This document shows positions 1-64,000 of a DNA stretch of 64,000 bases, in pieces. The position numbers were made by a program, and so were the translations under genes. The notes beneath the pieces are model-generated. The model was not told the origin of the DNA. It was given only the letters and a program-made list of their open reading frames with translations, and made no database searches. Each line of letters opens with the position of its first letter. Positions within the stretch are counted from its first letter, which is position 1. Source of the stretch: Streptomyces kanamyceticus (lineage in GTDB: Bacteria > Actinomycetota > Actinomycetes > Streptomycetales > Streptomycetaceae); contig NZ_CP023699.1 of NCBI RefSeq assembly GCF_008704495.1, forward strand, positions 6,200,001 to 6,264,000, read 5' to 3'.

Positions 1-723
1 AGCCTCTCCGCCAACCCGCACTCCACGGAGGTCTGGGAGCGGGTCTACCCCTCGGCGTCCTACCAGGCACTGGAAGCCGGATATCCGCGCAACGACGTGT
101 ACTTCGGAGTCGATGAGGCCGAAGTGGCGCGTATCCGCGGCGAGTTGGGCGTCGCCGACGGACGCACCGTGCTGCTCTACGCGCCGACGCACCGCGACTA
201 CCAGAAGGGGTTCCTGCCCCGCGTCGACCTGCGCCGCTTCGTGGAACGGCTCGGCCCGTCGTACGTCGTCCTGGTCCGCGCCCACTACTTCTACGGGGCC
301 GACGCGGGCCTGGACGACCACCCGCGACTCGTGGACGTCACCGGGCACGCGCGCGTGGAGGACCTCTGCCTGGCCGCCGACGCGCTGGTCACGGACTACT
401 CGTCGCTGATGTTCGACTACGCCTGCCTGGACCGGCCGATCGTGACGTACGCACCCGACTGGCAGGCCTACCGGCTCGCCAGGGGCACCTACTTCGACCT
501 GCTCTCGGGGCGTCCCGGCGAGACGCCGGGAGCCGTCGCCACCAGCGAGGAGGAGCTGGCCGCGCTGTTCACGGACGGCGGCTGGGACGCGCCGGACGCG
601 GCGCGGCTGCGGTCCGCGTTCAGGGACCGGTTCTGCCCCTACGACGACGGAAGAGCCGCCGAACGCGTGGTGCGGCGGCTCTTCCTGAGCGGTGCGCCGG
701 AGGGCGCCCCTCAGGCCTCGTAG
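1..723 (+). CDS. CDP-glycerol glycerophosphotransferase-type protein, 3' part only
   Basis: The reading frame is open from base 1, so the gene begins before the window; 240 C-terminal residues are visible. Motifs of the TagB/TagF glycerophosphotransferase family (PF04464) appear in order: YPRND, LLYAPTHRDY, ADALVTDYSSLMFDY and RGTYFDL. Family members transfer glycerol-phosphate or ribitol-phosphate units from CDP-activated donors to build teichoic acids at the inner membrane face. The same C-terminal module recurs in three genes further right, on the other strand. The stop overlaps the 3' end of the convergent GT4-Stealth gene by 13 bp. Whether a GT2 domain sits upstream, as in the paralogues, cannot be seen. 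Confidence 0.88.
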   Translation, partial: SLSANPHSTEVWERVYPSASYQALEAGYPRNDVYFGVDEAEVARIRGELGVADGRTVLLYAPTHRDYQKGFLPRVDLRRFVERLGPSYVVLVRAHYFYGADAGLDDHPRLVDVTGHARVEDLCLAADALVTDYSSLMFDYACLDRPIVTYAPDWQAYRLARGTYFDLLSGRPGETPGAVATSEEELAALFTDGGWDAPDAARLRSAFRDRFCPYDDGRAAERVVRRLFLSGAPEGAPQAS

Positions 724-3527
724 GGCGAGCGCACCGGGAAGTACGCCGTCAGGAACGAGCGGATGGCGAGTGCCATCTCCTCGTCCGCCACGGCGCTGTC
801 GGGGGACTCGCCGATGCAGAACGCCGTCTTGTCGCGGCTCTGCAGCAGCCGCCCGAGCCGGGCGTGGTCGTGCCGGTCGCCGATGTCCACGAAGTCGTAC
901 GCGATGCCGCCGGGCACGGCCCGCCCGGTGAGGTACGCGTAGTGGTGGTGCAGCGAGGAGACCAGGGACAGGTCGCCGACCGAGCGGAAGCGGCTGCGGG
1001 CGGTGTCCTCGGTCTCCGCGGCGAAACGCTCGGTGATCTCCCGCAGGACACTGCGGCGCAGCGCGTAGGGCACGTGGAAGAAGCTGTGCGTCGTGGTGCG
1101 GCCGAACGCCTCGCGCAGCAGCTCCCGGTTGTTCTTCGCCGCCGCCAGATAGCCCTCGTCGTCGGGGGAGACGGGCAGTGCGGGCACGGACGCGGAGGAC
1201 CAGAAGAAGCGGGGCGTGCCGTTGCTGAGGAAGAAGGTCTCCGCGGTGGTGGGGCGCCCGAGGAACATGTCGTCGTTGAAGTAGAGGAAGTGCTCCGACA
1301 GGCCCTCGATGCGGTGCAGTTGGCTCTCGATGGCGTGCGAGTTGAAGGTCGGCAGGCAGCTCTCCGGGTCCGCGAAGAGGTCGCGGTGGTCGACGACGGT
1401 CAGGCCCGGGTGCTCGGCGGCGAGCCAGTCGGGGGTCTGGCCCGCGGTGACCAGGTAGACGTGCCGGATCCAGGGGGCGTACATCGCGATCGAGCGCAGG
1501 CTGAAGCGGAGTTCGTCGCGGTTGCGGAAGCGCACGGCGCCGTTGTCGGCGGAGGCGGGCCCCGCACCGCCGAGCGCGGCGTCGCGTCGGGCGCGCCACT
1601 CGGGGTCGCGGTCGTCGACCCAGGTGTAGACGGCGTCGACGGGGAAGTCCACGTCCTTGACGAGGAGTTCGGTGAACACGTCGAGGGTGGGGTAGGCGCG
1701 GTCGGCCACGCGCAGCGTCGCCGTGGGGGTGAGCGAGGGCAGCTCCGCGCCCGCGAGCGTCGTGCCGAAGGGCGCGCGGAACCCGGCCGCGTCCCGGTTC
1801 CAGAACGCCACCGTGCACGCCTGGCCCGCGCCGTGCCGCAGCGACAGGGTCGTCGTGGTCACCGGCTTGAACAGCTTGACGCCCGCCAACTCGCCGATGG
1901 AGTCGAGCCGTTCGGCGAGCACGGTGCCCGGCGCCGCGTCGCGCGGATTGACCAGCTCGGCGTAGACGGGCTGCCCGCGCAGCGCGCCCGCGAGGGCCTT
2001 GAGCGCGCGGTCCCGGTCGTCGGCGTCCACCGCCAGGGTGTGCGCGGTGGCTCCCGGCGTGCGCACGAGGACGTGCGGCACGTCCCGCGCGGCAAGCGCC
2101 GAAGCGGCCAGTTCCAGGTTCCAGTCGGCCATCCGGGGCGTGCGCACGTCGTCGCGGCGCTCGGCGAGCCTGCCCACCGAGCGGATGATCCGGCCCTCGG
2201 TGTCCGAGGCCAGGATCTCGTCCTCGCGGGCGCGCTCGTCGGCGCCCGCCGCCGCGTCGTAGGTGTGCGGTGCGGTGGGCCGGAAGCCGCCGCCGCCGGA
2301 CGCCACGCCGAGCGCCACGCGGTCCGCGCGCCCGCCGAGCCGCTCGGGACGGTCGCGCCCCGCCACCAGGCGCGTGTACAGCTCCTCCCAGCGCGCGGTG
2401 ACGTCCGCGGAGGAGAAGCGGGCGTAGACGCCCTCGCGGGCGGCCCGCGCGTAGCCGCGCCTGGTCTCGTCGTCGCCCATCAACTCGTCCATGGCGACGG
2501 CCAGTTCGCCGATCTCGCCGGGCGGCACGAGCAGCCCGTCCACCCGGTGGCGCACGATCTCGGCGGGCCCGGTCACCACGTCGTACGCGATGGTGGGCAC
2601 CCCGGCGGCGAGCGCTTCGAGCAGGACGAGCGGGAACGCCTCGTTGTGGCCCGCCGTCATCAGGCTGAGCCCCGCCTTGGCCCACTCGGCGGCCATGTCC
2701 TGGCAGGGGCCGAGCAGTTCGACCCGGTCCTGCAGTCCGAAGCCGTCCACCAGGCGCCGCAGCTGCCGCTCGCGGTGGCCGCCGCCGAAGATCCGCAGCG
2801 ACCACCCGGGGTGCGCGTCTGCGACCTGTGCGAACGCCTGCACGGCGTGGTCGACGCGCTTCTCGCCGGTGAGCCGCGCGGCCATCACGATGACCTTGCT
2901 CTCGCCGTCCGCGCGCGGCCGGAAGCCGTCAGGGACGGCGTTCGGGATCACGGCGAGCTCGGGCGCGGTCGCGCCGAGGGACTCCGCGAGCCAGTCCCTG
3001 GTCCGTCCGGTGAGCGTGACGAGCGCGTCCAGGCGCGGCGCGTGCAGGAGCAGCGGCTCGCCGGACGGGCCGCGCCGCTGGGTGGGCCGGTGCTCCGCGT
3101 GGACGGTGACGACCCGCGCGGGCGCGAGCGCCACGGCGGCGGCGAGCAGCGCGGGCGTGGTGGTGACCAGGACGTCGGTGTCGAGGGTGCCGAGCGCCGC
3201 GCTCAGTTCGATGTCGGAGAGCCGGTCGAAGGCGTCCTCCCAGGCGGGCCTGATCAGCTCGCTGGGCAGCGCGGCCAGGGTGCGGCAGGCGGCGTCGTCC
3301 AACTCGGTGGCGCGCACCGGGCGTTCGGGGGTGGTGGTGCGGTCCACGAGATAGCGGACGGGCAGGCCGCGCGCCTCGGGGAAGAAGGGCTCGGCGCGGG
3401 TCCTGAAGACGGAGACGACCTCGGCCTCGATGCCGGGACGCTCGGCGAGGTGCTGTGCCTGGGTGTACGTGGCGAGCTCGGTGCCGCCCATCTCGTCGCC
3501 CCAGCCGAGGAGGTAGGTGATCTTCAT
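711..3527 (-). CDS. GT4 glycosyltransferase fused to a Stealth phosphotransferase domain
   Basis: This 938-residue protein has two halves. Residues about 1-400 form a GT4 (GT-B) glycosyltransferase, with RLTGEKRVDHAVQAF and the E-x7-E segment in NEAFPLVLLEALAAGVP. Residues about 625-935 match Stealth proteins: the CR1-like DAVYTWVDDRDPEW, then RDELRFSLRSI, HVYLVTAGQTPDWL, FLYFNDDMFLG and FFHVPYALRRSVL. Stealth enzymes are sugar-1-phosphate transferases for capsule and wall polymers. The ATG at 3527 is chosen over a longer frame because GGAG lies just upstream and the GT4 fold begins MKITYLLGWGDEMGG. It is the last gene of the operon, with ATGA overlap to the gene before it. The polymer built is unknown. 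Confidence 0.87.
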   Translation of the reverse strand: MKITYLLGWGDEMGGTELATYTQAQHLAERPGIEAEVVSVFRTRAEPFFPEARGLPVRYLVDRTTTPERPVRATELDDAACRTLAALPSELIRPAWEDAFDRLSDIELSAALGTLDTDVLVTTTPALLAAAVALAPARVVTVHAEHRPTQRRGPSGEPLLLHAPRLDALVTLTGRTRDWLAESLGATAPELAVIPNAVPDGFRPRADGESKVIVMAARLTGEKRVDHAVQAFAQVADAHPGWSLRIFGGGHRERQLRRLVDGFGLQDRVELLGPCQDMAAEWAKAGLSLMTAGHNEAFPLVLLEALAAGVPTIAYDVVTGPAEIVRHRVDGLLVPPGEIGELAVAMDELMGDDETRRGYARAAREGVYARFSSADVTARWEELYTRLVAGRDRPERLGGRADRVALGVASGGGGFRPTAPHTYDAAAGADERAREDEILASDTEGRIIRSVGRLAERRDDVRTPRMADWNLELAASALAARDVPHVLVRTPGATAHTLAVDADDRDRALKALAGALRGQPVYAELVNPRDAAPGTVLAERLDSIGELAGVKLFKPVTTTTLSLRHGAGQACTVAFWNRDAAGFRAPFGTTLAGAELPSLTPTATLRVADRAYPTLDVFTELLVKDVDFPVDAVYTWVDDRDPEWRARRDAALGGAGPASADNGAVRFRNRDELRFSLRSIAMYAPWIRHVYLVTAGQTPDWLAAEHPGLTVVDHRDLFADPESCLPTFNSHAIESQLHRIEGLSEHFLYFNDDMFLGRPTTAETFFLSNGTPRFFWSSASVPALPVSPDDEGYLAAAKNNRELLREAFGRTTTHSFFHVPYALRRSVLREITERFAAETEDTARSRFRSVGDLSLVSSLHHHYAYLTGRAVPGGIAYDFVDIGDRHDHARLGRLLQSRDKTAFCIGESPDSAVADEEMALAIRSFLTAYFPVRSPYEA

Positions 3528-4507
3528 GAGGTCTCCTTCGCGGACTCCGGGGTGCGTTGCGTGTGATCTGCGGGATTCGTGCGGTCTGTGGGATCCGTGA
3601 GGTCCAGGCACGTCACCGCGAACGCGCCGGACGCGGTGAAGTGGGCGTGCGCCCGGGTGAGCCCGCCGTCCGGCAGGGCGAAGACGCGGAAGGGGGTGGG
3701 GCAGGAGGCGGCGGGGTCGCGCACGTCGGACAGCCAGCGGCCGAGCGGCAGTTCACCCACGCGGAAGTCCCACACCCACTGCCCCGGACCGGCCCCCGTC
3801 ATCTCCGCGAGCGGCACCCGCAGCGTGAACTCGTCCGCGCGCCAGTCCACTTCGACGGGTACGACGACGCCGTCCCTGCGCCGCACCGCCCGGCCCCGCG
3901 CCCCCGCGCTGCCCGGTGCCCCCGCGACGAGCCGCCCGTGCACGGTGATCCCGTCCCCGCCCGGCACGAACCGCACCAGCTCCGCGCGCGGCAGCGACCG
4001 CGTCGCCTGCAGCACGGCCCGCCCGCCGCGAGTCCGCACGATCCGCACGAGCGTCCCGGTGCGGGGGTCGGGGGCGTGCGGCAGGGTCGGCGTCGGCGGC
4101 AACGCGGGGGCGCGCTCGATGCCGAGCCCGTGTCGGCGCACCCGGCCACGGGCCCCGCGCGTCTCCACGGTGAGCCGCCAGACGCCGTCGCTCAACGGCA
4201 CACCGGGCCGCCCGCCGTCGCGCGCGTCGCGCAGGGTGGCCGTCGCCGTCAGGAGCGGGGCGCCGTGTGCCTGCGGCTTCAGGGCGAGCGGGACGGCGTA
4301 CCTGCGAAGTCCCCGGGTGATGAGCAGCCGGGCCCGCGCCACGTCCCCCCGCGCGGGGTCGGCGGCCACGGCGACGTTGAGCGTGCGGCTGTCGCGCAAC
4401 GAGAGGTGCACGGGCGCGGGGAGCGGGTCGCCCCCTCGCCCGGCGGCGGCCCGCTCGGCGCGGAACCGGGTGGACCGGAGGGATGACATGAACCCAATGT
4501 GGCGCAT
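3524..4507 (-). CDS. conserved hypothetical protein of the wall-polymer operon
   Basis: This protein of 327 residues (321 if the second ATG at 4489 is used; neither has a good ribosome site) is rich in Arg, Val and short beta-type stretches such as LVRIVRTRGGRAVLQATRS. It has no signal peptide, membrane span or motif I recognise. Its stop overlaps the start of the GT4-Stealth gene in an ATGA, so the two are probably translationally coupled. It follows the methyltransferase gene by a few tens of bases. The context suggests an accessory role in wall-polymer assembly or modification, but that is inference only. The frame stays open far upstream through the methyltransferase gene, which is a GC artefact. 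Confidence 0.7.
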   Translation of the reverse strand: MRHIGFMSSLRSTRFRAERAAAGRGGDPLPAPVHLSLRDSRTLNVAVAADPARGDVARARLLITRGLRRYAVPLALKPQAHGAPLLTATATLRDARDGGRPGVPLSDGVWRLTVETRGARGRVRRHGLGIERAPALPPTPTLPHAPDPRTGTLVRIVRTRGGRAVLQATRSLPRAELVRFVPGGDGITVHGRLVAGAPGSAGARGRAVRRRDGVVVPVEVDWRADEFTLRVPLAEMTGAGPGQWVWDFRVGELPLGRWLSDVRDPAASCPTPFRVFALPDGGLTRAHAHFTASGAFAVTCLDLTDPTDRTNPADHTQRTPESAKETS

Positions 4508-4542
4508 TGGACCACTTTGCCCGGTCGGTAACCCGCAGGGGG

Positions 4543-5451
4543 TCAGCGGCGCGCCCTCCGCACCGCCCGCGTGACCACCGGCGGGAGCAGGTCGATGACG
4601 AGCCGACGGGCCGCCGACGGCTTGCGCGCGGGCGGCCGCGGGGCCTGCGCGCGCGGCGCGGGCACCACGGTGGGCTTCGGCGCCGCCGGATGCCTGGACG
4701 TGACGAGCTCGGGCGCGGGGATCTTCGCCCGCGATGCCCGGATCACGTCGAGGCCCGCGATGTGCTGGATCTCCGGGGCGCAGTGCGGCACCCCGCGCAG
4801 CTCCGCCATCAGCGCGTCGCGCAGCGGCGCCGGGTCGCCCCAGGTGCCGTACAGCTTGTTGGAGGAGAGCATCACGGGCTTCAGGCCGTGCCGGAACACG
4901 GCCTCCCAGGTGGCGGCGGCGACGCCGGGGGTGTGCTCGGTGCGGTAGTCGTCGAGGACGAGGACGCCGCCCTCGCGCAGCGCGCTCTTCGCCGTGAGGA
5001 TGTCGGCGGCCACGTCGTCGTACATGTGCGAGGCGTCGATGTGGATGAACCGGCACGAGCCCTCGGCGATCAGCCCGGGCAGCACGTCGGTGCGGCCCTC
5101 CACCAGCTCGGGCAGGGCGTCGTGGAAGGCCGAGTAGTTGGCCTCGAACGCCTGCCTGGTCAGGGACTTCTGGTAGAAGGCCTTGGTGGCCTCCTTGGTG
5201 TAGCCGTCGTCCGAGCCGAACAGGTCGCAGACGGTCATCGTCTCGCCGGTGCGCAGGAACTCGCCCATGACGATGGTGCTCTTGCCGAGGTAACAGCCCA
5301 TCTCCAGGAGGTCCCCGGGCGGCGTGTCCGCGGCGCCCGCGCCCAGGAACCAGGCGAACAGGCGCTGGTCCAGGGGCCAGAACCAGCCCGGCACGTCGTC
5401 CAGGGAGGCGGGAAGGGGCCCGGTGGTGGCTTCGCTGCTGGTCGTTGTCAT
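4543..5451 (-). CDS. class I SAM-dependent methyltransferase (TylF/Methyltransf_24-like)
   Basis: This 302-residue protein has a Rossmann-type methyltransferase core. Motif I is LLEMGCYLGKSTIVMGEFL (residues about 48-66), followed by TVCDLFGSDDGYTKEA, FIHIDASHMYDDVAADI (near residue 137) and GVLVLDDY. This pattern is typical of TylF/macrocin-like O-methyltransferases and the Methyltransf_24 group. The basic, Ala/Pro-rich tail after residue 245 is variable. ATG at 5451 has GGAG upstream. Lying between a GT-C-like protein and a conserved unknown in the wall-polymer operon, it may methylate a sugar of the polymer or its precursor; the substrate is not evident. Confidence 0.85.
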   Translation of the reverse strand: MTTTSSEATTGPLPASLDDVPGWFWPLDQRLFAWFLGAGAADTPPGDLLEMGCYLGKSTIVMGEFLRTGETMTVCDLFGSDDGYTKEATKAFYQKSLTRQAFEANYSAFHDALPELVEGRTDVLPGLIAEGSCRFIHIDASHMYDDVAADILTAKSALREGGVLVLDDYRTEHTPGVAAATWEAVFRHGLKPVMLSSNKLYGTWGDPAPLRDALMAELRGVPHCAPEIQHIAGLDVIRASRAKIPAPELVTSRHPAAPKPTVVPAPRAQAPRPPARKPSAARRLVIDLLPPVVTRAVRRARR

Positions 5452-5498
5452 GGCGGGTCTCCATCAGGGTTGGTACGACAGTTCAGTGGTGGGTCGGA

Positions 5499-7202
5499 TC
5501 AGTGGTGGGTCGGGCAGCGCTCGCGCCCGTTCTCGTACGCGTCCGGCACGGCCTTGGCCGCCCACGCGCGCAGCGGCCCGAGACGCTCCGGGTGCGCCAC
5601 GGCGTCGGCCCGCACCCAGTCGCCACCGCCGTCGGCCGTGCGGTACAGCGGCAGATAGCCCTCGGCGGTCAGCCGGGGTGCCTTCATGCCGCTCTTGCGC
5701 GCCCAGACGCCGACGGCGTGCACGAACGTGGGCCGCAGCTCCTTGAAGGCGTACGTCCGCAGCCGCTCGGCGTCACCCGCGGCGAGCGCGTCGGCGATCC
5801 GCGGCTCGGTGAGGCCCGCGAGGTCGTACACCTTCAGGTCACTGGTGAGCAGCGTGCCGCCGAGGCTGGGCAGCAGGACGGACGCGTCGCGGGTGCCGAG
5901 CCGGTCCGCGTACTCGTTGAACATCACCCCGTCGCGGTTGACGACGAGACACATCGGCAGGGTCGGCTCGGCGCGGAACGCGGCGGCCCGCTCGCTCTGC
6001 GCCGACCAGGAGAGGAGCAGCGTCCCGCTCAGCGCGACCGCGATGAGGATCCGCGGCCGCGGGCCGCCGCGCTCGGCGAGTCCCACCGCGGCGAGCCCGA
6101 GGGCCAGCGCTCCCAGCGGCCACACGGGAGTCGCGAACCGGTACACGCCCATCCAGTCCGGCTCCAGGACGCCGAACGCGCACAACGTCAGGGCGAGCGG
6201 CAGGACGACCGCGCCGATGGCCGCGCGCGGCATGCCGTGCCGGGTGAGCGCGACGGCGATGAGCGCGGCGGCCACCAGCACGAGGGGCCAGCCCGCGAAG
6301 GTCAGCAGTTCCCCGGTGGTCCTGCCGAACAGCTCGGCGTCCGGCAGCTCCTGGGCCTTGGCCACCGCCGTGTTGGGCACGAGCCGCCCGAAGACGAGGT
6401 GGCGCCAGGCGATGAACAGCGCGTACGGAACGGCGAAGGCGGCGGTGCCGAGGCCGGCGGCGCGCGCCCTCGGCCACAGTTGCCCGCGCCGCAGAGTCAG
6501 CAGGAGCAGCAGCGGATACACGCCCGCGAGCACCGCGCCGTCCGGTCTGGTCAGGGCCGCCACCAGGGCGAGCAGCCCGGACGCCACCGCGGGCCCCCTG
6601 CCGAGCAGGTTGCCGGTGGTGACCGCGCGGACGAGCGTCGCCGCGAGGACGGTGGCGACACAGGCGTACAGCGGGTTCTCCAGGCCCGAGAACATCCAGG
6701 CGACGAAGGAGATGTTGGCGCCGAGCAGTACCCCGGCCCCGGCCGTGACCAGCCAGGAGCGGGTCACCAGACGCCGTGCCGCGCACGCGATCGCGATCAG
6801 TACGCCGAGCGCGCACAGCATGCCGAGCGCCTTGGGGAAGAGGATCAGGTCGGGCACTCCGAGCACGGCCCGGTGGTCGAAGAGGCCGAGCCGCCTGCCG
6901 ATGACGAGCAGCCCGAGCCAGGCGGGGTTGGAGTACCCCTCGACGGGCGCGGCGCCCGCCTGCTGGACCGGGCCGAGCCCCTCGTCGATGCTGCGCGCGT
7001 ACGCGAAGGTGATGGCCGCGTCGTCGACCACCCAGCGGCCGAGCAGCGAGCCGTGCAGCGCGATCAGGGTGCCGCCCGCCGCGACGGCCGCCCCGTCGGC
7101 CCACCAACTCCGTTTGAGAACCGGTGAGTTGGTGGTGACATCGGCCACCTGGGGCGTCGACTGCCCCGGGATCTCGGGGGCCGAGGTCGTCGCGCCGCTC
7201 AT
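5499..7202 (-). CDS. polytopic membrane glycosyltransferase, GT-C / AftB-ZomB-like
   Basis: A 567-residue integral membrane protein with about ten hydrophobic spans and a soluble C-terminal domain. Near the N-terminus, VVDDAAITFAYARSI then PVEGYSNPAWLGLL form a DD-containing first loop like that of GT-C lipid-linked glycosyltransferases (AftB/ZomB-type). SGLENPLYACV and ALTRPDG follow. The second membrane protein of the operon (9491-11308) has the same arrangement, so the two are probably distant paralogues. Such enzymes add sugars from polyprenyl-phosphate donors outside the membrane. Start ATG at 7202 overlaps the upstream stop as ATGA. Donor and acceptor are unknown. Confidence 0.72.
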   Translation of the reverse strand: MSGATTSAPEIPGQSTPQVADVTTNSPVLKRSWWADGAAVAAGGTLIALHGSLLGRWVVDDAAITFAYARSIDEGLGPVQQAGAAPVEGYSNPAWLGLLVIGRRLGLFDHRAVLGVPDLILFPKALGMLCALGVLIAIACAARRLVTRSWLVTAGAGVLLGANISFVAWMFSGLENPLYACVATVLAATLVRAVTTGNLLGRGPAVASGLLALVAALTRPDGAVLAGVYPLLLLLTLRRGQLWPRARAAGLGTAAFAVPYALFIAWRHLVFGRLVPNTAVAKAQELPDAELFGRTTGELLTFAGWPLVLVAAALIAVALTRHGMPRAAIGAVVLPLALTLCAFGVLEPDWMGVYRFATPVWPLGALALGLAAVGLAERGGPRPRILIAVALSGTLLLSWSAQSERAAAFRAEPTLPMCLVVNRDGVMFNEYADRLGTRDASVLLPSLGGTLLTSDLKVYDLAGLTEPRIADALAAGDAERLRTYAFKELRPTFVHAVGVWARKSGMKAPRLTAEGYLPLYRTADGGGDWVRADAVAHPERLGPLRAWAAKAVPDAYENGRERCPTHH

Positions 7203-9454
7203 CGCGTGCCGTGGGGGACGGCGAACAGCGGGGCCGAGCCGCGGCGGCCCGCGTGCTGCTGGGGGATGGGCGTCAGCGGGTACTCCTGGCCGAGCATGAC
7301 CCGGGAGACCACCCGCGCGGCCGCGTGCCCGTCCTCGTACTCGCAGAACCGCGCGCGGAAATCGGCCCGCAGCGCGTCCGAGCGCGCGTCCCGCCAGGTG
7401 CCCGACGCGAACAGGTCGGCCAACTGGGCGGTGCTGGTGGTGACATGGCCGGGCGGCGTGGCGAGCAGGTCGATGTAGGTGCCGCGGGTGACCTGGTAGA
7501 CCTCCCAGTCGTCCGCGTGCACGACGATCGGGCGGTCCAGGCACGTGTAGTCGAACATCAGCGACGAGTAGTCCGTCACCAGCGCGTCCGACGCGAGCAT
7601 CAGGTCCTCGACGGACGGCTCGTCGGTGACGTCGACGAGCAGCCCGCGCCGCTCCAGGTCGCGCAGTTGCAGACCCCGCACGGCGGCGCCCGCGTACTGC
7701 GGGTGGAGCCGCACGAGCAGCGTCACGCCCAGGCCCGCGTCGCGCGTGAGCCGCTCGAAGTCGATGCGTGGCTCGTACCACTTGCGGTGGTCGCGCGGGG
7801 TCGGCGCGTACAGGATCACGGTGTTGCCCTGCGGCACCCCGAGCCGCTGCCGTACCGCGACGCCGCGCAGCGGGTCGCCCTTGACCAGGACGTCGTTGCG
7901 GGGGGCGCCGGTGGGCAGCGAGGTGAAGCGGCAGGGGTAGGCCCGGTCCCAGGCGAGCTCGGCGTGCCGCCCGGACACCAGGCTGTAGTCCCAGCGGTCC
8001 GAACGCCACAGCTGCGCGCGGACGTTGAGGTGGTACGTCGCGGCGGGGCGGCCGATCAGATCCGTGCCCATGTGCTTGAGCGGCGTCCCCCGGTGGGTCT
8101 GCACGTGGACCTGTCCCTCGCGCTTCACCAGACCCGGCGCCCAGTTGACGTTGTTGAAGAAGTACGTGGCCCGGCTCATCGCCCGGTGGTAGGCCGGGGT
8201 GTCGGGCGTGACCACCTCGACGCCCTCCGGTGCCCGTTCCACGGCGTCGGGCCGCAGCACCCACACCGACCTGATGTGCGGGGCGAGCACCCCGGCCGCC
8301 TGGTGCACGGCGGCCGGGTCGCCGAGCAGCCCGCGGTGCGCGAAGGCCGAGTACACCGCGAGGTGCGGGTCGAGCGGGCGGGCGCGCTGGACGCGGGTCA
8401 GGGTCCGCTTGGCCTTCTTGGCGGCCTGCTTGCGCAGCTTGGTCTTCTTGCGCAGCGCGGCGGCGCGCAGCGAGTGGGCGGCGGCGACGGCGCGGAACAC
8501 CGCGTAGGGGCTGCCCGCCGCGAGCCGCCACTGGAGGCGGTAGCGGTCGTCGGGCGGGGTGAACCCGGCCGGTTTGTAGCGGCGGTGGAAGGCCACGATC
8601 GTGCGGTAGAAGTCGGCGCGGTCCTCGGGCAGGACGCGCTCGGTGAGCGGCAGCGTCGCGAGGAAGTGGTTGATCATCCGCTCGAAGAGCAGCGGCCGCG
8701 CCGCGTCGAGCCCGGGGTGTGCGTCGAGGAAGGCGAAGAGACCGGCGTACTGGTCGAAGATGTCGAAGTGCCTGCGCCCCGGGGTGCGGGTGATGGCGCC
8801 CTGCCTGCGCTGGCGGTACTCGACGCACACCCGGTCGAGACAGCCGATGCGCCGGGCGGAGACCAGCGCCTCGTAGGTGATCGGGGCGTCCTCGTACAGG
8901 CCCTTCTTGTACGTGAAGCCGTGCGCGGTGAAGAAGTCGCGGCGGTACGCCTTGTTCCAGGCGACCAGGAACAGCTGCAGGTAGTGCGGGCTGGACAGGA
9001 TGTCGAAGGTGTCGGTGCCCGCGGAGGCGAGCAGGTCCGCCGTCATGCTCCGGCCGCCCCGCCCCCACCAGTGCGTCCGCACGTGGTCGAAGACCAGCAC
9101 GTCGGGCTCCGCGGTCTGGCCGAGCCGCTCCTCGATCGCCGTGAGCGCGCCGGGGGTGTAGCTGTCGTCGCTGTCGAGGAAGAGGAGGTAGTCGCCGGTG
9201 GCGTGGGTGACGCCCGCGTTGCGCGCGCCGCCGAGCCCGGCGTTCTCGGGCAGGTGGACGGCGCGGACCCGGGAGTCGGCCGCGGCGTACTCGTCGATGA
9301 TGGCGCCGCAGTGGTCGGGGGAGCAGTCGTCGACCGCGATGACCTCGATGTCGGTGAACGACTGCGTCAGGACCGAGTCGAGGCACTCACGCAGGAAGCC
9401 CTGCACCTTGTAGACGGGGACGATGATGCTGAAACGGGGCACGGGCTCTTCCAC
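7199..9454 (-). CDS. bifunctional GT2 glycosyltransferase / CDP-glycerol glycerophosphotransferase
   Basis: A 751-residue fusion. Residues 1-230 are a GT2 domain: RFSIIVPVYKVQGFLREC, VIAVDDCSPD, GGARNAGV and the metal-binding LFLDSDDSYTPGAL. Residues about 400-735 are the TagF-type module: HVQTHRGTPLKHMG, LWRSDRWDYSL, VILYAPTPRDHRKW, LMLASDALVTDYSSLMFDY and RGTYIDLL. It probably makes a repeat unit of sugar plus glycerol-phosphate on the cytoplasmic face. The frame opens with GTG at 9454. A second GTG at 9442 lies behind a GGAAGAG and directly precedes the conserved PRFSIIVP, so the true start may be four codons shorter. Confidence 0.88.
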   Translation of the reverse strand: MEEPVPRFSIIVPVYKVQGFLRECLDSVLTQSFTDIEVIAVDDCSPDHCGAIIDEYAAADSRVRAVHLPENAGLGGARNAGVTHATGDYLLFLDSDDSYTPGALTAIEERLGQTAEPDVLVFDHVRTHWWGRGGRSMTADLLASAGTDTFDILSSPHYLQLFLVAWNKAYRRDFFTAHGFTYKKGLYEDAPITYEALVSARRIGCLDRVCVEYRQRRQGAITRTPGRRHFDIFDQYAGLFAFLDAHPGLDAARPLLFERMINHFLATLPLTERVLPEDRADFYRTIVAFHRRYKPAGFTPPDDRYRLQWRLAAGSPYAVFRAVAAAHSLRAAALRKKTKLRKQAAKKAKRTLTRVQRARPLDPHLAVYSAFAHRGLLGDPAAVHQAAGVLAPHIRSVWVLRPDAVERAPEGVEVVTPDTPAYHRAMSRATYFFNNVNWAPGLVKREGQVHVQTHRGTPLKHMGTDLIGRPAATYHLNVRAQLWRSDRWDYSLVSGRHAELAWDRAYPCRFTSLPTGAPRNDVLVKGDPLRGVAVRQRLGVPQGNTVILYAPTPRDHRKWYEPRIDFERLTRDAGLGVTLLVRLHPQYAGAAVRGLQLRDLERRGLLVDVTDEPSVEDLMLASDALVTDYSSLMFDYTCLDRPIVVHADDWEVYQVTRGTYIDLLATPPGHVTTSTAQLADLFASGTWRDARSDALRADFRARFCEYEDGHAAARVVSRVMLGQEYPLTPIPQQHAGRRGSAPLFAVPHGTR

Positions 9455-9490
9455 GGGTCGGGACGGATGGGACGGCGGCCGGGGGTCGGC

Positions 9491-11308
9491 TCAGGGTCTG
9501 GGACACAGGGCGCGCTCCGCGGCACGCGGGTCGGCGGGGAGGCGGAAGGCCGTGCGCTGCCAGGAGCCCGCGAGGTTCCGCCAGAAGCGCCCCGGATCCA
9601 GCGGCGCCCGCACCGAGTCCCGGAGTTCGGGCAGCGGACCGCAGGTCAGCGCGTGGCGCGCGGCGGCGACCGCGCGCGGGTCGACGCCGCGCGGCAGGGG
9701 TACGCCGGGGTCGGTGAGGTCGGCGACGAGCCAGGCGGGCGCCACCGGCTTCTCGTGCCCGGCGCGCGCGGTCGCCGAGCGCTCCATGTGGGCGCCGAGC
9801 GGATGGGCGAGGCTCAGCGGGTCGACGGCCAGGCCCCGCAGCGGTACGACGATGCCGTTGTGGCCGAGGAACCCCATGGCCCCCGCGACGGGCACCCGGC
9901 GGTCGCGGGCCAGCGGGAGCGAGAGCGCGGGCCGGTTGTAGGAGGTCTCGATGACCAGCCGGGGCCGGTCCGCGCGCAGCGCACGGGCGATCTCGGCGCG
10001 GTAGCGGGTGGGGCGCGCGCCGTGTAGGGCCTGGCTGACCGGGAACGGGGCGCGGGTGGCCCGCTGGTAGCCGACGTGGGTGTCCCAGATCTCGCCGGAG
10101 GCCGAGACGACCGGCGGGCGCCACAGCAGCAGACAGCACCCCGCCCAGACGGCGAGCGCGACCCCCGCCGCGACCACGGCACGGCCCCGGGGCAGCGCCC
10201 ACACGGGCAGCAGGAGCAGGAAGAGACCCGGCAGCAGCATCCGCCCGTGCATGAAGTCCCCGCCCACGCGCACCACATAGAGCAGCGAGAGCACCCCGGA
10301 GAGCACCGGCGCCGCCGCAAGGACGAGCAGCGGCCGACTGGGCGGGCGCCCGGTGCCGCGCACCGCGCCCGCCGTCCCCCGCATGGTGCGCCGCACCACG
10401 AGGACGGCCCCGAGCGCGGCGAGCACGAGCAGCGGGAACCACAGGCGGTACGGCAGGACGAAGTTCTCGGCGTACAGCACGCCGCGCCCCCAGTTGGCCC
10501 CTGACGCCTCCTTGGCGAGCCCCGGCAGCGGCACGAGCACGCCGTAGTACCCGGCGCGGAATACCTCGTAGCCGCCGGGCAGCGCGCACGCGGCCGCCAC
10601 GATCCCCGCCGCCGTACGCCACCGGGCCCGCAGCAGCACGCACCAGGCGCCGACGAAGACCACGCTGACCAGGCCCAGATCCGGCCTGACCAGGGGGCCG
10701 AGCCCCAACACGACGGCGGTGAGCACCCGTTGGCCGCGCGCGTCACGGACCAGGAGCCACCAGCACCCCGCGAGCCAGCAGGTGGCGAGCCCGGTCTCCA
10801 GGCCGGAGGTGGCGTAGTCCCAGACGGCGGCGACCGGCAGCAGCACCAGGACCCCCGCGGGCACGAGCGGCGCCTTGCGCCCGTGCAGCCGCCGCGCCGC
10901 GTCCCCCGCGAGGAGCCAGCCCGCCACCGTGCCGAGCAGCCCGAGCGCGACCGCGAGCACCGCCGGGTCGGCGCCCGTGACCAGGCCGCCGAGGGCGAGC
11001 AGCCACTGCCACAGGGTGCCGGTGGACGCCTCCGCCCGCTCGCCGACGTTGAACACGGGCCCGTTCCCGGCCAGGATCTGCCGCACGGCCCTGGTGTAGA
11101 TGAGCGCGTCGTCGCCCACCCACCGGTGCCGGTAGCCGAGGACCAGGACGGCCGCCGCGGGGACCGTCACGACCAGCGCGTTCCACCATCGCGAAGGACC
11201 CGCCGCGCCCCCCGCCGCCGGGCCCGTGCCCGCGGTGCGCTGGGCGACGACGCGCGGCGCGGCGGGCGGTGCGCCGGGCGCCGGATGCCGAACGCGCGGG
11301 TGGGGCAT
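9491..11308 (-). CDS. polytopic membrane protein, GT-C glycosyltransferase-like (AftB/ZomB-type)
   Basis: 605 residues with a Pro/Ala-rich cytoplasmic N-tail, then about ten membrane spans and a C-terminal soluble domain. The first loop reads WVGDDALIYTRAVRQIL, then GPVFNVGERAEASTG and LWQWLLALGGL. This is close to mycobacterial AftB and to proteins labelled ZomB in Streptomyces, although a flagellar role makes no sense here. TSGLETGLATCWLAG and RPDLGLVSVVFVG follow. ATG at 11308 has AGGA upstream. It sits between two GT2-glycerophosphotransferase fusions, so extracytoplasmic decoration of the wall polymer is the likeliest role (inference). Confidence 0.72.
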   Translation of the reverse strand: MPHPRVRHPAPGAPPAAPRVVAQRTAGTGPAAGGAAGPSRWWNALVVTVPAAAVLVLGYRHRWVGDDALIYTRAVRQILAGNGPVFNVGERAEASTGTLWQWLLALGGLVTGADPAVLAVALGLLGTVAGWLLAGDAARRLHGRKAPLVPAGVLVLLPVAAVWDYATSGLETGLATCWLAGCWWLLVRDARGQRVLTAVVLGLGPLVRPDLGLVSVVFVGAWCVLLRARWRTAAGIVAAACALPGGYEVFRAGYYGVLVPLPGLAKEASGANWGRGVLYAENFVLPYRLWFPLLVLAALGAVLVVRRTMRGTAGAVRGTGRPPSRPLLVLAAAPVLSGVLSLLYVVRVGGDFMHGRMLLPGLFLLLLPVWALPRGRAVVAAGVALAVWAGCCLLLWRPPVVSASGEIWDTHVGYQRATRAPFPVSQALHGARPTRYRAEIARALRADRPRLVIETSYNRPALSLPLARDRRVPVAGAMGFLGHNGIVVPLRGLAVDPLSLAHPLGAHMERSATARAGHEKPVAPAWLVADLTDPGVPLPRGVDPRAVAAARHALTCGPLPELRDSVRAPLDPGRFWRNLAGSWQRTAFRLPADPRAAERALCPRP

Positions 11309-11336
11309 GGCGGACGTCCTCGGTAGGGGCCGGTGG

Positions 11337-13583
11337 TCAGTGCTGGGGGACGCGGGGCGCGGCGGGCGCCGGAACGCGCTCGCTCAGCGGCACGACCGGC
11401 GGCAGCTCCGCCACGGCCTCGCCGAGCAGCACCCGGCGCACCACCCGCTCCGCCGCGAGACCGTCGTCCAGATCGCAGAACCGCGCGCGGAACGCGGCCC
11501 GCAGCCGCCCGGCCGACGCGCCCTCCCAGGCCCCGCCGCGGAACACCGCCGTCAGTTCGTCCTGGGTGCGGGCCACCGCGCCCGGCGGCTCGGCGAGGAG
11601 GTCGAAGTAGACGCCGCGGGTCTCCCGGTAGACGTCCCAGTCGTCGGCGTACACGACGATGGGCCGGTCGAGGTTGGCGTAGTCGAACATGATCGACGAG
11701 TAGTCCGTGATCAACGCGTCCGAGGCCAGGCACACCTCCTCGGGCGAGCGGTGCTCCGTCACGTCGATCAACTTCCCGGAGCGCACGATCCCTTCGAGCC
11801 CCGCAGAGCCCTCGTAGAAGTGGTGGGCGCGCAGCAGCACCACGAACTCCTCGCCGAGCGCGTCGCAGAACGCGGGCAGGTCGAGCTGGGTGGCGAAGTC
11901 CGTGCGGTAGTCGCGGTGGGTGGGCGCGTAGAGCAGCGCGATCTTGCCGTCGGGCACCCCGAGCCGCTTGCGGATCGCGTTCACGTCGTCGGCGCTCGCG
12001 CTGTAGAAGGCGTCGTTGCGCGGATAGCCCACGTCGAGGCTCTCGTACGCCCCCGGGTACGCGCGCTCCCACACCTCGGTCGAGTGGTGGTTGGAGGAGA
12101 TGTTGACGTCCCAGCGGTCCACGCGCTGCAGGAGCTTGCCGAGCGGCCCCGCGGCAGCGGCGGCGGCGGGGAACTCGACCTGGTCCACGCCCATCCGCTT
12201 GAGCGGCGTGCCGTGCTGGGTCTGCACGTGGACCGTGCCGGGACGCTTCTTGACGGCCATCTCGAAGTTGACGTTGTTGAACGTGTACTTGGCGGCGGCC
12301 ATCACCTCCCAGTAGCGCGTGCTGCCGATCTCCACGCCCTCCACGCCCTCGGGCAGCGCGGCCGTCGCGGCGTCGGAGACGAGGAAGACCGTCTTGACGT
12401 GCGGGGCGAGGCGGCGCGTCGCGGCGTGGATCGCGGCCGGGTTGCAGGCGTAGCCGCGCCCCCAATAGGCCGAGAAGACGGCGAGGTTCGCGTCGACGGG
12501 CCGCTTGAGGAAGGCCTTGTAGGGGTGCCGGTAGCGCTGGATCCCGCGCTGTGCGCGCCGCAGGTGGGGACCGATGAGCGCGGGCAGCCGGTTCTTCGCG
12601 CCGCGCAGCGCGCGGAAGCCCGTGTAGGCGCCCGCGGCGAGCAGCCGGTGCTGCACGCCGAGGCTGCCGCCGGGCGGCCTGAACCCGGCGGGCCTGTGCA
12701 GCCGGTACGCCTTGGTGGCCCCCCGGAAGAACCGCCTGCGCAGCCGCGCGGAGGGCAGCCGCGAGGGCGTCGACGCCGTCTTCAGCAGCTCGTGCGTCAG
12801 CCTGCGGAAGACCCGGTCGAGCACCGGCGCGGGCACGCCCAGGCCCTTGGCGTCGGTCATCGCCAGGTCGAACTGGTCGAGCAGGTCCAGGTGGTGGACG
12901 CCGGGACGGCGGTTGCGCGCACCCTGGCGGCGCTGCAGGTGGCGCACGCACACCCGGTCCAGGACGGCGATCCGCTCGGCCCGCAGCGTGGTCCCCACGC
13001 TCCACACCAGGTCCGTGAACATGCCGGGCGCGAAGCAGAGCCGGTGCCGGGTGACGAAGGCGCGGCGGTGGGCGGCGGAGAAGGCGGGCACCAGCGGGTC
13101 GGGCAGCGCCGGGTGGTCGGCCGCGGCGAAGGTGCCCCGGGGCGCGCCCTCCCACAGCCGTTCAAGGACCGGGCCCTGGCTGCCGTCGAACCAGTGCACG
13201 CGCTCGTGGTCGAAGAGCAGCAGATCGGGGTCGTCGGTCTCGGCGAGGCGCGCGTCGAGCGCTTCGAGGGTGCCGGGCGTGAGGGTGTCGTCACCGTCGA
13301 GGTACAGCAGGTAGTCGCCGCCCGCCGCCCTCGTCCCCGCGTCCCTTGCCCCGGCGAGCCCCTCGCCCGAGGGGGAGGCCGCGCGGCGCACCCGGGCGTC
13401 GCGCTCCGCGTGCTCGGCCACGATCGCCGCGCACAACCCCTCCTCGCCGGTGGCGCCGTCCGGTGCGTCGACCACGGCGATCAGCTCGAAGTCGGTGAAG
13501 GACTGCCCGAGCACCGAGGCGAGGCAGTCGGCGAGCCGCCCCGGTACGCCATGGGTGGGGACGATGATGCTGAAGCGCGACAA
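11337..13583 (-). CDS. bifunctional GT2 glycosyltransferase / CDP-glycerol glycerophosphotransferase
   Basis: 748 residues with the same two-module design as its neighbours. The GT2 module is SRFSIIVPTHGVPGRLADC, AVVDAPDG, AGARDAGTRAAGGDYLLYLDGDD. The TagF-type module has HVQTQHGTPLKRMG, GYPRNDAFYSAS, ALLYAPTHRDYRTDF and SDALITDYSSIMFDYANLDRP. Its GT2 part diverges more than the other two (the usual DDCSPD is VDAPDG), so it may use a different sugar or have weaker transferase activity. The start codon is TTG at 13583, supported by GAGAGG upstream and by the MSRFSII beginning. It is 60 bp from the preceding gene. Confidence 0.87.
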   Translation of the reverse strand: MSRFSIIVPTHGVPGRLADCLASVLGQSFTDFELIAVVDAPDGATGEEGLCAAIVAEHAERDARVRRAASPSGEGLAGARDAGTRAAGGDYLLYLDGDDTLTPGTLEALDARLAETDDPDLLLFDHERVHWFDGSQGPVLERLWEGAPRGTFAAADHPALPDPLVPAFSAAHRRAFVTRHRLCFAPGMFTDLVWSVGTTLRAERIAVLDRVCVRHLQRRQGARNRRPGVHHLDLLDQFDLAMTDAKGLGVPAPVLDRVFRRLTHELLKTASTPSRLPSARLRRRFFRGATKAYRLHRPAGFRPPGGSLGVQHRLLAAGAYTGFRALRGAKNRLPALIGPHLRRAQRGIQRYRHPYKAFLKRPVDANLAVFSAYWGRGYACNPAAIHAATRRLAPHVKTVFLVSDAATAALPEGVEGVEIGSTRYWEVMAAAKYTFNNVNFEMAVKKRPGTVHVQTQHGTPLKRMGVDQVEFPAAAAAAGPLGKLLQRVDRWDVNISSNHHSTEVWERAYPGAYESLDVGYPRNDAFYSASADDVNAIRKRLGVPDGKIALLYAPTHRDYRTDFATQLDLPAFCDALGEEFVVLLRAHHFYEGSAGLEGIVRSGKLIDVTEHRSPEEVCLASDALITDYSSIMFDYANLDRPIVVYADDWDVYRETRGVYFDLLAEPPGAVARTQDELTAVFRGGAWEGASAGRLRAAFRARFCDLDDGLAAERVVRRVLLGEAVAELPPVVPLSERVPAPAAPRVPQH

Positions 13584-13643
13584 GACAGCCTCTCTCGATG
13601 GTGGTTCACACGGGTTCGCCCGGTACGGAGGTCACGGCGGGGA

Positions 13644-15917
13644 TCACGTACGGGTGCTGGGCTGCAGGCCAGGGAGGGACGCCTGGTCCCGTGGCGCGGC
13701 GGCCGACGGCGCCGGGTGCCGCTCGGCCAGCGGCACCACGGACGGCAGCCCGCTCCGCTCGCCGAGCACCACATGGCGTACGACGCGCTCCGCGGCGCGC
13801 CCGTCGTCGTACGCGCAGAACCGCTCGCGGAACGCCCGCCGCAGCTGCGCCGAGCGCGAGCCCGCCCAGTGCCCGGTGGCGAGGATGTCGGTGAGCTCGT
13901 CCTCGCTGCGCGCGACCGCGCCCGGCGGGAAGTCGCGCACGTCGAAGTAGGTGCCGCGGGCCGCCTCGTAGGCATCCCAGTCGTCGGCGTACAGGACGAT
14001 GGGCCGGTCGAGGTTGGCGTAGTCGAACATCAGCGACGAGTAGTCCGTGACCAGCGCGTCCGAGGCGAGGCAGAGCGATTCGACGCTCGGGTGCCCCGAC
14101 ACGTCGATGAGCCTGCCGGAGGACCCGGCGAGCGGCGCGTCGTAGGTGTGGTGGGCGCGGGTCAGGACGACGAAGCCGGGCCCGAGCGCGTGCAGCATCC
14201 GCTCCAGGTCCAGGGTCAGGCGCTGGGTGCGCCGGTAGTCGCGGTGGGTCGGCGCGTACAGCACGGCGACCGCGCCGTGCGGGATGCCGAGCCCCTCGCG
14301 CAGCCGCGCCACCTCCGCCGAAGTCGCCTGCTGGAAGCGGTCGTTGCGCGGATAGCCGTATTCGAGGGTGGCGTACGCCGAGGGGTAGACGCGCTCCCAC
14401 ACCAGTGTGGAGTGGCGGTTGGCCGACAGGACGTAGTCCCATTTGTCGGCGTTCCTCAGGAGCGCGGCGAAGTCCGTGCCGCGCGCGGCCGCGGGACGGT
14501 CCTGGAGGTCGAGGCCCATCTGCTTGAGCGGGGTGCCGTGCTGGGTCTGGATCAGGACCTGCCCTGGGCGCTTGACCAGCCTGCGGTCGAAGTTGACGTT
14601 GTTCACCAGGTACTTGGAGCGGGCAAGCGCCGTCCAGTACGCGGCGGTGCCGGGACGCAGCCTGCGGGTGCCCGTCGGGATCGTGTGGTGGTGCTCGGGG
14701 GCGGCGATCCACGCCGTCCGCATGCCCGGCACGAGCTCGCGCATCGCGGCCTCCAGGGCGCCGGGGTTGCAGCCGTAGCCGCGCCCCCAGTACGAGGAGA
14801 AGACGGCGTGGTCGGCGCGGACCGGCAGGCGCAGCTGGACGCGGTAGTGCAGCTGGAGCCGGGCGCCGCGCAGGCGGCGCCGGGTGGCGGCCGCGTACCG
14901 CTTGGCGCGGGAGCGCACCCGAAGGGCCGTCCACAGACCGCGGTACGTCCGGTGGGAGCCGAGCCGCACCAGACCGTGCCGGAGCCGGGTGCGGGTGGGG
15001 ACCGGGGCGCCCGGGACGCGGTAACGGCGGTAGTGGGCGCGGGCCTTGCGCAGGAACTCGGCGCGGCTGCCGCGCGGCAGCCTGTCCCGCTTGGTGAAGA
15101 TCGTCGAGAGGTGGTCCACCATCCGCCGGAACAGCACGGCCCGCCAGGCCGCGGAGAGGTCGGGGTGCCGGTCGAGGAAGGCGAAGACCCGGTCGTACTG
15201 GTCGAAGATGTCGAAGTGCTTGCGGCTCGTGGTGCCCAGGATGTTGCCCTGGCGCCGCTGCCGGTAGTGCACACAGACCCGGTCGAGGGTGGCGAGCGAG
15301 CCCGCCGCCATCAGGATCGGGTACGTCCAGGGCGTGTCCTCGTAGTACCCGGTGGGGAAGGTGAAGCCCTCGCGTTCGATGAACTCGCGGCGGTGCGCCT
15401 TGTTCCAGGCGACCATCAGGACCTTCAGGAGGCCCGGCCTGTCGGCGAGCCGGAAGGGCGCCTGGCCCTCCTCGTGGAGCTGCCCGGCGAACTGGTTGCG
15501 CACGGCCTCGCCCGACCAGTACGTGCGCGCGTAGTCGTAGACCAGGACGTCCGGCTCGTCCGTCTGCTTGAGGCGGTCGGAGATCGCGTGCAGGGCGCCG
15601 GGGGTGAGGGTGTCGTCGCTGTCCAGGAAGATCAGGTAGTCGCCGGTGGCCCGCTCCATGCCCGCGTTGCGGGCCATGCCGAGGCCGACGTTCTCCTTGA
15701 GGTGCACGGCCTTCACCCGGGTGTCCAGGGCCGCGAACTCGTCGATGAGCGCGCCGCTCGCGTCCGGCGAGCAGTCGTCGACCGCGATCAGCTCCAGATC
15801 CGTGAAGGACTGCGCCAGCACGGACTCCAGGCACTCGTGCAGATACGCCTGGACCTTGTACACGGGGACGATGACACTGAACCGGGGCAAGGCACATCCA
15901 TGGGTCGGCGCGGGCAT
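13644..15917 (-). CDS. bifunctional GT2 glycosyltransferase / CDP-glycerol glycerophosphotransferase, first gene of the operon
   Basis: 757 residues. GT2 module: PRFSVIVPVYKVQAYLHEC, LELIAVDDCSPDASG and LIFLDSDDTLTPGAL. TagF-type module from about residue 370: SSYWGRGYGCNPGAL, LIQTQHGTPLKQMG, LSANRHSTLVWERVYP, GYPRNDRFQ, VLYAPTHRDYRRT and SDALVTDYSSLMFDYANLDRP. The last motifs match the truncated gene at the window start almost residue for residue. ATG at 15917 is the only in-frame ATG before the GT2 fold; a TTG ten codons further in is an alternative. As the first gene of the minus-strand run its promoter should lie in 15918-15980. Confidence 0.88.
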   Translation of the reverse strand: MPAPTHGCALPRFSVIVPVYKVQAYLHECLESVLAQSFTDLELIAVDDCSPDASGALIDEFAALDTRVKAVHLKENVGLGMARNAGMERATGDYLIFLDSDDTLTPGALHAISDRLKQTDEPDVLVYDYARTYWSGEAVRNQFAGQLHEEGQAPFRLADRPGLLKVLMVAWNKAHRREFIEREGFTFPTGYYEDTPWTYPILMAAGSLATLDRVCVHYRQRRQGNILGTTSRKHFDIFDQYDRVFAFLDRHPDLSAAWRAVLFRRMVDHLSTIFTKRDRLPRGSRAEFLRKARAHYRRYRVPGAPVPTRTRLRHGLVRLGSHRTYRGLWTALRVRSRAKRYAAATRRRLRGARLQLHYRVQLRLPVRADHAVFSSYWGRGYGCNPGALEAAMRELVPGMRTAWIAAPEHHHTIPTGTRRLRPGTAAYWTALARSKYLVNNVNFDRRLVKRPGQVLIQTQHGTPLKQMGLDLQDRPAAARGTDFAALLRNADKWDYVLSANRHSTLVWERVYPSAYATLEYGYPRNDRFQQATSAEVARLREGLGIPHGAVAVLYAPTHRDYRRTQRLTLDLERMLHALGPGFVVLTRAHHTYDAPLAGSSGRLIDVSGHPSVESLCLASDALVTDYSSLMFDYANLDRPIVLYADDWDAYEAARGTYFDVRDFPPGAVARSEDELTDILATGHWAGSRSAQLRRAFRERFCAYDDGRAAERVVRHVVLGERSGLPSVVPLAERHPAPSAAAPRDQASLPGLQPSTRT

Positions 15918-15983
15918 ACAGCCCCGAACGCCTGAAGGGGTGGGTCGGTTACGCCGGATGTGGCATACGGGGGATAGACGTGA

Positions 15984-16011
15984 GGAGACGGCCCGGTTAA
16001 GGGCCGTCTCC
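15984..16011 (-). terminator. hairpin ending the sugar ABC operon
   Basis: An 11-bp perfect stem, GGAGACGGCCC paired with GGGCCGTCTCC, with a six-base GGTTAA loop. It lies just beyond the stop of the last permease gene (16040). There is no clear U-tract, which is common for Streptomyces terminators. Confidence 0.7.
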
Positions 16012-16039
16012 CGGTCTCCGTACGGCGGTGCGGCGCGCG

Positions 16040-16921
16040 CTACTTGACCGCGCCCGCCATCACCCCGGACACGAACTGCCGCTGGAAGGCGAAGAACACG
16101 GCCAGCGGGATCACCATCGAGATGAACGCGCCCGGCGCGAGGATCTGCACGTTGTCGCCGAAGAACCGCACCTGCTGCTGGAGCGCGACCGTGATCGGCG
16201 GGTGCTTGGCGTCGGCGAAGATCAGTGCGATCAGCATGTCGTTCCAGACCCACAGGAACTGGAAGATGCCGAGCGAGGCGATCGCGGGCGCCCCGAGCGG
16301 CATCACGACACGGACGAAGAGCCGCAGCTCGCCCGCGCCGTCCAGGCGTGCCGCCTCCAGGAGTTCGCGCGGGATCTCCGCGAAGAAGTTCCGCAGGAGG
16401 AAGATCGCGAACGGCAGGCCGAAGGCCACGTGGAAGGTGATCACGCCGATCGTGGTCGCGAAGATGCCGATTTTGCCGAAGAGATCGGCGATCGGCACCA
16501 GCGCCACCTGCACCGGGACCACGAGCAGACTGACGACCCCGAGGAACCACCAGTCGCGCCCGGGGAAGTCCATCCAGGCGAAGGCGTATCCGGCCAGCGA
16601 GCCGATGATCACGACGAGCAGCGTCGCGGGCACGGTGATCATCACGCTGGACAGGATCGAGTCGGTGATCGTCTCGTCCTTGAGGAGGTTGGTGTAGTTG
16701 TCCAGCGTCATCTGCGAGGGCGCGGTGAACACCTTCCACCAGCCGCTCTCGCTCATGTCCGCGGGGGTGCGGAACGAGCCGAGCAGCAGGCCGATCGTCG
16801 GCACCAGCCAGAACAGGCCCACCAGGACCAGGAACACCCGCAGCGCGGTGCTGCCCAGCAGCCCGGCGATCCGTCCGCCGAGCGACTGTTCGGCCTTGAC
16901 CACTTCGGTCTGGGCGGTCAT
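16040..16921 (-). CDS. carbohydrate ABC transporter permease, MalG-like (CUT1)
   Basis: 293 residues, six predicted membrane spans. The cytoplasmic EAA loop is EIPRELLEAARLDGAGELRLF followed by VVMPLGAPAIASLGIF, the hallmark of CUT1 sugar importer permeases. The C-terminus FAFQRQFVSGVMAGAVK is typical of MalG homologues. ATG at 16921 overlaps the TGA of the preceding permease gene (ATGA), so it is probably translationally coupled. No ATPase gene is present; Streptomyces CUT1 importers commonly share the ATPase MsiK encoded elsewhere. The sugar is not identifiable from sequence. Confidence 0.93.
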   Translation of the reverse strand: MTAQTEVVKAEQSLGGRIAGLLGSTALRVFLVLVGLFWLVPTIGLLLGSFRTPADMSESGWWKVFTAPSQMTLDNYTNLLKDETITDSILSSVMITVPATLLVVIIGSLAGYAFAWMDFPGRDWWFLGVVSLLVVPVQVALVPIADLFGKIGIFATTIGVITFHVAFGLPFAIFLLRNFFAEIPRELLEAARLDGAGELRLFVRVVMPLGAPAIASLGIFQFLWVWNDMLIALIFADAKHPPITVALQQQVRFFGDNVQILAPGAFISMVIPLAVFFAFQRQFVSGVMAGAVK

Positions 16922-18267
16922 CGATGCGCCTCCCGCCTCATGCGCCGGATGTTGAACAGCATCACCGGGATGACCAGGAGGAAGAGCAGCATCGCGATGG
17001 CGCTTGCCACCCCCAGGTCCTTGTCCAGGAACGCCGAGTTGTACAGCTGGACGGCGAGCACGTTCGCCTCGTCCTTGGACGAGCCCGGCGCGATCACGAA
17101 GACCAGGTCGAAGATCTTCAGTACGTTGATCATGAGCGTCACCAGGACCACCGCGAGCACCGGGGCGAGCAGCGGCACCGTGATGCGGCGGAACACCTGC
17201 CATTCGTTGGCGCCGTCCACCCGCGCCGCCTCCAGGAGTTCACGCGGCACGCTCGCCAGGCCCGCCGCGATGAGGACCATCGCGAAACCGGCCCACATCC
17301 ACAGATAGGAGCCGATGATCGAGGGCGTGATCAGGGTCGGGCCCAGCCATTCGAGGCCGTTGTACGCCTCGCGGAAGTTCGATGCCGGATAGCGCAGTTG
17401 GGCGCCGTCGGCTGCCTCGGGCAGCGCGAAGGTCCCGTCGGCCCCGGCCGAGGTGGACGCCACCACCTCGCCGTTCTTGACGGCCTCGATCTTGATGCCC
17501 GCGTAGCCGAGTTCGGCGGCGTCGGGGGCGTTGGGCTTCCCGCGGCCCTTGCCGCGCGTGAAGTCCTGCCAGGCCGTGCCGGTGACCTGGCCAGGATCGG
17601 CCTTCGCGGCCTTCGCCGCCTTCGCGTCGCCCGGCATCTGGTCCGGCGCCACCCCGGTCAGCGGAAGCGCCACCGGCGTGCCCGCCCGCACCGGCTCCTT
17701 GGTGATGAAGGCACCGCCGCCCGCGGACTTCAGGGGCGAGTTCATGGCCGGGTGCGCCTGCGGGAACGCCGACGCCTTGCTGAACGTGTCGTGCACGCCC
17801 ACCAGTACGGCGTTGGCGACGCCGCGGTCGGGGTCCGACTCGTACACGAGCCGGAAGATGATGCCCGCGGCCAGCATCGAGATCGCCATCGGCATGAAGA
17901 TGATGAGCTTGAACGCCGTTCCCCAGCGCACCCGTTCGGTGAGAACGGCGAAGATCAGGCCGAGGATGGTCGCGAGGGTGGGCGCCACGACCACCCAGAT
18001 CGCGTTGTTCTTGATGGCGGTGCGGATGCCGTCGTCGGTGAACAGCGTCTTGTAGTTGTCGAACGCGGTGAAGTCGCCCGAGTCGTCGAGGAAGCTGCGG
18101 AAGAACGAGTACCCGATGGGGTACAGGACGAGCGCGCCGAGCAGCACGAGGGCGGGCAGCAGGAAGAGCGCCGCCACGGCCTTGCGGGTACCGGTCACGC
18201 TCCTGCGCGGTTTCGGGGCCGGGGGCGGTGCCGTCGTCGGCACGCCCCCGGCATCAGCGGATGCCAC
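16918..18267 (-). CDS. carbohydrate ABC transporter permease, MalF-like, with a large extracellular insert
   Basis: 449 residues, much longer than the usual 300. The membrane part has KAVAALFLLPALVLLGALVLYP, MPMAISMLAAGIIF, and the EAA loop SVPRELLEAARVDGANEWQVF. Between about residues 140 and 297 lies a hydrophilic insert carrying a short beta-rich stretch, NGEVVASTSAGADGTFALP, reminiscent of carboxypeptidase-regulatory or Cna-B-like folds. It is placed like the P2 loop of E. coli MalF. The GTG at 18267 is chosen because AAGGA lies upstream within the end of the binding-protein gene, four bases away; the longer upstream frame is Arg-rich shadow. Confidence 0.9.
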   Translation of the reverse strand: MASADAGGVPTTAPPPAPKPRRSVTGTRKAVAALFLLPALVLLGALVLYPIGYSFFRSFLDDSGDFTAFDNYKTLFTDDGIRTAIKNNAIWVVVAPTLATILGLIFAVLTERVRWGTAFKLIIFMPMAISMLAAGIIFRLVYESDPDRGVANAVLVGVHDTFSKASAFPQAHPAMNSPLKSAGGGAFITKEPVRAGTPVALPLTGVAPDQMPGDAKAAKAAKADPGQVTGTAWQDFTRGKGRGKPNAPDAAELGYAGIKIEAVKNGEVVASTSAGADGTFALPEAADGAQLRYPASNFREAYNGLEWLGPTLITPSIIGSYLWMWAGFAMVLIAAGLASVPRELLEAARVDGANEWQVFRRITVPLLAPVLAVVLVTLMINVLKIFDLVFVIAPGSSKDEANVLAVQLYNSAFLDKDLGVASAIAMLLFLLVIPVMLFNIRRMRREAHR

Positions 18268-18271
18268 CGCG

Positions 18272-19663
18272 TCAGTCCTTGTAGGCCTTGGCCGCGGCGG
18301 TCTCCAGGGCCTTCTGCGTGCCCGCGACGTCCTTCGGGTTCGCCAGGAAGTCCTGCAGTGCCTTCCACTCGCCCTTGCCCGGCGTGCCGCCGAAGGACTG
18401 CGGGGCCTGGTCGGACATGTCGAACCGGATGTCGTCACCGGCCGCGATCATGGCCTTGGCGATGTTGCGCTGTACGTCGTTCGGGTACGCGGACATGGAC
18501 AGGTTCTTGTTCGGCGAGATGAACCCGCCCGCCTCCGCCCAGATCTTCGCCGAGTCCGGCGAGGCGAGGAAGGTCAGCAGCGCCTGCGCGCCCTTGGTGT
18601 TCTTCAGCGCGACGGCCGCGTCACCGCCGACCACGGCGGGGGAAGCGTCACCGACCACGGGGAAGGGGAACACCTTCGCGTCCGTCCCCACCTCGGCCTT
18701 GGTCTCCGAGATGGCGAGCGAGACCATGTCGCCCTCGAAGACCATGCCCGCCTTGGGCTGGTCGCCGCCGGTGAAGGTCTGCTTCACGGACGCGGGGAAC
18801 TCGGTCTGCAGCGCGCTCTTCGAGCCGCCCGCCACGAAGCCCTTCGTACCGAAGACCTCGCCGAGCGTGGTCAGCGCCTTCTTGACGGACGGATCCGTCC
18901 ACTTGATCTTGTGCTGGGCGAGCTGGTCGTACTTCTCCGGGCCCGCCTGCGAGAGGTAGATGTTCTCGAACCAGTCGGTGAGGGTCCACGCGTCGGCGCC
19001 CGCCACGGACATCGGCGGCACGCCGGAGTCGTAGACGGTCCGCATGGTCTTCATGAACTCGGCCCAGGTCTTGGGCGCCTTGACGCCCGCGTTCTCGAAG
19101 ACCTTCGTGTTGTACCAGACCAGCGACTTGTTGGCGGCCTTGAAGTACACGCCGTACTGCTTGCCGTCGACGGCCCCGAGCTTCTTCCAGCCCTCGGCGT
19201 AGTTCTTGTCGAGCTGCTTCTGCGCCTCGGCGCCGACCGGCTTGGCCCACTTGTTCGCCACGGCCTGGTCGATCGCGCCGACCTGCGGCAGCATCGCGAC
19301 GTCCGGCGGCTGCCCGCCCGCGACCTTCGACTCCAGGAAGCTGATGATGGGGTCCTGGGCGGGCACGAAGGTGACGCTGGCGCCGGTCCGCTTCTCGAAC
19401 TCGTCGAGGACCTTCAGGAAGACCTTGCGCTCCGCGCCGCCCCACACGGCTGCCACGGAGACGTTCTCCCCGTCCAGCTTGGGCAGTTGGAGCGAGCTCC
19501 CGGATTCCGTGCCGCCGCTCTTGCCTCCGTTGTTGTCCTTGTTGTCGTCGCCGCCGCACGCGGTGACGGTGAGCGTGAGCGCCCCCGCGACGACTGCCGC
19601 GGCGATCCTGGCGGTGGTGTGCCTGTGGTGCGGTGCCCTGCGTGTACGAAGAGTGCTGCGCAT
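18272..19663 (-). CDS. sugar ABC transporter substrate-binding lipoprotein
   Basis: 463 residues. The N-terminus has a twin-basic region, a hydrophobic stretch and the lipobox LTVTACGG, so the mature protein is lipid-anchored outside the membrane. The body is a family 1 extracellular solute-binding fold: VAAVWGGAERKVFLKVLDEFEKRTG, PDVAMLPQVGAIDQ, YGVYFKAANKSLVWYNTKVF and TWAEFMKTM. GGAAGAG precedes a GTG-ATG pair; the ATG at 19663 is taken. It is the first gene of the importer operon, whose stop is four bases from the next start. The ligand cannot be predicted with confidence. Confidence 0.93.
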   Translation of the reverse strand: MRSTLRTRRAPHHRHTTARIAAAVVAGALTLTVTACGGDDNKDNNGGKSGGTESGSSLQLPKLDGENVSVAAVWGGAERKVFLKVLDEFEKRTGASVTFVPAQDPIISFLESKVAGGQPPDVAMLPQVGAIDQAVANKWAKPVGAEAQKQLDKNYAEGWKKLGAVDGKQYGVYFKAANKSLVWYNTKVFENAGVKAPKTWAEFMKTMRTVYDSGVPPMSVAGADAWTLTDWFENIYLSQAGPEKYDQLAQHKIKWTDPSVKKALTTLGEVFGTKGFVAGGSKSALQTEFPASVKQTFTGGDQPKAGMVFEGDMVSLAISETKAEVGTDAKVFPFPVVGDASPAVVGGDAAVALKNTKGAQALLTFLASPDSAKIWAEAGGFISPNKNLSMSAYPNDVQRNIAKAMIAAGDDIRFDMSDQAPQSFGGTPGKGEWKALQDFLANPKDVAGTQKALETAAAKAYKD

Positions 19664-19748
19664 CACTGCCCCGTTCTCTTCCCTGGCGAGTCCCGTGCGG
19701 TCTGGTCTACGCCCGGGCGGGGAGGGGCGGCAAGATGGCCCGTGCTGT

Positions 19749-19807
19749 CAACTCGTTGATCGTGATGGCGTTGTGACGTGGCGTCATAGGCGGTGTTGAA
19801 CGAGTTG
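19749..19807. promoter_or_regulatory. candidate operator: flanking inverted repeat plus central TGACG-N3-CGTCA
   Basis: CAACTCGTT at 19749-19757 is the exact reverse complement of AACGAGTTG at 19799-19807. Between them, TGACGTGGCGTCA (19774-19786) is a second palindrome with five-base arms. Position about 90-140 bp upstream of the importer operon suits a LacI- or GntR-type sugar regulator. No regulator gene is adjacent. Confidence 0.4.
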
Positions 19808-19868
19808 CTCCCGTTGTGGGTAGGCGATTCGTTCCTGTTGTGGGCAGGCGTTCCGCACGGCGAGTGGG

Positions 19869-19908
19869 GCCTCCCCTGCTCGAGCGAAGCCGAGAGCTTG
19901 GGGAAGGG
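19869..19908. repeat. Streptomyces-type palindromic intergenic repeat
   Basis: An imperfect palindrome with CCTCCCC and GGGGAAGG arms around GCTCGAGCGAAGCCGAGAGC. Very similar elements recur between genes in many Streptomyces genomes (recalled, not checked). It lies 67 bp past the stop of the FHA-FtsK gene and could act as a transcription terminator or an RNA end. Confidence 0.6.
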
Positions 19909-19974
19909 TGGGCACAACCTCCGGTGCCGAGTGCCGAGAAGGGGGCAGTCCGCACCGGAGATTCGCCAAGTGAC

Positions 19975-22900
19975 TCAGAGAAGAGACGGCACCTGCTCCG
20001 CCGAGACGGACCGCGCGGCCCGCTCCAACGCGCTGGCGAGCAAGGCCAGATCCGTCGGCCCGTTCCCCAGCTCCCGGACGGGACGCCGCGCGGGCGGGTC
20101 CCCCATCCGCTCCCACTCCAGCGGAACGACCGTGGGCCGCAGCGTCGATGTACGAGGAATCCGCCCGGTCACCCGCCCCGCCTGGAAGGCCGTGACCCGC
20201 CCGTCGGGCGAGCGCAGTTCGCCCCGGCCCGGCGCGGGCTCCTCAGGGCCCGAGGCCACCGCGTCGAGGACCACGCGGAGCGAGGCCCGCCGCCCCAGCT
20301 CGGTCTCCGGCATCCGCTCGCTGCGTCCCGTGGCCACCACGAGATGCACCCCGAGCCGCTCCCCGTCCCGCGCCACCGCTTCGAGGGCGCGGACGACGGA
20401 CCCGGCGGCGGGCCGCCCCGGCGAGCCGAGCGCGGGCGAGAGCAGCGCGTCGAAGTCGTCGACGAGCACCACGAGCCGGGGCAGCGGCGGTGGGGGATCG
20501 GCCTGCCTGCGCGCCGCCGCGGGCCGCAGCCGCAGCGTGGCACTGGTCGGCGGATCGAGATCGCCGTCGGACAGCTGCGCGGGCACGGGCGGCGCGCCGG
20601 TGGCCCCGGACGAGCCGACGGCACCGGATGCGGCGGACGGCTGGGACCGCTGCGAGACCATCCGCCCCGACACCTCCCGCTGCGTGTGCCACTCGGCGAA
20701 CCCGAGCCTGCCGAGCAGCTCGGCCCGCCGCTTGAGCTCGGCGGCGAGGGACTGCGCGAACTCCCGCATCCGGACGGGATCGTTGGCGACGAGGTGGGTG
20801 GTGACGTGCGGCAGGTCCGTACAGACACCGAGCCCCGTGGTGCGCCGCTCGGCACCGGCCCCGGTGCTGTCCCGGCCGTCGACCAGGACGATGCCGAGGC
20901 GGTCGGGCCGCTCGGCGGCGGCCAGCGAAGCGGCGACGGACCGCAGCAGTTCGCTGCGCCCGCTGCCCCCGGGGCCCTCGGCCAGCAGATGCGGTCCGTC
21001 GGCGACGAGATCGGCCGTCACGGGCCCGCGCGGCCCCGCGCCGAGCACCGCCACGGCGCGTCCGCCGAGCGCGTCGGGATCGTCGGCAGCCGCGGCCCAG
21101 CGTGCCATCAGCGAGGCGGGGGTGGCCCTGGCGAGCCCCAACTCGTCCAGCAGCCTGGCCGCTTGGGGCAGCGGCGCGGACACGCGCGCGTGCCCTTCGC
21201 CCGCCACGCCGTCCGTCCGCAGTGGGGCGAGCGCCCGCGCGAACCGCTCGGCCCAGGCCGCCGACACCGCGTCCACGGCGGCGACGGTGCCGTGCCCCGC
21301 GGGGCGGCCACCGGCAGTCCGCAGGAGCCGCAGGGCGGTCGCCACGTCACCGCTGAGCAGCGCGACGGCGCCGCACGCGCGGAAGGCGGGCGACACCGAG
21401 CAGGCCGCTTCGTAGGTGTCGGCGACCGGTGACGCGGGCGAGGCGGCCACGGTCTCGGCGAGGCACACCACGTGGATCCCGGCCCGCGCGCCCTCCCCGG
21501 CGAGCCGGACGGTGGCCTCGCGCAGCCCGGCGGAACCGGGGTCGCCGTCGACGACGACCACGGTGTAAGGACCTGGCGCCGCGGTGTCGGCACCGGCGCG
21601 CTGGTCGGCGATGCGGTCGTCCAGCCGCCGCAGCAGCTCGCCGGTGCGGGCCGCGGCCTGGTCGCGGTCGTAGGCGAGCAGGAGCCTGCAGTCCTGGCCG
21701 TGGGTGGGCCGCAGATGGGGGAGCCAGCCGAGCCAGGCCCACTCGGCGACGCGCTCCGCCGTGGGGCGCGCGCGGTCCGTGCTGATCAGCACGATCTCCA
21801 GGGAGTCGGGGGAGTGCAGCGCGGCGAGCTGCGCGACGACGGCCCTGGCAAGCCCCGTCAGCCGCGCACGGGGCCCGGCGAGACCGAGCGCGCCCGCCTC
21901 CCGCAGGCCGACCGTGACGGGCACGGCGGGCAGCAGGCCGCCCGCGCCGTCGTCGGTGGGCGCGGCCCGGTCGACCGTGCCGAGCCGGACCGCGAGTGCC
22001 TCGGGGTGGCTCGGGCCGCGCTCCCAGAGACGAGGTCCCGGGCCGAGCGCCGTGAGCAGCAGGGCGGCGGGATCGGGCCAGGACTCGGGGGTGCGCGCGG
22101 CGGCGGCCACGGCGAGCTCTTCGGGGGTGGGCGCGGGCGGCGCGGCGGCGTCGCCCTCCGGTGCGTACTCCTCGTAGACGTCGGCTTCCTGGCCGCTCTC
22201 CCGGCCGCCGGTCAGCCGACGGGCCCAGGCGGAGAGACCGCCGCGCTTGCGCAGACCGCGCGGCACGGTCGTCCCGCGCGCGGGGGTCCCGGTCCGGCTG
22301 GTGCGCTCGGCGTCGGGCGCGGTGCCCTGCTGCGGCACGACCGGGTCGGTGGGTCCCGCCGGGCCGTGGGGTGAGCCCACCGGGCCCTGCACCGAGCCGC
22401 CGGGGCCGCCGCGCTGCGCTGAGCCCGCCGGGCCACCTTGGGCCGAGCCGCCGGGGCCGCCGCGCTGCGCTGAGCCCGCCGGGCCATCCTGGGCCGAGCT
22501 CCTAGGTCCGCCGCCCGGCACCGAGCCCGCCGGGCCACTCTGGACCGAGCCCCTAGGACCGCCTCCTTGCACCGAGCCCGCCGGGCCGCCCCGGGCTGCG
22601 GGCGCGCCGTACGCGTCGTGGACCTCTCGCCCCGCCTGCGCCCTGGCGTGCGGCCCGTCCTGCGTCCCGCCCGGTGTCCTGCCCTGCGCTCCGCCCTGCG
22701 TGCCGTACACCCCTTGGATGCCGTACGGCCCAGGGGCGCCGCCTCCGTGCGCCCCGTCCCGTGCCACCTCGCCCGCCGCGCCCCAGCTCGCCGTGCCGTA
22801 CGCGTGGTGGGTGGCGCCCTCGGGCGCTCGCGGCGCCCCGGCGTCCGACGCTTCCGGGGGGAGTGCCCCCGCGGTGCGCACGCGCACGTGCCCCTCGCCG

Positions 22901-23559
22901 TCAGGGGCCGTCGGGAGCGTGCCGCCGGGGCCCGCGCCCGAGCCCAGGCCGAGGCGGCCGTCCGCGAGCCGGAGCGCGGATTCGCCGATCCGCAGCAGGG
23001 ATCCCGGCGCGAGGCGGACCGGGCGGCCCGTGACCTCCCTGCCGTCCATCGACGTGCCGTTGGTGGAGCCGAGGTCGGTGACCGTGACGCGGCCGTCGTC
23101 GGCGAGCGTGACTGCGCAGTGCAGCCGGGAGACGTCGGGGTCGTCCAGCGGGACGTCGGCCTCCGCGGAGCGGCCGACGCGGATCTGGCCGCCGTGCAGC
23201 AGGTGGACGCCGCCCGCGTCGGGGCCCGCGACCACGTGCAACTGGGCGGCCGCGCCCGCCGGTTCGGGACCGGGCTCGGCGGGGGCGCCGAGCGAGAGCA
23301 CCGCTCCGTCGGTCAGCGGGGGCTCGCCGATCGTGCAGCGCTGGGCGTCCAGACGCTCCGCGTCCGCGTACAGGACCAGGGGGGCGTCGGTGCCCGCGAC
23401 GGCCGTGGCGAGGCCCGATGCCACCGCCGCGAGCGCGGTCCCCGCGGGCGCGGTGACCAGGACGTCACAGGCGCCGTGCGGACCGCCCGGCGCCGTGGGG
23501 CGCCCTGGCGGCTCGGTCTGGCCGCTGCGCGGCCCGAGGACGGTCAGCCGGATCTGCAT
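19975..23559 (-). CDS. EssC/EccC-like FHA and FtsK/SpoIIIE ATPase-domain protein
   Basis: 1194 residues. An N-terminal ubiquitin-like or FHA-like stretch is followed by an FHA domain (residues about 105-195) with IRVGRSAEAD, SRLHC and DLGSTNGT. A Gly/Ser/Pro/Gln linker contains about four 17-residue repeats (321-388). Next comes an EssC-type module with WAWLGWLPHLRP but no Walker A, then an FtsK-type ATPase: GPGGSGRS (862-869) and LVVLVDDFDALL (about 1030). The Walker A lysine is arginine 868. Type VII secretion motor ATPases share this layout, but no other ESX core gene is visible. Divergent from pkaA. Confidence 0.83.
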   Translation of the reverse strand: MQIRLTVLGPRSGQTEPPGRPTAPGGPHGACDVLVTAPAGTALAAVASGLATAVAGTDAPLVLYADAERLDAQRCTIGEPPLTDGAVLSLGAPAEPGPEPAGAAAQLHVVAGPDAGGVHLLHGGQIRVGRSAEADVPLDDPDVSRLHCAVTLADDGRVTVTDLGSTNGTSMDGREVTGRPVRLAPGSLLRIGESALRLADGRLGLGSGAGPGGTLPTAPDGEGHVRVRTAGALPPEASDAGAPRAPEGATHHAYGTASWGAAGEVARDGAHGGGAPGPYGIQGVYGTQGGAQGRTPGGTQDGPHARAQAGREVHDAYGAPAARGGPAGSVQGGGPRGSVQSGPAGSVPGGGPRSSAQDGPAGSAQRGGPGGSAQGGPAGSAQRGGPGGSVQGPVGSPHGPAGPTDPVVPQQGTAPDAERTSRTGTPARGTTVPRGLRKRGGLSAWARRLTGGRESGQEADVYEEYAPEGDAAAPPAPTPEELAVAAAARTPESWPDPAALLLTALGPGPRLWERGPSHPEALAVRLGTVDRAAPTDDGAGGLLPAVPVTVGLREAGALGLAGPRARLTGLARAVVAQLAALHSPDSLEIVLISTDRARPTAERVAEWAWLGWLPHLRPTHGQDCRLLLAYDRDQAAARTGELLRRLDDRIADQRAGADTAAPGPYTVVVVDGDPGSAGLREATVRLAGEGARAGIHVVCLAETVAASPASPVADTYEAACSVSPAFRACGAVALLSGDVATALRLLRTAGGRPAGHGTVAAVDAVSAAWAERFARALAPLRTDGVAGEGHARVSAPLPQAARLLDELGLARATPASLMARWAAAADDPDALGGRAVAVLGAGPRGPVTADLVADGPHLLAEGPGGSGRSELLRSVAASLAAAERPDRLGIVLVDGRDSTGAGAERRTTGLGVCTDLPHVTTHLVANDPVRMREFAQSLAAELKRRAELLGRLGFAEWHTQREVSGRMVSQRSQPSAASGAVGSSGATGAPPVPAQLSDGDLDPPTSATLRLRPAAARRQADPPPPLPRLVVLVDDFDALLSPALGSPGRPAAGSVVRALEAVARDGERLGVHLVVATGRSERMPETELGRRASLRVVLDAVASGPEEPAPGRGELRSPDGRVTAFQAGRVTGRIPRTSTLRPTVVPLEWERMGDPPARRPVRELGNGPTDLALLASALERAARSVSAEQVPSLL
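22394..22597 (-). repeat. 51-bp tandem repeat coding for a 17-residue linker repeat
   Basis: Inside the FHA-FtsK gene, a 51-bp unit is repeated about four times. The two copies starting near 22394 and 22445 are nearly identical. The protein repeat has the pattern GPAGSAQRGGPGGSAQG with variation at a few positions. It forms a low-complexity linker between the FHA domain and the ATPase region and may vary in copy number between strains. Confidence 0.75.
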
Positions 23560-24022
23560 CGCCGTCAGCGGTCCCTTCTGCGCTGGGCACGGCATGGGGA
23601 CTCGCGCTGTGATTCCCCCCACCGCACACGGGCACGTCGGCCAGTACTGGAGGCATCCTCGCACCTGCCACTGACAACACGCCCGGCGGCCACCCGTAAG
23701 TGATCTTGAAGTGATCTTGATTGGTCGCCTCTGCTCGGAAAAGTTCCTGCTTGGACCGTTGTGGATATCCACCCGAGCTTCCGGCGGGAGGGCAATTCGG
23801 GACCACTCGGCAACCAATGGCCACGGCTGAGCGTCTTTCCTGCGGACAGCGATCCGGAGGAATCCGGAGGGATGCCGCAAGTGGGCGGCCGGGCGGAATC
23901 CGACCCGCCGGTGCCCCGTTCTGCGGCACTACAGTGGGTCGGAACATCTTCGGCCGAAGGCCGGAGCGCCAAGGACGACAGAGCATCACCACCACCCCAG
24001 GAACCAGCAGGGAGCGCATGAC
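23560..24022. other. 463-bp divergent intergenic region between the FHA-FtsK gene and pkaA
   Basis: It should hold promoters for both divergent genes. A perfect tandem 11-mer lies at 23698-23719. TACAGT at 23932-23937 is a possible -10 for pkaA, without a convincing -35. The short frames here lack ribosome sites and credible composition; I see no gene. Confidence 0.6.
23698..23719. promoter_or_regulatory. perfect tandem 11-mer, AAGTGATCTTG twice
   Basis: Two adjacent exact copies of AAGTGATCTTG. One-helical-turn spacing is what response regulators that bind as head-to-tail dimers use. It lies 139 bp upstream of the FHA-FtsK start and about 300 bp from pkaA. Confidence 0.4.
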
Positions 24023-25687
24023 GTGCGGCCGGTAGGCAGCAAGTACCTGCTCGAGGAGCCGCTCGGGCGCGGCGCCACGGGCACCGTCTGGCGAGCCCGC
24101 CAGCGGGAGACCGCGGGCGCCGAGGCGGCCGTTCCCGGCCAGCCCGGCGAGACCGTCGCGATCAAGGTCCTCAAGGAGGAGCTCGCCAACGACGCGGACG
24201 TCGTGATGCGCTTCCTCAGGGAGCGGTCCGTCCTGCTCAGGCTGACGCACGAGAACATCGTCAGGACCCGTGACCTGGTCGTCGAGGGCGATCTCCTCGC
24301 CCTCGTCATGGACCTGGTCGAGGGCCCCGACCTGCACCGCTACCTGCGCGAGAACGGCCCGTTCACGCCGGTCGCCGCGGCCCTGCTGACCGCCCAGATC
24401 GCCGACGCGCTCGCCGCGAGCCACGCGGACGGCGTCGTGCACCGCGACCTGAAGCCCGCGAACGTGCTGCTCAAGCAGGACGACGGCGGCATGCACCCGA
24501 TGCTCACCGACTTCGGCATCGCGCGCCTCGCGGACTCTCCCGGCCTCACCCGCACCCACGAATTCGTCGGCACGCCCGCGTACGTCGCGCCGGAGTCCGC
24601 CGAGGGCCGTCCGCAGACCAGCGCCGTCGACATCTACGGCGCGGGCATCCTGCTGTACGAGCTGGTCACCGGGCGTCCGCCGTTCGCGGGCGGGTCGGCA
24701 CTCGAAGTCCTGCACCAGCACCTCAGCGCCGAGCCGCGCCGCCCCTCGACCGTGCCCGACCCGCTGTGGACGGTCATCGAGCGCTGCCTGGACAAGAACC
24801 CGGACCGCCGGCCCAGCGCCGAGAACCTCGCACGCGGCCTGCGCGCCGTCGCCGAGGGCGTCGGTGTGCACTCCACCCCGGCGCAGATCGCCGCCGCGGA
24901 GGGCGTGGGCGCGCTGCTCATGCCGGATCCGGCACCGGCCCACGTCCCGGAGACTCCCGGCGCGGCCGACCCCACGCAGGTCCTGCCGAGCAACGCGGGT
25001 TCGTACGACCCGAACGCGGCGACCAGCGTCATGCAGAGCACCGGCGGCGCCGGTGACGCGGACCCGACGTCGGTCCTGCCGCACAACGCAGGCGGCGCCG
25101 ACCCGACCGCGGTCATGCCGCCGGTCCCGCCGAACGCGCCCGGCGGCGACCCGAACGACCCGCACCCCTGGCAGAACCAGATGCGGGCGGCCCGCGACCG
25201 CAACGAACAGACGCAGTACCAGGCGCACCTGGACCCGAACGACGACCCGCTGCGCCGCCGCCCCCAGCGCCAGGTGGCCCGCCCCCAGCAGCAGCCGCAG
25301 CAGCGCCCCCAGCAGTACGCGCCGCAGCAGCCGCGCGGGCAGCGCCAGCAGCAGCAGTACGCGCCGCCGCCGCAGCAGCAGTACGCGCCGCAGCAGCACC
25401 AGCCCCAGCAGTACGCGGCGCCCCCGCAGCAGCAGCCGCCCCAGCAGCCCGCACCGCGCCAGGCGCGCGAGCCGCGGCAGCGCAGCGCGAACCCGATGAA
25501 GATCCCGGGCCTCGGCTGCCTCAAGGGCTGCCTGTTCACGATCCTCATCCTCTTCGTGGCGAGCTGGCTGGTCTGGGAGTTCAGCCCGCTCCAGGACTGG
25601 ATCGGTACGACGAAGGGCTACTGGGAGCAGCTGACGGACTGGTACAACACGGTCAGCGACTGGATGGGCAAGATCGGCGGCAACTAG
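24023..25687 (+). CDS. pkaA: Ser/Thr protein kinase PkaA
   Basis: 554 residues. The kinase domain spans about 9-270: glycine loop LGRGATGTVW, VAIKVLKEEL lysine, VVHRDLKPANVLL catalytic loop (about 138), LTDFGIARL and the GTPAYVAPES activation segment. A linker of about 230 residues follows. It first has four Thr-x-Val-Leu/Met motifs (313-371), then a Gln/Pro-rich tract with QYAPQQ repeats. One membrane span at about 500-520 (FTILILFVASWLVW) leads to a short outer tail. Length, domain plan and the adjacent second kinase match PkaA of S. coelicolor (543 residues, from memory). Start GTG at 24023 has GGGAG eight bases upstream. Confidence 0.88.
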   Translation: MRPVGSKYLLEEPLGRGATGTVWRARQRETAGAEAAVPGQPGETVAIKVLKEELANDADVVMRFLRERSVLLRLTHENIVRTRDLVVEGDLLALVMDLVEGPDLHRYLRENGPFTPVAAALLTAQIADALAASHADGVVHRDLKPANVLLKQDDGGMHPMLTDFGIARLADSPGLTRTHEFVGTPAYVAPESAEGRPQTSAVDIYGAGILLYELVTGRPPFAGGSALEVLHQHLSAEPRRPSTVPDPLWTVIERCLDKNPDRRPSAENLARGLRAVAEGVGVHSTPAQIAAAEGVGALLMPDPAPAHVPETPGAADPTQVLPSNAGSYDPNAATSVMQSTGGAGDADPTSVLPHNAGGADPTAVMPPVPPNAPGGDPNDPHPWQNQMRAARDRNEQTQYQAHLDPNDDPLRRRPQRQVARPQQQPQQRPQQYAPQQPRGQRQQQQYAPPPQQQYAPQQHQPQQYAAPPQQQPPQQPAPRQAREPRQRSANPMKIPGLGCLKGCLFTILILFVASWLVWEFSPLQDWIGTTKGYWEQLTDWYNTVSDWMGKIGGN

Positions 25688-25818
25688 CGGCGATCCTCGG
25701 GCGGTTCTGCCGACTCTGGGGATTTGTCGACATCTGCAGGGTGATTTCTGCTACCGGAGTGAAGGTTGGCGGCAATGCCGCGTAGTTTTGTCGCCAACAC
25801 GCATCCGTAGGAGCAGTC

Positions 25819-27060
25819 TTGACGCGCAAGATCGGCAGCCGGTACACCGCCCACCAGATCCTGGGCCGTGGCAGCGCCGGCACGGTGTGGCTGGGCGAGG
25901 GGCCCGAGGGCCCGGTCGCCATCAAGCTGCTGCGCGAGGACCTGGCATCCGACCAGGAACTCGTCGGCCGCTTCGTGCAGGAGCGCACCGCGCTGCTCAG
26001 CCTCGACCACGCACGCGTGGTGGGCGTCCATGACCTGGTGGTCGACGGGAACGACCTGGCCCTGGTCATGGACCTGGTCCGCGGCACGGACCTGCGCACC
26101 CGCCTGGACCGCGAGCGACGCATGGCCCCCGAGGCCGCCGTCGCCATCGTCGCGGACGTCGCCGACGGGCTCGCCGCCGCGCACGCCGCGGGCATCGTGC
26201 ACCGCGACGTCAAGCCCGAGAACGTACTCCTGGACATGCAGGGCCCCCTCGGCCCCGGCGGCGCGCATCCCGCCCTGCTCACCGACTTCGGCGTCGCCAA
26301 GCTGATCGACTCCCCGCGCCGCACCCGCGCCACGAAGATCATCGGCACTCCCGACTACCTCGCCCCCGAGATCATCGAGGGCCTGCCGCCGCGCGCGGCC
26401 GTCGACATCTACGCGCTGGCCACCGTCCTGTACGAGCTCCTCGCGGGCTTCACGCCCTTCGGCGGCGGCCACCCCGGCGCGGTCCTGCGGCGGCACGTCA
26501 CCGAGACGGTCGTCCCCCTCCCCGGCATCCCCGAGGAGCTCTGGCAGCTCCTCGTCCAGTGCCTGGCCAAGGCCCCCGCTTCCCGGCTGCGCGCCTCCGA
26601 GCTCGGCGCGCGCCTGCGGGAGCTGCTGCCGCTCGTCGCGGGCATGCCGCCGCTGGACGTGGACGAACCGGACACGGAGCCGGGGGCCGCCGACGAGGCG
26701 TACGAGGAGTCGGCCCCCGAGCCCCGCGAGGCCGCTCCCCGCCGGGGCGCGGTCCCCCTGGTGCCCGGCTCCGCGTCCGCCGACTCCAACCGCGACACCC
26801 ACACCTCCATGCGCGTCCCAGGACCCGACGAGCTGGCGGGCGGCGCCCGCGGCACGGCCCGCGCCCCCCGCGCCACGGGCGCGGCACGCCCCGGCTCCGC
26901 CAAGCACCGCTCGTCGGCCCGCCGCCGCAGGATCACGCTCGGCGTGGCCGGAGCGGTGATCGTCGCCGCGGCGGGCATCGGCACGTGGGCCGCCACGAGC
27001 GGCGACGACACGGAGACGCCGCCTCCGGACAATGTGAACTCGGCGCCGCCCACTCCGTAG
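25819..27060 (+). CDS. pkaB: Ser/Thr protein kinase PkaB
   Basis: 413 residues. The kinase domain occupies about 6-260: [46 protein letters not shown] and GTPDYLAPE. An acidic then basic linker (275-365) precedes a single membrane span, [19 protein letters not shown] (about 370-390), and a Pro/Thr-rich tail of about 20 residues. There is no PASTA or other sensor domain outside. Translation starts at TTG 25819, with TAGGAG directly upstream. It lies 131 bp after pkaA and matches S. coelicolor PkaB (417 residues, from memory) in length and position. Confidence 0.88.
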
Positions 27061-27131
27061 CTCCGGCCCCGCCGGGGCCGCCCCCGCTGCGCAGGGGCAA
27101 GGCCGGTTGCCGTAGCCGTTACGCTGGAGTC

Positions 27132-28238
27132 GTGGCAGTCGTCGATGTTTCCGAAGAGCTCAAGTCCCTCTCCTCGACCATGGAGTCGATCGAGGCCGTC
27201 CTGGACCTCGACAAGCTGAGGGCCGATATCGCCGTGCTCGAGGAGCAGGCGGCCGCGCCGTCCCTGTGGGACGACCCGGAAGCGGCACAGAAGATCACCA
27301 GCAAGTTGAGCCACCTCCAGGCGGAGGTCCGCAAGGCCGAGGCCCTGCGAGGTCGCATCGACGACCTCGGTGTCCTCTTCGAGATGGCCGAGGAGGAGGA
27401 CGACCCGGACACCCGTGCCGAGGCCGAATCCGAGCTCGTCGCCGTCAAGAAGGCGCTGGACGAAATGGAAGTAAGGACGCTCCTCTCCGGTGAGTACGAC
27501 GCCCGTGAGGCCGTCGTCACCATCCGCGCGGAGGCCGGTGGCGTCGACGCCTCGGACTTCGCCGAGAAGCTCCAGCGCATGTACCTGCGCTGGGCCGAGC
27601 GCCACGGATACAAGACCGAGCTCTACGAGACGTCGTACGCGGAAGAGGCCGGCATCAAGTCGACCACCTTCGCCGTGAACGTCCCGTACGCGTACGGCAC
27701 GCTCTCCGTCGAGCAGGGCACCCACCGCCTCGTGCGCATCTCGCCCTTCGACAACCAGGGCCGCCGCCAGACCTCCTTCGCCGGTGTCGAGATCCTCCCC
27801 GTGGTCGAGCAGACCGACCACATCGAGATCGACGAGAGCGAGCTGCGCGTCGACGTGTACCGCTCCTCGGGCCCCGGCGGCCAGGGCGTCAACACGACGG
27901 ACTCCGCGGTCCGCCTGACCCACCTGCCGACCGGCATCGTCGTCTCCTGCCAGAACGAGCGCTCGCAGATCCAGAACAAGGCGACCGCGATGAACGTCCT
28001 CCAGGCGAAGCTCCTCGAGCGCCGCCGCCAGGAGGAGCAGGCGAAGATGAACGCCCTCAAGGGTGACGGCGGCAACTCCTGGGGCAACCAGATGCGTTCG
28101 TACGTCCTGCACCCCTACCAAATGGTCAAGGACCTGCGTACGGAGTTCGAGGTCGGCAACCCCGAGTCCGTCTTCAACGGCGAGATCGACGGCTTCCTGG
28201 AAGCCGGAATTCGCTGGCGCAAGCAGCAGGAGAAGTAA
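27132..28238 (+). CDS. prfB: peptide chain release factor 2
   Basis: 368 residues, full length for RF2. It has the stop-codon recognition tripeptide SPF in [10 protein letters not shown] and the peptidyl-tRNA hydrolysis motif GGQ in [17 protein letters not shown] (about residue 249). The coiled N-terminal domain precedes them. RF2 ends translation at UAA and UGA. The E. coli-type programmed frameshift (in-frame UGA near codon 26) is absent; the frame is continuous from GTG 27132, whose SD (TGGAG) is unusually close. It lies 71 bp downstream of pkaB and ends in a strong hairpin. Confidence 0.97.
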
Positions 28239-28264
28239 ATACCGCCCTGAGCGGCTTTATCGAC

Positions 28265-28301
28265 AAGGCAACTGCCGTCCATTGGGCGGCAGTTGCCTTT
28301 T
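28265..28301 (+). terminator. rho-independent terminator of prfB
   Basis: Stem AAGGCAACTGCCG with CGGCAGTTGCCTT, a nine-base loop and a TTTT run, 27 bp after the prfB stop. Confidence 0.9.
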
Positions 28302-28368
28302 ACGTCACAGTCACATCTCCGTACGACGGTCAACTGCCCCGATATCGGACATCGCGCACGCAACGACC

Positions 28369-28397
28369 TTGACGCTGTAGCGAAAAGTGAAAGGCTA
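28369..28397 (+). promoter_or_regulatory. candidate promoter of the LAETG surface protein
   Basis: TTGACG (28369-28374) and AGGCTA (28392-28397) with a 17-bp spacer resemble vegetative HrdB promoters. The predicted transcript would have a leader of about 120 nt before the ATG at 28527. Confidence 0.4.
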
Positions 28398-28526
28398 GCG
28401 CGCGGCATGCGTATTTCTGGGGCGCGTGTGAGCGGTGGGGGCCGATCGATCGTCCCCAGCGGCCGCGCTGAATCCCGCCCCGGGCGCTGCCTCACTGACG
28501 ATTCAGCTACTGGGGGTAGCAGCCAG

Positions 28527-29195
28527 ATGACCAAGAAGACGCGGATCCGCGTCGCGCGGATAGCCGCCGGCGCCGTGATCGCCGCCGGTGCCTCGCTGAC
28601 CGCCGCGGGTGCGGCCTCGGCCCTCGACGTCGGTGTCGACCTCGGTGGTGTGGGCGTCGGCGCCCACGCCGACGAGAGCGGCGTCGGTGTCGACGTGGAC
28701 ACCCCGGGTGCGGGCGACGAGGACCCCACCGACCCGCCCACCGGCATCCCGACCGACCCGACGGACCCGCCGGACCCGACGGACCCGCCCACCACGGAGC
28801 CGACGGACCCGCCGGACCCGACGGACCCGCCCACCACGGACCCGACCGAGCCCACCGAGGACCCGGACCCGACCGACGACCCGACGGACCCGCCCACCTC
28901 CGACCCGAGCGACCCGGGCAACGACAACGGCAACGGCGGTGGCAACGGCGGCAACGACACCGACCCCGACGGCGGCTCCACGCCCGTCGAGCAGGGCAAG
29001 GGCAAGGACAGCCTGAGCGACACCGGCTCCAAGCCGGTCGAGCAGGGCGGCAACAAGGGTGAGAAGGGCGAGCTGGCCGAGACCGGCGCCGCCGAGACCA
29101 CCTTCCTGATCATCGGTGCCGCGACGATGATCGCCGGCGGCATCGGCTTCCGCATCCTGCCGCGCCTGGTCGGCAACCGCGGCGCCACTGCCTGA
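28527..29195 (+). CDS. sortase-anchored (LAETG) surface protein with Asp-Pro-Thr repeats
   Basis: 222 residues. A signal peptide ([21 protein letters not shown]) is followed by a small Gly/Val/Asp segment. An acidic DPTDPP-type repeat stalk (about 65-140) and a Gly/Asn-rich spacer come next. LAETG at 183-187 precedes a hydrophobic stretch ([18 protein letters not shown]) and a short basic tail. LAxTG is the class E sortase signal in Streptomyces, so the protein is probably linked to peptidoglycan. A second near-copy, LSDTG, sits about 20 residues earlier. No enzymatic domain is visible; it looks like a stalk or spacer. It is flanked by its own terminator. Confidence 0.82.
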
Positions 29196-29243
29196 CGCGG
29201 GCGACGGCGCGTGCGGCGTACCTGAGGTGCGCGACGTACGACG

Positions 29244-29278
29244 AAGGGCCCGGAGCTTTCCGAAGCTCCGGGCCCTTT
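29244..29278 (+). terminator. strong rho-independent terminator
   Basis: 15-bp stem AAGGGCCCGGAGCTT with AAGCTCCGGGCCCTT, a TCCG loop and a following TTT, about 50 bp beyond the LAETG protein gene. Confidence 0.92.
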
Positions 29279-29382
29279 CGGGTGTCCGTGTGGTCACCTG
29301 GAGTCACTCGTGCCAGCTACCGCGCGGCAGTTACCGCGCGTCAGCGAGATACGGCGAACTCGTGACTCTCTGTGTGCCGCCG

Positions 29383-29574
29383 CTATGCGGTCTGGTGCGC
29401 GAGCAGCGCAACGGCCGCGATCAGCACCACGAGCAGCGCTATCAGTGCCGCGGGATTGAGCCCCGCGAAGGGCCCTTCCATCTGCAGGCGCTCGCGATTG
29501 GCCCGGCACACGGGGCAGCGGCCTTCATTCACGGGCGCTGCGCAGTTCGCGCATACCAACCGGTCCAGGGTCAT
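29383..29574 (-). CDS. small zinc-ribbon membrane protein (63 residues)
   Basis: The N-terminus has two cysteine pairs, CANC and CPVC, spaced as in a zinc ribbon. The C-terminus has one hydrophobic helix, [17 protein letters not shown]. The start is decided by a perfect GGAGGAG six bases before ATG 29574; a longer frame beginning 18 bases upstream includes this ribosome site and is rejected. It is divergent from ftsE. I do not know its function; a small regulatory or chaperone-like membrane protein is possible. Confidence 0.75.
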
Positions 29575-29814
29575 GCGCTTCTCCTCCCGCACAGTCTCAG
29601 CCTGCCCAACGCTAGGGGGAACTCAATCGTTCCCCCTACCACTGTGCCAGCTTCCGCGGATTTCGGCGCGCCCCGCCCCCTCTCGACGGTTTCCGACCGT
29701 TCCGCTCCCCGGTACTTCCGAGACAATCCGCGCAACTCCGGACGCCGACTGCGCTCGCGTACCGGCTTCGCGTATGGTCACGCACACCTACCCCCGGCAA
29801 CCCGTGGTGCATCC

Positions 29815-30504
29815 GTGATCCGATTCGACAACGTCTCCAAGGCCTACCCGAAGCAGACCCGCCCCGCGCTCAGGGACGTCTCCCTAGAGATCGAGAAGGG
29901 CGAGTTCGTCTTCCTGGTGGGTTCCTCCGGCTCCGGAAAGTCCACTTTCCTGCGGCTGGTCCTGCGCGAGGAGCGCACCAGCCACGGCCAAGTGCACGTC
30001 CTCGGCAAGGACCTCGCACGCCTGTCCAACTTCAAGGTGCCGCACATGCGCCGCCAGCTGGGCACCGTGTTCCAGGACTTCCGCCTCCTGCCCAACAAGA
30101 CCGTCGGCGAGAACGTGGCCTTCGCGCAGGAGGTCATCGGCAAGTCCCGCGGCGAGATCCGCAAGTCCGTGCCCCAGGTCCTCGATCTCGTGGGCCTCGG
30201 CGGCAAGGAGGACCGGATGCCCGGCGAGCTCTCCGGTGGTGAGCAGCAACGAGTGGCGATCGCGCGCGCGTTCGTCAACCGCCCCAAGCTCCTCATCGCC
30301 GACGAGCCGACCGGCAACCTCGACCCGCAGACCTCGGTCGGCATCATGAAGCTCCTCGACCGGATCAACCGGACCGGCACCACCGTCGTGATGGCCACCC
30401 ACGACCAGCAGATCGTGGACCAGATGCGCAAGCGGGTCATCGAGCTGGAGAAGGGCCGTCTCGTCCGCGACCAGTCGCGCGGCGTGTACGGCTACCAGCA
30501 CTGA
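29815..30504 (+). CDS. ftsE: cell division ATP-binding protein FtsE
   Basis: 229 residues, the normal FtsE length. ABC ATPase motifs: Walker [10 protein letters not shown] (about 36-44), Q-loop VFQDFRLL, signature LSGGEQQR, Walker [10 protein letters not shown] and the switch His in MATHDQ. With FtsX it forms a membrane complex that uses ATP to activate extracellular peptidoglycan hydrolases. Start GTG 29815 gives the conserved [12 protein letters not shown] beginning; the upstream open frame is intergenic shadow. It is followed 53 bp later by ftsX. Confidence 0.96.
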
Positions 30505-30557
30505 CGACCCCGCCTCGCCCGTACCGTCTGATCCACCTGATCCACTGAAAGGCCGCC

Positions 30558-31475
30558 ATGCGCGCCCAGTTCGTCCTGTCGGAGATCGGCGTCGGTCTCC
30601 GTCGCAATCTCACGATGACCTTCGCGGTCATCGTCTCCGTAGCGCTCTCACTCGCCCTCTTCGGCGGCTCGCTGCTCATGCGTGACCAGGTGAGCACGAT
30701 GAAGGGCTACTGGTACGACAAGGTCAACGTCTCGATCTTCCTGTGCAACAAGGCCGACGCCGAGCAGGACCCCAAGTGCGCCAAGGGCGCCGTCACGAAC
30801 GAGCAGAAGGACCAGATCCTCGGCGATCTGAAGAAGATGCCCGTCGTGGACAAGGTCGCGCACGAGTCGGCCGACGAGGCGTACAAGCACTACAAGGAGC
30901 AGTTCGGCGACTCCCCGCTGTCCAGCTCGCTGACTCCGGACCAGATGCAGGAGTCGTACCGCATCAAGCTGAAGGACCCGGAGAAGTACCAGGTGGTCGC
31001 GACCGCCTTCTCCGGCCGGGACGGCGTGCAGTCCGTGCAGGACCAGAAGGGCTATCTGGACAACCTCTTCGGGCTCCTGAACGGCATGAACTGGGCGGCG
31101 GTGGCGGTGATGGCGCTGATGCTCGTCGTCGCGCTGATGCTGATCGTCAACACCGTGCGCGTCTCGGCGTTCAGCCGCAGACGTGAAACCGGCATCATGC
31201 GCCTGGTCGGCGCGTCCAGCTTCTACATCCAGATGCCGTTCATCATGGAGGCCGCCGTCGCGGGCCTCATCGGCGGCGGCGTCGCCTGCGGGATGCTGCT
31301 CGTCGGGCGGTACTTCATGATCGACCACGGCCTCGAACTCTCCGAGAAGATCAACCTGATCAACTTCATCGGCTGGGACGCCGTGCTCGCGAAGCTGCCC
31401 CTGGTGCTCGCGATCGGCCTGCTGATGCCCGCGCTGGCCGCGTTCTTCGCGTTGCGCAAGTACCTCAAGGTGTGA
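30558..31475 (+). CDS. ftsX: cell division permease-like protein FtsX
   Basis: 305 residues with the FtsX plan: a short cytoplasmic N-terminus, first span (TMTFAVIVSVALSLALFGG), an extracellular domain of about 125 residues, and three C-terminal spans including MALMLVVALMLIVNTV. The conserved FSRRRETGIMRLVGAS segment lies in the cytoplasmic loop that contacts FtsE. The outer domain carries a Cys pair (CNKADAEQDPKC) that could form a disulfide. ATG 30558 has GAAAGG upstream. Confidence 0.96.
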   Translation: MRAQFVLSEIGVGLRRNLTMTFAVIVSVALSLALFGGSLLMRDQVSTMKGYWYDKVNVSIFLCNKADAEQDPKCAKGAVTNEQKDQILGDLKKMPVVDKVAHESADEAYKHYKEQFGDSPLSSSLTPDQMQESYRIKLKDPEKYQVVATAFSGRDGVQSVQDQKGYLDNLFGLLNGMNWAAVAVMALMLVVALMLIVNTVRVSAFSRRRETGIMRLVGASSFYIQMPFIMEAAVAGLIGGGVACGMLLVGRYFMIDHGLELSEKINLINFIGWDAVLAKLPLVLAIGLLMPALAAFFALRKYLKV

Positions 31476-31494
31476 CAAGAGACCCCAGCACGTA

Positions 31495-31531
31495 AGGGCG
31501 CCGTACGGTTCAACCAGCCGTACGGCGCCCT
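31495..31531 (+). terminator. terminator of ftsEX
   Basis: 14-bp stem AGGGCGCCGTACGG with CCGTACGGCGCCCT and a nine-base loop, 20 bp after the ftsX stop. Confidence 0.85.
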
Positions 31532-31553
31532 CGGTTGTCCTAGACTCACCGGC

Positions 31554-32768
31554 ATGCCAGGCCCCGACCGGTTCGTCGACCGGTGCTCCAGGACCCGCCG
31601 CATCCGCCGCGGGGCGACCCTGACATTGGTCTTCGCGAGCGTCCTCGTCACCGGCGCGGCCACCGGATCCTGGAGCGACGCGGCCGACGAAGGCCAGAAA
31701 ACCTCCCCCGCTTCCCTGCGTTCCGACGCCGTGAGCCCCCCGAGGGACGACAGGGCGGACGGGCGCGACACGGACACCGCGGACGAAGCCGCCGACGCCG
31801 CGGCCGAGGCCATGGCCGACGGCAAGTCCGGCAAGAAGGCCGCACAGGACGCGGTCAGCCGCAGCGGGGACCGCTGGGGATCGGTGTACTCGCCGGGGGA
31901 GTACAAGGAGTTCGAGCAGTCCCTCGACGGCGCGTACACGGGCGTCGGGCTCTGGACCAGGCGCGCGGCCGACGGCCGCATCGAGGTCTCCCGGGTCCAG
32001 AAGGACGGTCCCGCCGCCCTGGCGGGAGTCCGCGAGGGAGACGGGCTGCGCACCATCGACGGCGAGCGCGTCACGGGCCGCCCCGTCACCGAGGTCGTCG
32101 CCCTGCTGCGCGGCGACCGCGCGGGCACCCCGGTGGTCCTTGGCATGGAGCGCGGCACGCGCGCGTGGAGCAGGACGCTGCACAGGGCCCGGCTCTCCAC
32201 CGACTCGGTCACGGTCGGCGCACTCACGGACGGCGCCGCGGTGATCAAGGTCGACGCGTTCACCAAGGGCTCGGGGGAGGCCGTGCGCGACGCGATCCGC
32301 GAGGCTCCCCAGGGCGCGGGCATCCTCCTCGACCTGCGCGGGAACTCGGGCGGCCTGGTCTCCGAGGCGGTCACGGCGGCGTCCGCCCTGGTCGACGGCG
32401 GTCTCGTGGCGACGTACGACGTACGGGGCGAGCAGAAGGCGCTGCACGCCGAGCGGGGCGGTGACACGGCGAGACCCGTGGTCGTGCTCGTCGACGGCGG
32501 CACGATGAGCGCGGCCGAGCTCCTCACGGGCGCCCTTCAGGACCGCGGCCGCGCGGTCGTGGTGGGTTCCCGGACGTTCGGCAAGGGATCGGTCCAGATG
32601 CCGAGCAGGCTGCCAGACGGTTCGGTGGCCGAGCTGACCGTCGGCCACTACCGCACTCCCGCGGGGCGGACCGTCGACGGACAGGGCATCACGCCCGATC
32701 TGGAGGCCGAGGACGGGGCCGAGGGTCGGGCCGAGACAGTATTGACTGGCCTCGGACCCCCCTCGTAG
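31554..32768 (+). CDS. S41 family C-terminal processing peptidase
   Basis: 404 residues. It has an N-terminal membrane anchor or signal (LTLVFASVLVTGAATGSW) and an Ala/Asp-rich linker. A PDZ domain (about 130-190) has GVGLWTRR and GPAALAGVREGDGLRTIDG. The S41 catalytic domain has DLRGNSGGLV, the nucleophile Ser in GTMSAAELL and the Lys in TFGKGSVQ. CtpA-type enzymes cut proteins at C-termini outside the membrane. The gene is conserved between ftsX and smpB in Streptomyces (recalled), and a link to peptidoglycan hydrolase control is plausible but unproven here. Confidence 0.92.
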   Translation: MPGPDRFVDRCSRTRRIRRGATLTLVFASVLVTGAATGSWSDAADEGQKTSPASLRSDAVSPPRDDRADGRDTDTADEAADAAAEAMADGKSGKKAAQDAVSRSGDRWGSVYSPGEYKEFEQSLDGAYTGVGLWTRRAADGRIEVSRVQKDGPAALAGVREGDGLRTIDGERVTGRPVTEVVALLRGDRAGTPVVLGMERGTRAWSRTLHRARLSTDSVTVGALTDGAAVIKVDAFTKGSGEAVRDAIREAPQGAGILLDLRGNSGGLVSEAVTAASALVDGGLVATYDVRGEQKALHAERGGDTARPVVVLVDGGTMSAAELLTGALQDRGRAVVVGSRTFGKGSVQMPSRLPDGSVAELTVGHYRTPAGRTVDGQGITPDLEAEDGAEGRAETVLTGLGPPS

Positions 32769-32786
32769 TGCGAAAATGGCCGCACT

Positions 32787-33308
32787 ATGGCGAAGGAAAA
32801 GGTTAAGCGCAAGGCCGCGAAGGCCAATGAGAAGGCTCCTGCCCGGAAGATGATCGCGCAGAACAAGAAGGCGCGGCACGACTACCACATCCTGGACACC
32901 TACGAGTGCGGCCTGGTGCTGATGGGCACCGAGGTCAAGTCGCTGCGGATGGGCCGGGCGTCCCTGGTGGACGGCTTCGTGCACATCGACGGCCACGAGG
33001 CGTGGCTGCACAACATCCACGTCCCGGAGTACGTGCAGGGCACCTGGACCAACCACTCGGCCACGCGGAAGCGCAAGCTCCTGCTGCACCGGAGCGAGAT
33101 CGACAAGCTGGAGTCGAAGTCCCAGGAGACGGGTCACACGATCGTGCCCCTCGCCCTGTACTTCAAGGACAGCCGGGTCAAGGTCGAGATCGCCCTGGCC
33201 AAGGGCAAGAAGGAGTACGACAAGCGGCAGACGCTGCGCGAGAAGCAGGACACCCGCGAGACGAACCGCGCGATCTCGTCGGCGCGGCGGCGGCAGGGGA
33301 TCGCGTAG
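32787..33308 (+). CDS. smpB: SsrA-binding protein SmpB
   Basis: 173 residues, including a basic N-terminal extension. The OB-fold core begins [28 protein letters not shown] and contains [16 protein letters not shown] and [27 protein letters not shown]. The C-terminal tail is basic ([13 protein letters not shown]). SmpB escorts tmRNA to stalled ribosomes, where the tail reads the empty mRNA channel. The gene starts 18 bp after the S41 peptidase and lies 134 bp upstream of the tmRNA gene, its partner. Confidence 0.97.
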
Positions 33309-33442
33309 CTCCCGGGCCCCCAGGAATACGCTGGCACGGTCGGCCGTTGGTCACGTACGATGGACAACGTCCCGCAGGCAGGGACGCTGAGTCCCTCTCG
33401 CAGGGGCGCCGGGTCGAAAGGCCCACCTTGAAAAATCAACAT

Positions 33443-33809
33443 GGGGATGATCGGTTTCGACAGCGGATGTCGAAGCAGGGGAAGCGTGTCGAGGAAGCGG
33501 CAATGATCTCGTAAACCATATGTCGCAAAAAATAATCGCCGATACCAAGCGCGATTCCTTCGCCCTCGCTGCCTAAGTAGCGACTTGCGAAGTGTCAGCC
33601 CGGGGCTGTTCCCGACCCGGATCCTGGCATCAGCTAGGGGACTAAACTTCTAGACCCGGTCACGGGGCCTAGGAGGAAATCAAACAGTGGCTGGGCCCGT
33701 CGGCGACTTGTTCGCGAGATTGCCGGGGCCGAGAAAATCGCAGCGAACTGCACACGGAGAAGCCCTGATTCTGCACCGTTGGACGCGGGTTCGATTCCCG
33801 CCATCTCCA
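33443..33809 (+). ncRNA. ssrA: transfer-messenger RNA (tmRNA)
   Basis: The 5' end GGGGAUGAUCGGUUUCGACAG is the tmRNA signature. It pairs with CATCTCC near 33802-33808 to form the acceptor stem, with A33809 as discriminator; a full CCA is not encoded. The T-arm GGGTTCGATTCCCG (33788-33801) is tRNA-like. The tag frame 33538-33576 reads GCC GAT ACC AAG CGC GAT TCC TTC GCC CTC GCT GCC TAA, i.e. ADTKRDSFALAA. The nearby GCA (33525) is in another frame that runs past this stop, so GCC is probably the resume codon. It rescues stalled ribosomes with SmpB. Confidence 0.97.
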
Positions 33810-33825
33810 CAAACCCCATGTGACA

Positions 33826-33864
33826 ACAGAGGCCCGAGGTCGACACGACCTTCGGGCCTCTGTT
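33826..33864 (+). terminator. terminator of ssrA
   Basis: ACAGAGGCCCGA and GGTCG pair with CGACC and TTCGGGCCTCTGT, followed by T, 17 bp beyond the mature tmRNA end. Confidence 0.85.
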
Positions 33865-33897
33865 GCGTCCGCCCGTCTTCCGGGATGCTCCAGGGCC

Positions 33898-35490
33898 ATG
33901 AGTAGACCCGTGAGCCGCGCCCCCGCCCGCCTGCGCCACTGGATCTGGCCCGCCGTCCTCGGCGTCGCCGCAGCCACCCTCTCCTGGAGCTCGCCCGCCG
34001 GGGCCGAAGCCGACCGCAGCGGACTGCCCGAAGCCATCGACACCATCCTCGGCGACCCCCGCATGGACGGCGGCACGGCGAGCGTGGTGATCGCCGACGC
34101 CGCGTCCGGCGACGTCCTCTACCAGCGTCAGCCCGGCGGCCGCCTCGTGCCCGCCTCCAGCACCAAGATGCTCACCTCGGCCGCCGCCATGGCGCTCCTC
34201 GGCCCGGACCACCGGTTCACCACCGACGTCCTGGCCGACGGCGAGCGGCACGGGCGCGTACTGAACGGAGACCTGTACCTGCGCGGCACGGGCGATCCGA
34301 CGACGCTCGCCAAGGACTACGACCAACTCGCCGCGAAGATCGCCGAGTCGGGCATCAGGAAGGTCTCGGGGCGGCTCGTCGCCGACGACACCCGCTTCGA
34401 CGACCGGCGCATCGGTGACACCTGGGGCGGCGACGACGAGTCCTCGTACTACGCGGCGCAGATCAGCGCCCTGAGCGTCGCCCCGGACACGGACTACGAC
34501 ACGGGGACGGTCATCGTCGAGGTCGCGCCGGGCAAGCGGGCCGGGGACAGGCCCCGGGTGAGCGTGACGCCGAAGACCGACTACGTAGACATCGATCTGC
34601 GCGCGAGCACCGTCGCGGCGGGCGGCCGCGACGCCATCGCCGTGGAGCGGCGGCACGGCGAGAACACCATCACCGTCAGCGGCACCGTCCCCGTCGGCGC
34701 CGACCCCGCCAAGGAGTGGGTCACCGTATGGGAGCCGACCGGGTACGCGGCCGCCGTCTTCCGGGACGCGCTGGCCGCGCACGGGGTGCGGGTGACCGGG
34801 CCGACCAGGACCGGAGCCGCGGCCCCCAAGAGCGCGCGGCAGCTCGCCACGCACGACTCCATGAAGCTCAAGGACCTCCTGATCCCGTTCATGAAGCTGT
34901 CCAACAACATGCACGCCGAGTCCCTGACCAAGGCCATGGGGTACAAGGCGACGGGCAGGCCGGGCAGTTGGGGTGACGGGGTCGCGGCGATCGGCGGCTA
35001 TCTGAAGGGCATCGGCGTCGACCCGGGCAGGCTGCGCCAGGTCGACGGCTCGGGGCTCTCGCGCAAGAACCTGGCCCCCGCCGACCAGTATGTGAAGCTG
35101 CTTCGGGCGGTGCGGGGCGAGCCGTGGTTCGCCGACTGGGAGGCGTCCCTCTCGGTGGCCTGCGTCCCCGGCAAGTTCGTCGGCGGTTCGCTGCGCTCGC
35201 GGATGTGCGGGACCCCGGCGGCGGGCAACGCCCGCGGAAAGGTCGGCTCTTTGACGGGCGCGTCGGCGCTGTCCGGCTACGTCAAGGACAAGGACGGCCG
35301 CGAACTGGTCTTCAGCATCATCCTCAACAACTACCTGTCCGCCTCAGTGAAGCCCTTGGAGGACGCGATCGTGGTGACCCTCGCGTCCTCGACCGAGGAC
35401 AGGGCCGTACCGGTCAGGTCCCGTTCGGTACGCGGGGCCGAGCGGGCGGGGGAGCTGGAGTGCGCGTGGCGCAAGCCTGCGCGCTGCTGA
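33898..35490 (+). CDS. D-Ala-D-Ala carboxypeptidase/endopeptidase, PBP4 (DacB) type
   Basis: 530 residues. Signal peptide (HWIWPAVLGVAAATLSW, SPAGAEA). The nucleophile motif is SSTK (Ser87-Lys90), then the family's large insert, then SNN (Ser335-Asn337). The third motif is GKVGSLTGASALSGYV, where KTG is KVG (Lys448-Val449-Gly450). The C-terminal end EDRAVPVRSRSVRGAERAGELECAWRKPARC is extra. Peptidase S13 enzymes trim or cleave peptidoglycan crosslinks outside the membrane. ATG 33898 follows a weak AGGG. The 3' end overlaps the convergent MFS gene by 77 bp. Confidence 0.9.
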   Translation: MSRPVSRAPARLRHWIWPAVLGVAAATLSWSSPAGAEADRSGLPEAIDTILGDPRMDGGTASVVIADAASGDVLYQRQPGGRLVPASSTKMLTSAAAMALLGPDHRFTTDVLADGERHGRVLNGDLYLRGTGDPTTLAKDYDQLAAKIAESGIRKVSGRLVADDTRFDDRRIGDTWGGDDESSYYAAQISALSVAPDTDYDTGTVIVEVAPGKRAGDRPRVSVTPKTDYVDIDLRASTVAAGGRDAIAVERRHGENTITVSGTVPVGADPAKEWVTVWEPTGYAAAVFRDALAAHGVRVTGPTRTGAAAPKSARQLATHDSMKLKDLLIPFMKLSNNMHAESLTKAMGYKATGRPGSWGDGVAAIGGYLKGIGVDPGRLRQVDGSGLSRKNLAPADQYVKLLRAVRGEPWFADWEASLSVACVPGKFVGGSLRSRMCGTPAAGNARGKVGSLTGASALSGYVKDKDGRELVFSIILNNYLSASVKPLEDAIVVTLASSTEDRAVPVRSRSVRGAERAGELECAWRKPARC

Positions 35491-36679
35491 CGAGCAGGGC
35501 GCAGCAGGCGGCGGCCACCGGGACCCCGTAGCCCGCGGCGGGGCCCAGGTGCTCCACCGCCCAGCCGCCGCCCGCCGCGCCGCCCGCGATGCCCCCGAGG
35601 AGCCCGGTCACGGCGAGCGTCATGCCCTCGTTGAGCCGGTCCTCCGGGGTGCGCTCCTGGACGAGCGTCATGCCGGTGACCATGGTGGGCGCCGTCGCCA
35701 TCCCGGCGATCAGCAGCGCTCCGGAGAGGGCGATCAGCGAATCGGTGACCGTCACGGACAGGAGCGGCAGCGTCATCAGGGCCGCCATCGCCGCGCCGCA
35801 CAGCAACTGCCTGCGCACCAGCGGGCCGCGTGGTCGCACCGCTCCGTAGACCAGGCCCGCCGCGCAGGACCCCGCGGCCTGGAGGGCGAGGACCGCGCCC
35901 GCGGCCGACTTGTGCCCCTGCGCGTCGGCGAAGGCGATCGTGACGACCTCCAGGGAGCCGAAGACGGCGCCGGTGGCGAGGAAGGCGACCAGGAGGGCGG
36001 GCATCCCGCGCGCGCGGAGCGGCGACGGGCTCTCCGGGGAGGCTTCCGTACGTCCTCCCGGTGACGTTTCCGTACGTCCACGGGGCGGGGGTTCCGTCGC
36101 GCGCTGGGCGGCGAAGACCAGCACGCCGGTCAGCAGCAGGACCACGCCGATCAGGGTGCCCGCCTGCGGGAAGAGCGCGCCGCAGAGGAAGGCGGCGAGC
36201 ACCGGGCCGAGCATGAAGCAGAGCTCGTCGGCGGCCTGTTCGAAGGAGTTGGCGGTGTGCACCGCGGGGGCGTCGCCCTTGAGCAGATGCGCCCAGCGGG
36301 CCCGGGACATGCCGCCCGTGTTGGGGGTCGTGGCCGTCGCGGCGTACGAGGCGAAGAGCGTCCAGTCGGGTGCTCCGTAGCGCACGCAGAGCAGCAGGGA
36401 GAGCGAGCCGAGCGCGGCGAAGGCGGTGGCGGGGACGGCGACGCGCGCCTGGCCGTGCCGGTCCACGAGCCGCGCGGTCCACGGCGCGACGACGGCGGTC
36501 GCGGCGAGGCCGGTCGCGGTGACGGCACCGGCCAGGGCGTAGGAGCCGCGGGCCCCGGAGATCATGATCACGGCGCTCACGCTGAACATGCCCATGGGCA
36601 GCCGGGCGATGAGGTTCCCGACGGTGAAGGCGGTGGCGCCGGGTATCGCGAAGAGGCGGGCGTAGGGGTTGCGGGGCAT
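35414..36679 (-). CDS. MFS transporter
   Basis: 421 residues with twelve predicted spans in two halves separated by an Arg/Pro/Ser-rich loop (RATEPPPRGRTETSPGG). The motif-A-like loop is ARLVDRHGQARVAVP. The N-terminus PRNPYARLFAIPGATAFTVG resembles drug-efflux or sugar-efflux MFS proteins of actinobacteria; the substrate is unknown. ATG 36679 is chosen because GAGGG lies seven bases upstream and the longer frame starts within the divergent promoter. Divergent from the LysR gene, which is the likely regulator. Confidence 0.88.
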   Translation of the reverse strand: MPRNPYARLFAIPGATAFTVGNLIARLPMGMFSVSAVIMISGARGSYALAGAVTATGLAATAVVAPWTARLVDRHGQARVAVPATAFAALGSLSLLLCVRYGAPDWTLFASYAATATTPNTGGMSRARWAHLLKGDAPAVHTANSFEQAADELCFMLGPVLAAFLCGALFPQAGTLIGVVLLLTGVLVFAAQRATEPPPRGRTETSPGGRTEASPESPSPLRARGMPALLVAFLATGAVFGSLEVVTIAFADAQGHKSAAGAVLALQAAGSCAAGLVYGAVRPRGPLVRRQLLCGAAMAALMTLPLLSVTVTDSLIALSGALLIAGMATAPTMVTGMTLVQERTPEDRLNEGMTLAVTGLLGGIAGGAAGGGWAVEHLGPAAGYGVPVAAACCALLVSSAQACATRTPAPPPARPRVPNGT

Positions 36680-36762
36680 GGGCCCACCCTCGCCGGGGGT
36701 GATCGGTGGGGTCCAACACCTGTCACGTGCCCATTCACGCATCCGCGTTGTAGGTTCCTGCG

Positions 36763-37782
36763 ATGACCGCAGACCTGACAGGTTCAGCAGCGCCCGGGGG
36801 ACCGGCAGACCCCGTCGTACGCCGTGATGTGGACCCGCGGCTGCTGCGCGGCTTCGTCGCGGTCGCGCAGGAGCTGCACTTCACGCGGGCGGCCGGGCGG
36901 CTGTACGTGGCGCAGCAGGCCCTGAGCCGTGATGTCCGGCGCCTGGAGCGCGAGTTGGGGGCGGAGCTCTTCGTCCGCACCACCCGGCAGGTCACGCTGA
37001 CCGCCGACGGCGAGCGGCTGCTGCCGTACGCGCGCCGGGTGCTCGCGGCGCAGGACGACCTGGTCGCGGCCTTCGCGGGCGCGGCGCGTCCGCTGCTGGT
37101 CGATCTGAACAGCCCCGGACTGGTCTTCGGGCGGGTCCTGGCGCGGGCCCGCGAACTCGCCCCTGACTGCGAGCTGATGGCCCGCTTCGAGAGCGGGCTC
37201 ACCGGTGCGGCGGCCGAGATGGCGGCGGGGCGCGTCGACGTCTCCTTCGGACGGTTCGCGGGCCTCGACCCGGCTCTGCGGTCCGGCCTCGCCCACCAGC
37301 CGGTGCGCTACGAGCCGATGGCCGTACTGCTGCCCCAGGGGCATCCGCTGACGGAGCTCGACGCGGTGCCGCTTGCCGCGCTCGCGGGCGAGACCGTGTA
37401 CGCGGGGGCGGGCAACCCCCGCACGCCGGAGTGGACCGACCTCGCGCGACGCCTCTTCGAGGGGCGCGGCATCGCGATCGCGCCACCCGCACCGCTCGCC
37501 GTCGGCGCCGAGGAGTTCGGGCGGCTCATGGCGAAGAAGCGCCATCCGGTCCTCGCCGTGGTCGACTTCCCGGCCATGCCGGGCGCGGAGCTGCGGCCGC
37601 TCGTCGATCCCGTTCCGCTGTCGCCCGTGTCGATGGTGTGGCGAAAGGGCCTGGTCCATCCGGGTGTTACCGCGCTGCGCGCGGCGGCGGCGGAACTCGC
37701 GGCGGAGGAGGGGTGGCTGGAGAAGCCCGCCGACGGGTGGCTGCCCGCCGTGGACGCACTCGTCATGGCGAGTCGCGTGTGA
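36763..37782 (+). CDS. LysR-family transcriptional regulator
   Basis: 339 residues. The N-terminal winged helix begins at about residue 24: RLLRGFVAVAQELHFTRAAGRLYVAQQALSRDVRRLE. The effector-binding domain follows. Divergent from the MFS gene with 83 bp between the two starts, the classic LysR layout, so it probably controls both itself and the transporter. ATG 36763 has TAGG upstream. The effector is unknown. Confidence 0.9.
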   Translation: MTADLTGSAAPGGPADPVVRRDVDPRLLRGFVAVAQELHFTRAAGRLYVAQQALSRDVRRLERELGAELFVRTTRQVTLTADGERLLPYARRVLAAQDDLVAAFAGAARPLLVDLNSPGLVFGRVLARARELAPDCELMARFESGLTGAAAEMAAGRVDVSFGRFAGLDPALRSGLAHQPVRYEPMAVLLPQGHPLTELDAVPLAALAGETVYAGAGNPRTPEWTDLARRLFEGRGIAIAPPAPLAVGAEEFGRLMAKKRHPVLAVVDFPAMPGAELRPLVDPVPLSPVSMVWRKGLVHPGVTALRAAAAELAAEEGWLEKPADGWLPAVDALVMASRV

Positions 37783-38174
37783 CGGGGGGGGCGGGTGAGC
37801 GGTGTGGTGGGTGTCGTGAGTGTGGCGGGTGGTGACCATACCGATGCGTTGCGCAACTGTTATGAGGGGTGAGAGGCGTACGGGGGAGGCAGAAATGTCC
37901 TTGCATGCCGGGCAGTTCGGGCGGGTGGTGAGGGCGGGGGCGGGGCGTCGCGTGCCACTCCTTGATGCTCAATTCGCTTAGGCGAAGGGATGATTGGCTG
38001 CTCCCCATGCCTAGATATCGCTCCTCATAACTATCGCTAACGGGCAACGGGTTGGCGTCCGTAACGGCTTCGACGCGATACACAGCCCGCTCCTAGGCTG
38101 ACGATCTCAACCGGCCGCACGCGTGGAACACCGCACGTCATGCGGCGGGGCCCCACACCTGCCGGGAGAACGTT
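37783..38174. other. 392-bp intergenic region before the lipoprotein gene
   Basis: Features seen: a perfect palindrome GTTGCGCAAC (37848-37857), TATCGCT twice near 38011-38035, and a possible promoter TTCGAC (38069-38074) with TAGGCT (38094-38099) for the lipoprotein gene. No convincing ORF or structured RNA. Confidence 0.55.
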
Positions 38175-38771
38175 TTGCTCCGCAAGAACACCGCGCTGCG
38201 CTTCGCCGCGCCCGTCGCCGTACTCGCCCTCGCGCTGACCGCCTGCGGCGGCGGTGACGACGACAAGTCGGACGACAAGAAGGCCGACGCGCCCAAGTCG
38301 CAGACCAAGCCGAAGGAGGCTCCCGCCCTGGCGGCGGGTGACAGCACCACCGGCAAGGTGAAGGAGGGCGACGCCACCGTGACGTACGACGTCGCCGCGC
38401 AGAAGATCGACGTCGGCACGGAGGCCGAGACCAAGAAGCTGGTCCAGGACCCGAGCAAGGCCAAGGGCATGGTCCCCGCGGTCGCCCACCTGAAGTTCAC
38501 GCACAAGGGCGGCGCCCCCCTCAAGGACACGCCGGACGTCTCGGACACCACGGAGATCTACGCGGACGGCGCCCGCGGTGGCCTGCTGATCGGCGCCGCC
38601 GAGGACGCGGCGGGCTGCGAGGAGAAGCTGGACCTGGAGGGCTGGAAGAGCGGCGAGAGCCACGTGCTCTGCGAGACGTACCTGATCCCGGCGGGTTCGA
38701 AGTCCCTTGAGGTCCACTGGGCCGAGAAGGAGGACGGGAAGCCGGTGATCTGGAAGTTCGCGGCGAAGTAG
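38175..38771 (+). CDS. secreted lipoprotein of unknown function
   Basis: 198 residues. Signal peptide with lipobox LALTACGGG, then a Lys/Asp-rich linker (DDKSDDKKADAPK) and a compact beta-rich domain with GDATVTYDVAAQKIDVG, VAHLKFTHKGG and LEVHWAEKEDGKPVIW. Two cysteines (GCEEKL, VLCETY) could form a disulfide. The start is TTG 38175 behind GGGAG. I do not recognise the domain; similar small Streptomyces lipoproteins are common and uncharacterised. Confidence 0.85.
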   Translation: MLRKNTALRFAAPVAVLALALTACGGGDDDKSDDKKADAPKSQTKPKEAPALAAGDSTTGKVKEGDATVTYDVAAQKIDVGTEAETKKLVQDPSKAKGMVPAVAHLKFTHKGGAPLKDTPDVSDTTEIYADGARGGLLIGAAEDAAGCEEKLDLEGWKSGESHVLCETYLIPAGSKSLEVHWAEKEDGKPVIWKFAAK

Positions 38772-38883
38772 CCCGGCTTCGACGGTCGCGATCCGACGCG
38801 GCGGCGTCGTGAAGCGGTCGCGCATCATGCCCTTCGTGGGCGATGCGCGACCGCTTTCGTGCTTTCTCTGGGGGTATCCGACC

Positions 38884-39528
38884 TCAGTACCCGACCGTGA
38901 ACCGCCCCCTGTGGTGCTCCGGCCGCTCCGCCTCGTCCAGGAGCGCGATGGCGAAGTCCTCCATGGAGATGGCCGAGTTGCCTTCCGTGTCCACCAGGAT
39001 CTCGTCCTTGGCGAGGCGGAACTCGCCCGTACGGGTGCCCGGTTCGAAGAGGGCCGAGGGGCTCAGGTAGGTCCAGGCGACGTCCGTCTCCGTCGTGCGC
39101 ACCTCGTCGTACTGCGCGTTGGAGGCCGCCGCGATGTGCCGCCAGGCCGCGGGGACGTACCTCGGGTCGTCGATCGCCAGGACGCCCTCCGTGCCGGGGA
39201 CCGTCAGGCTGCCCGCGCCGCCGATGACCAGCAGGCGGACGCCGGTGCCCGCGAGGCCCGCCAGGAGTGACCTGGTGATGGCGGGGTGCTCGGCCTCGCG
39301 GCCCGGGGCGGGTCTCGTGGCGTTCACGACCAGGTCCTGGCCCGCGCTCAACCGGCGTACGTCGTCCGGGACTCCGGCGTCGCCCGTGCGGTGCGTGGCG
39401 TCGGGGTGGAGGTCGGCGAAGCGGGCGGCGTCGCGTACGACGGCGGTGACCTCGTGGCCGCGGGACAGGGCCTCGGTGACGACGCGGCTGCCGGAGTTTC
39501 CCGCTGCTCCGAAGACGGTGATGCGCAT
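38884..39528 (-). CDS. NAD(P)-binding oxidoreductase, atypical SDR / NmrA-like
   Basis: 214 residues. A Rossmann start, ITVFGAAGNSGSRVVTEALSRGHEVTAVVRD, with GxxGxxG, marks an atypical short-chain dehydrogenase of the NAD(P)H-binding family (PF13460). The usual YxxxK is not evident, so it may be an NADPH sensor or an NADPH:quinone-type enzyme. It follows the EamA transporter gene by 45 bp, probably the same transcript and under the MarR regulator across the divergent promoter. ATG 39528. Confidence 0.87.
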   Translation of the reverse strand: MRITVFGAAGNSGSRVVTEALSRGHEVTAVVRDAARFADLHPDATHRTGDAGVPDDVRRLSAGQDLVVNATRPAPGREAEHPAITRSLLAGLAGTGVRLLVIGGAGSLTVPGTEGVLAIDDPRYVPAAWRHIAAASNAQYDEVRTTETDVAWTYLSPSALFEPGTRTGEFRLAKDEILVDTEGNSAISMEDFAIALLDEAERPEHHRGRFTVGY

Positions 39529-39573
39529 GGTGGGCTCCTTGAGGGTGAGGTGGAAGGGGTCGGGGGGAGAGGG

Positions 39574-40518
39574 CTACGCGCGGCGTGCGGCGGCGCGGCG
39601 TTGCTGGCCGAGCAGCACGCTCGCCACCACCAGGACCAGTCCGGCCAGCTGCCAGACGGTCAGGGTCTGGCCCAGGAAGAGCAGGCCCGCGAGCGTGGCG
39701 ACGACCGGGTTCGTCAGGCCGAGGAAGGAGACGGAGGAGGCGGGCAGGCGCTCGATGCCGCGGAACCAGAGGGCGTACGCGATGGCCGTGCCGATGATGC
39801 CGAGGTAGGCGTATCCGGCGATGTTGGCGCCGGTGAAGTGGTCGGGCAGGCCCTCGGCGGTGAGGGCGATGGGGGCCAGGACCAGGCCGCCGACGGTGAG
39901 CTGCCAGCCGGTCAGTGTCAGCAGGGAGACGCCTTCGGGGCGGCCCCAGCGCTTGCTGAGCACCACGGCGAGTGCCATGAGCGTGGTCGCCGTCAGCATC
40001 GCCGCGATGCCCGCGAGGTCGACGGCGGCGCTGCCGCGCAGGACGAGCAGGGCGACGCCCGCGACGCCGACGAGTCCAGCGATCAACGTACGGCGCGTGG
40101 GCCGCACCTTCAGTACGCCGATGCCGAAGCCCGCCACGAGCAGGGGCATGACCGCGCTGATCGTGGACGCGACGCCGCCGGGCAGCCGGTACGCGCCGAA
40201 GAAGAGGAGCGGGAAGAACGCCCCGAAGTTGAGTACGCCCAGCACGGCCGCCTTCCACCACCAGTCGCCGCGAGGCAGTCGCCGGGTGAGGGCGAGCAGG
40301 ATCAGGCCCGCGGGCAGCGCGCGCAGGGCGGCGGCGAGCAGGGGGCGGTCCGGGGGCAGCAGCTCGGTGGTCGTGACGTAGGTGGTGCCCCAGGTGGCGG
40401 GGCCGATGGCGGCGAGGGCGGCGATGCCTGCGGCGCCTGCCGTGCCCTTGGCCGAGCGCTTCATGGTGATGCTGCGGGCGGCTGCTGCTGCGGTGGCGGT
40501 GCTGCTGCTGACGGACAT
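39574..40518 (-). CDS. EamA/DMT-family transporter
   Basis: 314 residues, ten predicted spans as two EamA repeats, with IGPATWGTTYVTTTELLPP near the start, ALAVVLSKRWGRPEGVS between the repeats, and GTAIAYALWFRGIERLPASSVSFLGLTNPVVATL in the second. Family members export metabolites or drugs. ATG 40518 has GAGGGGAAG upstream; the longer frame would run into the operator. First gene of a two-gene unit with the oxidoreductase, divergent from MarR. Confidence 0.9.
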   Translation of the reverse strand: MSVSSSTATAAAAARSITMKRSAKGTAGAAGIAALAAIGPATWGTTYVTTTELLPPDRPLLAAALRALPAGLILLALTRRLPRGDWWWKAAVLGVLNFGAFFPLLFFGAYRLPGGVASTISAVMPLLVAGFGIGVLKVRPTRRTLIAGLVGVAGVALLVLRGSAAVDLAGIAAMLTATTLMALAVVLSKRWGRPEGVSLLTLTGWQLTVGGLVLAPIALTAEGLPDHFTGANIAGYAYLGIIGTAIAYALWFRGIERLPASSVSFLGLTNPVVATLAGLLFLGQTLTVWQLAGLVLVVASVLLGQQRRAAARRA

Positions 40519-40554
40519 GACGCTTCCCCTCGCTGTTCCCCTGAACGCTGTTAT

Positions 40555-40568
40555 TCTCAACGTTGAGA
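40555..40568. promoter_or_regulatory. MarR operator 1: 14-bp perfect palindrome
   Basis: TCTCAACGTTGAGA is perfectly symmetric and lies 36 bp upstream of the EamA start. It is repeated as operator 2, and lies between divergent genes one of which is a MarR regulator. Confidence 0.8.
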
Positions 40569-40601
40569 TAAATATGGACCCTGGATCTACGAACGTCAAG
40601 T

Positions 40602-40617
40602 ATCTGAACGTTGAGAT
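40602..40617. promoter_or_regulatory. MarR operator 2
   Basis: ATCTGAACGTTGAGAT matches operator 1 (AACGTTGAGA shared) with a single mismatch in symmetry. It ends 29 bp before the MarR ATG, so occupancy would block marR transcription. Centre-to-centre distance to operator 1 is about 48 bp. Confidence 0.75.
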
Positions 40618-40646
40618 ATCGGGCTCCCTGAGGAAGAGGTGCGGAG

Positions 40647-41210
40647 ATGGCTGAGCGGAAGACCGCGGTCCAGGCGGCGGAGCGGGCCGGAGCCGACGTC
40701 GGCTCCGACGCCATAGACGAGCTGCGCGGTCAGTGGCGCCGCGAGCGCCCCGACCTGGAGCTCGCGCACCTGGACGCGATGGCGCTGGTCGGCCGCATCA
40801 AGCGGGCCGACCATCTGCTGAGCAAGGGCATGAAGACGGTCTTCGTCGAATACGGCCTGGAGTTCGCGGAGTTCGACGTCCTCGCCACGCTCCGCCGCGT
40901 CGGCGCCCCGCACGAGCTGACCGCGGGTGGCCTCATCAAGACCGCGATGGTGACCTCGGGCGCCATCACGAACCGCCTCGACAAACTGGAACGCAAGGGC
41001 CTGATCGAACGCCACCCCGACCCCACCGACCGCCGCGCCATCCGCGTCCGCCTCACGGAGGCGGGCCTGGACCTGGTCGACCGCGCGGTGGTCGCCCACG
41101 TGGAGAACGAGGAACGCATGCTGGCCGCTCTGACGCCGGGCGACCGCGCGGCACTCGACGGGGCGCTGCGGCGGCTGTTGGTGTCGTTGGGGGATACGCA
41201 TCTGGGGTGA
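40647..41210 (+). CDS. MarR-family transcriptional regulator
   Basis: 187 residues. The winged-helix core is FAEFDVLATLRRVGAPHELTAGGLIKTAMVTSGAITNRLDKLERKGLIERHPDPTDRRAIRVRLTEAG, given here as successive parts of one continuous domain (about 72-140). ATG 40647 follows GAGGTGCGGAG. Divergent from the EamA-oxidoreductase unit, with two near-identical palindromes in between, so it is very likely their repressor. The inducer is unknown. Confidence 0.93.
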   Translation: MAERKTAVQAAERAGADVGSDAIDELRGQWRRERPDLELAHLDAMALVGRIKRADHLLSKGMKTVFVEYGLEFAEFDVLATLRRVGAPHELTAGGLIKTAMVTSGAITNRLDKLERKGLIERHPDPTDRRAIRVRLTEAGLDLVDRAVVAHVENEERMLAALTPGDRAALDGALRRLLVSLGDTHLG

Positions 41211-41438
41211 TGGGGGCGTTGCTTTCGCGGACGCGGACGGCTCGCGGGCAGGGGCATCCGCTGTGGCGCTCGGTGATCAACTAGGCGCATCTGGCGATCG
41301 TTTTGCGCCAACGGCAGGAGCTTTGAGCTGCTACGTCCATGTATGCCTTGTGCCGTGTCGGCCTCGGCCTGGCCTCGTCTTTCGCGCATGGATAGCTTGG
41401 TTCACTCAAGAGAACTCTCGCCCCATCAGGAGCTGACC

Positions 41439-42098
41439 GTGAACCGCCGACCTACGCTGCTCGCAGCGGCCGCCATGACTGCTGCGGCGGTCCTCTCGCT
41501 CTCGGCCTGCGGAGGGGGCGACGGAGGGTCCAAGGAGAACGAGAAGATCGCCGGCGCGGGCTCGGGAGACCAGAAGAAGGAGTCGCCGTCGTCCAAGCCG
41601 TCGGACGACGGGATCGACCGTCCTGAGGTCACCCTGCCCGAGGGCGACAACCTCGTCTTCTCTCCTGAGACGACGGGTGAGGCGAAGGCGGACGCGGTGC
41701 TGCGAGACAACGCCGAGTACCTGCGGGCCATTGATGAGGCGATCGCCAAGCAGGACCCCAAGTCCGAGGCCGTTGTCTTCTACAGCAAGGACTCGGCCCT
41801 GCTCGGAACGGTGGATTGGGTCAGCGGTTTCATCAAGGACGACACAACGCTGACGGGCACGGTGCGCTACTTCAATCGCAAGGTCGTCTTCAGCAAGGAC
41901 GGCTCGGCGGGGCTGACCTACTGCGCCGATGAGTCCAAGGGCTACACGCAGGACCGCAAGACGAAGAAGGTCAACGTCACGCCGGCCACCAAGGACTCGT
42001 ACGTCTTCTACAACGACCGGCTGCGTAAGAACGCCAAGGGCGTCTGGCAGGTCACCAAGAGCACCTCGGAGCGGGGCAGTAAGGTGTGCCAGCCGTGA
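41439..42098 (+). CDS. lipoprotein of unknown function, start of the accessory island
   Basis: 219 residues. Signal peptide with lipobox LSLSACGGG, an acidic/Lys linker, then an unrecognised domain with LRDNAEYLRAIDEAIAKQDP, YFNRKVVFSKDGSAG and VFYNDRLRKNAKGVWQV, the last resembling mature parts of NTF2-like secreted proteins. GTG 41439 has AGGAG seven bases upstream. Its stop overlaps the next start (GTGA), so the two secreted products are probably co-translated partners. Confidence 0.82.
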   Translation: MNRRPTLLAAAAMTAAAVLSLSACGGGDGGSKENEKIAGAGSGDQKKESPSSKPSDDGIDRPEVTLPEGDNLVFSPETTGEAKADAVLRDNAEYLRAIDEAIAKQDPKSEAVVFYSKDSALLGTVDWVSGFIKDDTTLTGTVRYFNRKVVFSKDGSAGLTYCADESKGYTQDRKTKKVNVTPATKDSYVFYNDRLRKNAKGVWQVTKSTSERGSKVCQP

Positions 42099-43132
42099 AC
42101 CGGAGGGGGATGACTCTGGTCGTGCTCGTTGCTGTGGCCCTCACCGCTCAGGCCTCGCCGTCGGCATGGGCTGACCGCACGAGCACCAGCGGTTCGAGCA
42201 AAGAGGCAAAGGGCGGCAAGGGCGATCGCACCATCACTGTGCAGACGAAGGTGCAGACCTCCGTCAACGGTGACTCGAGGTCCGCTCAGACCGGCAACCT
42301 CTCTTCGGCGGACAGCAATTGGAATCCCCCCGCGTGCTGGTACGAGCCCGCGTTCTCGCCCAAGGAGATCGAGAAGACGGTCAAGGCGTGGCGTGGCTTC
42401 GGCAAGGGCGTTCCGTTCATCGGCGGTGTCGGGGAGTTCGTGGGCAACTACCTCGACAGTCGCTACAAGGACGGCAAGCCGTACAAGGACTACAACCTCG
42501 ACAAGCAGGGCAAGGGGATGTTCTGGGCCGCGGCGCCCAATCCGAACCGCAAGGACGACCCCGAGGCCAGCGCCTGCGACAAGCAGCCCTTCTGGGTGGA
42601 TGACGGCGAGACGCCTGATGAGCCCCTCGCCGTAACCCCGAAGATCCTTGCCGAGTACGCCTACGACGAACTTCCTGTCCCCGGCACCCAGATCGAGATG
42701 GCGCCGGAGGGAACGACGAAGGTCAATCTCCCGACCTGGGTCTGGTTGAACAAGGCGAGGTTCAAGACGGTGTCGGTCACCGCGAGCATCCCTGGCTCGG
42801 GTCTCTCCGCGACCACGACCGCGAAGCCCGTGGCCCTCACGCTCACTCCGGGGACGGACGATGCCGAGACTTATCCCGCCTCGGGGGAGTGCCCCATCGA
42901 GAACGGGAAGATCGGCACGCCCCGAGCCAAGGGCACGCCCGTGGACACGGCGCCGCCGTGCGGCGTGAGGTACCTGCGGTCGTCAGGCGACGGCTCGTAC
43001 AACCTCCAGGCCACGGTTACCTGGGAGATCAGCTGGACCAGCACCACCGGCGAGGGCGGAGACCTTCCTGCCGGGCAGTTCGGAGCGGATCAGCAGGTCA
43101 AGGTCGAGGAGATCCAGTCCATCAACCGGTGA
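42095..43132 (+). CDS. secreted protein of unknown function
   Basis: 345 residues with a clear signal peptide (TLVVLVAVALTAQASPSAWA). The mature part has few recognisable features: a Thr/Ser-rich start, CWYEPAFSPKEIEKTVKAW, GMFWAAAPNPNRKDDPEAS, and a C-terminal beta-rich region with four Cys in total. GTG 42095 overlaps the stop of the lipoprotein gene in GTGA. An ATG at 42110 is too close to its GGAGG. The context (toxin island) suggests an envelope-associated role, unproven. Confidence 0.78.
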   Translation: MNRRGMTLVVLVAVALTAQASPSAWADRTSTSGSSKEAKGGKGDRTITVQTKVQTSVNGDSRSAQTGNLSSADSNWNPPACWYEPAFSPKEIEKTVKAWRGFGKGVPFIGGVGEFVGNYLDSRYKDGKPYKDYNLDKQGKGMFWAAAPNPNRKDDPEASACDKQPFWVDDGETPDEPLAVTPKILAEYAYDELPVPGTQIEMAPEGTTKVNLPTWVWLNKARFKTVSVTASIPGSGLSATTTAKPVALTLTPGTDDAETYPASGECPIENGKIGTPRAKGTPVDTAPPCGVRYLRSSGDGSYNLQATVTWEISWTSTTGEGGDLPAGQFGADQQVKVEEIQSINR

Positions 43133-43187
43133 GCGAAAGGGCTGGGCCCAACCCCCGGCCCTTTCAGGGGCGAGTGTTTGGGCATCG

Positions 43188-43478
43188 TCATTTCGCGTAG
43201 GGGACGGAACGGCCGAGCGCCTGGTCGGTGATGCATATCCGCATGTTCGCTTCGTGCAGGTTCTTGGCGAGATCGTTGATCGCCTTCGTGCGGCCCTCGA
43301 CGATGACTTGAGTGAGGTAAGTCAAACGCGCCAGTGGCTCAGATATGCGCTCCGCTGCCACGTCGGCGACGTCGGGCTCTGCCGGTTGCTCGACGTGACG
43401 TGGGCGAGCCTTGCGGATTGAGGTGCGGAGATTGTTGACGGCCTCACTGTCATGTTTGAACTTCCCCTTGTCGGCCAT
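43188..43478 (-). CDS. small helical protein divergent from the toxin gene
   Basis: 96 residues, basic N-terminus (ADKGKFKHDSEAVNNLR) then a largely helical C-terminal half (AERISEPLARLTYLTQVIVEGRTKAINDLAKNLHEANMRI). ATG 43478 gives a protein of WXG100-like size, but no WxG is present. It is the only minus-strand gene in the island and shares a 65-bp promoter gap with the toxin. A secretion partner or regulator for the toxin is one possibility; I cannot assign it. Confidence 0.6.
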   Translation of the reverse strand: MADKGKFKHDSEAVNNLRTSIRKARPRHVEQPAEPDVADVAAERISEPLARLTYLTQVIVEGRTKAINDLAKNLHEANMRICITDQALGRSVPYAK

Positions 43479-43543
43479 GATTTGATCACCCGTTCCTCGT
43501 ACGTTGAAAGTGTCCGCTGTTCTGAACAAGAGGCTAGCTTGGC

Positions 43544-44866
43544 GTGGGTGTGGGTGCAGTAGGCAAGGGGATTGGGGGCGCGGTAGTGGGCAGGCCGAAG
43601 GACTGGGGACTCATAGGTCTTCCCAAAGATCCGACGCCAGGTGATGCGGAGGTGCTCCTTGAGTGGCAGCGCTTCTTCCGCCGACGGCAACGCGATGCCC
43701 AGGACGCTCTGGACCGACTGTCGAAGGTCGTGGACAAGTTGCCTTCGGCCGACCTGGAGAGCACGTGGTTCACCGCGGTGTGGGGGCGGCTCAACTTCCT
43801 CAAAGATCAGCTTCTACCTGAAGTCGTTGCGCATCGGCTGGCCGCTGATGCGATCAAGGACTTCCGGCGCGCCCTGAAGGAATGCCAGACAGAGGCGGAC
43901 AAGGCTTTGGGGAACGCCCGCGCGGTGTTCAAGGCCCATGACGGCACAGGTGAGGAACTGGTACACAGCGCCAAGGGGAAGGCCGAACTGGCTGGTTCGG
44001 ACCACCATGCCGCAGCCACTCAGCTGGTGAGGGTGCTTGAGGATTCATGCCGGACCCTGGTGAACATAATCTTCGACAATATTCATCACACGAACGACAC
44101 CGCGTTCGAGCCTGAGCCGAGCTTCGCGACGAGGTATTTCCGCCAAGTCCTGACCGACGTCTACGCTTTGGCGGGCATCACCGCCAATACCTTGGACGGG
44201 GCCACTCAGGTAGGCATGGACGTCGAATCCATGATGATGCTTGGCGGTCCGGGTGCCGGTGGCATGAGCGCCGGCGGGGCATGGGCACTTGCGGGGAGCC
44301 GTAGCGCTTACGGAGGGCTTTCGGGGGCCTACGCGTATGGGGTCAACCCGTACAAGGATTACGGTGTCGATGTCGAGAAGCTCGATGCGCACTGGCTCAA
44401 GAAGAACTGGAAGAACTACGACCAGAAGTGGAATCGGAAGGGGCCGAAGCCGCCGAAGCTCCGAGAGATAGATCCCGCGGTGGAGGAGACACTGGGCGGG
44501 CACTCTATCGAAAGGCACGTGGGAAAGAGCAATCGAGCCCTGCGTGACCGCTTGAAGGATGAGGACATTCCCGCAGCTTCCACCTACGGAAGCTTCACTG
44601 AAGCCAAGAAGTACATGAACAAAGTCGCTCAGGGGAATAAGCGGAAAATTGAGGAGTGGTTGAAGAGCGGGAAAGGTGGAGACAGGGGGACCGAGACTTT
44701 TACTTCTCAGTTCCCTGGAGAGGAGATCGGGAGGCGGATTACCAAGGACGAAGCGAAACTTGGGAAGGAGCCTAGTTCTTCCGATCAGGCTACTATCGTG
44801 TTGAAGAGGGATGCCGATGCCCCGGGTGGATATATTGTGGTGACTTCCTTCCCTGGTTCGCCGTAA
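43544..44866 (+). CDS. polymorphic toxin: T7SS-type N-terminus, CdiA-type RNase A C-terminus
   Basis: 440 residues. The N-terminal RPKDWGLIGLPKDPTPGD followed by helices (EWQRFFRRRQRDAQDALDRL) matches the T7SS_signal type of exported actinobacterial toxins (recalled). A helical region (to about 235) and a Gly/Ala-rich spacer (MLGGPGAGGMSAGGAW) follow. From about residue 305 the C-terminus has GGHSIERHVGKS, STYGSFTEAKKYMNKV and YIVVTSFPGSP, the signature of bacterial CdiA-CT RNase A toxins (PF18431). It should cleave RNA, probably tRNA, in target cells. Start GTG 43544; GTG 43586 with GGGGG upstream is an alternative. AT-richer than neighbours. Confidence 0.82.
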   Translation: MGVGAVGKGIGGAVVGRPKDWGLIGLPKDPTPGDAEVLLEWQRFFRRRQRDAQDALDRLSKVVDKLPSADLESTWFTAVWGRLNFLKDQLLPEVVAHRLAADAIKDFRRALKECQTEADKALGNARAVFKAHDGTGEELVHSAKGKAELAGSDHHAAATQLVRVLEDSCRTLVNIIFDNIHHTNDTAFEPEPSFATRYFRQVLTDVYALAGITANTLDGATQVGMDVESMMMLGGPGAGGMSAGGAWALAGSRSAYGGLSGAYAYGVNPYKDYGVDVEKLDAHWLKKNWKNYDQKWNRKGPKPPKLREIDPAVEETLGGHSIERHVGKSNRALRDRLKDEDIPAASTYGSFTEAKKYMNKVAQGNKRKIEEWLKSGKGGDRGTETFTSQFPGEEIGRRITKDEAKLGKEPSSSDQATIVLKRDADAPGGYIVVTSFPGSP

Positions 44867-44933
44867 GTGTTTTTGATGAAATGGATCGCATCGCATGTCC
44901 GAAAATCAAGAGGGCCCTGTGCGCGGAGGTGAT

Positions 44934-45641
44934 ATGGGTATCGTCTTTCGTGAGCTCCCAGAGCTTCTGCGTGCTTATGTCGCGACACAGGTGAAGAATT
45001 ATTCTCGTGATGGCTCGCTGATGCCGCCGGGGGATCTGGACACGGTCGATGTGCCGTCCCTGGCGATGCGGACGTACTTGCGGGTGGCGGCTCTCCACCC
45101 TGGGCGAGCCGGTCGGGCCGTATCTGAGATTGAGGCCCTGCTGGAACTGGGGCCGGTGGATGAGGTGTTCGAAGCACTCGATGACGCTGGTGTGACCCCA
45201 GAGTCGCTCAGGTCCTCGGACGGCAAGGATCCTGACGAGTTCTTCGAGCTGATGTTGCCGCACTTGCGGAAGTTCATCGCGGCCGGTGAACAGGTCCAGG
45301 AAGTGATCCCGGAGTCCAGTTGGGAGTGGCGGGAGCGGTATGAGGCCATCGGCAGGCTGATGAGTGGAGGATTCCATCAGGACTGCCTCCACTTCTTCCC
45401 CGACCGCGATGCTGTCATCGACGGATATTTCGTGGGTGAGCAACCTGAATTTGTTCGGGACATGCTGAAGGACATCGATGCCCTGCGGTCCTTGGTTCCT
45501 GCCGACGATGATCTGGAATGGGCTCTCCGTGGCATGGGATGCGGCCTTTTGGCGCCGCGAGGGATGACTTACTGGCAATGGATGGATCACATCGAAGGTC
45601 ACCTTCGAAGCAAGTTGCGGGAGTGGTCACGCGGACAGTGA
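44934..45641 (+). CDS. probable immunity protein for the RNase A toxin (CdiI-like)
   Basis: 235 residues, directly downstream of the toxin. The C-terminal part, with FHQDCLHFFPDRDAVIDGY, then FVRDMLKDIDALRSLV and WQWMDHIEGHLRSKL, resembles CDI immunity proteins (CdiI_2 type). The N-terminal half (to about 125), acidic and helical, is not needed for that match and may be an extra domain. ATG 44934 is chosen because GGAGG lies just before it; an in-frame ATG at 44895 is weaker. Acidic overall, as expected for binding a basic RNase. Codon use is less GC-biased than the flanking core genes. Confidence 0.72.
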   Translation: MGIVFRELPELLRAYVATQVKNYSRDGSLMPPGDLDTVDVPSLAMRTYLRVAALHPGRAGRAVSEIEALLELGPVDEVFEALDDAGVTPESLRSSDGKDPDEFFELMLPHLRKFIAAGEQVQEVIPESSWEWRERYEAIGRLMSGGFHQDCLHFFPDRDAVIDGYFVGEQPEFVRDMLKDIDALRSLVPADDDLEWALRGMGCGLLAPRGMTYWQWMDHIEGHLRSKLREWSRGQ

Positions 45642-45698
45642 TGTTGTTGCAGCGCCACCTAGGCGTCGTCCGTGCAGATGTAAGCGCGGGCGCGAAGC

Positions 45699-45714
45699 AC
45701 TCCGCTTGCGGAGT
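45699..45714. promoter_or_regulatory. short perfect palindrome after the immunity gene
   Basis: ACTCCGC-TT-GCGGAGT, seven-base arms with two bases between. It lies 58 bp beyond the immunity stop and 168 bp before narK. It could be an operator or part of the island boundary; too short a loop for a terminator. Confidence 0.35.
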
Positions 45715-45732
45715 CGATGGGTAGGAGGAGCG

Positions 45733-45816
45733 ATGGGCCGACGCGTTCCTCACCGCCCCGCCCGGCCCCAAGTGAGAGCAACGTTCCCCGGCGGTCACCG
45801 CCCGGCACGGGGATGA
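45733..45816 (+). CDS. possible short leader peptide upstream of narK
   Basis: An ATG preceded by AGGAGGAGC, the best ribosome site in the region, opens a 27-codon frame ending in TGA at 45814, 65 bp before narK. The peptide is rich in Arg and Pro (GRRVPHRPARPQVRATF) and could be a translated leader affecting narK expression. It may equally be chance. No homology is claimed. Confidence 0.25.
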   Translation: MGRRVPHRPARPQVRATFPGGHRPARG

Positions 45817-45881
45817 AATCCGGTCTCCCTACCTTCGGCCACATCAGCCGCTGCCCGTGGACGAACCCGTGGAGGCATGTG

Positions 45882-47258
45882 ATGTGGATCGAGCGGTGGG
45901 ACCCCGAGGACGAGCGGTTCTGGAAGGAGGAGGGTGGGGAGCGGGTCGCTCGGCGGAATTTGGCGTTTTCCGTGGTGTCCGAGCACATCGGGTTCTCCGT
46001 GTGGAGCCTGTGGTCCGTGATGGTGCTGTTCATGGGGCCCGAGTACGGGATCGACGCGGCCGGGAAGTTCTTCCTGGTGTCGATGGCGACGCTCGTGGGG
46101 GCCGTTGTCCGGGTGCCCTACACCTTTGCCGTCGCCCGGTTCGGTGGGCGGAACTGGACCGTCATCGCCGCGTCCCTCCTGCTGCTCCCGACCGTCGCCG
46201 CCTTCGTCGTCATGGAGCCGGGGACCTCGTACGCCACCTTCATGGTGTGTGCCCTGCTCACCGGGGTGGGCGGCGGGAACTTCGCGTCCAGCATGACCAA
46301 CATCAACGCGTTCTTCCCGCTGCGGGAGAAGGGGTGGGCGCTCGGCATCAACGCGGGGGGCGGGAACATCGGCGTGCCCGTCGTGCAGCTCGTCGGGCTC
46401 GCCGCCATCGGGGCCGGTGGCGGGCCCCGGCTCGTGCTGGGGATCTACATCCCGCTCATCGTCGGCTCCGTCGTCTGCGCCTTCCGGTACATGGACAGCA
46501 TTTCGTCCGTGCGGAACGACACGGGGGCAGCCAAGGCGGCCGTGCGAGAGGCGCATACGTGGATCATGGCTCTGCTCTACGTAGGGACCTTCGGATCCTT
46601 CATCGGGTACAGCTTCGCGTTCGGGCTCGTGCTCCAGACGCAGTTCGGGCGCACGCCCCTCGAAGCCGCGCAGATCACCTTCATCGGGCCGCTGCTCGGC
46701 TCGCTGATCAGGCCCGTGGGCGGGCGGCTCGCCGACCGGTTCGGCGGGGCGCGCATCACGCTGGGGAACTTCGTGGGAATGGGGGCCGCCACGGGTGTGG
46801 TGGTCGTCGCTTCCGTACGGGAGTCGCTGCCGCTGTTCGTCGGCGCGTTCATCGCGCTGTTCGTCCTCACCGGGCTCGGCAACGGCTCGACGTACAAGAT
46901 GATCCCCGGGATCTTCCAGGCCAAGGCCGAGGGGAAGGGGTTGGAAGGGGAAGCCGCCGCAGTTTACGGGCGGCGGCTTTCCGGGGCCGCCATGGGGCTC
47001 ATCGGGGCCGTCGGCGCGCTCGGCGGGCTCGGCATCAACCTCGCGCTGCGGCAGTCCTTCCAGACGGTGGGGTCGGGGACCGGCGCCTTCGTCTCCTTCC
47101 TCGGGTTCTATGTCGCGTGCTCCGTCGTGACGTGGGCCGTATATCTTCGGCGGCGTACGAGGCGGGGGTCGGGGCAGGGTCCTGGCCCGGGCGAGGCCCG
47201 GGGTGCGGGCGAGCCGGGCGCCGCGGAGAAGGCCCAGGTCAGGTACGCCGAGGTGTGA
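45882..47258 (+). CDS. narK: nitrate/nitrite MFS transporter NarK
   Basis: 458 residues, twelve predicted spans. It starts WIERWDPEDERFWKEEGGERVARRNLAFSV and has the nitrate-signature glycine-rich stretches GVGGGNFASSMTNINAFFP and INAGGGNIGVP. The second half has GRLADRFGGARITL. These are characteristic of NarK/NasA nitrate-nitrite porters. ATG 45882 has GGAGG six bases upstream; the longer frame is intergenic. Next to nnaR, the same pair as in S. coelicolor (recalled), consistent with nitrate assimilation. Confidence 0.93.
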   Translation: MWIERWDPEDERFWKEEGGERVARRNLAFSVVSEHIGFSVWSLWSVMVLFMGPEYGIDAAGKFFLVSMATLVGAVVRVPYTFAVARFGGRNWTVIAASLLLLPTVAAFVVMEPGTSYATFMVCALLTGVGGGNFASSMTNINAFFPLREKGWALGINAGGGNIGVPVVQLVGLAAIGAGGGPRLVLGIYIPLIVGSVVCAFRYMDSISSVRNDTGAAKAAVREAHTWIMALLYVGTFGSFIGYSFAFGLVLQTQFGRTPLEAAQITFIGPLLGSLIRPVGGRLADRFGGARITLGNFVGMGAATGVVVVASVRESLPLFVGAFIALFVLTGLGNGSTYKMIPGIFQAKAEGKGLEGEAAAVYGRRLSGAAMGLIGAVGALGGLGINLALRQSFQTVGSGTGAFVSFLGFYVACSVVTWAVYLRRRTRRGSGQGPGPGEARGAGEPGAAEKAQVRYAEV

Positions 47259-47361
47259 CGTAACACGGTGGACATCACGGTGATCCTGGCCCGTCACGCG
47301 CCGTTGACAGGCTCGGACGTCCGCCGCCACGCACACACCACGGACGGGACGAGAGCGGAGC

Positions 47362-48519
47362 ATGCACGCCACCACTTCAGGGAACGCGAAACCGGCGAAC
47401 GAACCGCTCGCCGGGTTCACCGTCGGCGTGACCGCGGCCCGGCGCGCCGACGAGCTCGGCGCGCTCCTCCAGCGGCGCGGCGCCACCGTCCTGCACGCGC
47501 CCGCGCTGCGCATCGTGCCGCTCGCCGACGACAGTGAACTCCTCACCGCCACCAAGGAGTTGCTCGGCCATGCGCCCGACATCGTGATCGCCACCACCGC
47601 CATCGGGTTCCGCGGCTGGATCGAGGCCGCCGATGGGTGGGGGCTCGGCGAGGCGCTCCTGGGGTGTCTGCGTGGGGTCGAACTCCTCGCGCGCGGGCCC
47701 AAGGTGAAGGGCGCGGTGCGGGCCGCCGGTCTCACCGAGGAGTGGTCGCCGTCCTCGGAGTCCATGGCCGAGGTCCTGGACCGGCTGCTCGGGCAGGGCG
47801 TGGCCGGGCGGCGCGTCGCGCTCCAGCTGCACGGGGAGCCGCTGCCCGGCTTCGTCGAGGCGCTGCGGGCCGGGGGAGCGGAGGTCGTCGTGGTGCCCGT
47901 CTACCGGTGGCTGCCGCCGGAGGACCTCGCGCCGGTGGACCGGCTGCTCGACGCGACGGTCGCGCGGAGCGTGGACGCGCTGACGTTCACCAGCGCGCCC
48001 GCCGTCGCCTCGCTGCTCGCGCGCGCCGACGAGCGGGGCATGCGCGACGAGCTGCTCGCGGCGCTCGGCCACGACGTGCTCGCCGCGTGCGTGGGGTCGG
48101 TGACCGCGCTGCCGCTGCAGTCGCTCGGCGTGGACACCGTGCAGCCGGAGCGGTTCAGGATCGGCCCGCTCGTCCAGCTGCTCTGCCGTGAACTGCCGTC
48201 CCGCGCACGGGTGTTGCCCGTCGCGGGCCACCGCGTCGAGATCCGCGGCCACGCGGTCCTCGTCGACGACGAGCTGCGGTCCTTGCCGCCCGCGGGGATG
48301 GCGCTGCTGCGGGCCCTCGCGCGCCGCCCCGGCTGGGTGGTCGCCCGTGCCGAGCTGCTGCGCGCGCTGCCGGGCGCGGGCCGCGACGAGCACGCGGTGG
48401 AGACGGCGATGGCCCGGCTGCGCACGGCACTCGGTGCCCCGAAGCTGATCCACACGGTGGTCAAGCGCGGCTACCGGCTCGCGGTCGACCCGGCGGCCGG
48501 GTCCAAGTACGCGGGCTGA
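47362..48519 (+). CDS. nnaR: NnaR: uroporphyrinogen-III synthase-like domain fused to a winged-helix DNA-binding domain
   Basis: 385 residues. Residues 15-260 have the HemD fold (GFTVGVTAARRADELGALLQRRG, DALTFTSAPAVASLL). Residues about 285-378 are an OmpR-type effector domain ending IHTVVKRGYRLAV. In S. coelicolor this fusion is NnaR, a GlnR target that activates nitrate/nitrite assimilation (literature, from memory). The HemD part may sense a tetrapyrrole rather than catalyse. A degenerate GTAAC-N6-GACAT at 47260-47275 might be a GlnR site. It follows narK by 103 bp. The 3' end overlaps the convergent DUF1772 gene by 49 bp. Confidence 0.9.
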   Translation: MHATTSGNAKPANEPLAGFTVGVTAARRADELGALLQRRGATVLHAPALRIVPLADDSELLTATKELLGHAPDIVIATTAIGFRGWIEAADGWGLGEALLGCLRGVELLARGPKVKGAVRAAGLTEEWSPSSESMAEVLDRLLGQGVAGRRVALQLHGEPLPGFVEALRAGGAEVVVVPVYRWLPPEDLAPVDRLLDATVARSVDALTFTSAPAVASLLARADERGMRDELLAALGHDVLAACVGSVTALPLQSLGVDTVQPERFRIGPLVQLLCRELPSRARVLPVAGHRVEIRGHAVLVDDELRSLPPAGMALLRALARRPGWVVARAELLRALPGAGRDEHAVETAMARLRTALGAPKLIHTVVKRGYRLAVDPAAGSKYAG

Positions 48520-49040
48520 GCCGCGCGGTCCCTGCCGAGCAGCACGAGGGCCCGTACGAGGAGCGCGGAGGCGACGGTGCAGAGCACGGCCCGCACCACG
48601 TTCCAGGCCACCCACGCGTCCTCGAACCGCTCGCGCACGGCGGCCGGATCGGCGATCTTCCCGGGGTCGCCCGCGTCGGCTAGGTCGTTGTTCAGGGGGA
48701 CGTTCACGCCCGACGTCAGGAGGAACGCGGCGGCGTACGCGAGCAGGGCCGCGAGCACCCACCAGCGCAGCGACGTGCGGCGCAGCTGCCACGCGGCGAC
48801 CGCGGTGAGGACGAGGGCCCCGAAGAAGCCCGCGAAGAAGACGGGGTTCTGGATGACGTCGTTGATGTTCTGCATCACCTCTATGTAGACGCGGTCGCCG
48901 CTGCGGGCGAGCGCGGGCATCACGGCGCACGCGAAGGCGTAGAAGGTGCCCGCCATCAGCCCCATGGCCACCGCCGCGATGCCCAGCACCACCCCTGCGG
49001 AGCCGCGTCCCTGACGTGCCGTCACTCGATTCTGTGTCAT
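48471..49040 (-). CDS. DUF1772 family membrane protein
   Basis: 189 residues, four predicted spans. It has GLMAGTFYAFACAVMPALARSG, the first-span signature of DUF1772 (anthrone oxygenase-related family), and VNVPLNNDLAD in the second half. Function in bacteria is largely unknown. The ATG at 49040 has no Shine-Dalgarno. Divergent from the CGNR gene, and its last 49 bp lie inside nnaR. Confidence 0.8.
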   Translation of the reverse strand: MTQNRVTARQGRGSAGVVLGIAAVAMGLMAGTFYAFACAVMPALARSGDRVYIEVMQNINDVIQNPVFFAGFFGALVLTAVAAWQLRRTSLRWWVLAALLAYAAAFLLTSGVNVPLNNDLADAGDPGKIADPAAVRERFEDAWVAWNVVRAVLCTVASALLVRALVLLGRDRAAQPAYLDPAAGSTASR

Positions 49041-49231
49041 GGGGAGAGTCAACAAGCCGGGCGCGCCCGAGGCCATGGCCTCGCGTCGCGCCGCCATACG
49101 CGACCGTCTCGCCGGGCCGTGCGCGAGCGTCCCGCCCGGTGGCAGGGGTTCCGGACCAGCCCCGGGAAGTGCACTGTAGGGGTACGCAACGGCACTCACT
49201 CACCGGTAACCCCCAAGGCGGTGACAGGCGC

Positions 49232-49819
49232 ATGGCGTTGGGCACGGACCCGGCTCCGTACGAGCTCCGATTCGACTCCGGGCGCAGCTGTCTGGATCTC
49301 GTGGCGACGAACCATCCCGTGGAACGGCTCGACTCGGTGGCGCGGCTGCGCGCCTGGCTCGCGGGCACGGGCCTGGTCCCGGCGGCCGCGCGGCTGCCCG
49401 AAGCGGGTCCGCAGTGGCTCGCGGCCTTCCGTGAACTGCGCGGCCACATCGCCCAGTTGGTGCACGGCGAGCTCGACGGCAGGCCCGCCGACGCCGCGCT
49501 GGAGCGGGTCAACGCGCTGGCCGCCGCCGCGCCCCCCGCCCCGCGCGCGGTCCGCAGCGCGGAGGGTGCCCTGGTCCGCGTCCTGTGCGGCGAACCCAAC
49601 TGCGCCGCGCTGGTCGCCGCCGTCGCCAGGGACGCCGTCGAGCTGCTCACCGACCCGGCGGCCCGCGCGCTGCTGCGCCAGTGCGAGGGCGACAACTGCC
49701 CCATCGTGTACCTCGACACGTCGCGCGGGCGCCGCCGACGCTGGTGCTCCAGCGAGGTGTGCGGCAACCGGGAGCGGGTGGCACGGCACCGCCGCAGGGC
49801 GGCGCTCGCCCGGACGTAG
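49232..49819 (+). CDS. CGNR zinc-finger (ABATE) domain protein
   Basis: 195 residues. N-terminal stress-induced ABATE domain: RFDSGRSCLDLVATN. C-terminal zinc-binding and DNA-binding motif: CEGDNCPIVYLDTSRGRRRRWCSSEVCGNRERVARHRRR, given as one contiguous finger region ending in the CGNR signature (about residues 150-190). Such proteins are transcriptional regulators. ATG 49232; divergent from the DUF1772 gene, which it may control. A tandem repeat begins one base after its stop. Confidence 0.88.
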   Translation: MALGTDPAPYELRFDSGRSCLDLVATNHPVERLDSVARLRAWLAGTGLVPAAARLPEAGPQWLAAFRELRGHIAQLVHGELDGRPADAALERVNALAAAAPPAPRAVRSAEGALVRVLCGEPNCAALVAAVARDAVELLTDPAARALLRQCEGDNCPIVYLDTSRGRRRRWCSSEVCGNRERVARHRRRAALART

Positions 49820-49820
49820 C

Positions 49821-49930
49821 CGCAAGAACGCCCGCAAGACGCCCGCAAGAACGCCCGCGAGAACGCCCGCGAGAACGCCCGCGAGAACGCCCGCGAGAAC
49901 GCCCGCGAGAACGCAACCGCGAGAACGCTC
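49821..49930. repeat. 12-bp tandem repeat array, about nine units
   Basis: Units of CGCGAGAACGCC (or CGCAAGAACGCC) repeat head to tail; five central copies from 49856 to 49915 are almost identical. One early unit is 11 bp. It starts directly after the CGNR stop and ends about 90 bp before sigU. Its 12-bp period keeps one frame open (Arg-Thr-Pro-Ala type repeats) but no start or ribosome site supports translation. Confidence 0.9.
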
Positions 49931-50018
49931 CCCGGAGTTGAACGCCGCTCGCCCCGTCTACGTACCTCCGTCATGAGACCCGTCCGAAGCGCCCGAAGCG
50001 CGGACACCGGAGGTGCGC

Positions 50019-50594
50019 GTGCGCAAGGATTCCGCCGTGGCCGATGAACGCCCGCCCTCGCCCCGACATCGCCTCGGTCAACCCAAGGGCCCGGACGAGG
50101 AGTTGATGCGCGCGCTCTACCGTGAGCACGCGGGTCCCCTTCTCGCCTATGTGCTCCGCCTGGTGGCGGGAGACCGGCAGCGCGCCGAGGATGTCGTGCA
50201 GGAGACGCTCATCCGTGCCTGGAAGAACGCCGGTCAGCTCAACCGTGCGACCGGTTCGGTACGCCCCTGGCTGGTGACGGTCGCCCGGCGCATCGTCATC
50301 GACGGCCACCGCAGTCGGCAGGCCCGGCCGCAGGAGGTCGATCCGTCGCCGCTGGAGGTCATCCCCGCGGAGGACGAGATCGATAAGGCGCTGTGGCTGA
50401 TGACGCTCTCGGACGCGCTGGAGGACCTGACTCCCGCTCATCGAGAGGTACTTGTCGAGACCTACTTCAAAGGGCGTACGGTCAATGAGGCGGCCCAGGC
50501 CCTTGGCATCCCCAGCGGCACGGTCCGTTCGCGGGTCTTCTACGCGCTTCGCTCGATGAAGCTGGCGCTCGAGGAGCGGGGGGTGACGGCATGA
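50019..50594 (+). CDS. sigU: ECF sigma factor SigU
   Basis: 191 residues. Region 2: LMRALYREHAGPLLAYVLRLVAGDRQRAEDVVQETLIRAWKN. Region 4: ALEDLTPAHREVLVETYFKGRTVNEAAQALGIPSGTVRSRVFYALRSM, the helix-turn-helix for -35 recognition; both are quoted by their ends only as guides. GTG 50019 has GGAGG five bases upstream; GTG 50037 is an alternative. Its stop overlaps rsuA (ATGA). Position and pairing match sigU of S. coelicolor (recalled), which controls envelope and secretion functions when freed from RsuA. Confidence 0.9.
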   Translation: MRKDSAVADERPPSPRHRLGQPKGPDEELMRALYREHAGPLLAYVLRLVAGDRQRAEDVVQETLIRAWKNAGQLNRATGSVRPWLVTVARRIVIDGHRSRQARPQEVDPSPLEVIPAEDEIDKALWLMTLSDALEDLTPAHREVLVETYFKGRTVNEAAQALGIPSGTVRSRVFYALRSMKLALEERGVTA

Positions 50595-51385
50595 CCGAGT
50601 CCTACGGCCAACATGACGCGCGGCAGGACGACAGCATCCACGAGACCGTCGGTGCCTACGCCCTCGGGGTCCTCGACGACGCCGACGCGACGCGGTTCGA
50701 GGAGCACCTCGCCGACTGCGAGGACTGCCAGCACCAGCTGGAGGAGTTCTCCGGCATGGAGCCGATGCTGGCCGCGCTCGCGGACTTCCCTGGGCCGCGC
50801 GGCCTGCCGGAGATCGGTGAGCAGCTCGCCGTCCGGCCGAGCCCCCGCCTCGCCGAGCGCCTCGTCGACGAGGTGGCCCTCAAGCGCGAGCACCGGCGCA
50901 GGCGCGGCCTGTACCTGGTCGCGGCGGCGGCCGCGCTGATCGTCGGGGGCCCGCTCACCGTGCTCGCGGTCACCGACGACGGCGGCACGAAGCGGAGCGC
51001 GGCCTACCCGCACTCGTCGAGCCCCGCCGAGGACGCCTTCTTCCACCACATGACGGACAAGTACCGGGCCACGGACCCCAGGACCAAGGTCACCGCCACG
51101 GTCGGCACGGAGGGGAAGGCCTGGGGCACCCACGCCGTCCTGGAGCTGAAGAACGTCAAGGGCCCCCTCAAGTGCTCGCTGATCGCGGTCGGCAAGGACG
51201 GCGAGAAGGAGACGGTGACCACCTGGTCGGTGCCGAAGTGGGGGTACGGCATCAAGGACAGCCCGAACAAATGGGCGCGCACCCCTCTGTACGTCCACGG
51301 GGGCGCGGCCATGGACCGCAACGACATCGACCACTTCGAGGTGACCACTTTCGACGGCAAACGCCTGGTCACGGTGGACGCGTAA
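50591..51385 (+). CDS. rsuA: anti-sigma factor RsuA
   Basis: 264 residues. The N-terminal zinc-binding anti-sigma (ZAS) motif reads HETVGAYALGVL then EEHLADCEDCQHQLEEF, with the H-x3-C-x2-C arrangement that binds the sigma factor. One membrane span (LYLVAAAAALIVGGPLTVLAV, about 116-136) leads to an extracellular domain of about 125 residues with no known fold, probably the signal input. ATG 50591 overlaps the sigU stop (ATGA), ensuring stoichiometric synthesis. Confidence 0.9.
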   Translation: MTESYGQHDARQDDSIHETVGAYALGVLDDADATRFEEHLADCEDCQHQLEEFSGMEPMLAALADFPGPRGLPEIGEQLAVRPSPRLAERLVDEVALKREHRRRRGLYLVAAAAALIVGGPLTVLAVTDDGGTKRSAAYPHSSSPAEDAFFHHMTDKYRATDPRTKVTATVGTEGKAWGTHAVLELKNVKGPLKCSLIAVGKDGEKETVTTWSVPKWGYGIKDSPNKWARTPLYVHGGAAMDRNDIDHFEVTTFDGKRLVTVDA

Positions 51386-51406
51386 CGCACGGGAGTGCAC
51401 AAGAAG

Positions 51407-51470
51407 GGCCCCTTTCGCGTACGGTGGACGGCTGCTCATTACGGGCGAGCAGCACGTCTTGAAAGGGGCC
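51407..51470 (+). promoter_or_regulatory. nested hairpin covering the ribosome site of the HelD-like gene
   Basis: Outer arms GGCCCCTTTC (51407-51416) and GAAAGGGGCC (51461-51470) are exact complements. Inside, GCTGCTC (51431-51437) pairs with GAGCAGC (51447-51453). The right outer arm contains the AAAGGGG Shine-Dalgarno of GTG 51474, so folding would hide it. Transcription from rsuA, or from a promoter inside, could expose or mask translation. Confidence 0.55.
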
Positions 51471-51473
51471 TCG

Positions 51474-53843
51474 GTGGCCGACGTACGCGACCGCGAGATC
51501 AGCGTCGAACAGGAACATCTCGACCAGGTCTACCGGCGTCTCGAGGAGAAGATCCACGAGGCCGAGTTCCTGATGAACGACGCTGCCAAGCGCTCCCAAG
51601 TCGGCACGCCGGGCGCGCTCGCGGAGCGTGACGCGCAGGTCTTCCGCGCCGGGGTCCATCTCAACCGCCTCAACAACGAGTTCGAGGACTTCCTCTTCGG
51701 ACGCATCGACCTGCTCCAGGGCAAGGACGGCAAGAAGGGCCCCGACGGCGCGTACACCGCGGTCGAGCCCGCCGAGGGAGCCGTCCGCGAGAACAACACG
51801 GCCGACATCGCGGAAACCCTGCACATCGGCCGCATCGGCGTACTGGACGCGGACTACTCCCCGCTGGTCATCGACTGGCGGGCGCCCGCGGCCGCGCCCT
51901 TCTACCGCTCGACGCCGGTCGACCCCGGCCGGGTCGTGCGCCGCCGCGTCATCCGCTCCAAGGGCCGCAAGGTCCTCGGCGTCGAGGACGACCTGATGCG
52001 CCCGGAGATCACCGCCCTGCTCAAGGGCGAGGAGCTGCCGGTGATCGGCGACGGCGCCCTGATGGCCGCGCTCGGCCAGGCCCGCAGCCACACGATGCGC
52101 GACATCGTCGCGTCCATCCAGGCCGAGCAGGACATGGTGATCCGCGCGCCCGCGGCCTCGGTGACGTACGTGGAGGGCGGCCCGGGCACCGGCAAGACCG
52201 CGGTCGCGCTGCACCGCGCGGCCTACCTCCTCTACCAGGACCGCCGCAGGTACGCGGGCGGCATCCTCATCGTCTCGCCGACCCCGCTCCTGGTCGCCTA
52301 CACCGAGGGCGTGCTGCCCTCCCTCGGCGAGGAGGGCCAGGTCGCGATCCGCGCGGTGGGCTCCCTGGTCGACGGCGTGGAGGCCACGCTCTACGACTCC
52401 CCGGCGGTGGCCAGGGCCAAGGGCTCGTCCCGGATGCTGCACGTCCTCAGGAAGGCCGCGCGGGGGGCCCTTGAGCACGGTACGGAGGGCGGCGCGGCGG
52501 ACCCGAGGCCATCGGCTGCGGAGAACGGGCAGCTCGCCTTCGGGGAGGAGGAGGCCGAGGACGCGGACGGCGCCGAGGACGGGGTGCGCCGGGTCGACAC
52601 CGGCCGCCTGCGCGTCGTCGCCTTCGGCCGCCGCCTCGAACTGGACTCCGACCACCTGAACCGCATCCGGCGCAACGCGCTCGGCGGCACCGCCCCCGTC
52701 AACCTGCTGCGCCCGCGCGCCCGCAAGCTCCTGCTCGACGCCCTGTGGTCGCAGTCGGGATCCGCGGGCCGCCACTCGGACCCCGAACTCGCCGCCGAGC
52801 TGCGCTCGTCCTTCGACGACGACGTCTCGTCCGAGGACGACTTCATCCACTTCCTGGACGCCTGGTGGCCCGAGCTCACGCCGCGCGGCGTGCTCTCGGC
52901 GATGTCGGACGAGCGGCGCCTGGGCCGCTGGGCCCGCCGCGTCCTGAACCCCGGCGAGGTCCGCAAGGTCGCCCGCTCCCTCAAGCGCGACGGCCTCTCC
53001 GTGCACGACGTGGCGCTCCTCGACGAGCTGCAGGCGATCCTCGGCACCCCGCACCGGCCCAAGAAGAAGCGCGACCTGGACCCCCTCGACCTGCTCACCG
53101 GGCTCGAAGAGCTGATGCCGCGGCGCGAGGAGTCCCAGCGCGAGCGCGCCGAGCGGCTCGCCCAGGAGCGCACCGAGTACGCCCACGTCATCGTGGACGA
53201 GGCGCAGGATCTGACGCCCATGCAGTGGCGCATGGTCGGCCGCCGCGGCAGGCACGCCACCTGGACGGTCGTCGGCGACCCCGCGCAGTCCTCCTGGTCC
53301 GACCCGGACGAGGCGGGCCAGGCGCGCGACGAGGCGCTCGGCACCCGCCCGCGCCGCCGCTTCACGCTCACCGTCAACTACCGCAACCCCGCCGAGATCG
53401 CGGAGCTGGCCGCCAAGGTCCTCGCGCTCGCGATGCCGGGATCCGTGTCCCCTTCGGCCGTACGTTCCACCGGTGTGGAGCCCCGTTTCTCCGTCGTACG
53501 AGAGGGAGACCTGGCCCGCTCGGTGCGCGAGGAGGCGGCGCTGCTGCTCGACCGGGTCGACGGCACGGTCGGCGTCGTCGTGGCGATGAACCGGCGCGAG
53601 CAGGCGGCCCGCTGGCTGGCCGGGCTCGGCGACCGGGTGGTGGCGCTCGGCAGTCTGGAGGCCAAGGGCCTGGAGTACGACGCGACGGTCGTCGTGTCGC
53701 CCGCGGAGATCGCCGACGAGTCACCGGCGGGCCTGCGCGTCCTGTACGTGGCGCTGACGCGCGCGACGCAGCAGCTCACGGTCCTTTCGGGGGAGCGCGA
53801 CGAGCCCGACGCGGACGGGGTGCCGGACCTGCTGCGCGACTGA
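51474..53843 (+). CDS. HelD-like superfamily 1 ATPase (RNA polymerase recycling type)
   Basis: 789 residues. A coiled N-terminal region (about 1-75, QEHLDQVYRRLEEKIHEAEFL) is typical of HelD. The ATPase core has GGPGTGKTAVALHRAAYLLY (Walker A, about 234-241), HVIVDEAQDLTPMQW (Walker B), GDPAQSSW and VNYRNPAEIAELA. The C-terminal helicase motif is GLEYDATVVV and LYVALTRATQQLTVL. HelD frees RNA polymerase from stalled complexes. GTG 51474 has AAAGGGG five bases upstream; a TTG at 51459 is rejected. It follows rsuA by 88 bp. Confidence 0.92.
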   Translation: MADVRDREISVEQEHLDQVYRRLEEKIHEAEFLMNDAAKRSQVGTPGALAERDAQVFRAGVHLNRLNNEFEDFLFGRIDLLQGKDGKKGPDGAYTAVEPAEGAVRENNTADIAETLHIGRIGVLDADYSPLVIDWRAPAAAPFYRSTPVDPGRVVRRRVIRSKGRKVLGVEDDLMRPEITALLKGEELPVIGDGALMAALGQARSHTMRDIVASIQAEQDMVIRAPAASVTYVEGGPGTGKTAVALHRAAYLLYQDRRRYAGGILIVSPTPLLVAYTEGVLPSLGEEGQVAIRAVGSLVDGVEATLYDSPAVARAKGSSRMLHVLRKAARGALEHGTEGGAADPRPSAAENGQLAFGEEEAEDADGAEDGVRRVDTGRLRVVAFGRRLELDSDHLNRIRRNALGGTAPVNLLRPRARKLLLDALWSQSGSAGRHSDPELAAELRSSFDDDVSSEDDFIHFLDAWWPELTPRGVLSAMSDERRLGRWARRVLNPGEVRKVARSLKRDGLSVHDVALLDELQAILGTPHRPKKKRDLDPLDLLTGLEELMPRREESQRERAERLAQERTEYAHVIVDEAQDLTPMQWRMVGRRGRHATWTVVGDPAQSSWSDPDEAGQARDEALGTRPRRRFTLTVNYRNPAEIAELAAKVLALAMPGSVSPSAVRSTGVEPRFSVVREGDLARSVREEAALLLDRVDGTVGVVVAMNRREQAARWLAGLGDRVVALGSLEAKGLEYDATVVVSPAEIADESPAGLRVLYVALTRATQQLTVLSGERDEPDADGVPDLLRD

Positions 53844-54001
53844 ACACTTTTGCCAGCGGGGACGGGAATTGCCTTACGGGGATCGTTTGTTACCTTGGAT
53901 GTGGCACCGGCTCGATCCAAGCCCCCGGGCCCAACCTTCGTCGCTACGAGCGACCACTTGCCGCGAGGCGAGCATGGCGGGTCGGTGTCATTAAGCGAAC
54001 G

Positions 54002-54038
54002 GAAGAGGTCCACGTCACACCGTGACGTGGACCTCTTC
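54002..54038. terminator. 17-bp perfect hairpin with a 3-base loop
   Basis: GAAGAGGTCCACGTCAC (54002-54018) pairs completely with GTGACGTGGACCTCTTC (54022-54038), loop ACC. 159 bp past the HelD-like stop it probably ends that transcript; the U-tract is weak (CTCGTTTCC). Its CACGTCA halves could also be a protein site. Confidence 0.7.
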
Positions 54039-54083
54039 TCGTTTCCTGGGGCCCCTTCCGAGAAGCCCCAACTTCTCGTATGG

Positions 54084-54099
54084 TGGAAACAGGTTTCCA
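54084..54099. promoter_or_regulatory. palindrome TGGAAAC-AG-GTTTCCA upstream of the malic enzyme
   Basis: Seven-base perfect arms with a two-base centre, 123 bp before the malic enzyme ATG. It resembles a dimer operator; the regulator is unknown. Confidence 0.4.
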
Positions 54100-54221
54100 A
54101 AAACGCAGCGCACTGGCCGATGAACAAAACGTTCTCAATCCGGGGCGGCTACCACGTACCCGGCGGTAGGTGCGACCATCGGACGGCAAGAGCTACAAGG
54201 TGAAAGCAGAGGAAGTCGGCC

Positions 54222-55655
54222 ATGGCAACGGCGCCCAGCGTCTCCTACTCGAACACGGTCCGGTTGGAGGTGCCCGCGAGCGGCACGGCGGTCTCCCAGA
54301 TCACCACGGCCGTCGAGTCCCGCGGAGGCTCGGTGACCGGCCTCGACGTCACGGCCTCCGGCCACGAGGCGCTCCGGATCGACGTCACGATCGCGGCGAC
54401 CTCCACGACGCACGCGGACGAGATCGTCGAGCAGCTGCGCACCATCGAGGGCGTCACCCTCGGCAAGGTCTCCGACCGTACGTTCCTGATGCACCTCGGC
54501 GGCAAGATCGAGATGGCGTCCAAGCACCCCATCAGGAACCGTGACGACCTCTCCATGGTCTACACGCCGGGCGTGGCCCGCGTCTGCATGGCGATCGCCG
54601 AGAACCCCGAGGACGCCCGGCGCCTCACGATCAAGCGCAACACCGTTGCGGTCGTAACGGACGGATCGGCTGTTCTCGGTCTCGGCAACATCGGCCCGAT
54701 GGCCGCCATGCCGGTCATGGAGGGCAAGGCGGCCCTCTTCAAGCGCTTCGCCGACATCGACGCCTGGCCGCTCTGCCTGGACACCCAGGACACCGACGCC
54801 ATCGTCGAGATCGTCAAGGCCATCGCCCCCGGCTTCGCGGGCATCAACCTCGAGGACATCTCCGCGCCGCGCTGCTTCGAGATCGAGGCGCGCCTGCGCG
54901 AGGCCCTCGACATCCCCGTCTTCCACGACGACCAGCACGGCACCGCGATCGTCGTCCTGGCCGCGCTCACCAACGCCCTGCGCGTGGTGGGCAAGGGCAT
55001 CGGGGACGTCCGCGTGGTCATGTCGGGCGCCGGAGCGGCCGGTACGGCCATCCTCAAGCTGCTGCTCGCCGCGGGCGTCAAGAACGCCGTCGTGGCCGAC
55101 ATCCACGGCGTCGTGCACGCCGACCGCGAGGACCTGGTCAGCGCCGACGCGGACTCGCCGCTGCGCTGGATCGCCGACAACACCAACCCCGAGGGCCTCA
55201 CAGGCACCCTCAAGGAGGCTGTCGTCGGCGCCGACGTGTTCATCGGCGTATCCGCCCCGAACGTGCTGAACGGCGACGACGTGGCGGCCATGGCCGAGGG
55301 CGCCATCGTGTTCGCGCTCGCGAACCCGGACCCCGAGGTCGAGCCCGCGATCGCCCGCCAGACGGCGGCGGTCGTGGCCACCGGGCGCTCGGACTTCCCG
55401 AACCAGATCAACAACGTCCTGGTCTTCCCCGGCGTCTTCCGCGGCCTGCTCGACGCCCAGTCGCGCACGGTCAACACGGAGATGATGCTGGCCGCCGCGG
55501 GCGCCCTCGCGGACGTCGTCGCCGAGGACGAACTGAACCGGAACTACATCATCCCCAGCGTCTTCAACGACAAGGTCGCGGGCGCGGTGGCCGGTGCCGT
55601 GCGCACCGCGGCGAAGGCCGCGGGCGCCGCTGTGACGGGTCCCACGTCCGCCTGA
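54222..55655 (+). CDS. NAD(P)-dependent malic enzyme with N-terminal ACT domain
   Basis: 477 residues. An ACT domain (about 8-85) is followed by the malic domain: YTPGVARVCMAIAENP, VTDGSAVLGLGNIGPMAAMPVMEGK and FHDDQHGTAIVVLAALTNAL, then the nucleotide fold GAGAAGTAILKLLLAAG (near 268) and FALANPDPEVEP. Catalyses malate to pyruvate plus CO2, feeding NAD(P)H and anaplerosis. The ACT domain suggests allosteric control by a small ligand. ATG 54222 has GAGGAAG upstream. Matches the Streptomyces gene beside hupA (recalled). Confidence 0.94.
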   Translation: MATAPSVSYSNTVRLEVPASGTAVSQITTAVESRGGSVTGLDVTASGHEALRIDVTIAATSTTHADEIVEQLRTIEGVTLGKVSDRTFLMHLGGKIEMASKHPIRNRDDLSMVYTPGVARVCMAIAENPEDARRLTIKRNTVAVVTDGSAVLGLGNIGPMAAMPVMEGKAALFKRFADIDAWPLCLDTQDTDAIVEIVKAIAPGFAGINLEDISAPRCFEIEARLREALDIPVFHDDQHGTAIVVLAALTNALRVVGKGIGDVRVVMSGAGAAGTAILKLLLAAGVKNAVVADIHGVVHADREDLVSADADSPLRWIADNTNPEGLTGTLKEAVVGADVFIGVSAPNVLNGDDVAAMAEGAIVFALANPDPEVEPAIARQTAAVVATGRSDFPNQINNVLVFPGVFRGLLDAQSRTVNTEMMLAAAGALADVVAEDELNRNYIIPSVFNDKVAGAVAGAVRTAAKAAGAAVTGPTSA

Positions 55656-55671
55656 CCCCGGCGCGTCGCGT

Positions 55672-55723
55672 GCCGCAGGGCCGTAAACGCCCCTTTAGGG
55701 TGGCGGACCATGAGCCCTGCGGC
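55672..55723. promoter_or_regulatory. inverted repeat after the malic enzyme
   Basis: GCCGCAGGGC (55672-55681) and GCCCTGCGGC (55714-55723), exact 10-base arms enclosing 32 bases, about 20 bp beyond the malic enzyme stop. Probably an end-of-transcript structure, possibly a terminator. Confidence 0.45.
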
Positions 55724-55888
55724 CCTTCGGAGGGTGCTGGATTGGCTTTCCCGCCGCAGGTGGGGGCAGGATGCGTAATCGGGCGCGAGGGTCTGACATA
55801 AGACCCGGGTCCGGGGACTGTCCAAGGACTCTGGCAGCATCGGCTTCGATCTCACGCCTAAACGGCAAAAGAACACGGGAGTACAAAC

Positions 55889-56170
55889 ATGAACCGCAGT
55901 GAGCTGGTGGCCGCGCTGGCCGACCGCGCCGAGGTGACCCGCAAGGACGCCGACGCCGTGCTGGCCGCGTTCGCCGAGACCGTCGGCGAGATCGTTGCCA
56001 AGGGCGACGAGAAGGTCACCATCCCCGGCTTCCTGACCTTCGAGCGCACCCACCGTGCCGCTCGCACCGCCCGCAACCCGCAGACCGGCGAGCCGATCAA
56101 CATCCCGGCCGGCTACAGCGTCAAGGTTTCGGCTGGTTCCAAGCTGAAGGAAGCGGCGAAGGGCAAGTAA
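55889..56170 (+). CDS. hupA: HU-family DNA-binding protein
   Basis: 93 residues, standard HU size. MNRSELVAALADRAEVTRKDADAVLAAF forms the dimer helices; VTIPGFLTFERTHRAARTARNPQTGEPINIPA is the beta arm with the Pro that wedges DNA; both are given as landmarks. It is a short HU without the long Lys-rich tail found on HupS. Bends and compacts DNA. ATG 55889 has GGGAG upstream. The gene ends in a strong terminator shared with convergent murA. Confidence 0.96.
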   Translation: MNRSELVAALADRAEVTRKDADAVLAAFAETVGEIVAKGDEKVTIPGFLTFERTHRAARTARNPQTGEPINIPAGYSVKVSAGSKLKEAAKGK

Positions 56171-56183
56171 CCCTGAGCAGCTG

Positions 56184-56218
56184 AAAGGGGCCCCACCCGG
56201 TTCGGGTGGGGCCCCTTT
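56184..56218. terminator. bidirectional terminator between hupA and murA
   Basis: 16-bp perfect stem AAAGGGGCCCCACCCG with CGGGTGGGGCCCCTTT, loop GTT. A and T runs at the base suit both the + hupA and the - murA transcripts. Confidence 0.9.
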
Positions 56219-56242
56219 CGTGTGCCGCTGAAAAGAAGGCCG

Positions 56243-57583
56243 CTACAGCGCCGCCCTGCCCGGCAGCTCGACCTTCGCGCCCAGTTCCTGGAGCTTGTCC
56301 ATGAAGTTCTCGTAGCCGCGGTTGATCAGGTCGATGCCGTGGACGCGGGACGTGCCCTGCGCCGCGAGGGCCGCGATCAGGTACGAGAAGCCGCCGCGCA
56401 GGTCGGGGATGACCAGATCGGCGCCCTGCAGCTTGGTGGGGCCGCTGACGACCGCCGAGTGCAGGAAGTTGCGCTGGCCGAAGCGGCAGTCGGAGCCGCC
56501 CAGGCACTCGCGGTAGAGCTGGATGTGCGCGCCCATCTGGTTGAGCGCGGAGGTGAAGCCGAGCCGGGACTCGTAGACCGTCTCGTGGACGATGGAGAGG
56601 CCCGCGGCCTGCGTCAGGGCGACCACGAGCGGCTGCTGCCAGTCGGTCTGGAAGCCGGGGTGCACGTCCGTCTCCAGGGCGATCGCGTTGAGCGAGCCGC
56701 CCGGGTGCCAGAAGCGGATGCCCTCGTCGTCGATCTCGAAGGCACCGCCCACCTTCCGGTAGGTGTTCAGGAACGTCATCATCGAGCGCTGCTGGGCGCC
56801 GCGGACGTAGATGTTGCCTTCGGTCGCCAGGGCCGCGGAAGCCCAGGAGGCGGCCTCCAGGCGGTCCGAGAGGGCGTGGTGGTTGTAGCCGCCGAGGCTG
56901 TCGACACCGGTGACCCTTATGGTCCTGTCGGTGTCCATGGCGATGATCGCGCCCATTTTCTGCAGGACGCAGATCAGGTCCTCGATCTCCGGCTCCACCG
57001 CGGCGTTCGAGAGCTCGGTCACACCCTCGGCGAGCACGGCGGTGAGCAGGACCTGCTCGGTGGCGCCCACGGAGGGGTACGGCAGCTTGATCTTCGTGCC
57101 GCGCAGTCGCTGCGGGGCCTCCAGGTACTGGCCGCCCTCGCGCTTCTCGATGGTCGCGCCGAACTGGCGGAGCACCTCGAAGTGGAAGTCGATCGGCCGG
57201 CCGCCGATGTCGCAGCCGCCGAGGCCGGGGATGAAGGCGTGCCCGAGGCGGTGCAGGAGCGGGCCGCAGAAGAGGATCGGGATGCGCGAGGAACCGGCGT
57301 GGGCGTCGATGTCGGCGACGTTCGCGCTCTCGACGTGCGACGGGTCCATGATCAGCTCGCCCGGCTCCTCACCGGGGCGGACCGTCACGCCGTGCAGCTG
57401 CAGCAGGCCGCGTACGACACGGACGTCCCGGATGTCGGGGACATTGCGCAGCCGGCTCGGGGCGCTGCCGAGCAGCGCGGCGACCATGGCCTTGGGCACG
57501 AGGTTCTTCGCGCCGCGGACACGGATCTCGCCCTCAAGCGGGGTTCCGCCGTGGACAAGCAGGACATCGTCGGTGACGGTCAT
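56243..57583 (-). CDS. murA: UDP-N-acetylglucosamine 1-carboxyvinyltransferase
   Basis: 446 residues. Start VHGGTPLEGEIRVRGAKNLVPKAM contains the substrate Lys-Asn. The active-site loop is LGGCDIGGRPIDFHF: the cysteine equivalent to E. coli Cys115 is present, so the protein should be fosfomycin-sensitive in type. RYPSVGATEQ-like PYPSVGATEQVLL and RGGFSYLIAALAAQG support the fold. Catalyses the first committed step of peptidoglycan synthesis, in the cytoplasm. ATG 57583. Convergent with hupA, divergent from yqgE. Confidence 0.96.
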   Translation of the reverse strand: MTVTDDVLLVHGGTPLEGEIRVRGAKNLVPKAMVAALLGSAPSRLRNVPDIRDVRVVRGLLQLHGVTVRPGEEPGELIMDPSHVESANVADIDAHAGSSRIPILFCGPLLHRLGHAFIPGLGGCDIGGRPIDFHFEVLRQFGATIEKREGGQYLEAPQRLRGTKIKLPYPSVGATEQVLLTAVLAEGVTELSNAAVEPEIEDLICVLQKMGAIIAMDTDRTIRVTGVDSLGGYNHHALSDRLEAASWASAALATEGNIYVRGAQQRSMMTFLNTYRKVGGAFEIDDEGIRFWHPGGSLNAIALETDVHPGFQTDWQQPLVVALTQAAGLSIVHETVYESRLGFTSALNQMGAHIQLYRECLGGSDCRFGQRNFLHSAVVSGPTKLQGADLVIPDLRGGFSYLIAALAAQGTSRVHGIDLINRGYENFMDKLQELGAKVELPGRAAL

Positions 57584-57827
57584 GAATCTCGCGTTCCGAT
57601 TGGATGGACGGGGGGACCAAAGGGCAAGCGTAATGGCCGCGTACCCCCCTTCTGTAAGGCCAAGGGGGCGCAGAACACGTCATGAGTTCGCCACAACACG
57701 AACCGTGCGGAACCGGACACTCCGGGTCACTGCCGTAAATGTGCGCTCCGGATGCGCTCATGCGCCCTGAACTGCGTTGGCTCACGTAAGGCCATTGCCT
57801 CCCCGCACAGGGCGAAGATGCGGGATC

Positions 57828-58436
57828 ATGTCGTTCATGACGGAGGTGTCCTCGCTCACAGGGCGGCTGCTCGTGGCCACGCCTGCCCTGGCGGACCCGA
57901 ACTTCGACCGCGCGGTGGTGCTGCTCCTCGACCACGACGAGGAGGGCTCGCTCGGCGTGGTCCTGAACCGGCCCACGCCGGTGGGCGTCGCCGACATCCT
58001 GGAGGGCTGGGGCGATCTCGCCGGGGCGCCCGGCGTCGTCTTCCAGGGCGGACCCGTATCGCTCGACTCGGCGCTCGGCGTCGCGGTGATCCCCGGTGAG
58101 GAGGGTCTGCCCCCGGCGTCGCGGCGGCGTGCGGCCAAGGGGGAGCCCATCGGCTTCCGCCGGGTGCACGGCGCGATCGGCCTGGTGGACCTGGAGACCC
58201 CGCCCGAGCTGCTGGCCGCCGCCCTCGGTTCGCTCCGCATCTTCGCGGGCTACTCGGGCTGGGGCCCCGGCCAGCTGGAGGACGAGCTCGGGGACGGCGC
58301 CTGGTACGTGGTCGAGTCGGAGCCCGGCGACGTCTCGTCGCCCGATCCGGAGCAGCTGTGGCGCGCGGTCCTTCGGCGCCAGCGCAGCGAGCTCGCGATG
58401 GTGGCGACCTATCCGGACGACCCGTCGCTGAACTGA
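57828..58436 (+). CDS. YqgE/AlgH family protein (DUF179)
   Basis: 202 residues. Conserved blocks LTGRLLVATPALADPNFDRAVVLLLDH, GVVLNRPT, VFQGGPV and FAGYSGWGPGQLEDE identify the family (PF02622). The molecular role is unknown despite wide conservation. ATG 57828 has GGGAT upstream and suits the family length; a second ATG nine bases later is possible. The 3' end overlaps the convergent LysR gene by 28 bp. Confidence 0.93.
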   Translation: MSFMTEVSSLTGRLLVATPALADPNFDRAVVLLLDHDEEGSLGVVLNRPTPVGVADILEGWGDLAGAPGVVFQGGPVSLDSALGVAVIPGEEGLPPASRRRAAKGEPIGFRRVHGAIGLVDLETPPELLAAALGSLRIFAGYSGWGPGQLEDELGDGAWYVVESEPGDVSSPDPEQLWRAVLRRQRSELAMVATYPDDPSLN

Positions 58437-59287
58437 GCCAGGTAGCGCTCGGCCAAGGGGTGGGCGTCCCGCGCGGGCACCGCGAGGTGCACGCTGACCG
58501 GCGGGGCGTTCTTCAGGCGTACGTAGCGCAGTGACGGGTGGGAGTGCCTGCGGGCGACCGGCTCGGTGGCCACGCCCACGCCGTGGCCCGCCGCGACCGC
58601 CTCCAGCCATTCGTCGAAGTTGTCGGCCGTGCAGGCGATGCGGGGGCGGTGGCCCTCGGGCCACAGCTCCGGGCGGGTCGTGCCGGTCACCGTGTTCACG
58701 ACCAGCGGCAGTCCGGCGAGCTCCGACCAGTCGACCACGCGGCGGCCCGCCAGCTCGGCGGCGCCGCGGGCGACGACCGCGGTGCGGGGTTCGCGCAGCA
58801 GGACGCGCGAGCGCACCGGGCTGTCCTGCGGGATCTCGCCGCGTACGACCGCCACGTCGCAGGCGCCCGACGCCAGTCCCGCGAGCGGGGCGTCGCGCCG
58901 GACCAGGCGCACGCCCGCGCCGGTCGCCGCCTTGAAGGCGGCGGTCAGCGGGACGCACAGCTCGGGCAGGACCGAGGTGAAGCCGAGCCTGAGCAGCGGC
59001 GGTTCGGCGCCCGCCGCGGTGCGCAGGGTGGTGTCGATGCGGGTCAGGAGCGGGGCGAGGTCGTCGCGCAGGCGGCGCCCCGCTTCGGTGAGTTCGACCT
59101 GGCGCGTGGTCCGGTCGAGGAGCCGGGTCCCGATGCTCTCCTCCAGGGCGCGCACGGTGCGGGTCAGCGCGGGCTGTCCGACGCGGAGCCGGTCGGCGGC
59201 GTGCGTGAAGCTCAACTCGTCGGCGACGGCGAGGAAGCCGCGCAGGTGGCGTAGCTCGACGCCTTCCGCAGCGTGTACGTCATTCAT
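58409..59287 (-). CDS. LysR-family transcriptional regulator
   Basis: 292 residues. Winged helix: VELRHLRGFLAVADELSFTHAADRLRVGQPALTRTVRALEESIG, cited by ends. The effector domain follows. ATG 59287 (GGGAGG nearby) is used; the longer frame reaches into the divergent promoter. It is divergent from an MFS efflux gene, with a candidate LysR box between them, so it probably regulates that transporter. Confidence 0.9.
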   Translation of the reverse strand: MNDVHAAEGVELRHLRGFLAVADELSFTHAADRLRVGQPALTRTVRALEESIGTRLLDRTTRQVELTEAGRRLRDDLAPLLTRIDTTLRTAAGAEPPLLRLGFTSVLPELCVPLTAAFKAATGAGVRLVRRDAPLAGLASGACDVAVVRGEIPQDSPVRSRVLLREPRTAVVARGAAELAGRRVVDWSELAGLPLVVNTVTGTTRPELWPEGHRPRIACTADNFDEWLEAVAAGHGVGVATEPVARRHSHPSLRYVRLKNAPPVSVHLAVPARDAHPLAERYLAQFSDGSSG

Positions 59288-59300
59288 GCCTCCCGAGCAT

Positions 59301-59320
59301 AAGTGCACCTCGCGCACATT
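59301..59320. promoter_or_regulatory. candidate LysR box between divergent genes
   Basis: AAGTGCACCTCGCGCACATT: GTGC and GCAC arms about 7 bp apart in the 101-bp divergent gap, 13 bp upstream of the LysR start. Confidence 0.4.
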
Positions 59321-59388
59321 TCTCCCACGAACCGGAGGCTGCCTACGGTCCGGGAAAACAGCGGGCGGAAGCAAGGGAGTTGAGTCGC

Positions 59389-60570
59389 GTGCGCAAAGTG
59401 TGGCTGTTGATGGTGGGGGCCTTCACCCTGGGGCTCGACGCCTATGTGATGGCCGGGCTGCTGCCGGTCGTCGCCAAGGATCTCGGGACGACCGTCTCGC
59501 TCGCGGGGCAGATGGTCACCGTCTTCACCCTCGCCTACGCGGTGAGCGCGCCCCTCGTCGCAGGGCTGCTCTCCGGTGTGCGCCCGCGCGTGCTGATCGT
59601 CGCCGCCCTCGCCGTCTTCACACTCGGCAACGGGCTCACCGCGCTCGCCCCCGGCCTCGCCGTGCTGCTCGTCGCGCGTGCGGTGGCGGGCGTCGGCGCC
59701 GGGGTCTACTCGGCGCTCGCCACGGCGGCCGCCGCGTCGCTGGCGGGGGAGGAGCGGCGCGGGCGGGCGCTCGCGCTGGTGATGGGCGGGATGAGTTCGG
59801 GCACGGTGCTCGGTGTCCCGCTGGGGGTGCTGCTCGCCGACCACACGTCCTGGCGGGCCACGATGTGGCTGGTGACGGGGCTCGGCGCGGTCGCCCTCGT
59901 GGGCCTCGCGGTGGGGCTTCCCGAGGTTCCCGCGGGGCCCGCGGTGCCGGTGCGGGCGCGGCTCGGGGCGCTCGCCGACCGGCAGGTGCTGCCCGTCGTG
60001 AGCGTCTCCTTCCTGGGCGCTGTGGCCAGCCTCGGCCTCTACACCTATCTCGCGCCGGTGCTCGCCTCTTCGGGTGGTGTGGGCGAGAGCGAGGTGACGC
60101 CGTACCTGTGGGCGTGGGGCATCGGCGGTGTGCTCGGCAGTGTGATCGCCGGACCGCTGGTGGACCGCACGGGCCGGGTGGTCGCCCTCGTGACGGGGAT
60201 CGTCTCGACCCTGGTCGTCGCGATCGGCGTGCTTCCGGTGCTCGGCGCCGCCGCCTTCCCCGCGCTCGTCGTCTGGGGTGCCGCGGGCTGGGCCTTCCAG
60301 GTCCCGCAGCAGCACCGCCTCCTCGCCCTGCGGGCCGAGCGCGGCACCGTGGCGCTCGCGCTGAACAACTCCGCGCTCTACCTGGGCAGCGCGGTCGGCT
60401 CGGGGGTGGCCGGGCTCGCCCTCGCGGCGGGCCTCGCGCCGCGCGCCCTGCCGTGGGCGGCGGCCGCCGTCGCGGGGGCGGGCCTCGTGCTCCACCTGGT
60501 GACGGTGCGCCCCCGGCGTACTCCTGGCGGGCTCCCCGAGACAGCCGCTGCCGGGACGCCGCGCGCGTGA
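59389..60570 (+). CDS. MFS efflux transporter
   Basis: 393 residues, twelve spans. KVWLLMVGAFTLGLDAYVMAGLLPVVAKDLG begins like AraJ/Cmx-type efflux proteins; motif-C-like GVLGVPLGVLLADHTSWRATMW follows as separate parts of TM5. GTG 59389 has AAGGGAG upstream; a TTG at 59380 is too close to it. Likely exports a drug or metabolite under the divergent LysR regulator. Confidence 0.9.
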   Translation: MRKVWLLMVGAFTLGLDAYVMAGLLPVVAKDLGTTVSLAGQMVTVFTLAYAVSAPLVAGLLSGVRPRVLIVAALAVFTLGNGLTALAPGLAVLLVARAVAGVGAGVYSALATAAAASLAGEERRGRALALVMGGMSSGTVLGVPLGVLLADHTSWRATMWLVTGLGAVALVGLAVGLPEVPAGPAVPVRARLGALADRQVLPVVSVSFLGAVASLGLYTYLAPVLASSGGVGESEVTPYLWAWGIGGVLGSVIAGPLVDRTGRVVALVTGIVSTLVVAIGVLPVLGAAAFPALVVWGAAGWAFQVPQQHRLLALRAERGTVALALNNSALYLGSAVGSGVAGLALAAGLAPRALPWAAAAVAGAGLVLHLVTVRPRRTPGGLPETAAAGTPRA

Positions 60571-60585
60571 GTACCCTTGGCCCTT

Positions 60586-60891
60586 ATGAGCACTCTTGAG
60601 CCCGAGCCCGAGCGCGGGGCAGGTACGGGGACCCTCGTAGAGCCGACGCCACAGGTGTCGCACGGTGACGGCGACCACGAGCGCTACGCGCACTACGTCC
60701 AGAAGGACAAGATCATGGCGAGCGCGCTGGACGGCACGCCCGTCGTCGCGCTCTGCGGCAAGGTGTGGGTCCCCGGCCGCGACCCGAAGAAGTATCCCGT
60801 CTGTCCCATGTGCAAGGAGATCTACGAGTCCATGGGCGCCGGCGGCGACAAGGACAAGGGCGGCAAGGACGGCAAGGGCGGCAAGAAGTAG
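60586..60891 (+). CDS. DUF3039 family protein, small zinc-binding
   Basis: 101 residues. A Glu/Pro-rich start, then HERYAHYVQKDKIMASALDG, ALCGKVWVPGRDPKKYPVCPMC: one Cys plus a CPMC pair probably bind zinc, as expected for DUF3039. The tail is Lys/Gly/Asp repeats (GGDKDKGGKDGKGGKK). ATG 60586 lacks a Shine-Dalgarno. Function unknown; the gene is widespread in actinobacteria. Confidence 0.88.
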   Translation: MSTLEPEPERGAGTGTLVEPTPQVSHGDGDHERYAHYVQKDKIMASALDGTPVVALCGKVWVPGRDPKKYPVCPMCKEIYESMGAGGDKDKGGKDGKGGKK

Positions 60892-60924
60892 CCCTTCCGG
60901 TCCCTGGTGAGACCCCTTCGCCCG

Positions 60925-60956
60925 AGGGGCGTTGCGCGTGCCGCAACGCCCCTTTT
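60925..60956 (+). terminator. terminator of the DUF3039 gene
   Basis: 12-bp stem AGGGGCGTTGCG with CGCAACGCCCCT, five-base loop, and TTTT after it. Confidence 0.88.
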
Positions 60957-60989
60957 GCGTTGCGCAATCGCATGACAGCCTCTGGTTTC

Positions 60990-62615
60990 ATGACCTTTGA
61001 GCAACTCATCCCGGCGCCCGCACGCGCCGAGGCCACTCAGGGCTCCCCCTTCGTCATCGACGACTCCACCACCCTCGTCGCGGGGCCGGGCACCGAGTCC
61101 ACCGAACGCTGGCTGCGCGCCACGCTCGGCGGCGCGCTCGGCCTGCCGCTGCGTCCCGGCGCCGAGGGCGCGGCGGGCTCCGTCTCGCTGCGCGTCGACG
61201 GCTCGTTGGCGCCCGAGGCGTACCGGATCACCATCGAGAGCGACCGCGTCGAGATCCTCGGCGGCGCGGGCGCGGGCGTCTTCTGGGGCGCCCAGACCCT
61301 GCGCCAGCTGCTCGGCCCCGACGCCTTCCGGCGCGCTCGGCTGCGGCCCGGCGCGGAGCAGTCCGTCCCGGCGGGCGTCGTCGAGGACGCGCCCCGCTTC
61401 GGCTGGCGCGGCATGATGCTCGACGTCTCGCGGCACTTCATGCCGAAGGAGGGCGTCCTTCGCTACCTCGACCTGCTGGCCGCGCACAAGCTCAACGTCT
61501 TCCACTTCCACATCACCGACGACCAGGGCTGGCGCGTGGAGATCAAGCGCCACCCCAGGCTCACCGAGGTCGGCGCGTGGCGGGCCCGCACCAAGTGGGG
61601 GCACCGCGCCTCGCCGCTCTGGCTGGAGCACCCGCACGGCGGTTACTACACGCAGGACGACATCCGCGAGATCGTCGCGTACGCGGACTCCCTGCACATC
61701 ACCGTCGTCCCCGAGGTCGACATCCCGGGCCACTCGCAGGCCGCCATCACCGCCTACCCGTACCTCGGCAACAGCGACGTCGTCGACACCGAGGCCATGC
61801 GGGTCTGGGATTCCTGGGGGGTCAGCCCCAACGTCCTGGCGCCCACCGAGGACGTACTCCGTTTCTACGAAGGGGTCTTCGAGGAGATCCTCGACCTCTT
61901 CCCCTCCACCTTCGTCCACGTCGGCGGCGACGAGTGCCCCAAGGACCAGTGGAAGGCCTCGCCCGCCGCCCAGGCCCGCATCAAGGAGCTGGGGCTCGCC
62001 GACGAGGACGAGCTGCAGAGCTGGTTCATCCGGCACTTCGACCGGTGGCTGACCGAGCGCGGGCGGCGGCTCATCGGCTGGGACGAGATCCTGGAGGGCG
62101 GCCTCGCCGAGGGCGCCACCGTCTCGTCCTGGCGCGGCTACCGGGGCGGCATCGACGCGGCCAGATCAGGCCACGACGTCGTCATGTGCCCCGAGCAGCA
62201 GGTGTACTTGAACTTCCGCGAGGACGGCGGCCCCGACGAGCCGATGCCCATCGCCTTCGTCCGCACCCTGGAGGACGTCTACCGCTTCGAGCCGGTTCCC
62301 GCGGAGCTGACGGCGGAGGAGGCCGCGCACGTGCTCGGCACCCAGGCCAACGTCTGGACCGAGGTGACGGAGAACCAGCAGCGCGTGGACTACCAGGTCT
62401 TCCCGCGCCTCGCCGCCTTCGCCGAGGTGGCCTGGCGGGAGCTCCCGGCCGCCGCCGAGCGGGACTTCGCCGACTTCGAGCGCCGAATGACCACGCACTA
62501 CGCGCGACTTGACGCCCTCGGCGTCGACTACCGCCCGCCGACGGGACCGTTGCCGCGACACCAGCGCCCCGGTGTCCTCGGCCGCCCGATCGAGGGGCTG
62601 CCCCCGAACGTGTGA
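60990..62615 (+). CDS. beta-N-acetylhexosaminidase, GH20
   Basis: 541 residues (547 if ATG 60972 is used). An N-terminal GH20b domain is followed by the catalytic barrel: RGMMLDVSRHFMPKEGVLRYLDLLAAHKLN, FHFHITDDQGWRVEIK, VPEVDIPGHSQAA and the catalytic Asp-Glu pair in FVHVGGDECPKDQW. Removes terminal GlcNAc/GalNAc, for example from chitooligosaccharides. No signal peptide is visible, so it appears cytoplasmic and would act on imported sugars. Neither ATG has a Shine-Dalgarno. Confidence 0.93.
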   Translation: MTFEQLIPAPARAEATQGSPFVIDDSTTLVAGPGTESTERWLRATLGGALGLPLRPGAEGAAGSVSLRVDGSLAPEAYRITIESDRVEILGGAGAGVFWGAQTLRQLLGPDAFRRARLRPGAEQSVPAGVVEDAPRFGWRGMMLDVSRHFMPKEGVLRYLDLLAAHKLNVFHFHITDDQGWRVEIKRHPRLTEVGAWRARTKWGHRASPLWLEHPHGGYYTQDDIREIVAYADSLHITVVPEVDIPGHSQAAITAYPYLGNSDVVDTEAMRVWDSWGVSPNVLAPTEDVLRFYEGVFEEILDLFPSTFVHVGGDECPKDQWKASPAAQARIKELGLADEDELQSWFIRHFDRWLTERGRRLIGWDEILEGGLAEGATVSSWRGYRGGIDAARSGHDVVMCPEQQVYLNFREDGGPDEPMPIAFVRTLEDVYRFEPVPAELTAEEAAHVLGTQANVWTEVTENQQRVDYQVFPRLAAFAEVAWRELPAAAERDFADFERRMTTHYARLDALGVDYRPPTGPLPRHQRPGVLGRPIEGLPPNV

Positions 62616-62955
62616 GTCCCCCTGTCGGTCGCTCCCGGCGGCCCGTGCCACGCGCGCGGTCCTTCGGGAGCGGCGGCCGGAAGGAGCCGCCCAGGAGTCA
62701 CCGGACAGGGGCAATTCGTACTGACCGGTGAGGGCATGCGAAACCAGTACATCCCCCTGGTCCCCGGACGAATGCCTCCTAGCGGACCCCCACGCCGGGG
62801 CCCGGGGAAGATGTGCCAGAGTTGCCACGTCCGGGTTGTGAGCACGTACCGTACGGCGGAACAGGCGTAACGGTGTGACGTCGGAAACGTAGCGAACACC
62901 GCGAACGGCGAGTACGTGAAGTACGCGGCCGGGCATCGGGAAGGGGCAGCCGGTT
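62616..62955. other. 340-bp intergenic region before the molybdenum-hydroxylase operon
   Basis: An inverted repeat TCACCGG (62698-62704) / CCGGTGA (62725-62731) and a CCGTACGG palindrome near 62850 are visible. The promoter of the downstream operon should lie here. No credible ORF. Confidence 0.55.
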
Positions 62956-63861
62956 TTGAGCACGCACGCACCGCAGGCGGCACAGGCACCGCAGTCGGTG
63001 AAGCTGCCCGCCACGCTCGACGAGGCAGTGGCGGCACTCGCCGCCATGCCCGCCGCCGTGCCCGTCGCCGGTGGCACGGACCTGATGGCCTCGGTCAACT
63101 CCGGACAGCTGCGGCCCGCCGCCCTCGTGGGTCTCGGCCGCATCAGCGAGATCCGCGGCTGGCAGTACCAGGACGGTCACGCGCTGCTCGGCGCCGGACT
63201 GACCCACGCCCGCATGGGCCGCCCCGACTTCGCCGCGCTGATCCCCGCCCTCGCCGCCGCCGCGCGCGCCGCGGGACCGCCGCAGATCCGCAACGCGGGC
63301 ACCCTCGGCGGGAACATCGCCTCGGCCGCGCCGACCGGCGACACCTTGCCCGTGCTCGCCGCGCTCGAAGCCGTCCTGATCATCGCGGGACCCGGCGGCA
63401 CCCGCCGCGAGGTCCCCGTTCCGCACCTCCTCGCGGGCATGGAGATGCTCCGCCCCGGCGAGCTCATCGGCTTCGTCCGCGTGCCGCTGCTGCACGCACC
63501 CCAGGTCTTCCTCAAGGCGACCGGGCGCACCGGTCCTGGCCGGGCCACGGCCTCCGTCGCGCTGGTCCTCGACCCCGCGCGCCGGGGCGTGCGGTGCGCG
63601 GTCGGCGCCATCGCCCCGATGCCGCTGCGCCCCCTCGAAGCCGAGCAGTGGGTCGCCTCGCTGATCGACTGGGACGGCGAGCGGGGCAGCCTGGTGCCCG
63701 AAGCGGTGACCGCCTTCGGTGAGTACGTCGCCGCCGCGTGCATCCCCGAACAGCCCCCGGCGGCCGACGGCGGCGAACAGCCACTGCCGCCCGCCGTACT
63801 GCACCTGCGGCGCACCGTAGCCGCACTGGCCCGACGAGCACTGGGGAGGGCGCTGTCGTGA
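62956..63861 (+). CDS. FAD-binding subunit of a xanthine dehydrogenase-type molybdenum hydroxylase
   Basis: 301 residues. FAD-binding motifs AGGTDLMASV and IRNAGTLGGNIASAAPTGD place it in the CoxM/XdhB medium-subunit family; a CO-dehydrogenase C-terminal domain follows. It passes electrons from iron-sulfur clusters to FAD. It starts at TTG 62956, with AAGGGG about 12 bases upstream. GTGA overlap with the next gene indicates an operon. Substrate (purine or other) not determinable. Confidence 0.88.
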   Translation: MSTHAPQAAQAPQSVKLPATLDEAVAALAAMPAAVPVAGGTDLMASVNSGQLRPAALVGLGRISEIRGWQYQDGHALLGAGLTHARMGRPDFAALIPALAAAARAAGPPQIRNAGTLGGNIASAAPTGDTLPVLAALEAVLIIAGPGGTRREVPVPHLLAGMEMLRPGELIGFVRVPLLHAPQVFLKATGRTGPGRATASVALVLDPARRGVRCAVGAIAPMPLRPLEAEQWVASLIDWDGERGSLVPEAVTAFGEYVAAACIPEQPPAADGGEQPLPPAVLHLRRTVAALARRALGRALS

Positions 63862-64000
63862 GCGACGACCAGAACACCCACAACGGCGGCGGCTGGCAGC
63901 CGCACCCGCAGGGCGAGTACGACTCGGACGCGACGGCGTTCGTACAGCTCCCCGAGGGCATGCTGGACGTCCCGCTGGCCGCGCCGGGGCACGGCTATGT
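63858..64000 (+). CDS. start of the next operon gene, probably the iron-sulfur subunit (truncated)
   Basis: GTG 63858 overlaps the previous stop (GTGA). Only 47 residues are in the window: a Gly/Asn/Gln-rich start, then ATAFVQLPEGMLDVPLAAPGHGY. No cluster-binding Cys is seen yet. The family assignment (2Fe-2S or molybdenum subunit) comes from position only. Confidence 0.6.
   Translation, partial: MSDDQNTHNGGGWQPHPQGEYDSDATAFVQLPEGMLDVPLAAPGHGY

What the first reader, a model, noticed from the sequence alone, without database searches (positions are those of the whole stretch)
43544..45641. RNase A-type polymorphic toxin with a type VII-like N-terminus, plus immunity gene
The toxin's C-terminal 135 residues carry GGHSIERHVG, STYGSFTEA and YIVVTSFP, which are the CdiA RNase A signature. 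The N-terminus has the DW..GL..DPTPGD pattern of actinobacterial T7SS cargo. The next gene has a CdiI-like C-terminal half and a strong ribosome site. The pair lies in an AT-richer insertion between core genes. CDI RNase A toxins are mostly studied in Gram-negatives; a T7SS-exported version in Streptomyces would be a little-described contact or developmental weapon.
Basis: partly seen in the sequence, partly recalled or inferred. Interest (0 to 1): 0.82.

Follow-up and report, generated by a model that had tools for sequence, protein, structure and literature searches.

The report
Type VII-linked RNase A toxin cassette
This likely Streptomyces genome carries a gene predicted to make an RNA-cutting toxin that is likely sent out by type VII secretion to harm rival bacteria, with its likely antidote gene next to it and, just upstream, a pair of genes predicted to make exported proteins of unknown role that repeatedly sit beside genes of related toxin-like proteins.

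Summary

A predicted lipoprotein (41439-42098) and secreted protein (42086-43132) form a pair that recurs beside such N-termini: 42 of 75 copies in 15 chosen genomes lie within 5 kb of one, 0.6 expected. A divergent 96-aa gene (43188-43478) accompanies the toxin. Export, RNase activity and neutralisation are untested. RNase A domains occur in 70 of 199 genus genomes, so the toxin is of a known kind; the unexplained pair is new. Interest 0.5.

The parts
41439..42098 (+). Predicted lipoprotein gene ('LIPO', 219 aa, lipobox LSAC by eye), first of the recurring pair
   Evidence: ORF; start by comparison with L169; homologue at 40 of 40 sampled SEC loci; 8 matches in own genome, itself included; no Pfam family at E <= 1
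42086..43132 (+). Predicted secreted protein gene ('SEC', 348 aa, signal-peptide-like N-terminus by eye), overlaps the end of LIPO
   Evidence: ORF; matches in 74 of 199 genus genomes, own included; 42 of 75 copies in 15 chosen genomes within 5 kb of a T7N domain; no Pfam or NCBIfam family at E <= 1
43188..43478 (-). Divergent 96-aa small gene, helix-rich in a medium-confidence model; possible export partner of the toxin
   Evidence: Homologues on contigs of the same length as three of the toxin relatives; next to the toxin in L052, present without a T7N gene in the 14 kb of L053; homology to ESX proteins not shown
43544..44866 (+). RNase A-type polymorphic toxin (440 aa; start could be 43586)
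43592..43951 (+). T7N domain of the toxin, residues 17-136 (DW..GL..DPTPGD then predicted helices)
   Evidence: matches in 51 of 199 genomes, own included; leave-out profile E 4e-5, 0 of 2000 shuffles; helices 35-64 and 74-132 in the model
44495..44854 (+). RNase A catalytic domain, residues 318-437 (His320, His325, Arg336, Thr434, Phe436)
44925..44929 (+). GGAGG ribosome-binding site of the immunity gene
   Evidence: sequence
44934..45641 (+). Predicted immunity gene (235 aa)
   Evidence: matches in 100 of 392 genus genomes, own included
45336..45599 (+). CdiI_2 domain of the immunity protein
   Evidence: PF18593 E 1.1e-15
40647..41210 (+). Left flank: MarR-family regulator
   Evidence: also at the L169 locus, the only one of 80 where it was found
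45717..47258 (+). Right flank: MFS transporter, followed by HemD-like gene
   Evidence: MFS-HemD pair at all 80 loci kept of 581 relatives

Best explanation
The gene at 43544-44866 encodes a protein with a bacterial RNase A-type domain at its C-terminus and an N-terminal domain homologous to that of an Rhs-type protein of the same genome, and it is likely exported by type VII secretion to cut RNA in neighbouring bacteria while the CdiI_2-type protein of the next gene likely covers its active site in the producer. Shown here: domain homologies, three of four active-site residues, the conserved toxin-immunity order, the recurrence of the LIPO-SEC pair beside related N-terminal domains, and EccC and EccD genes in the same genome. 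Inferred: export route, delivery into a target cell, RNase activity despite Phe in place of Tyr, neutralisation, and a role of the small divergent gene as export partner. The LIPO-SEC pair is inferred to act at the envelope, perhaps in display or passage of the toxin; its role is unknown.
Confidence: 0.63

Rival explanations
1. The toxin is a true RNase A toxin-immunity pair but leaves the cell by another route; the LIPO-SEC pair, which seems to carry Sec-type signals, would be the delivery apparatus and the N-terminal helices only a scaffold.
For: LIPO-SEC is next to T7N genes far more often than chance; window toxin misses PF21725; no EccB found.
Against: The T7N domain is shared with an Rhs protein that matches T7SS_signal and, weakly, WXG100; ESX-like genes lie at 24 of 40 LIPO-SEC loci; EccC and EccD are present. 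LIPO-SEC also occurs without toxin (L168), and 63 of 110 T7N places have no SEC within 5 kb.
Confidence: 0.19
2. The pair acts inside the producer as a toxin-antitoxin or phage-defence module and is never exported.
For: The toxin has no Sec signal by eye; the same slot in L169 holds an ATPase that matches a candidate defence family, PADLOC PDC-S27, E 6.9e-17.
Against: N-terminal domain shared with long toxin-like proteins; no PADLOC match to the window's five genes at E <= 0.01; RNase A domains occur on several different N-termini, as in polymorphic toxins.
Confidence: 0.11
3. The locus is a decayed or inactive remnant: Phe replaces the catalytic Tyr and G+C is low.
For: Phe436; low G+C; few relatives found.
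Against: Open frames without stops; three relatives conserve the protein; the position is F in 13, Y in 11 and M in 6 of 33 rows, so Phe is common among members.
Confidence: 0.07

Closest known systems
CdiA-CT/CdiI of Yersinia kristensenii (5e3e; Batot 2017 not held; described in PMC9086364, passages read)
   Same: RNase A-fold toxin domain with His/Arg/Thr core and a CdiI immunity protein
   Different: No CdiA-type N-terminus; T7N N-terminus instead; Phe for Tyr278; immunity protein has an extra N-terminal part of about 135 residues
Rhs-type and ~420-aa proteins of the same genome with Pfam T7SS_signal (PF21725), e.g. L049:60-4643, L050:5459-6676
   Same: Homologous N-terminal domain, LIPO-SEC genes in the same stretches
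   Different: Window toxin too diverged for the Pfam model; carries RNase A; small neighbour gene is on the other strand and not recognisably ESX-like
Other RNase A-domain proteins of the genus (70 of 199 genomes)
   Same: PF18431 domain, usually with a related immunity gene among the stronger hits
   Different: N-termini of other kinds; by eye WXG-like, ESX-like, PrsW-like or HINT-containing; a link to LIPO-SEC was not tested, the loci being short
Type VII LXG effectors, e.g. AaEAS of Amycolatopsis (PMC12691689, passages read)
   Same: N-terminal export domain, C-terminal toxin, neighbouring targeting-factor gene, likely immunity gene
   Different: No LXG-family match or WXG motif here; export not tested; a LIPO-SEC pair is not mentioned in the passages read

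Membership tests
Bacterial RNase A branch (PF18431) | Profile match over the whole domain above the curated cut-off | tested here: met
   84 bits against 27, positions 1-113 of 113
Bacterial RNase A branch (PF18431) | RNase A fold as in 5e3e | tested here: met
Bacterial RNase A branch (PF18431) | Active-site His175, Arg186, Thr276 equivalents | tested here: met
   His325, Arg336, Thr434 read by hand from the alignment; conserved 33/33, 31/33, 33/33; residue list from PMC9086364 passages
Bacterial RNase A branch (PF18431) | Tyr278 equivalent (variable in the rows aligned, so not treated as defining) | tested here: inconclusive
   Phe436; column F13 Y11 M6 A1 T1 gap1 of 33
Bacterial RNase A branch (PF18431) | Metal-independent RNase activity | not testable with these tools
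   needs assay
CdiI_2 immunity family (PF18593) | Profile match above cut-off, gene next to an RNase A toxin | tested here: met
   58.6 bits against 26.7; 20 of 22 strong genus RNase A hits have a related gene within 1.5 kb (hand count)
CdiI_2 immunity family (PF18593) | Binding and neutralisation of the toxin | not testable with these tools
   no complex prediction offered; needs assay
CDI system (CdiB/CdiA) | CdiA-type N-terminus on the toxin protein | tested here: not met
   Only PF18431 found in the 440-aa protein at E <= 1; no search for a CdiB was made
Pfam T7SS_signal (PF21725) | Profile match of the toxin N-terminus | tested here: not met
   No family for residues 1-305 at E <= 10; several homologous proteins do match
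WXG100/LXG type VII effectors | WXG100 or LXG family match, WXG motif and YxxxD/E signal | tested here: not met
   No such Pfam match; motifs not seen by eye in residues 1-136 or in the 96-aa protein
Type VII secretion substrates | EccC- and EccD-type machine in the genome | tested here: met
   TIGR03924, TIGR03925 and TIGR03920 above cut-off
Type VII secretion substrates | EccB in the genome | tested here: inconclusive
   No PF05108 match, but no control genome rang
Type VII secretion substrates | Dependence of secretion on the machine | not testable with these tools
   needs deletion and secretome

The most novel reading that the evidence does not exclude
The lipoprotein-secreted protein pair is a dedicated envelope device of Streptomyces type VII toxins, a surface display or passage module into which different toxin-immunity pairs are plugged, and this locus is one with an RNase A warhead and its own diverged export partner.
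Probability: 0.3. Interest if true: 0.75.

Novelty: new variant of a known kind. Interest (0 to 1): 0.5.

Why it matters
The toxin suggests that the RNase A warhead best known from Gram-negative CDI is also mounted on a type VII-like carrier in Streptomyces. More important, the search exposed a protein pair without a Pfam family that sits within 5 kb of type VII-like N-terminal domains about 65 times more often than random placement gives, a concrete gene pair with which to ask how Gram-positive type VII toxins reach and cross a neighbour's envelope, a step for which I know of no settled mechanism (recalled).

Tried and rejected

Literature, held library only: no paper with PF18431 or with the T7SS_signal names. 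The listings (15 of 18 shown) show no title or abstract start that describes this cassette. Passages were read of PMC9086364, PMC12691689, PMC9970974, PMC3482391 and PMC8401907; none of the passages shown describes it.

Selections and dropped rows. The 40 loci were picked by me from the rows listed; three are from the own genome and several genomes give more than one. The 15 genomes were chosen by me as nearly complete and with hits in both, so the share of genomes with both is not informative. One search gives 79 SEC rows, 75 were used (four short fragments left out). All ten rows of the T7N alignment A7 come from loci that also hold LIPO or SEC genes or fragments, a mild circularity; without the own genome the count is 37 of 69.

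Full report
Setting. The window is G000:C1:6200001-6264000 of an unnamed 10.13-Mb genome. The genus is inferred to be Streptomyces: 79 of the 80 loci with the closest MFS neighbour gene bear that name.

Observation. The toxin ORF runs 43544-44866 on the + strand, 440 aa, and is followed by the partner ORF, listed from 44895 to 45641; GGAGG at 44925 and the 235-aa database copy point to ATG 44934 as its start. G+C is 0.53-0.62 across the pair.

Immunity. CdiI_2 PF18593, E 1.1e-15; 5e3e_A only E 0.0055. Matches occur in 100 of 392 genus genomes; the stronger ones cover residues 35-220 or so, so much of the N-terminal part is shared with other such proteins, while many weaker ones cover only the C-terminal part. 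Counting by hand, 20 of the 22 genus PF18431 hits with E <= 1e-20, the window's own included, have an immunity-like hit within 1.5 kb; the exceptions are G174 and G129.

Polymorphism. Against three database relatives the N-terminal 317 residues are 93, 79 and 75% identical, the toxin domain 69, 69 and 66%. L052, with a homologous N-terminus (37% over residues 2-127), is followed by an Imm52 gene instead. Few relatives were found: four proteins including the window's own (only the 7993 candidates sharing most words scored), none in the genome collection (close relatives only).

Upstream lie a predicted lipoprotein gene and a predicted secreted-protein gene, overlapping by 13 bases. The secreted protein has matches in 74 of 199 genus genomes. 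In 40 loci fetched around such matches, the lipoprotein gene is present in 40, a T7N gene in 27, an ESX-like gene in 24. In 15 genomes chosen for having both, 42 of 75 SEC places lie within 5 kb of one of 110 T7N places; random placement gives 0.63 on average, at most 4 in 1000 trials, and rotation 0.62, at most 7. Conversely 47 of 110 T7N places have a SEC within 5 kb, so the pairing is strong but not general. In the own genome there are six SEC and eight LIPO places. Neither protein has a Pfam family at E <= 1; SEC has no NCBIfam hit, LIPO only weak ones far below cut-off.

A 96-aa gene diverges from the toxin. Three of its four database relatives come from contigs of the same lengths as those of three toxin relatives; the fourth contig is 945 bases. 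It is next to the L052 toxin. In L053 it stands with LIPO and SEC and no T7N gene in the 14 kb held. It was found in 3 of 199 genus genomes. Its model (pLDDT 69.6) is a short and a long helix. Relation to ESX proteins was tested and not shown.

Insertion site. The MFS-HemD pair to the right is present at all 80 loci kept. LIPO and SEC lie in reach upstream at 8 of 80; some loci are cut by contig ends. In L169 (S. longisporoflavus) EamA, MarR, LIPO, SEC, MFS and HemD are all present, but small gene, toxin and immunity gene are not detected by tblastn at E 1e-8; in their place is a 572-aa ATPase that matches PADLOC PDC-S27. In L168 SEC is followed directly by MFS. In L230 (S. composti) a different protein with an RNase A-like end lies upstream of MFS (NF041883 E 3.1e-5, far below cut-off, and by eye). 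So toxin, immunity and small gene look like a movable unit in a variable slot.

Judgement. The identity of toxin and immunity protein is well supported by homology and predicted fold; export by type VII secretion is likely but rests on a moderately strong N-terminal homology; the role of LIPO-SEC is open. The kind of toxin is known; the cassette with its recurring unexplained pair is a new variant.

Noticed in passing
L090, L096, L103, L105, L106, L108, L109, L111, L112, L113: Between RNase A toxin and immunity gene (positions) lies a well conserved RNase A-like ORF (99-104 aa in five of the ten, longer ORF calls in the other five) that seems to lack the catalytic His/Arg stretch; seen in all 10 loci translated, chosen from those with a second partial match. 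It may be a decoy, regulator or extra immunity protein.
   Followed up: partly
L169:7200-8918: The slot that holds the toxin in the window holds a 572-aa ATPase matching PADLOC candidate defence family PDC-S27 (E 6.9e-17) in S. longisporoflavus.
   Followed up: partly
L230:4199-7804: A different RNase A-like toxin candidate with a different N-terminus sits upstream of the same MFS gene in S. composti, with an immunity-like match (24% identity) nearby.
   Followed up: partly
L049, L050, L155 (own genome 4.316-4.353 Mb): Cluster of T7N genes, ESX-like genes and LIPO-SEC pairs next to an EssC/EccC-like 1621-aa ATPase, possibly a dedicated secretion locus.
   Followed up: partly
L054 (own genome about 1.9988 Mb): Second, partial RNase A domain (profile positions 32-113) in a 188-aa frame, near short ORFs that look like Rhs remnants by eye.
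   Followed up: no
window 20686-21933 (-), in ORF 19975-23880: Large FHA/FtsK-like protein (by eye) with a partial EccC match, 138 bits.
   Followed up: no
L052:6391-7707 (-): Homologous toxin whose C-terminal part matches no Pfam family and looks out of frame or strongly diverged by eye, next to an Imm52 gene; not mended.
   Followed up: no
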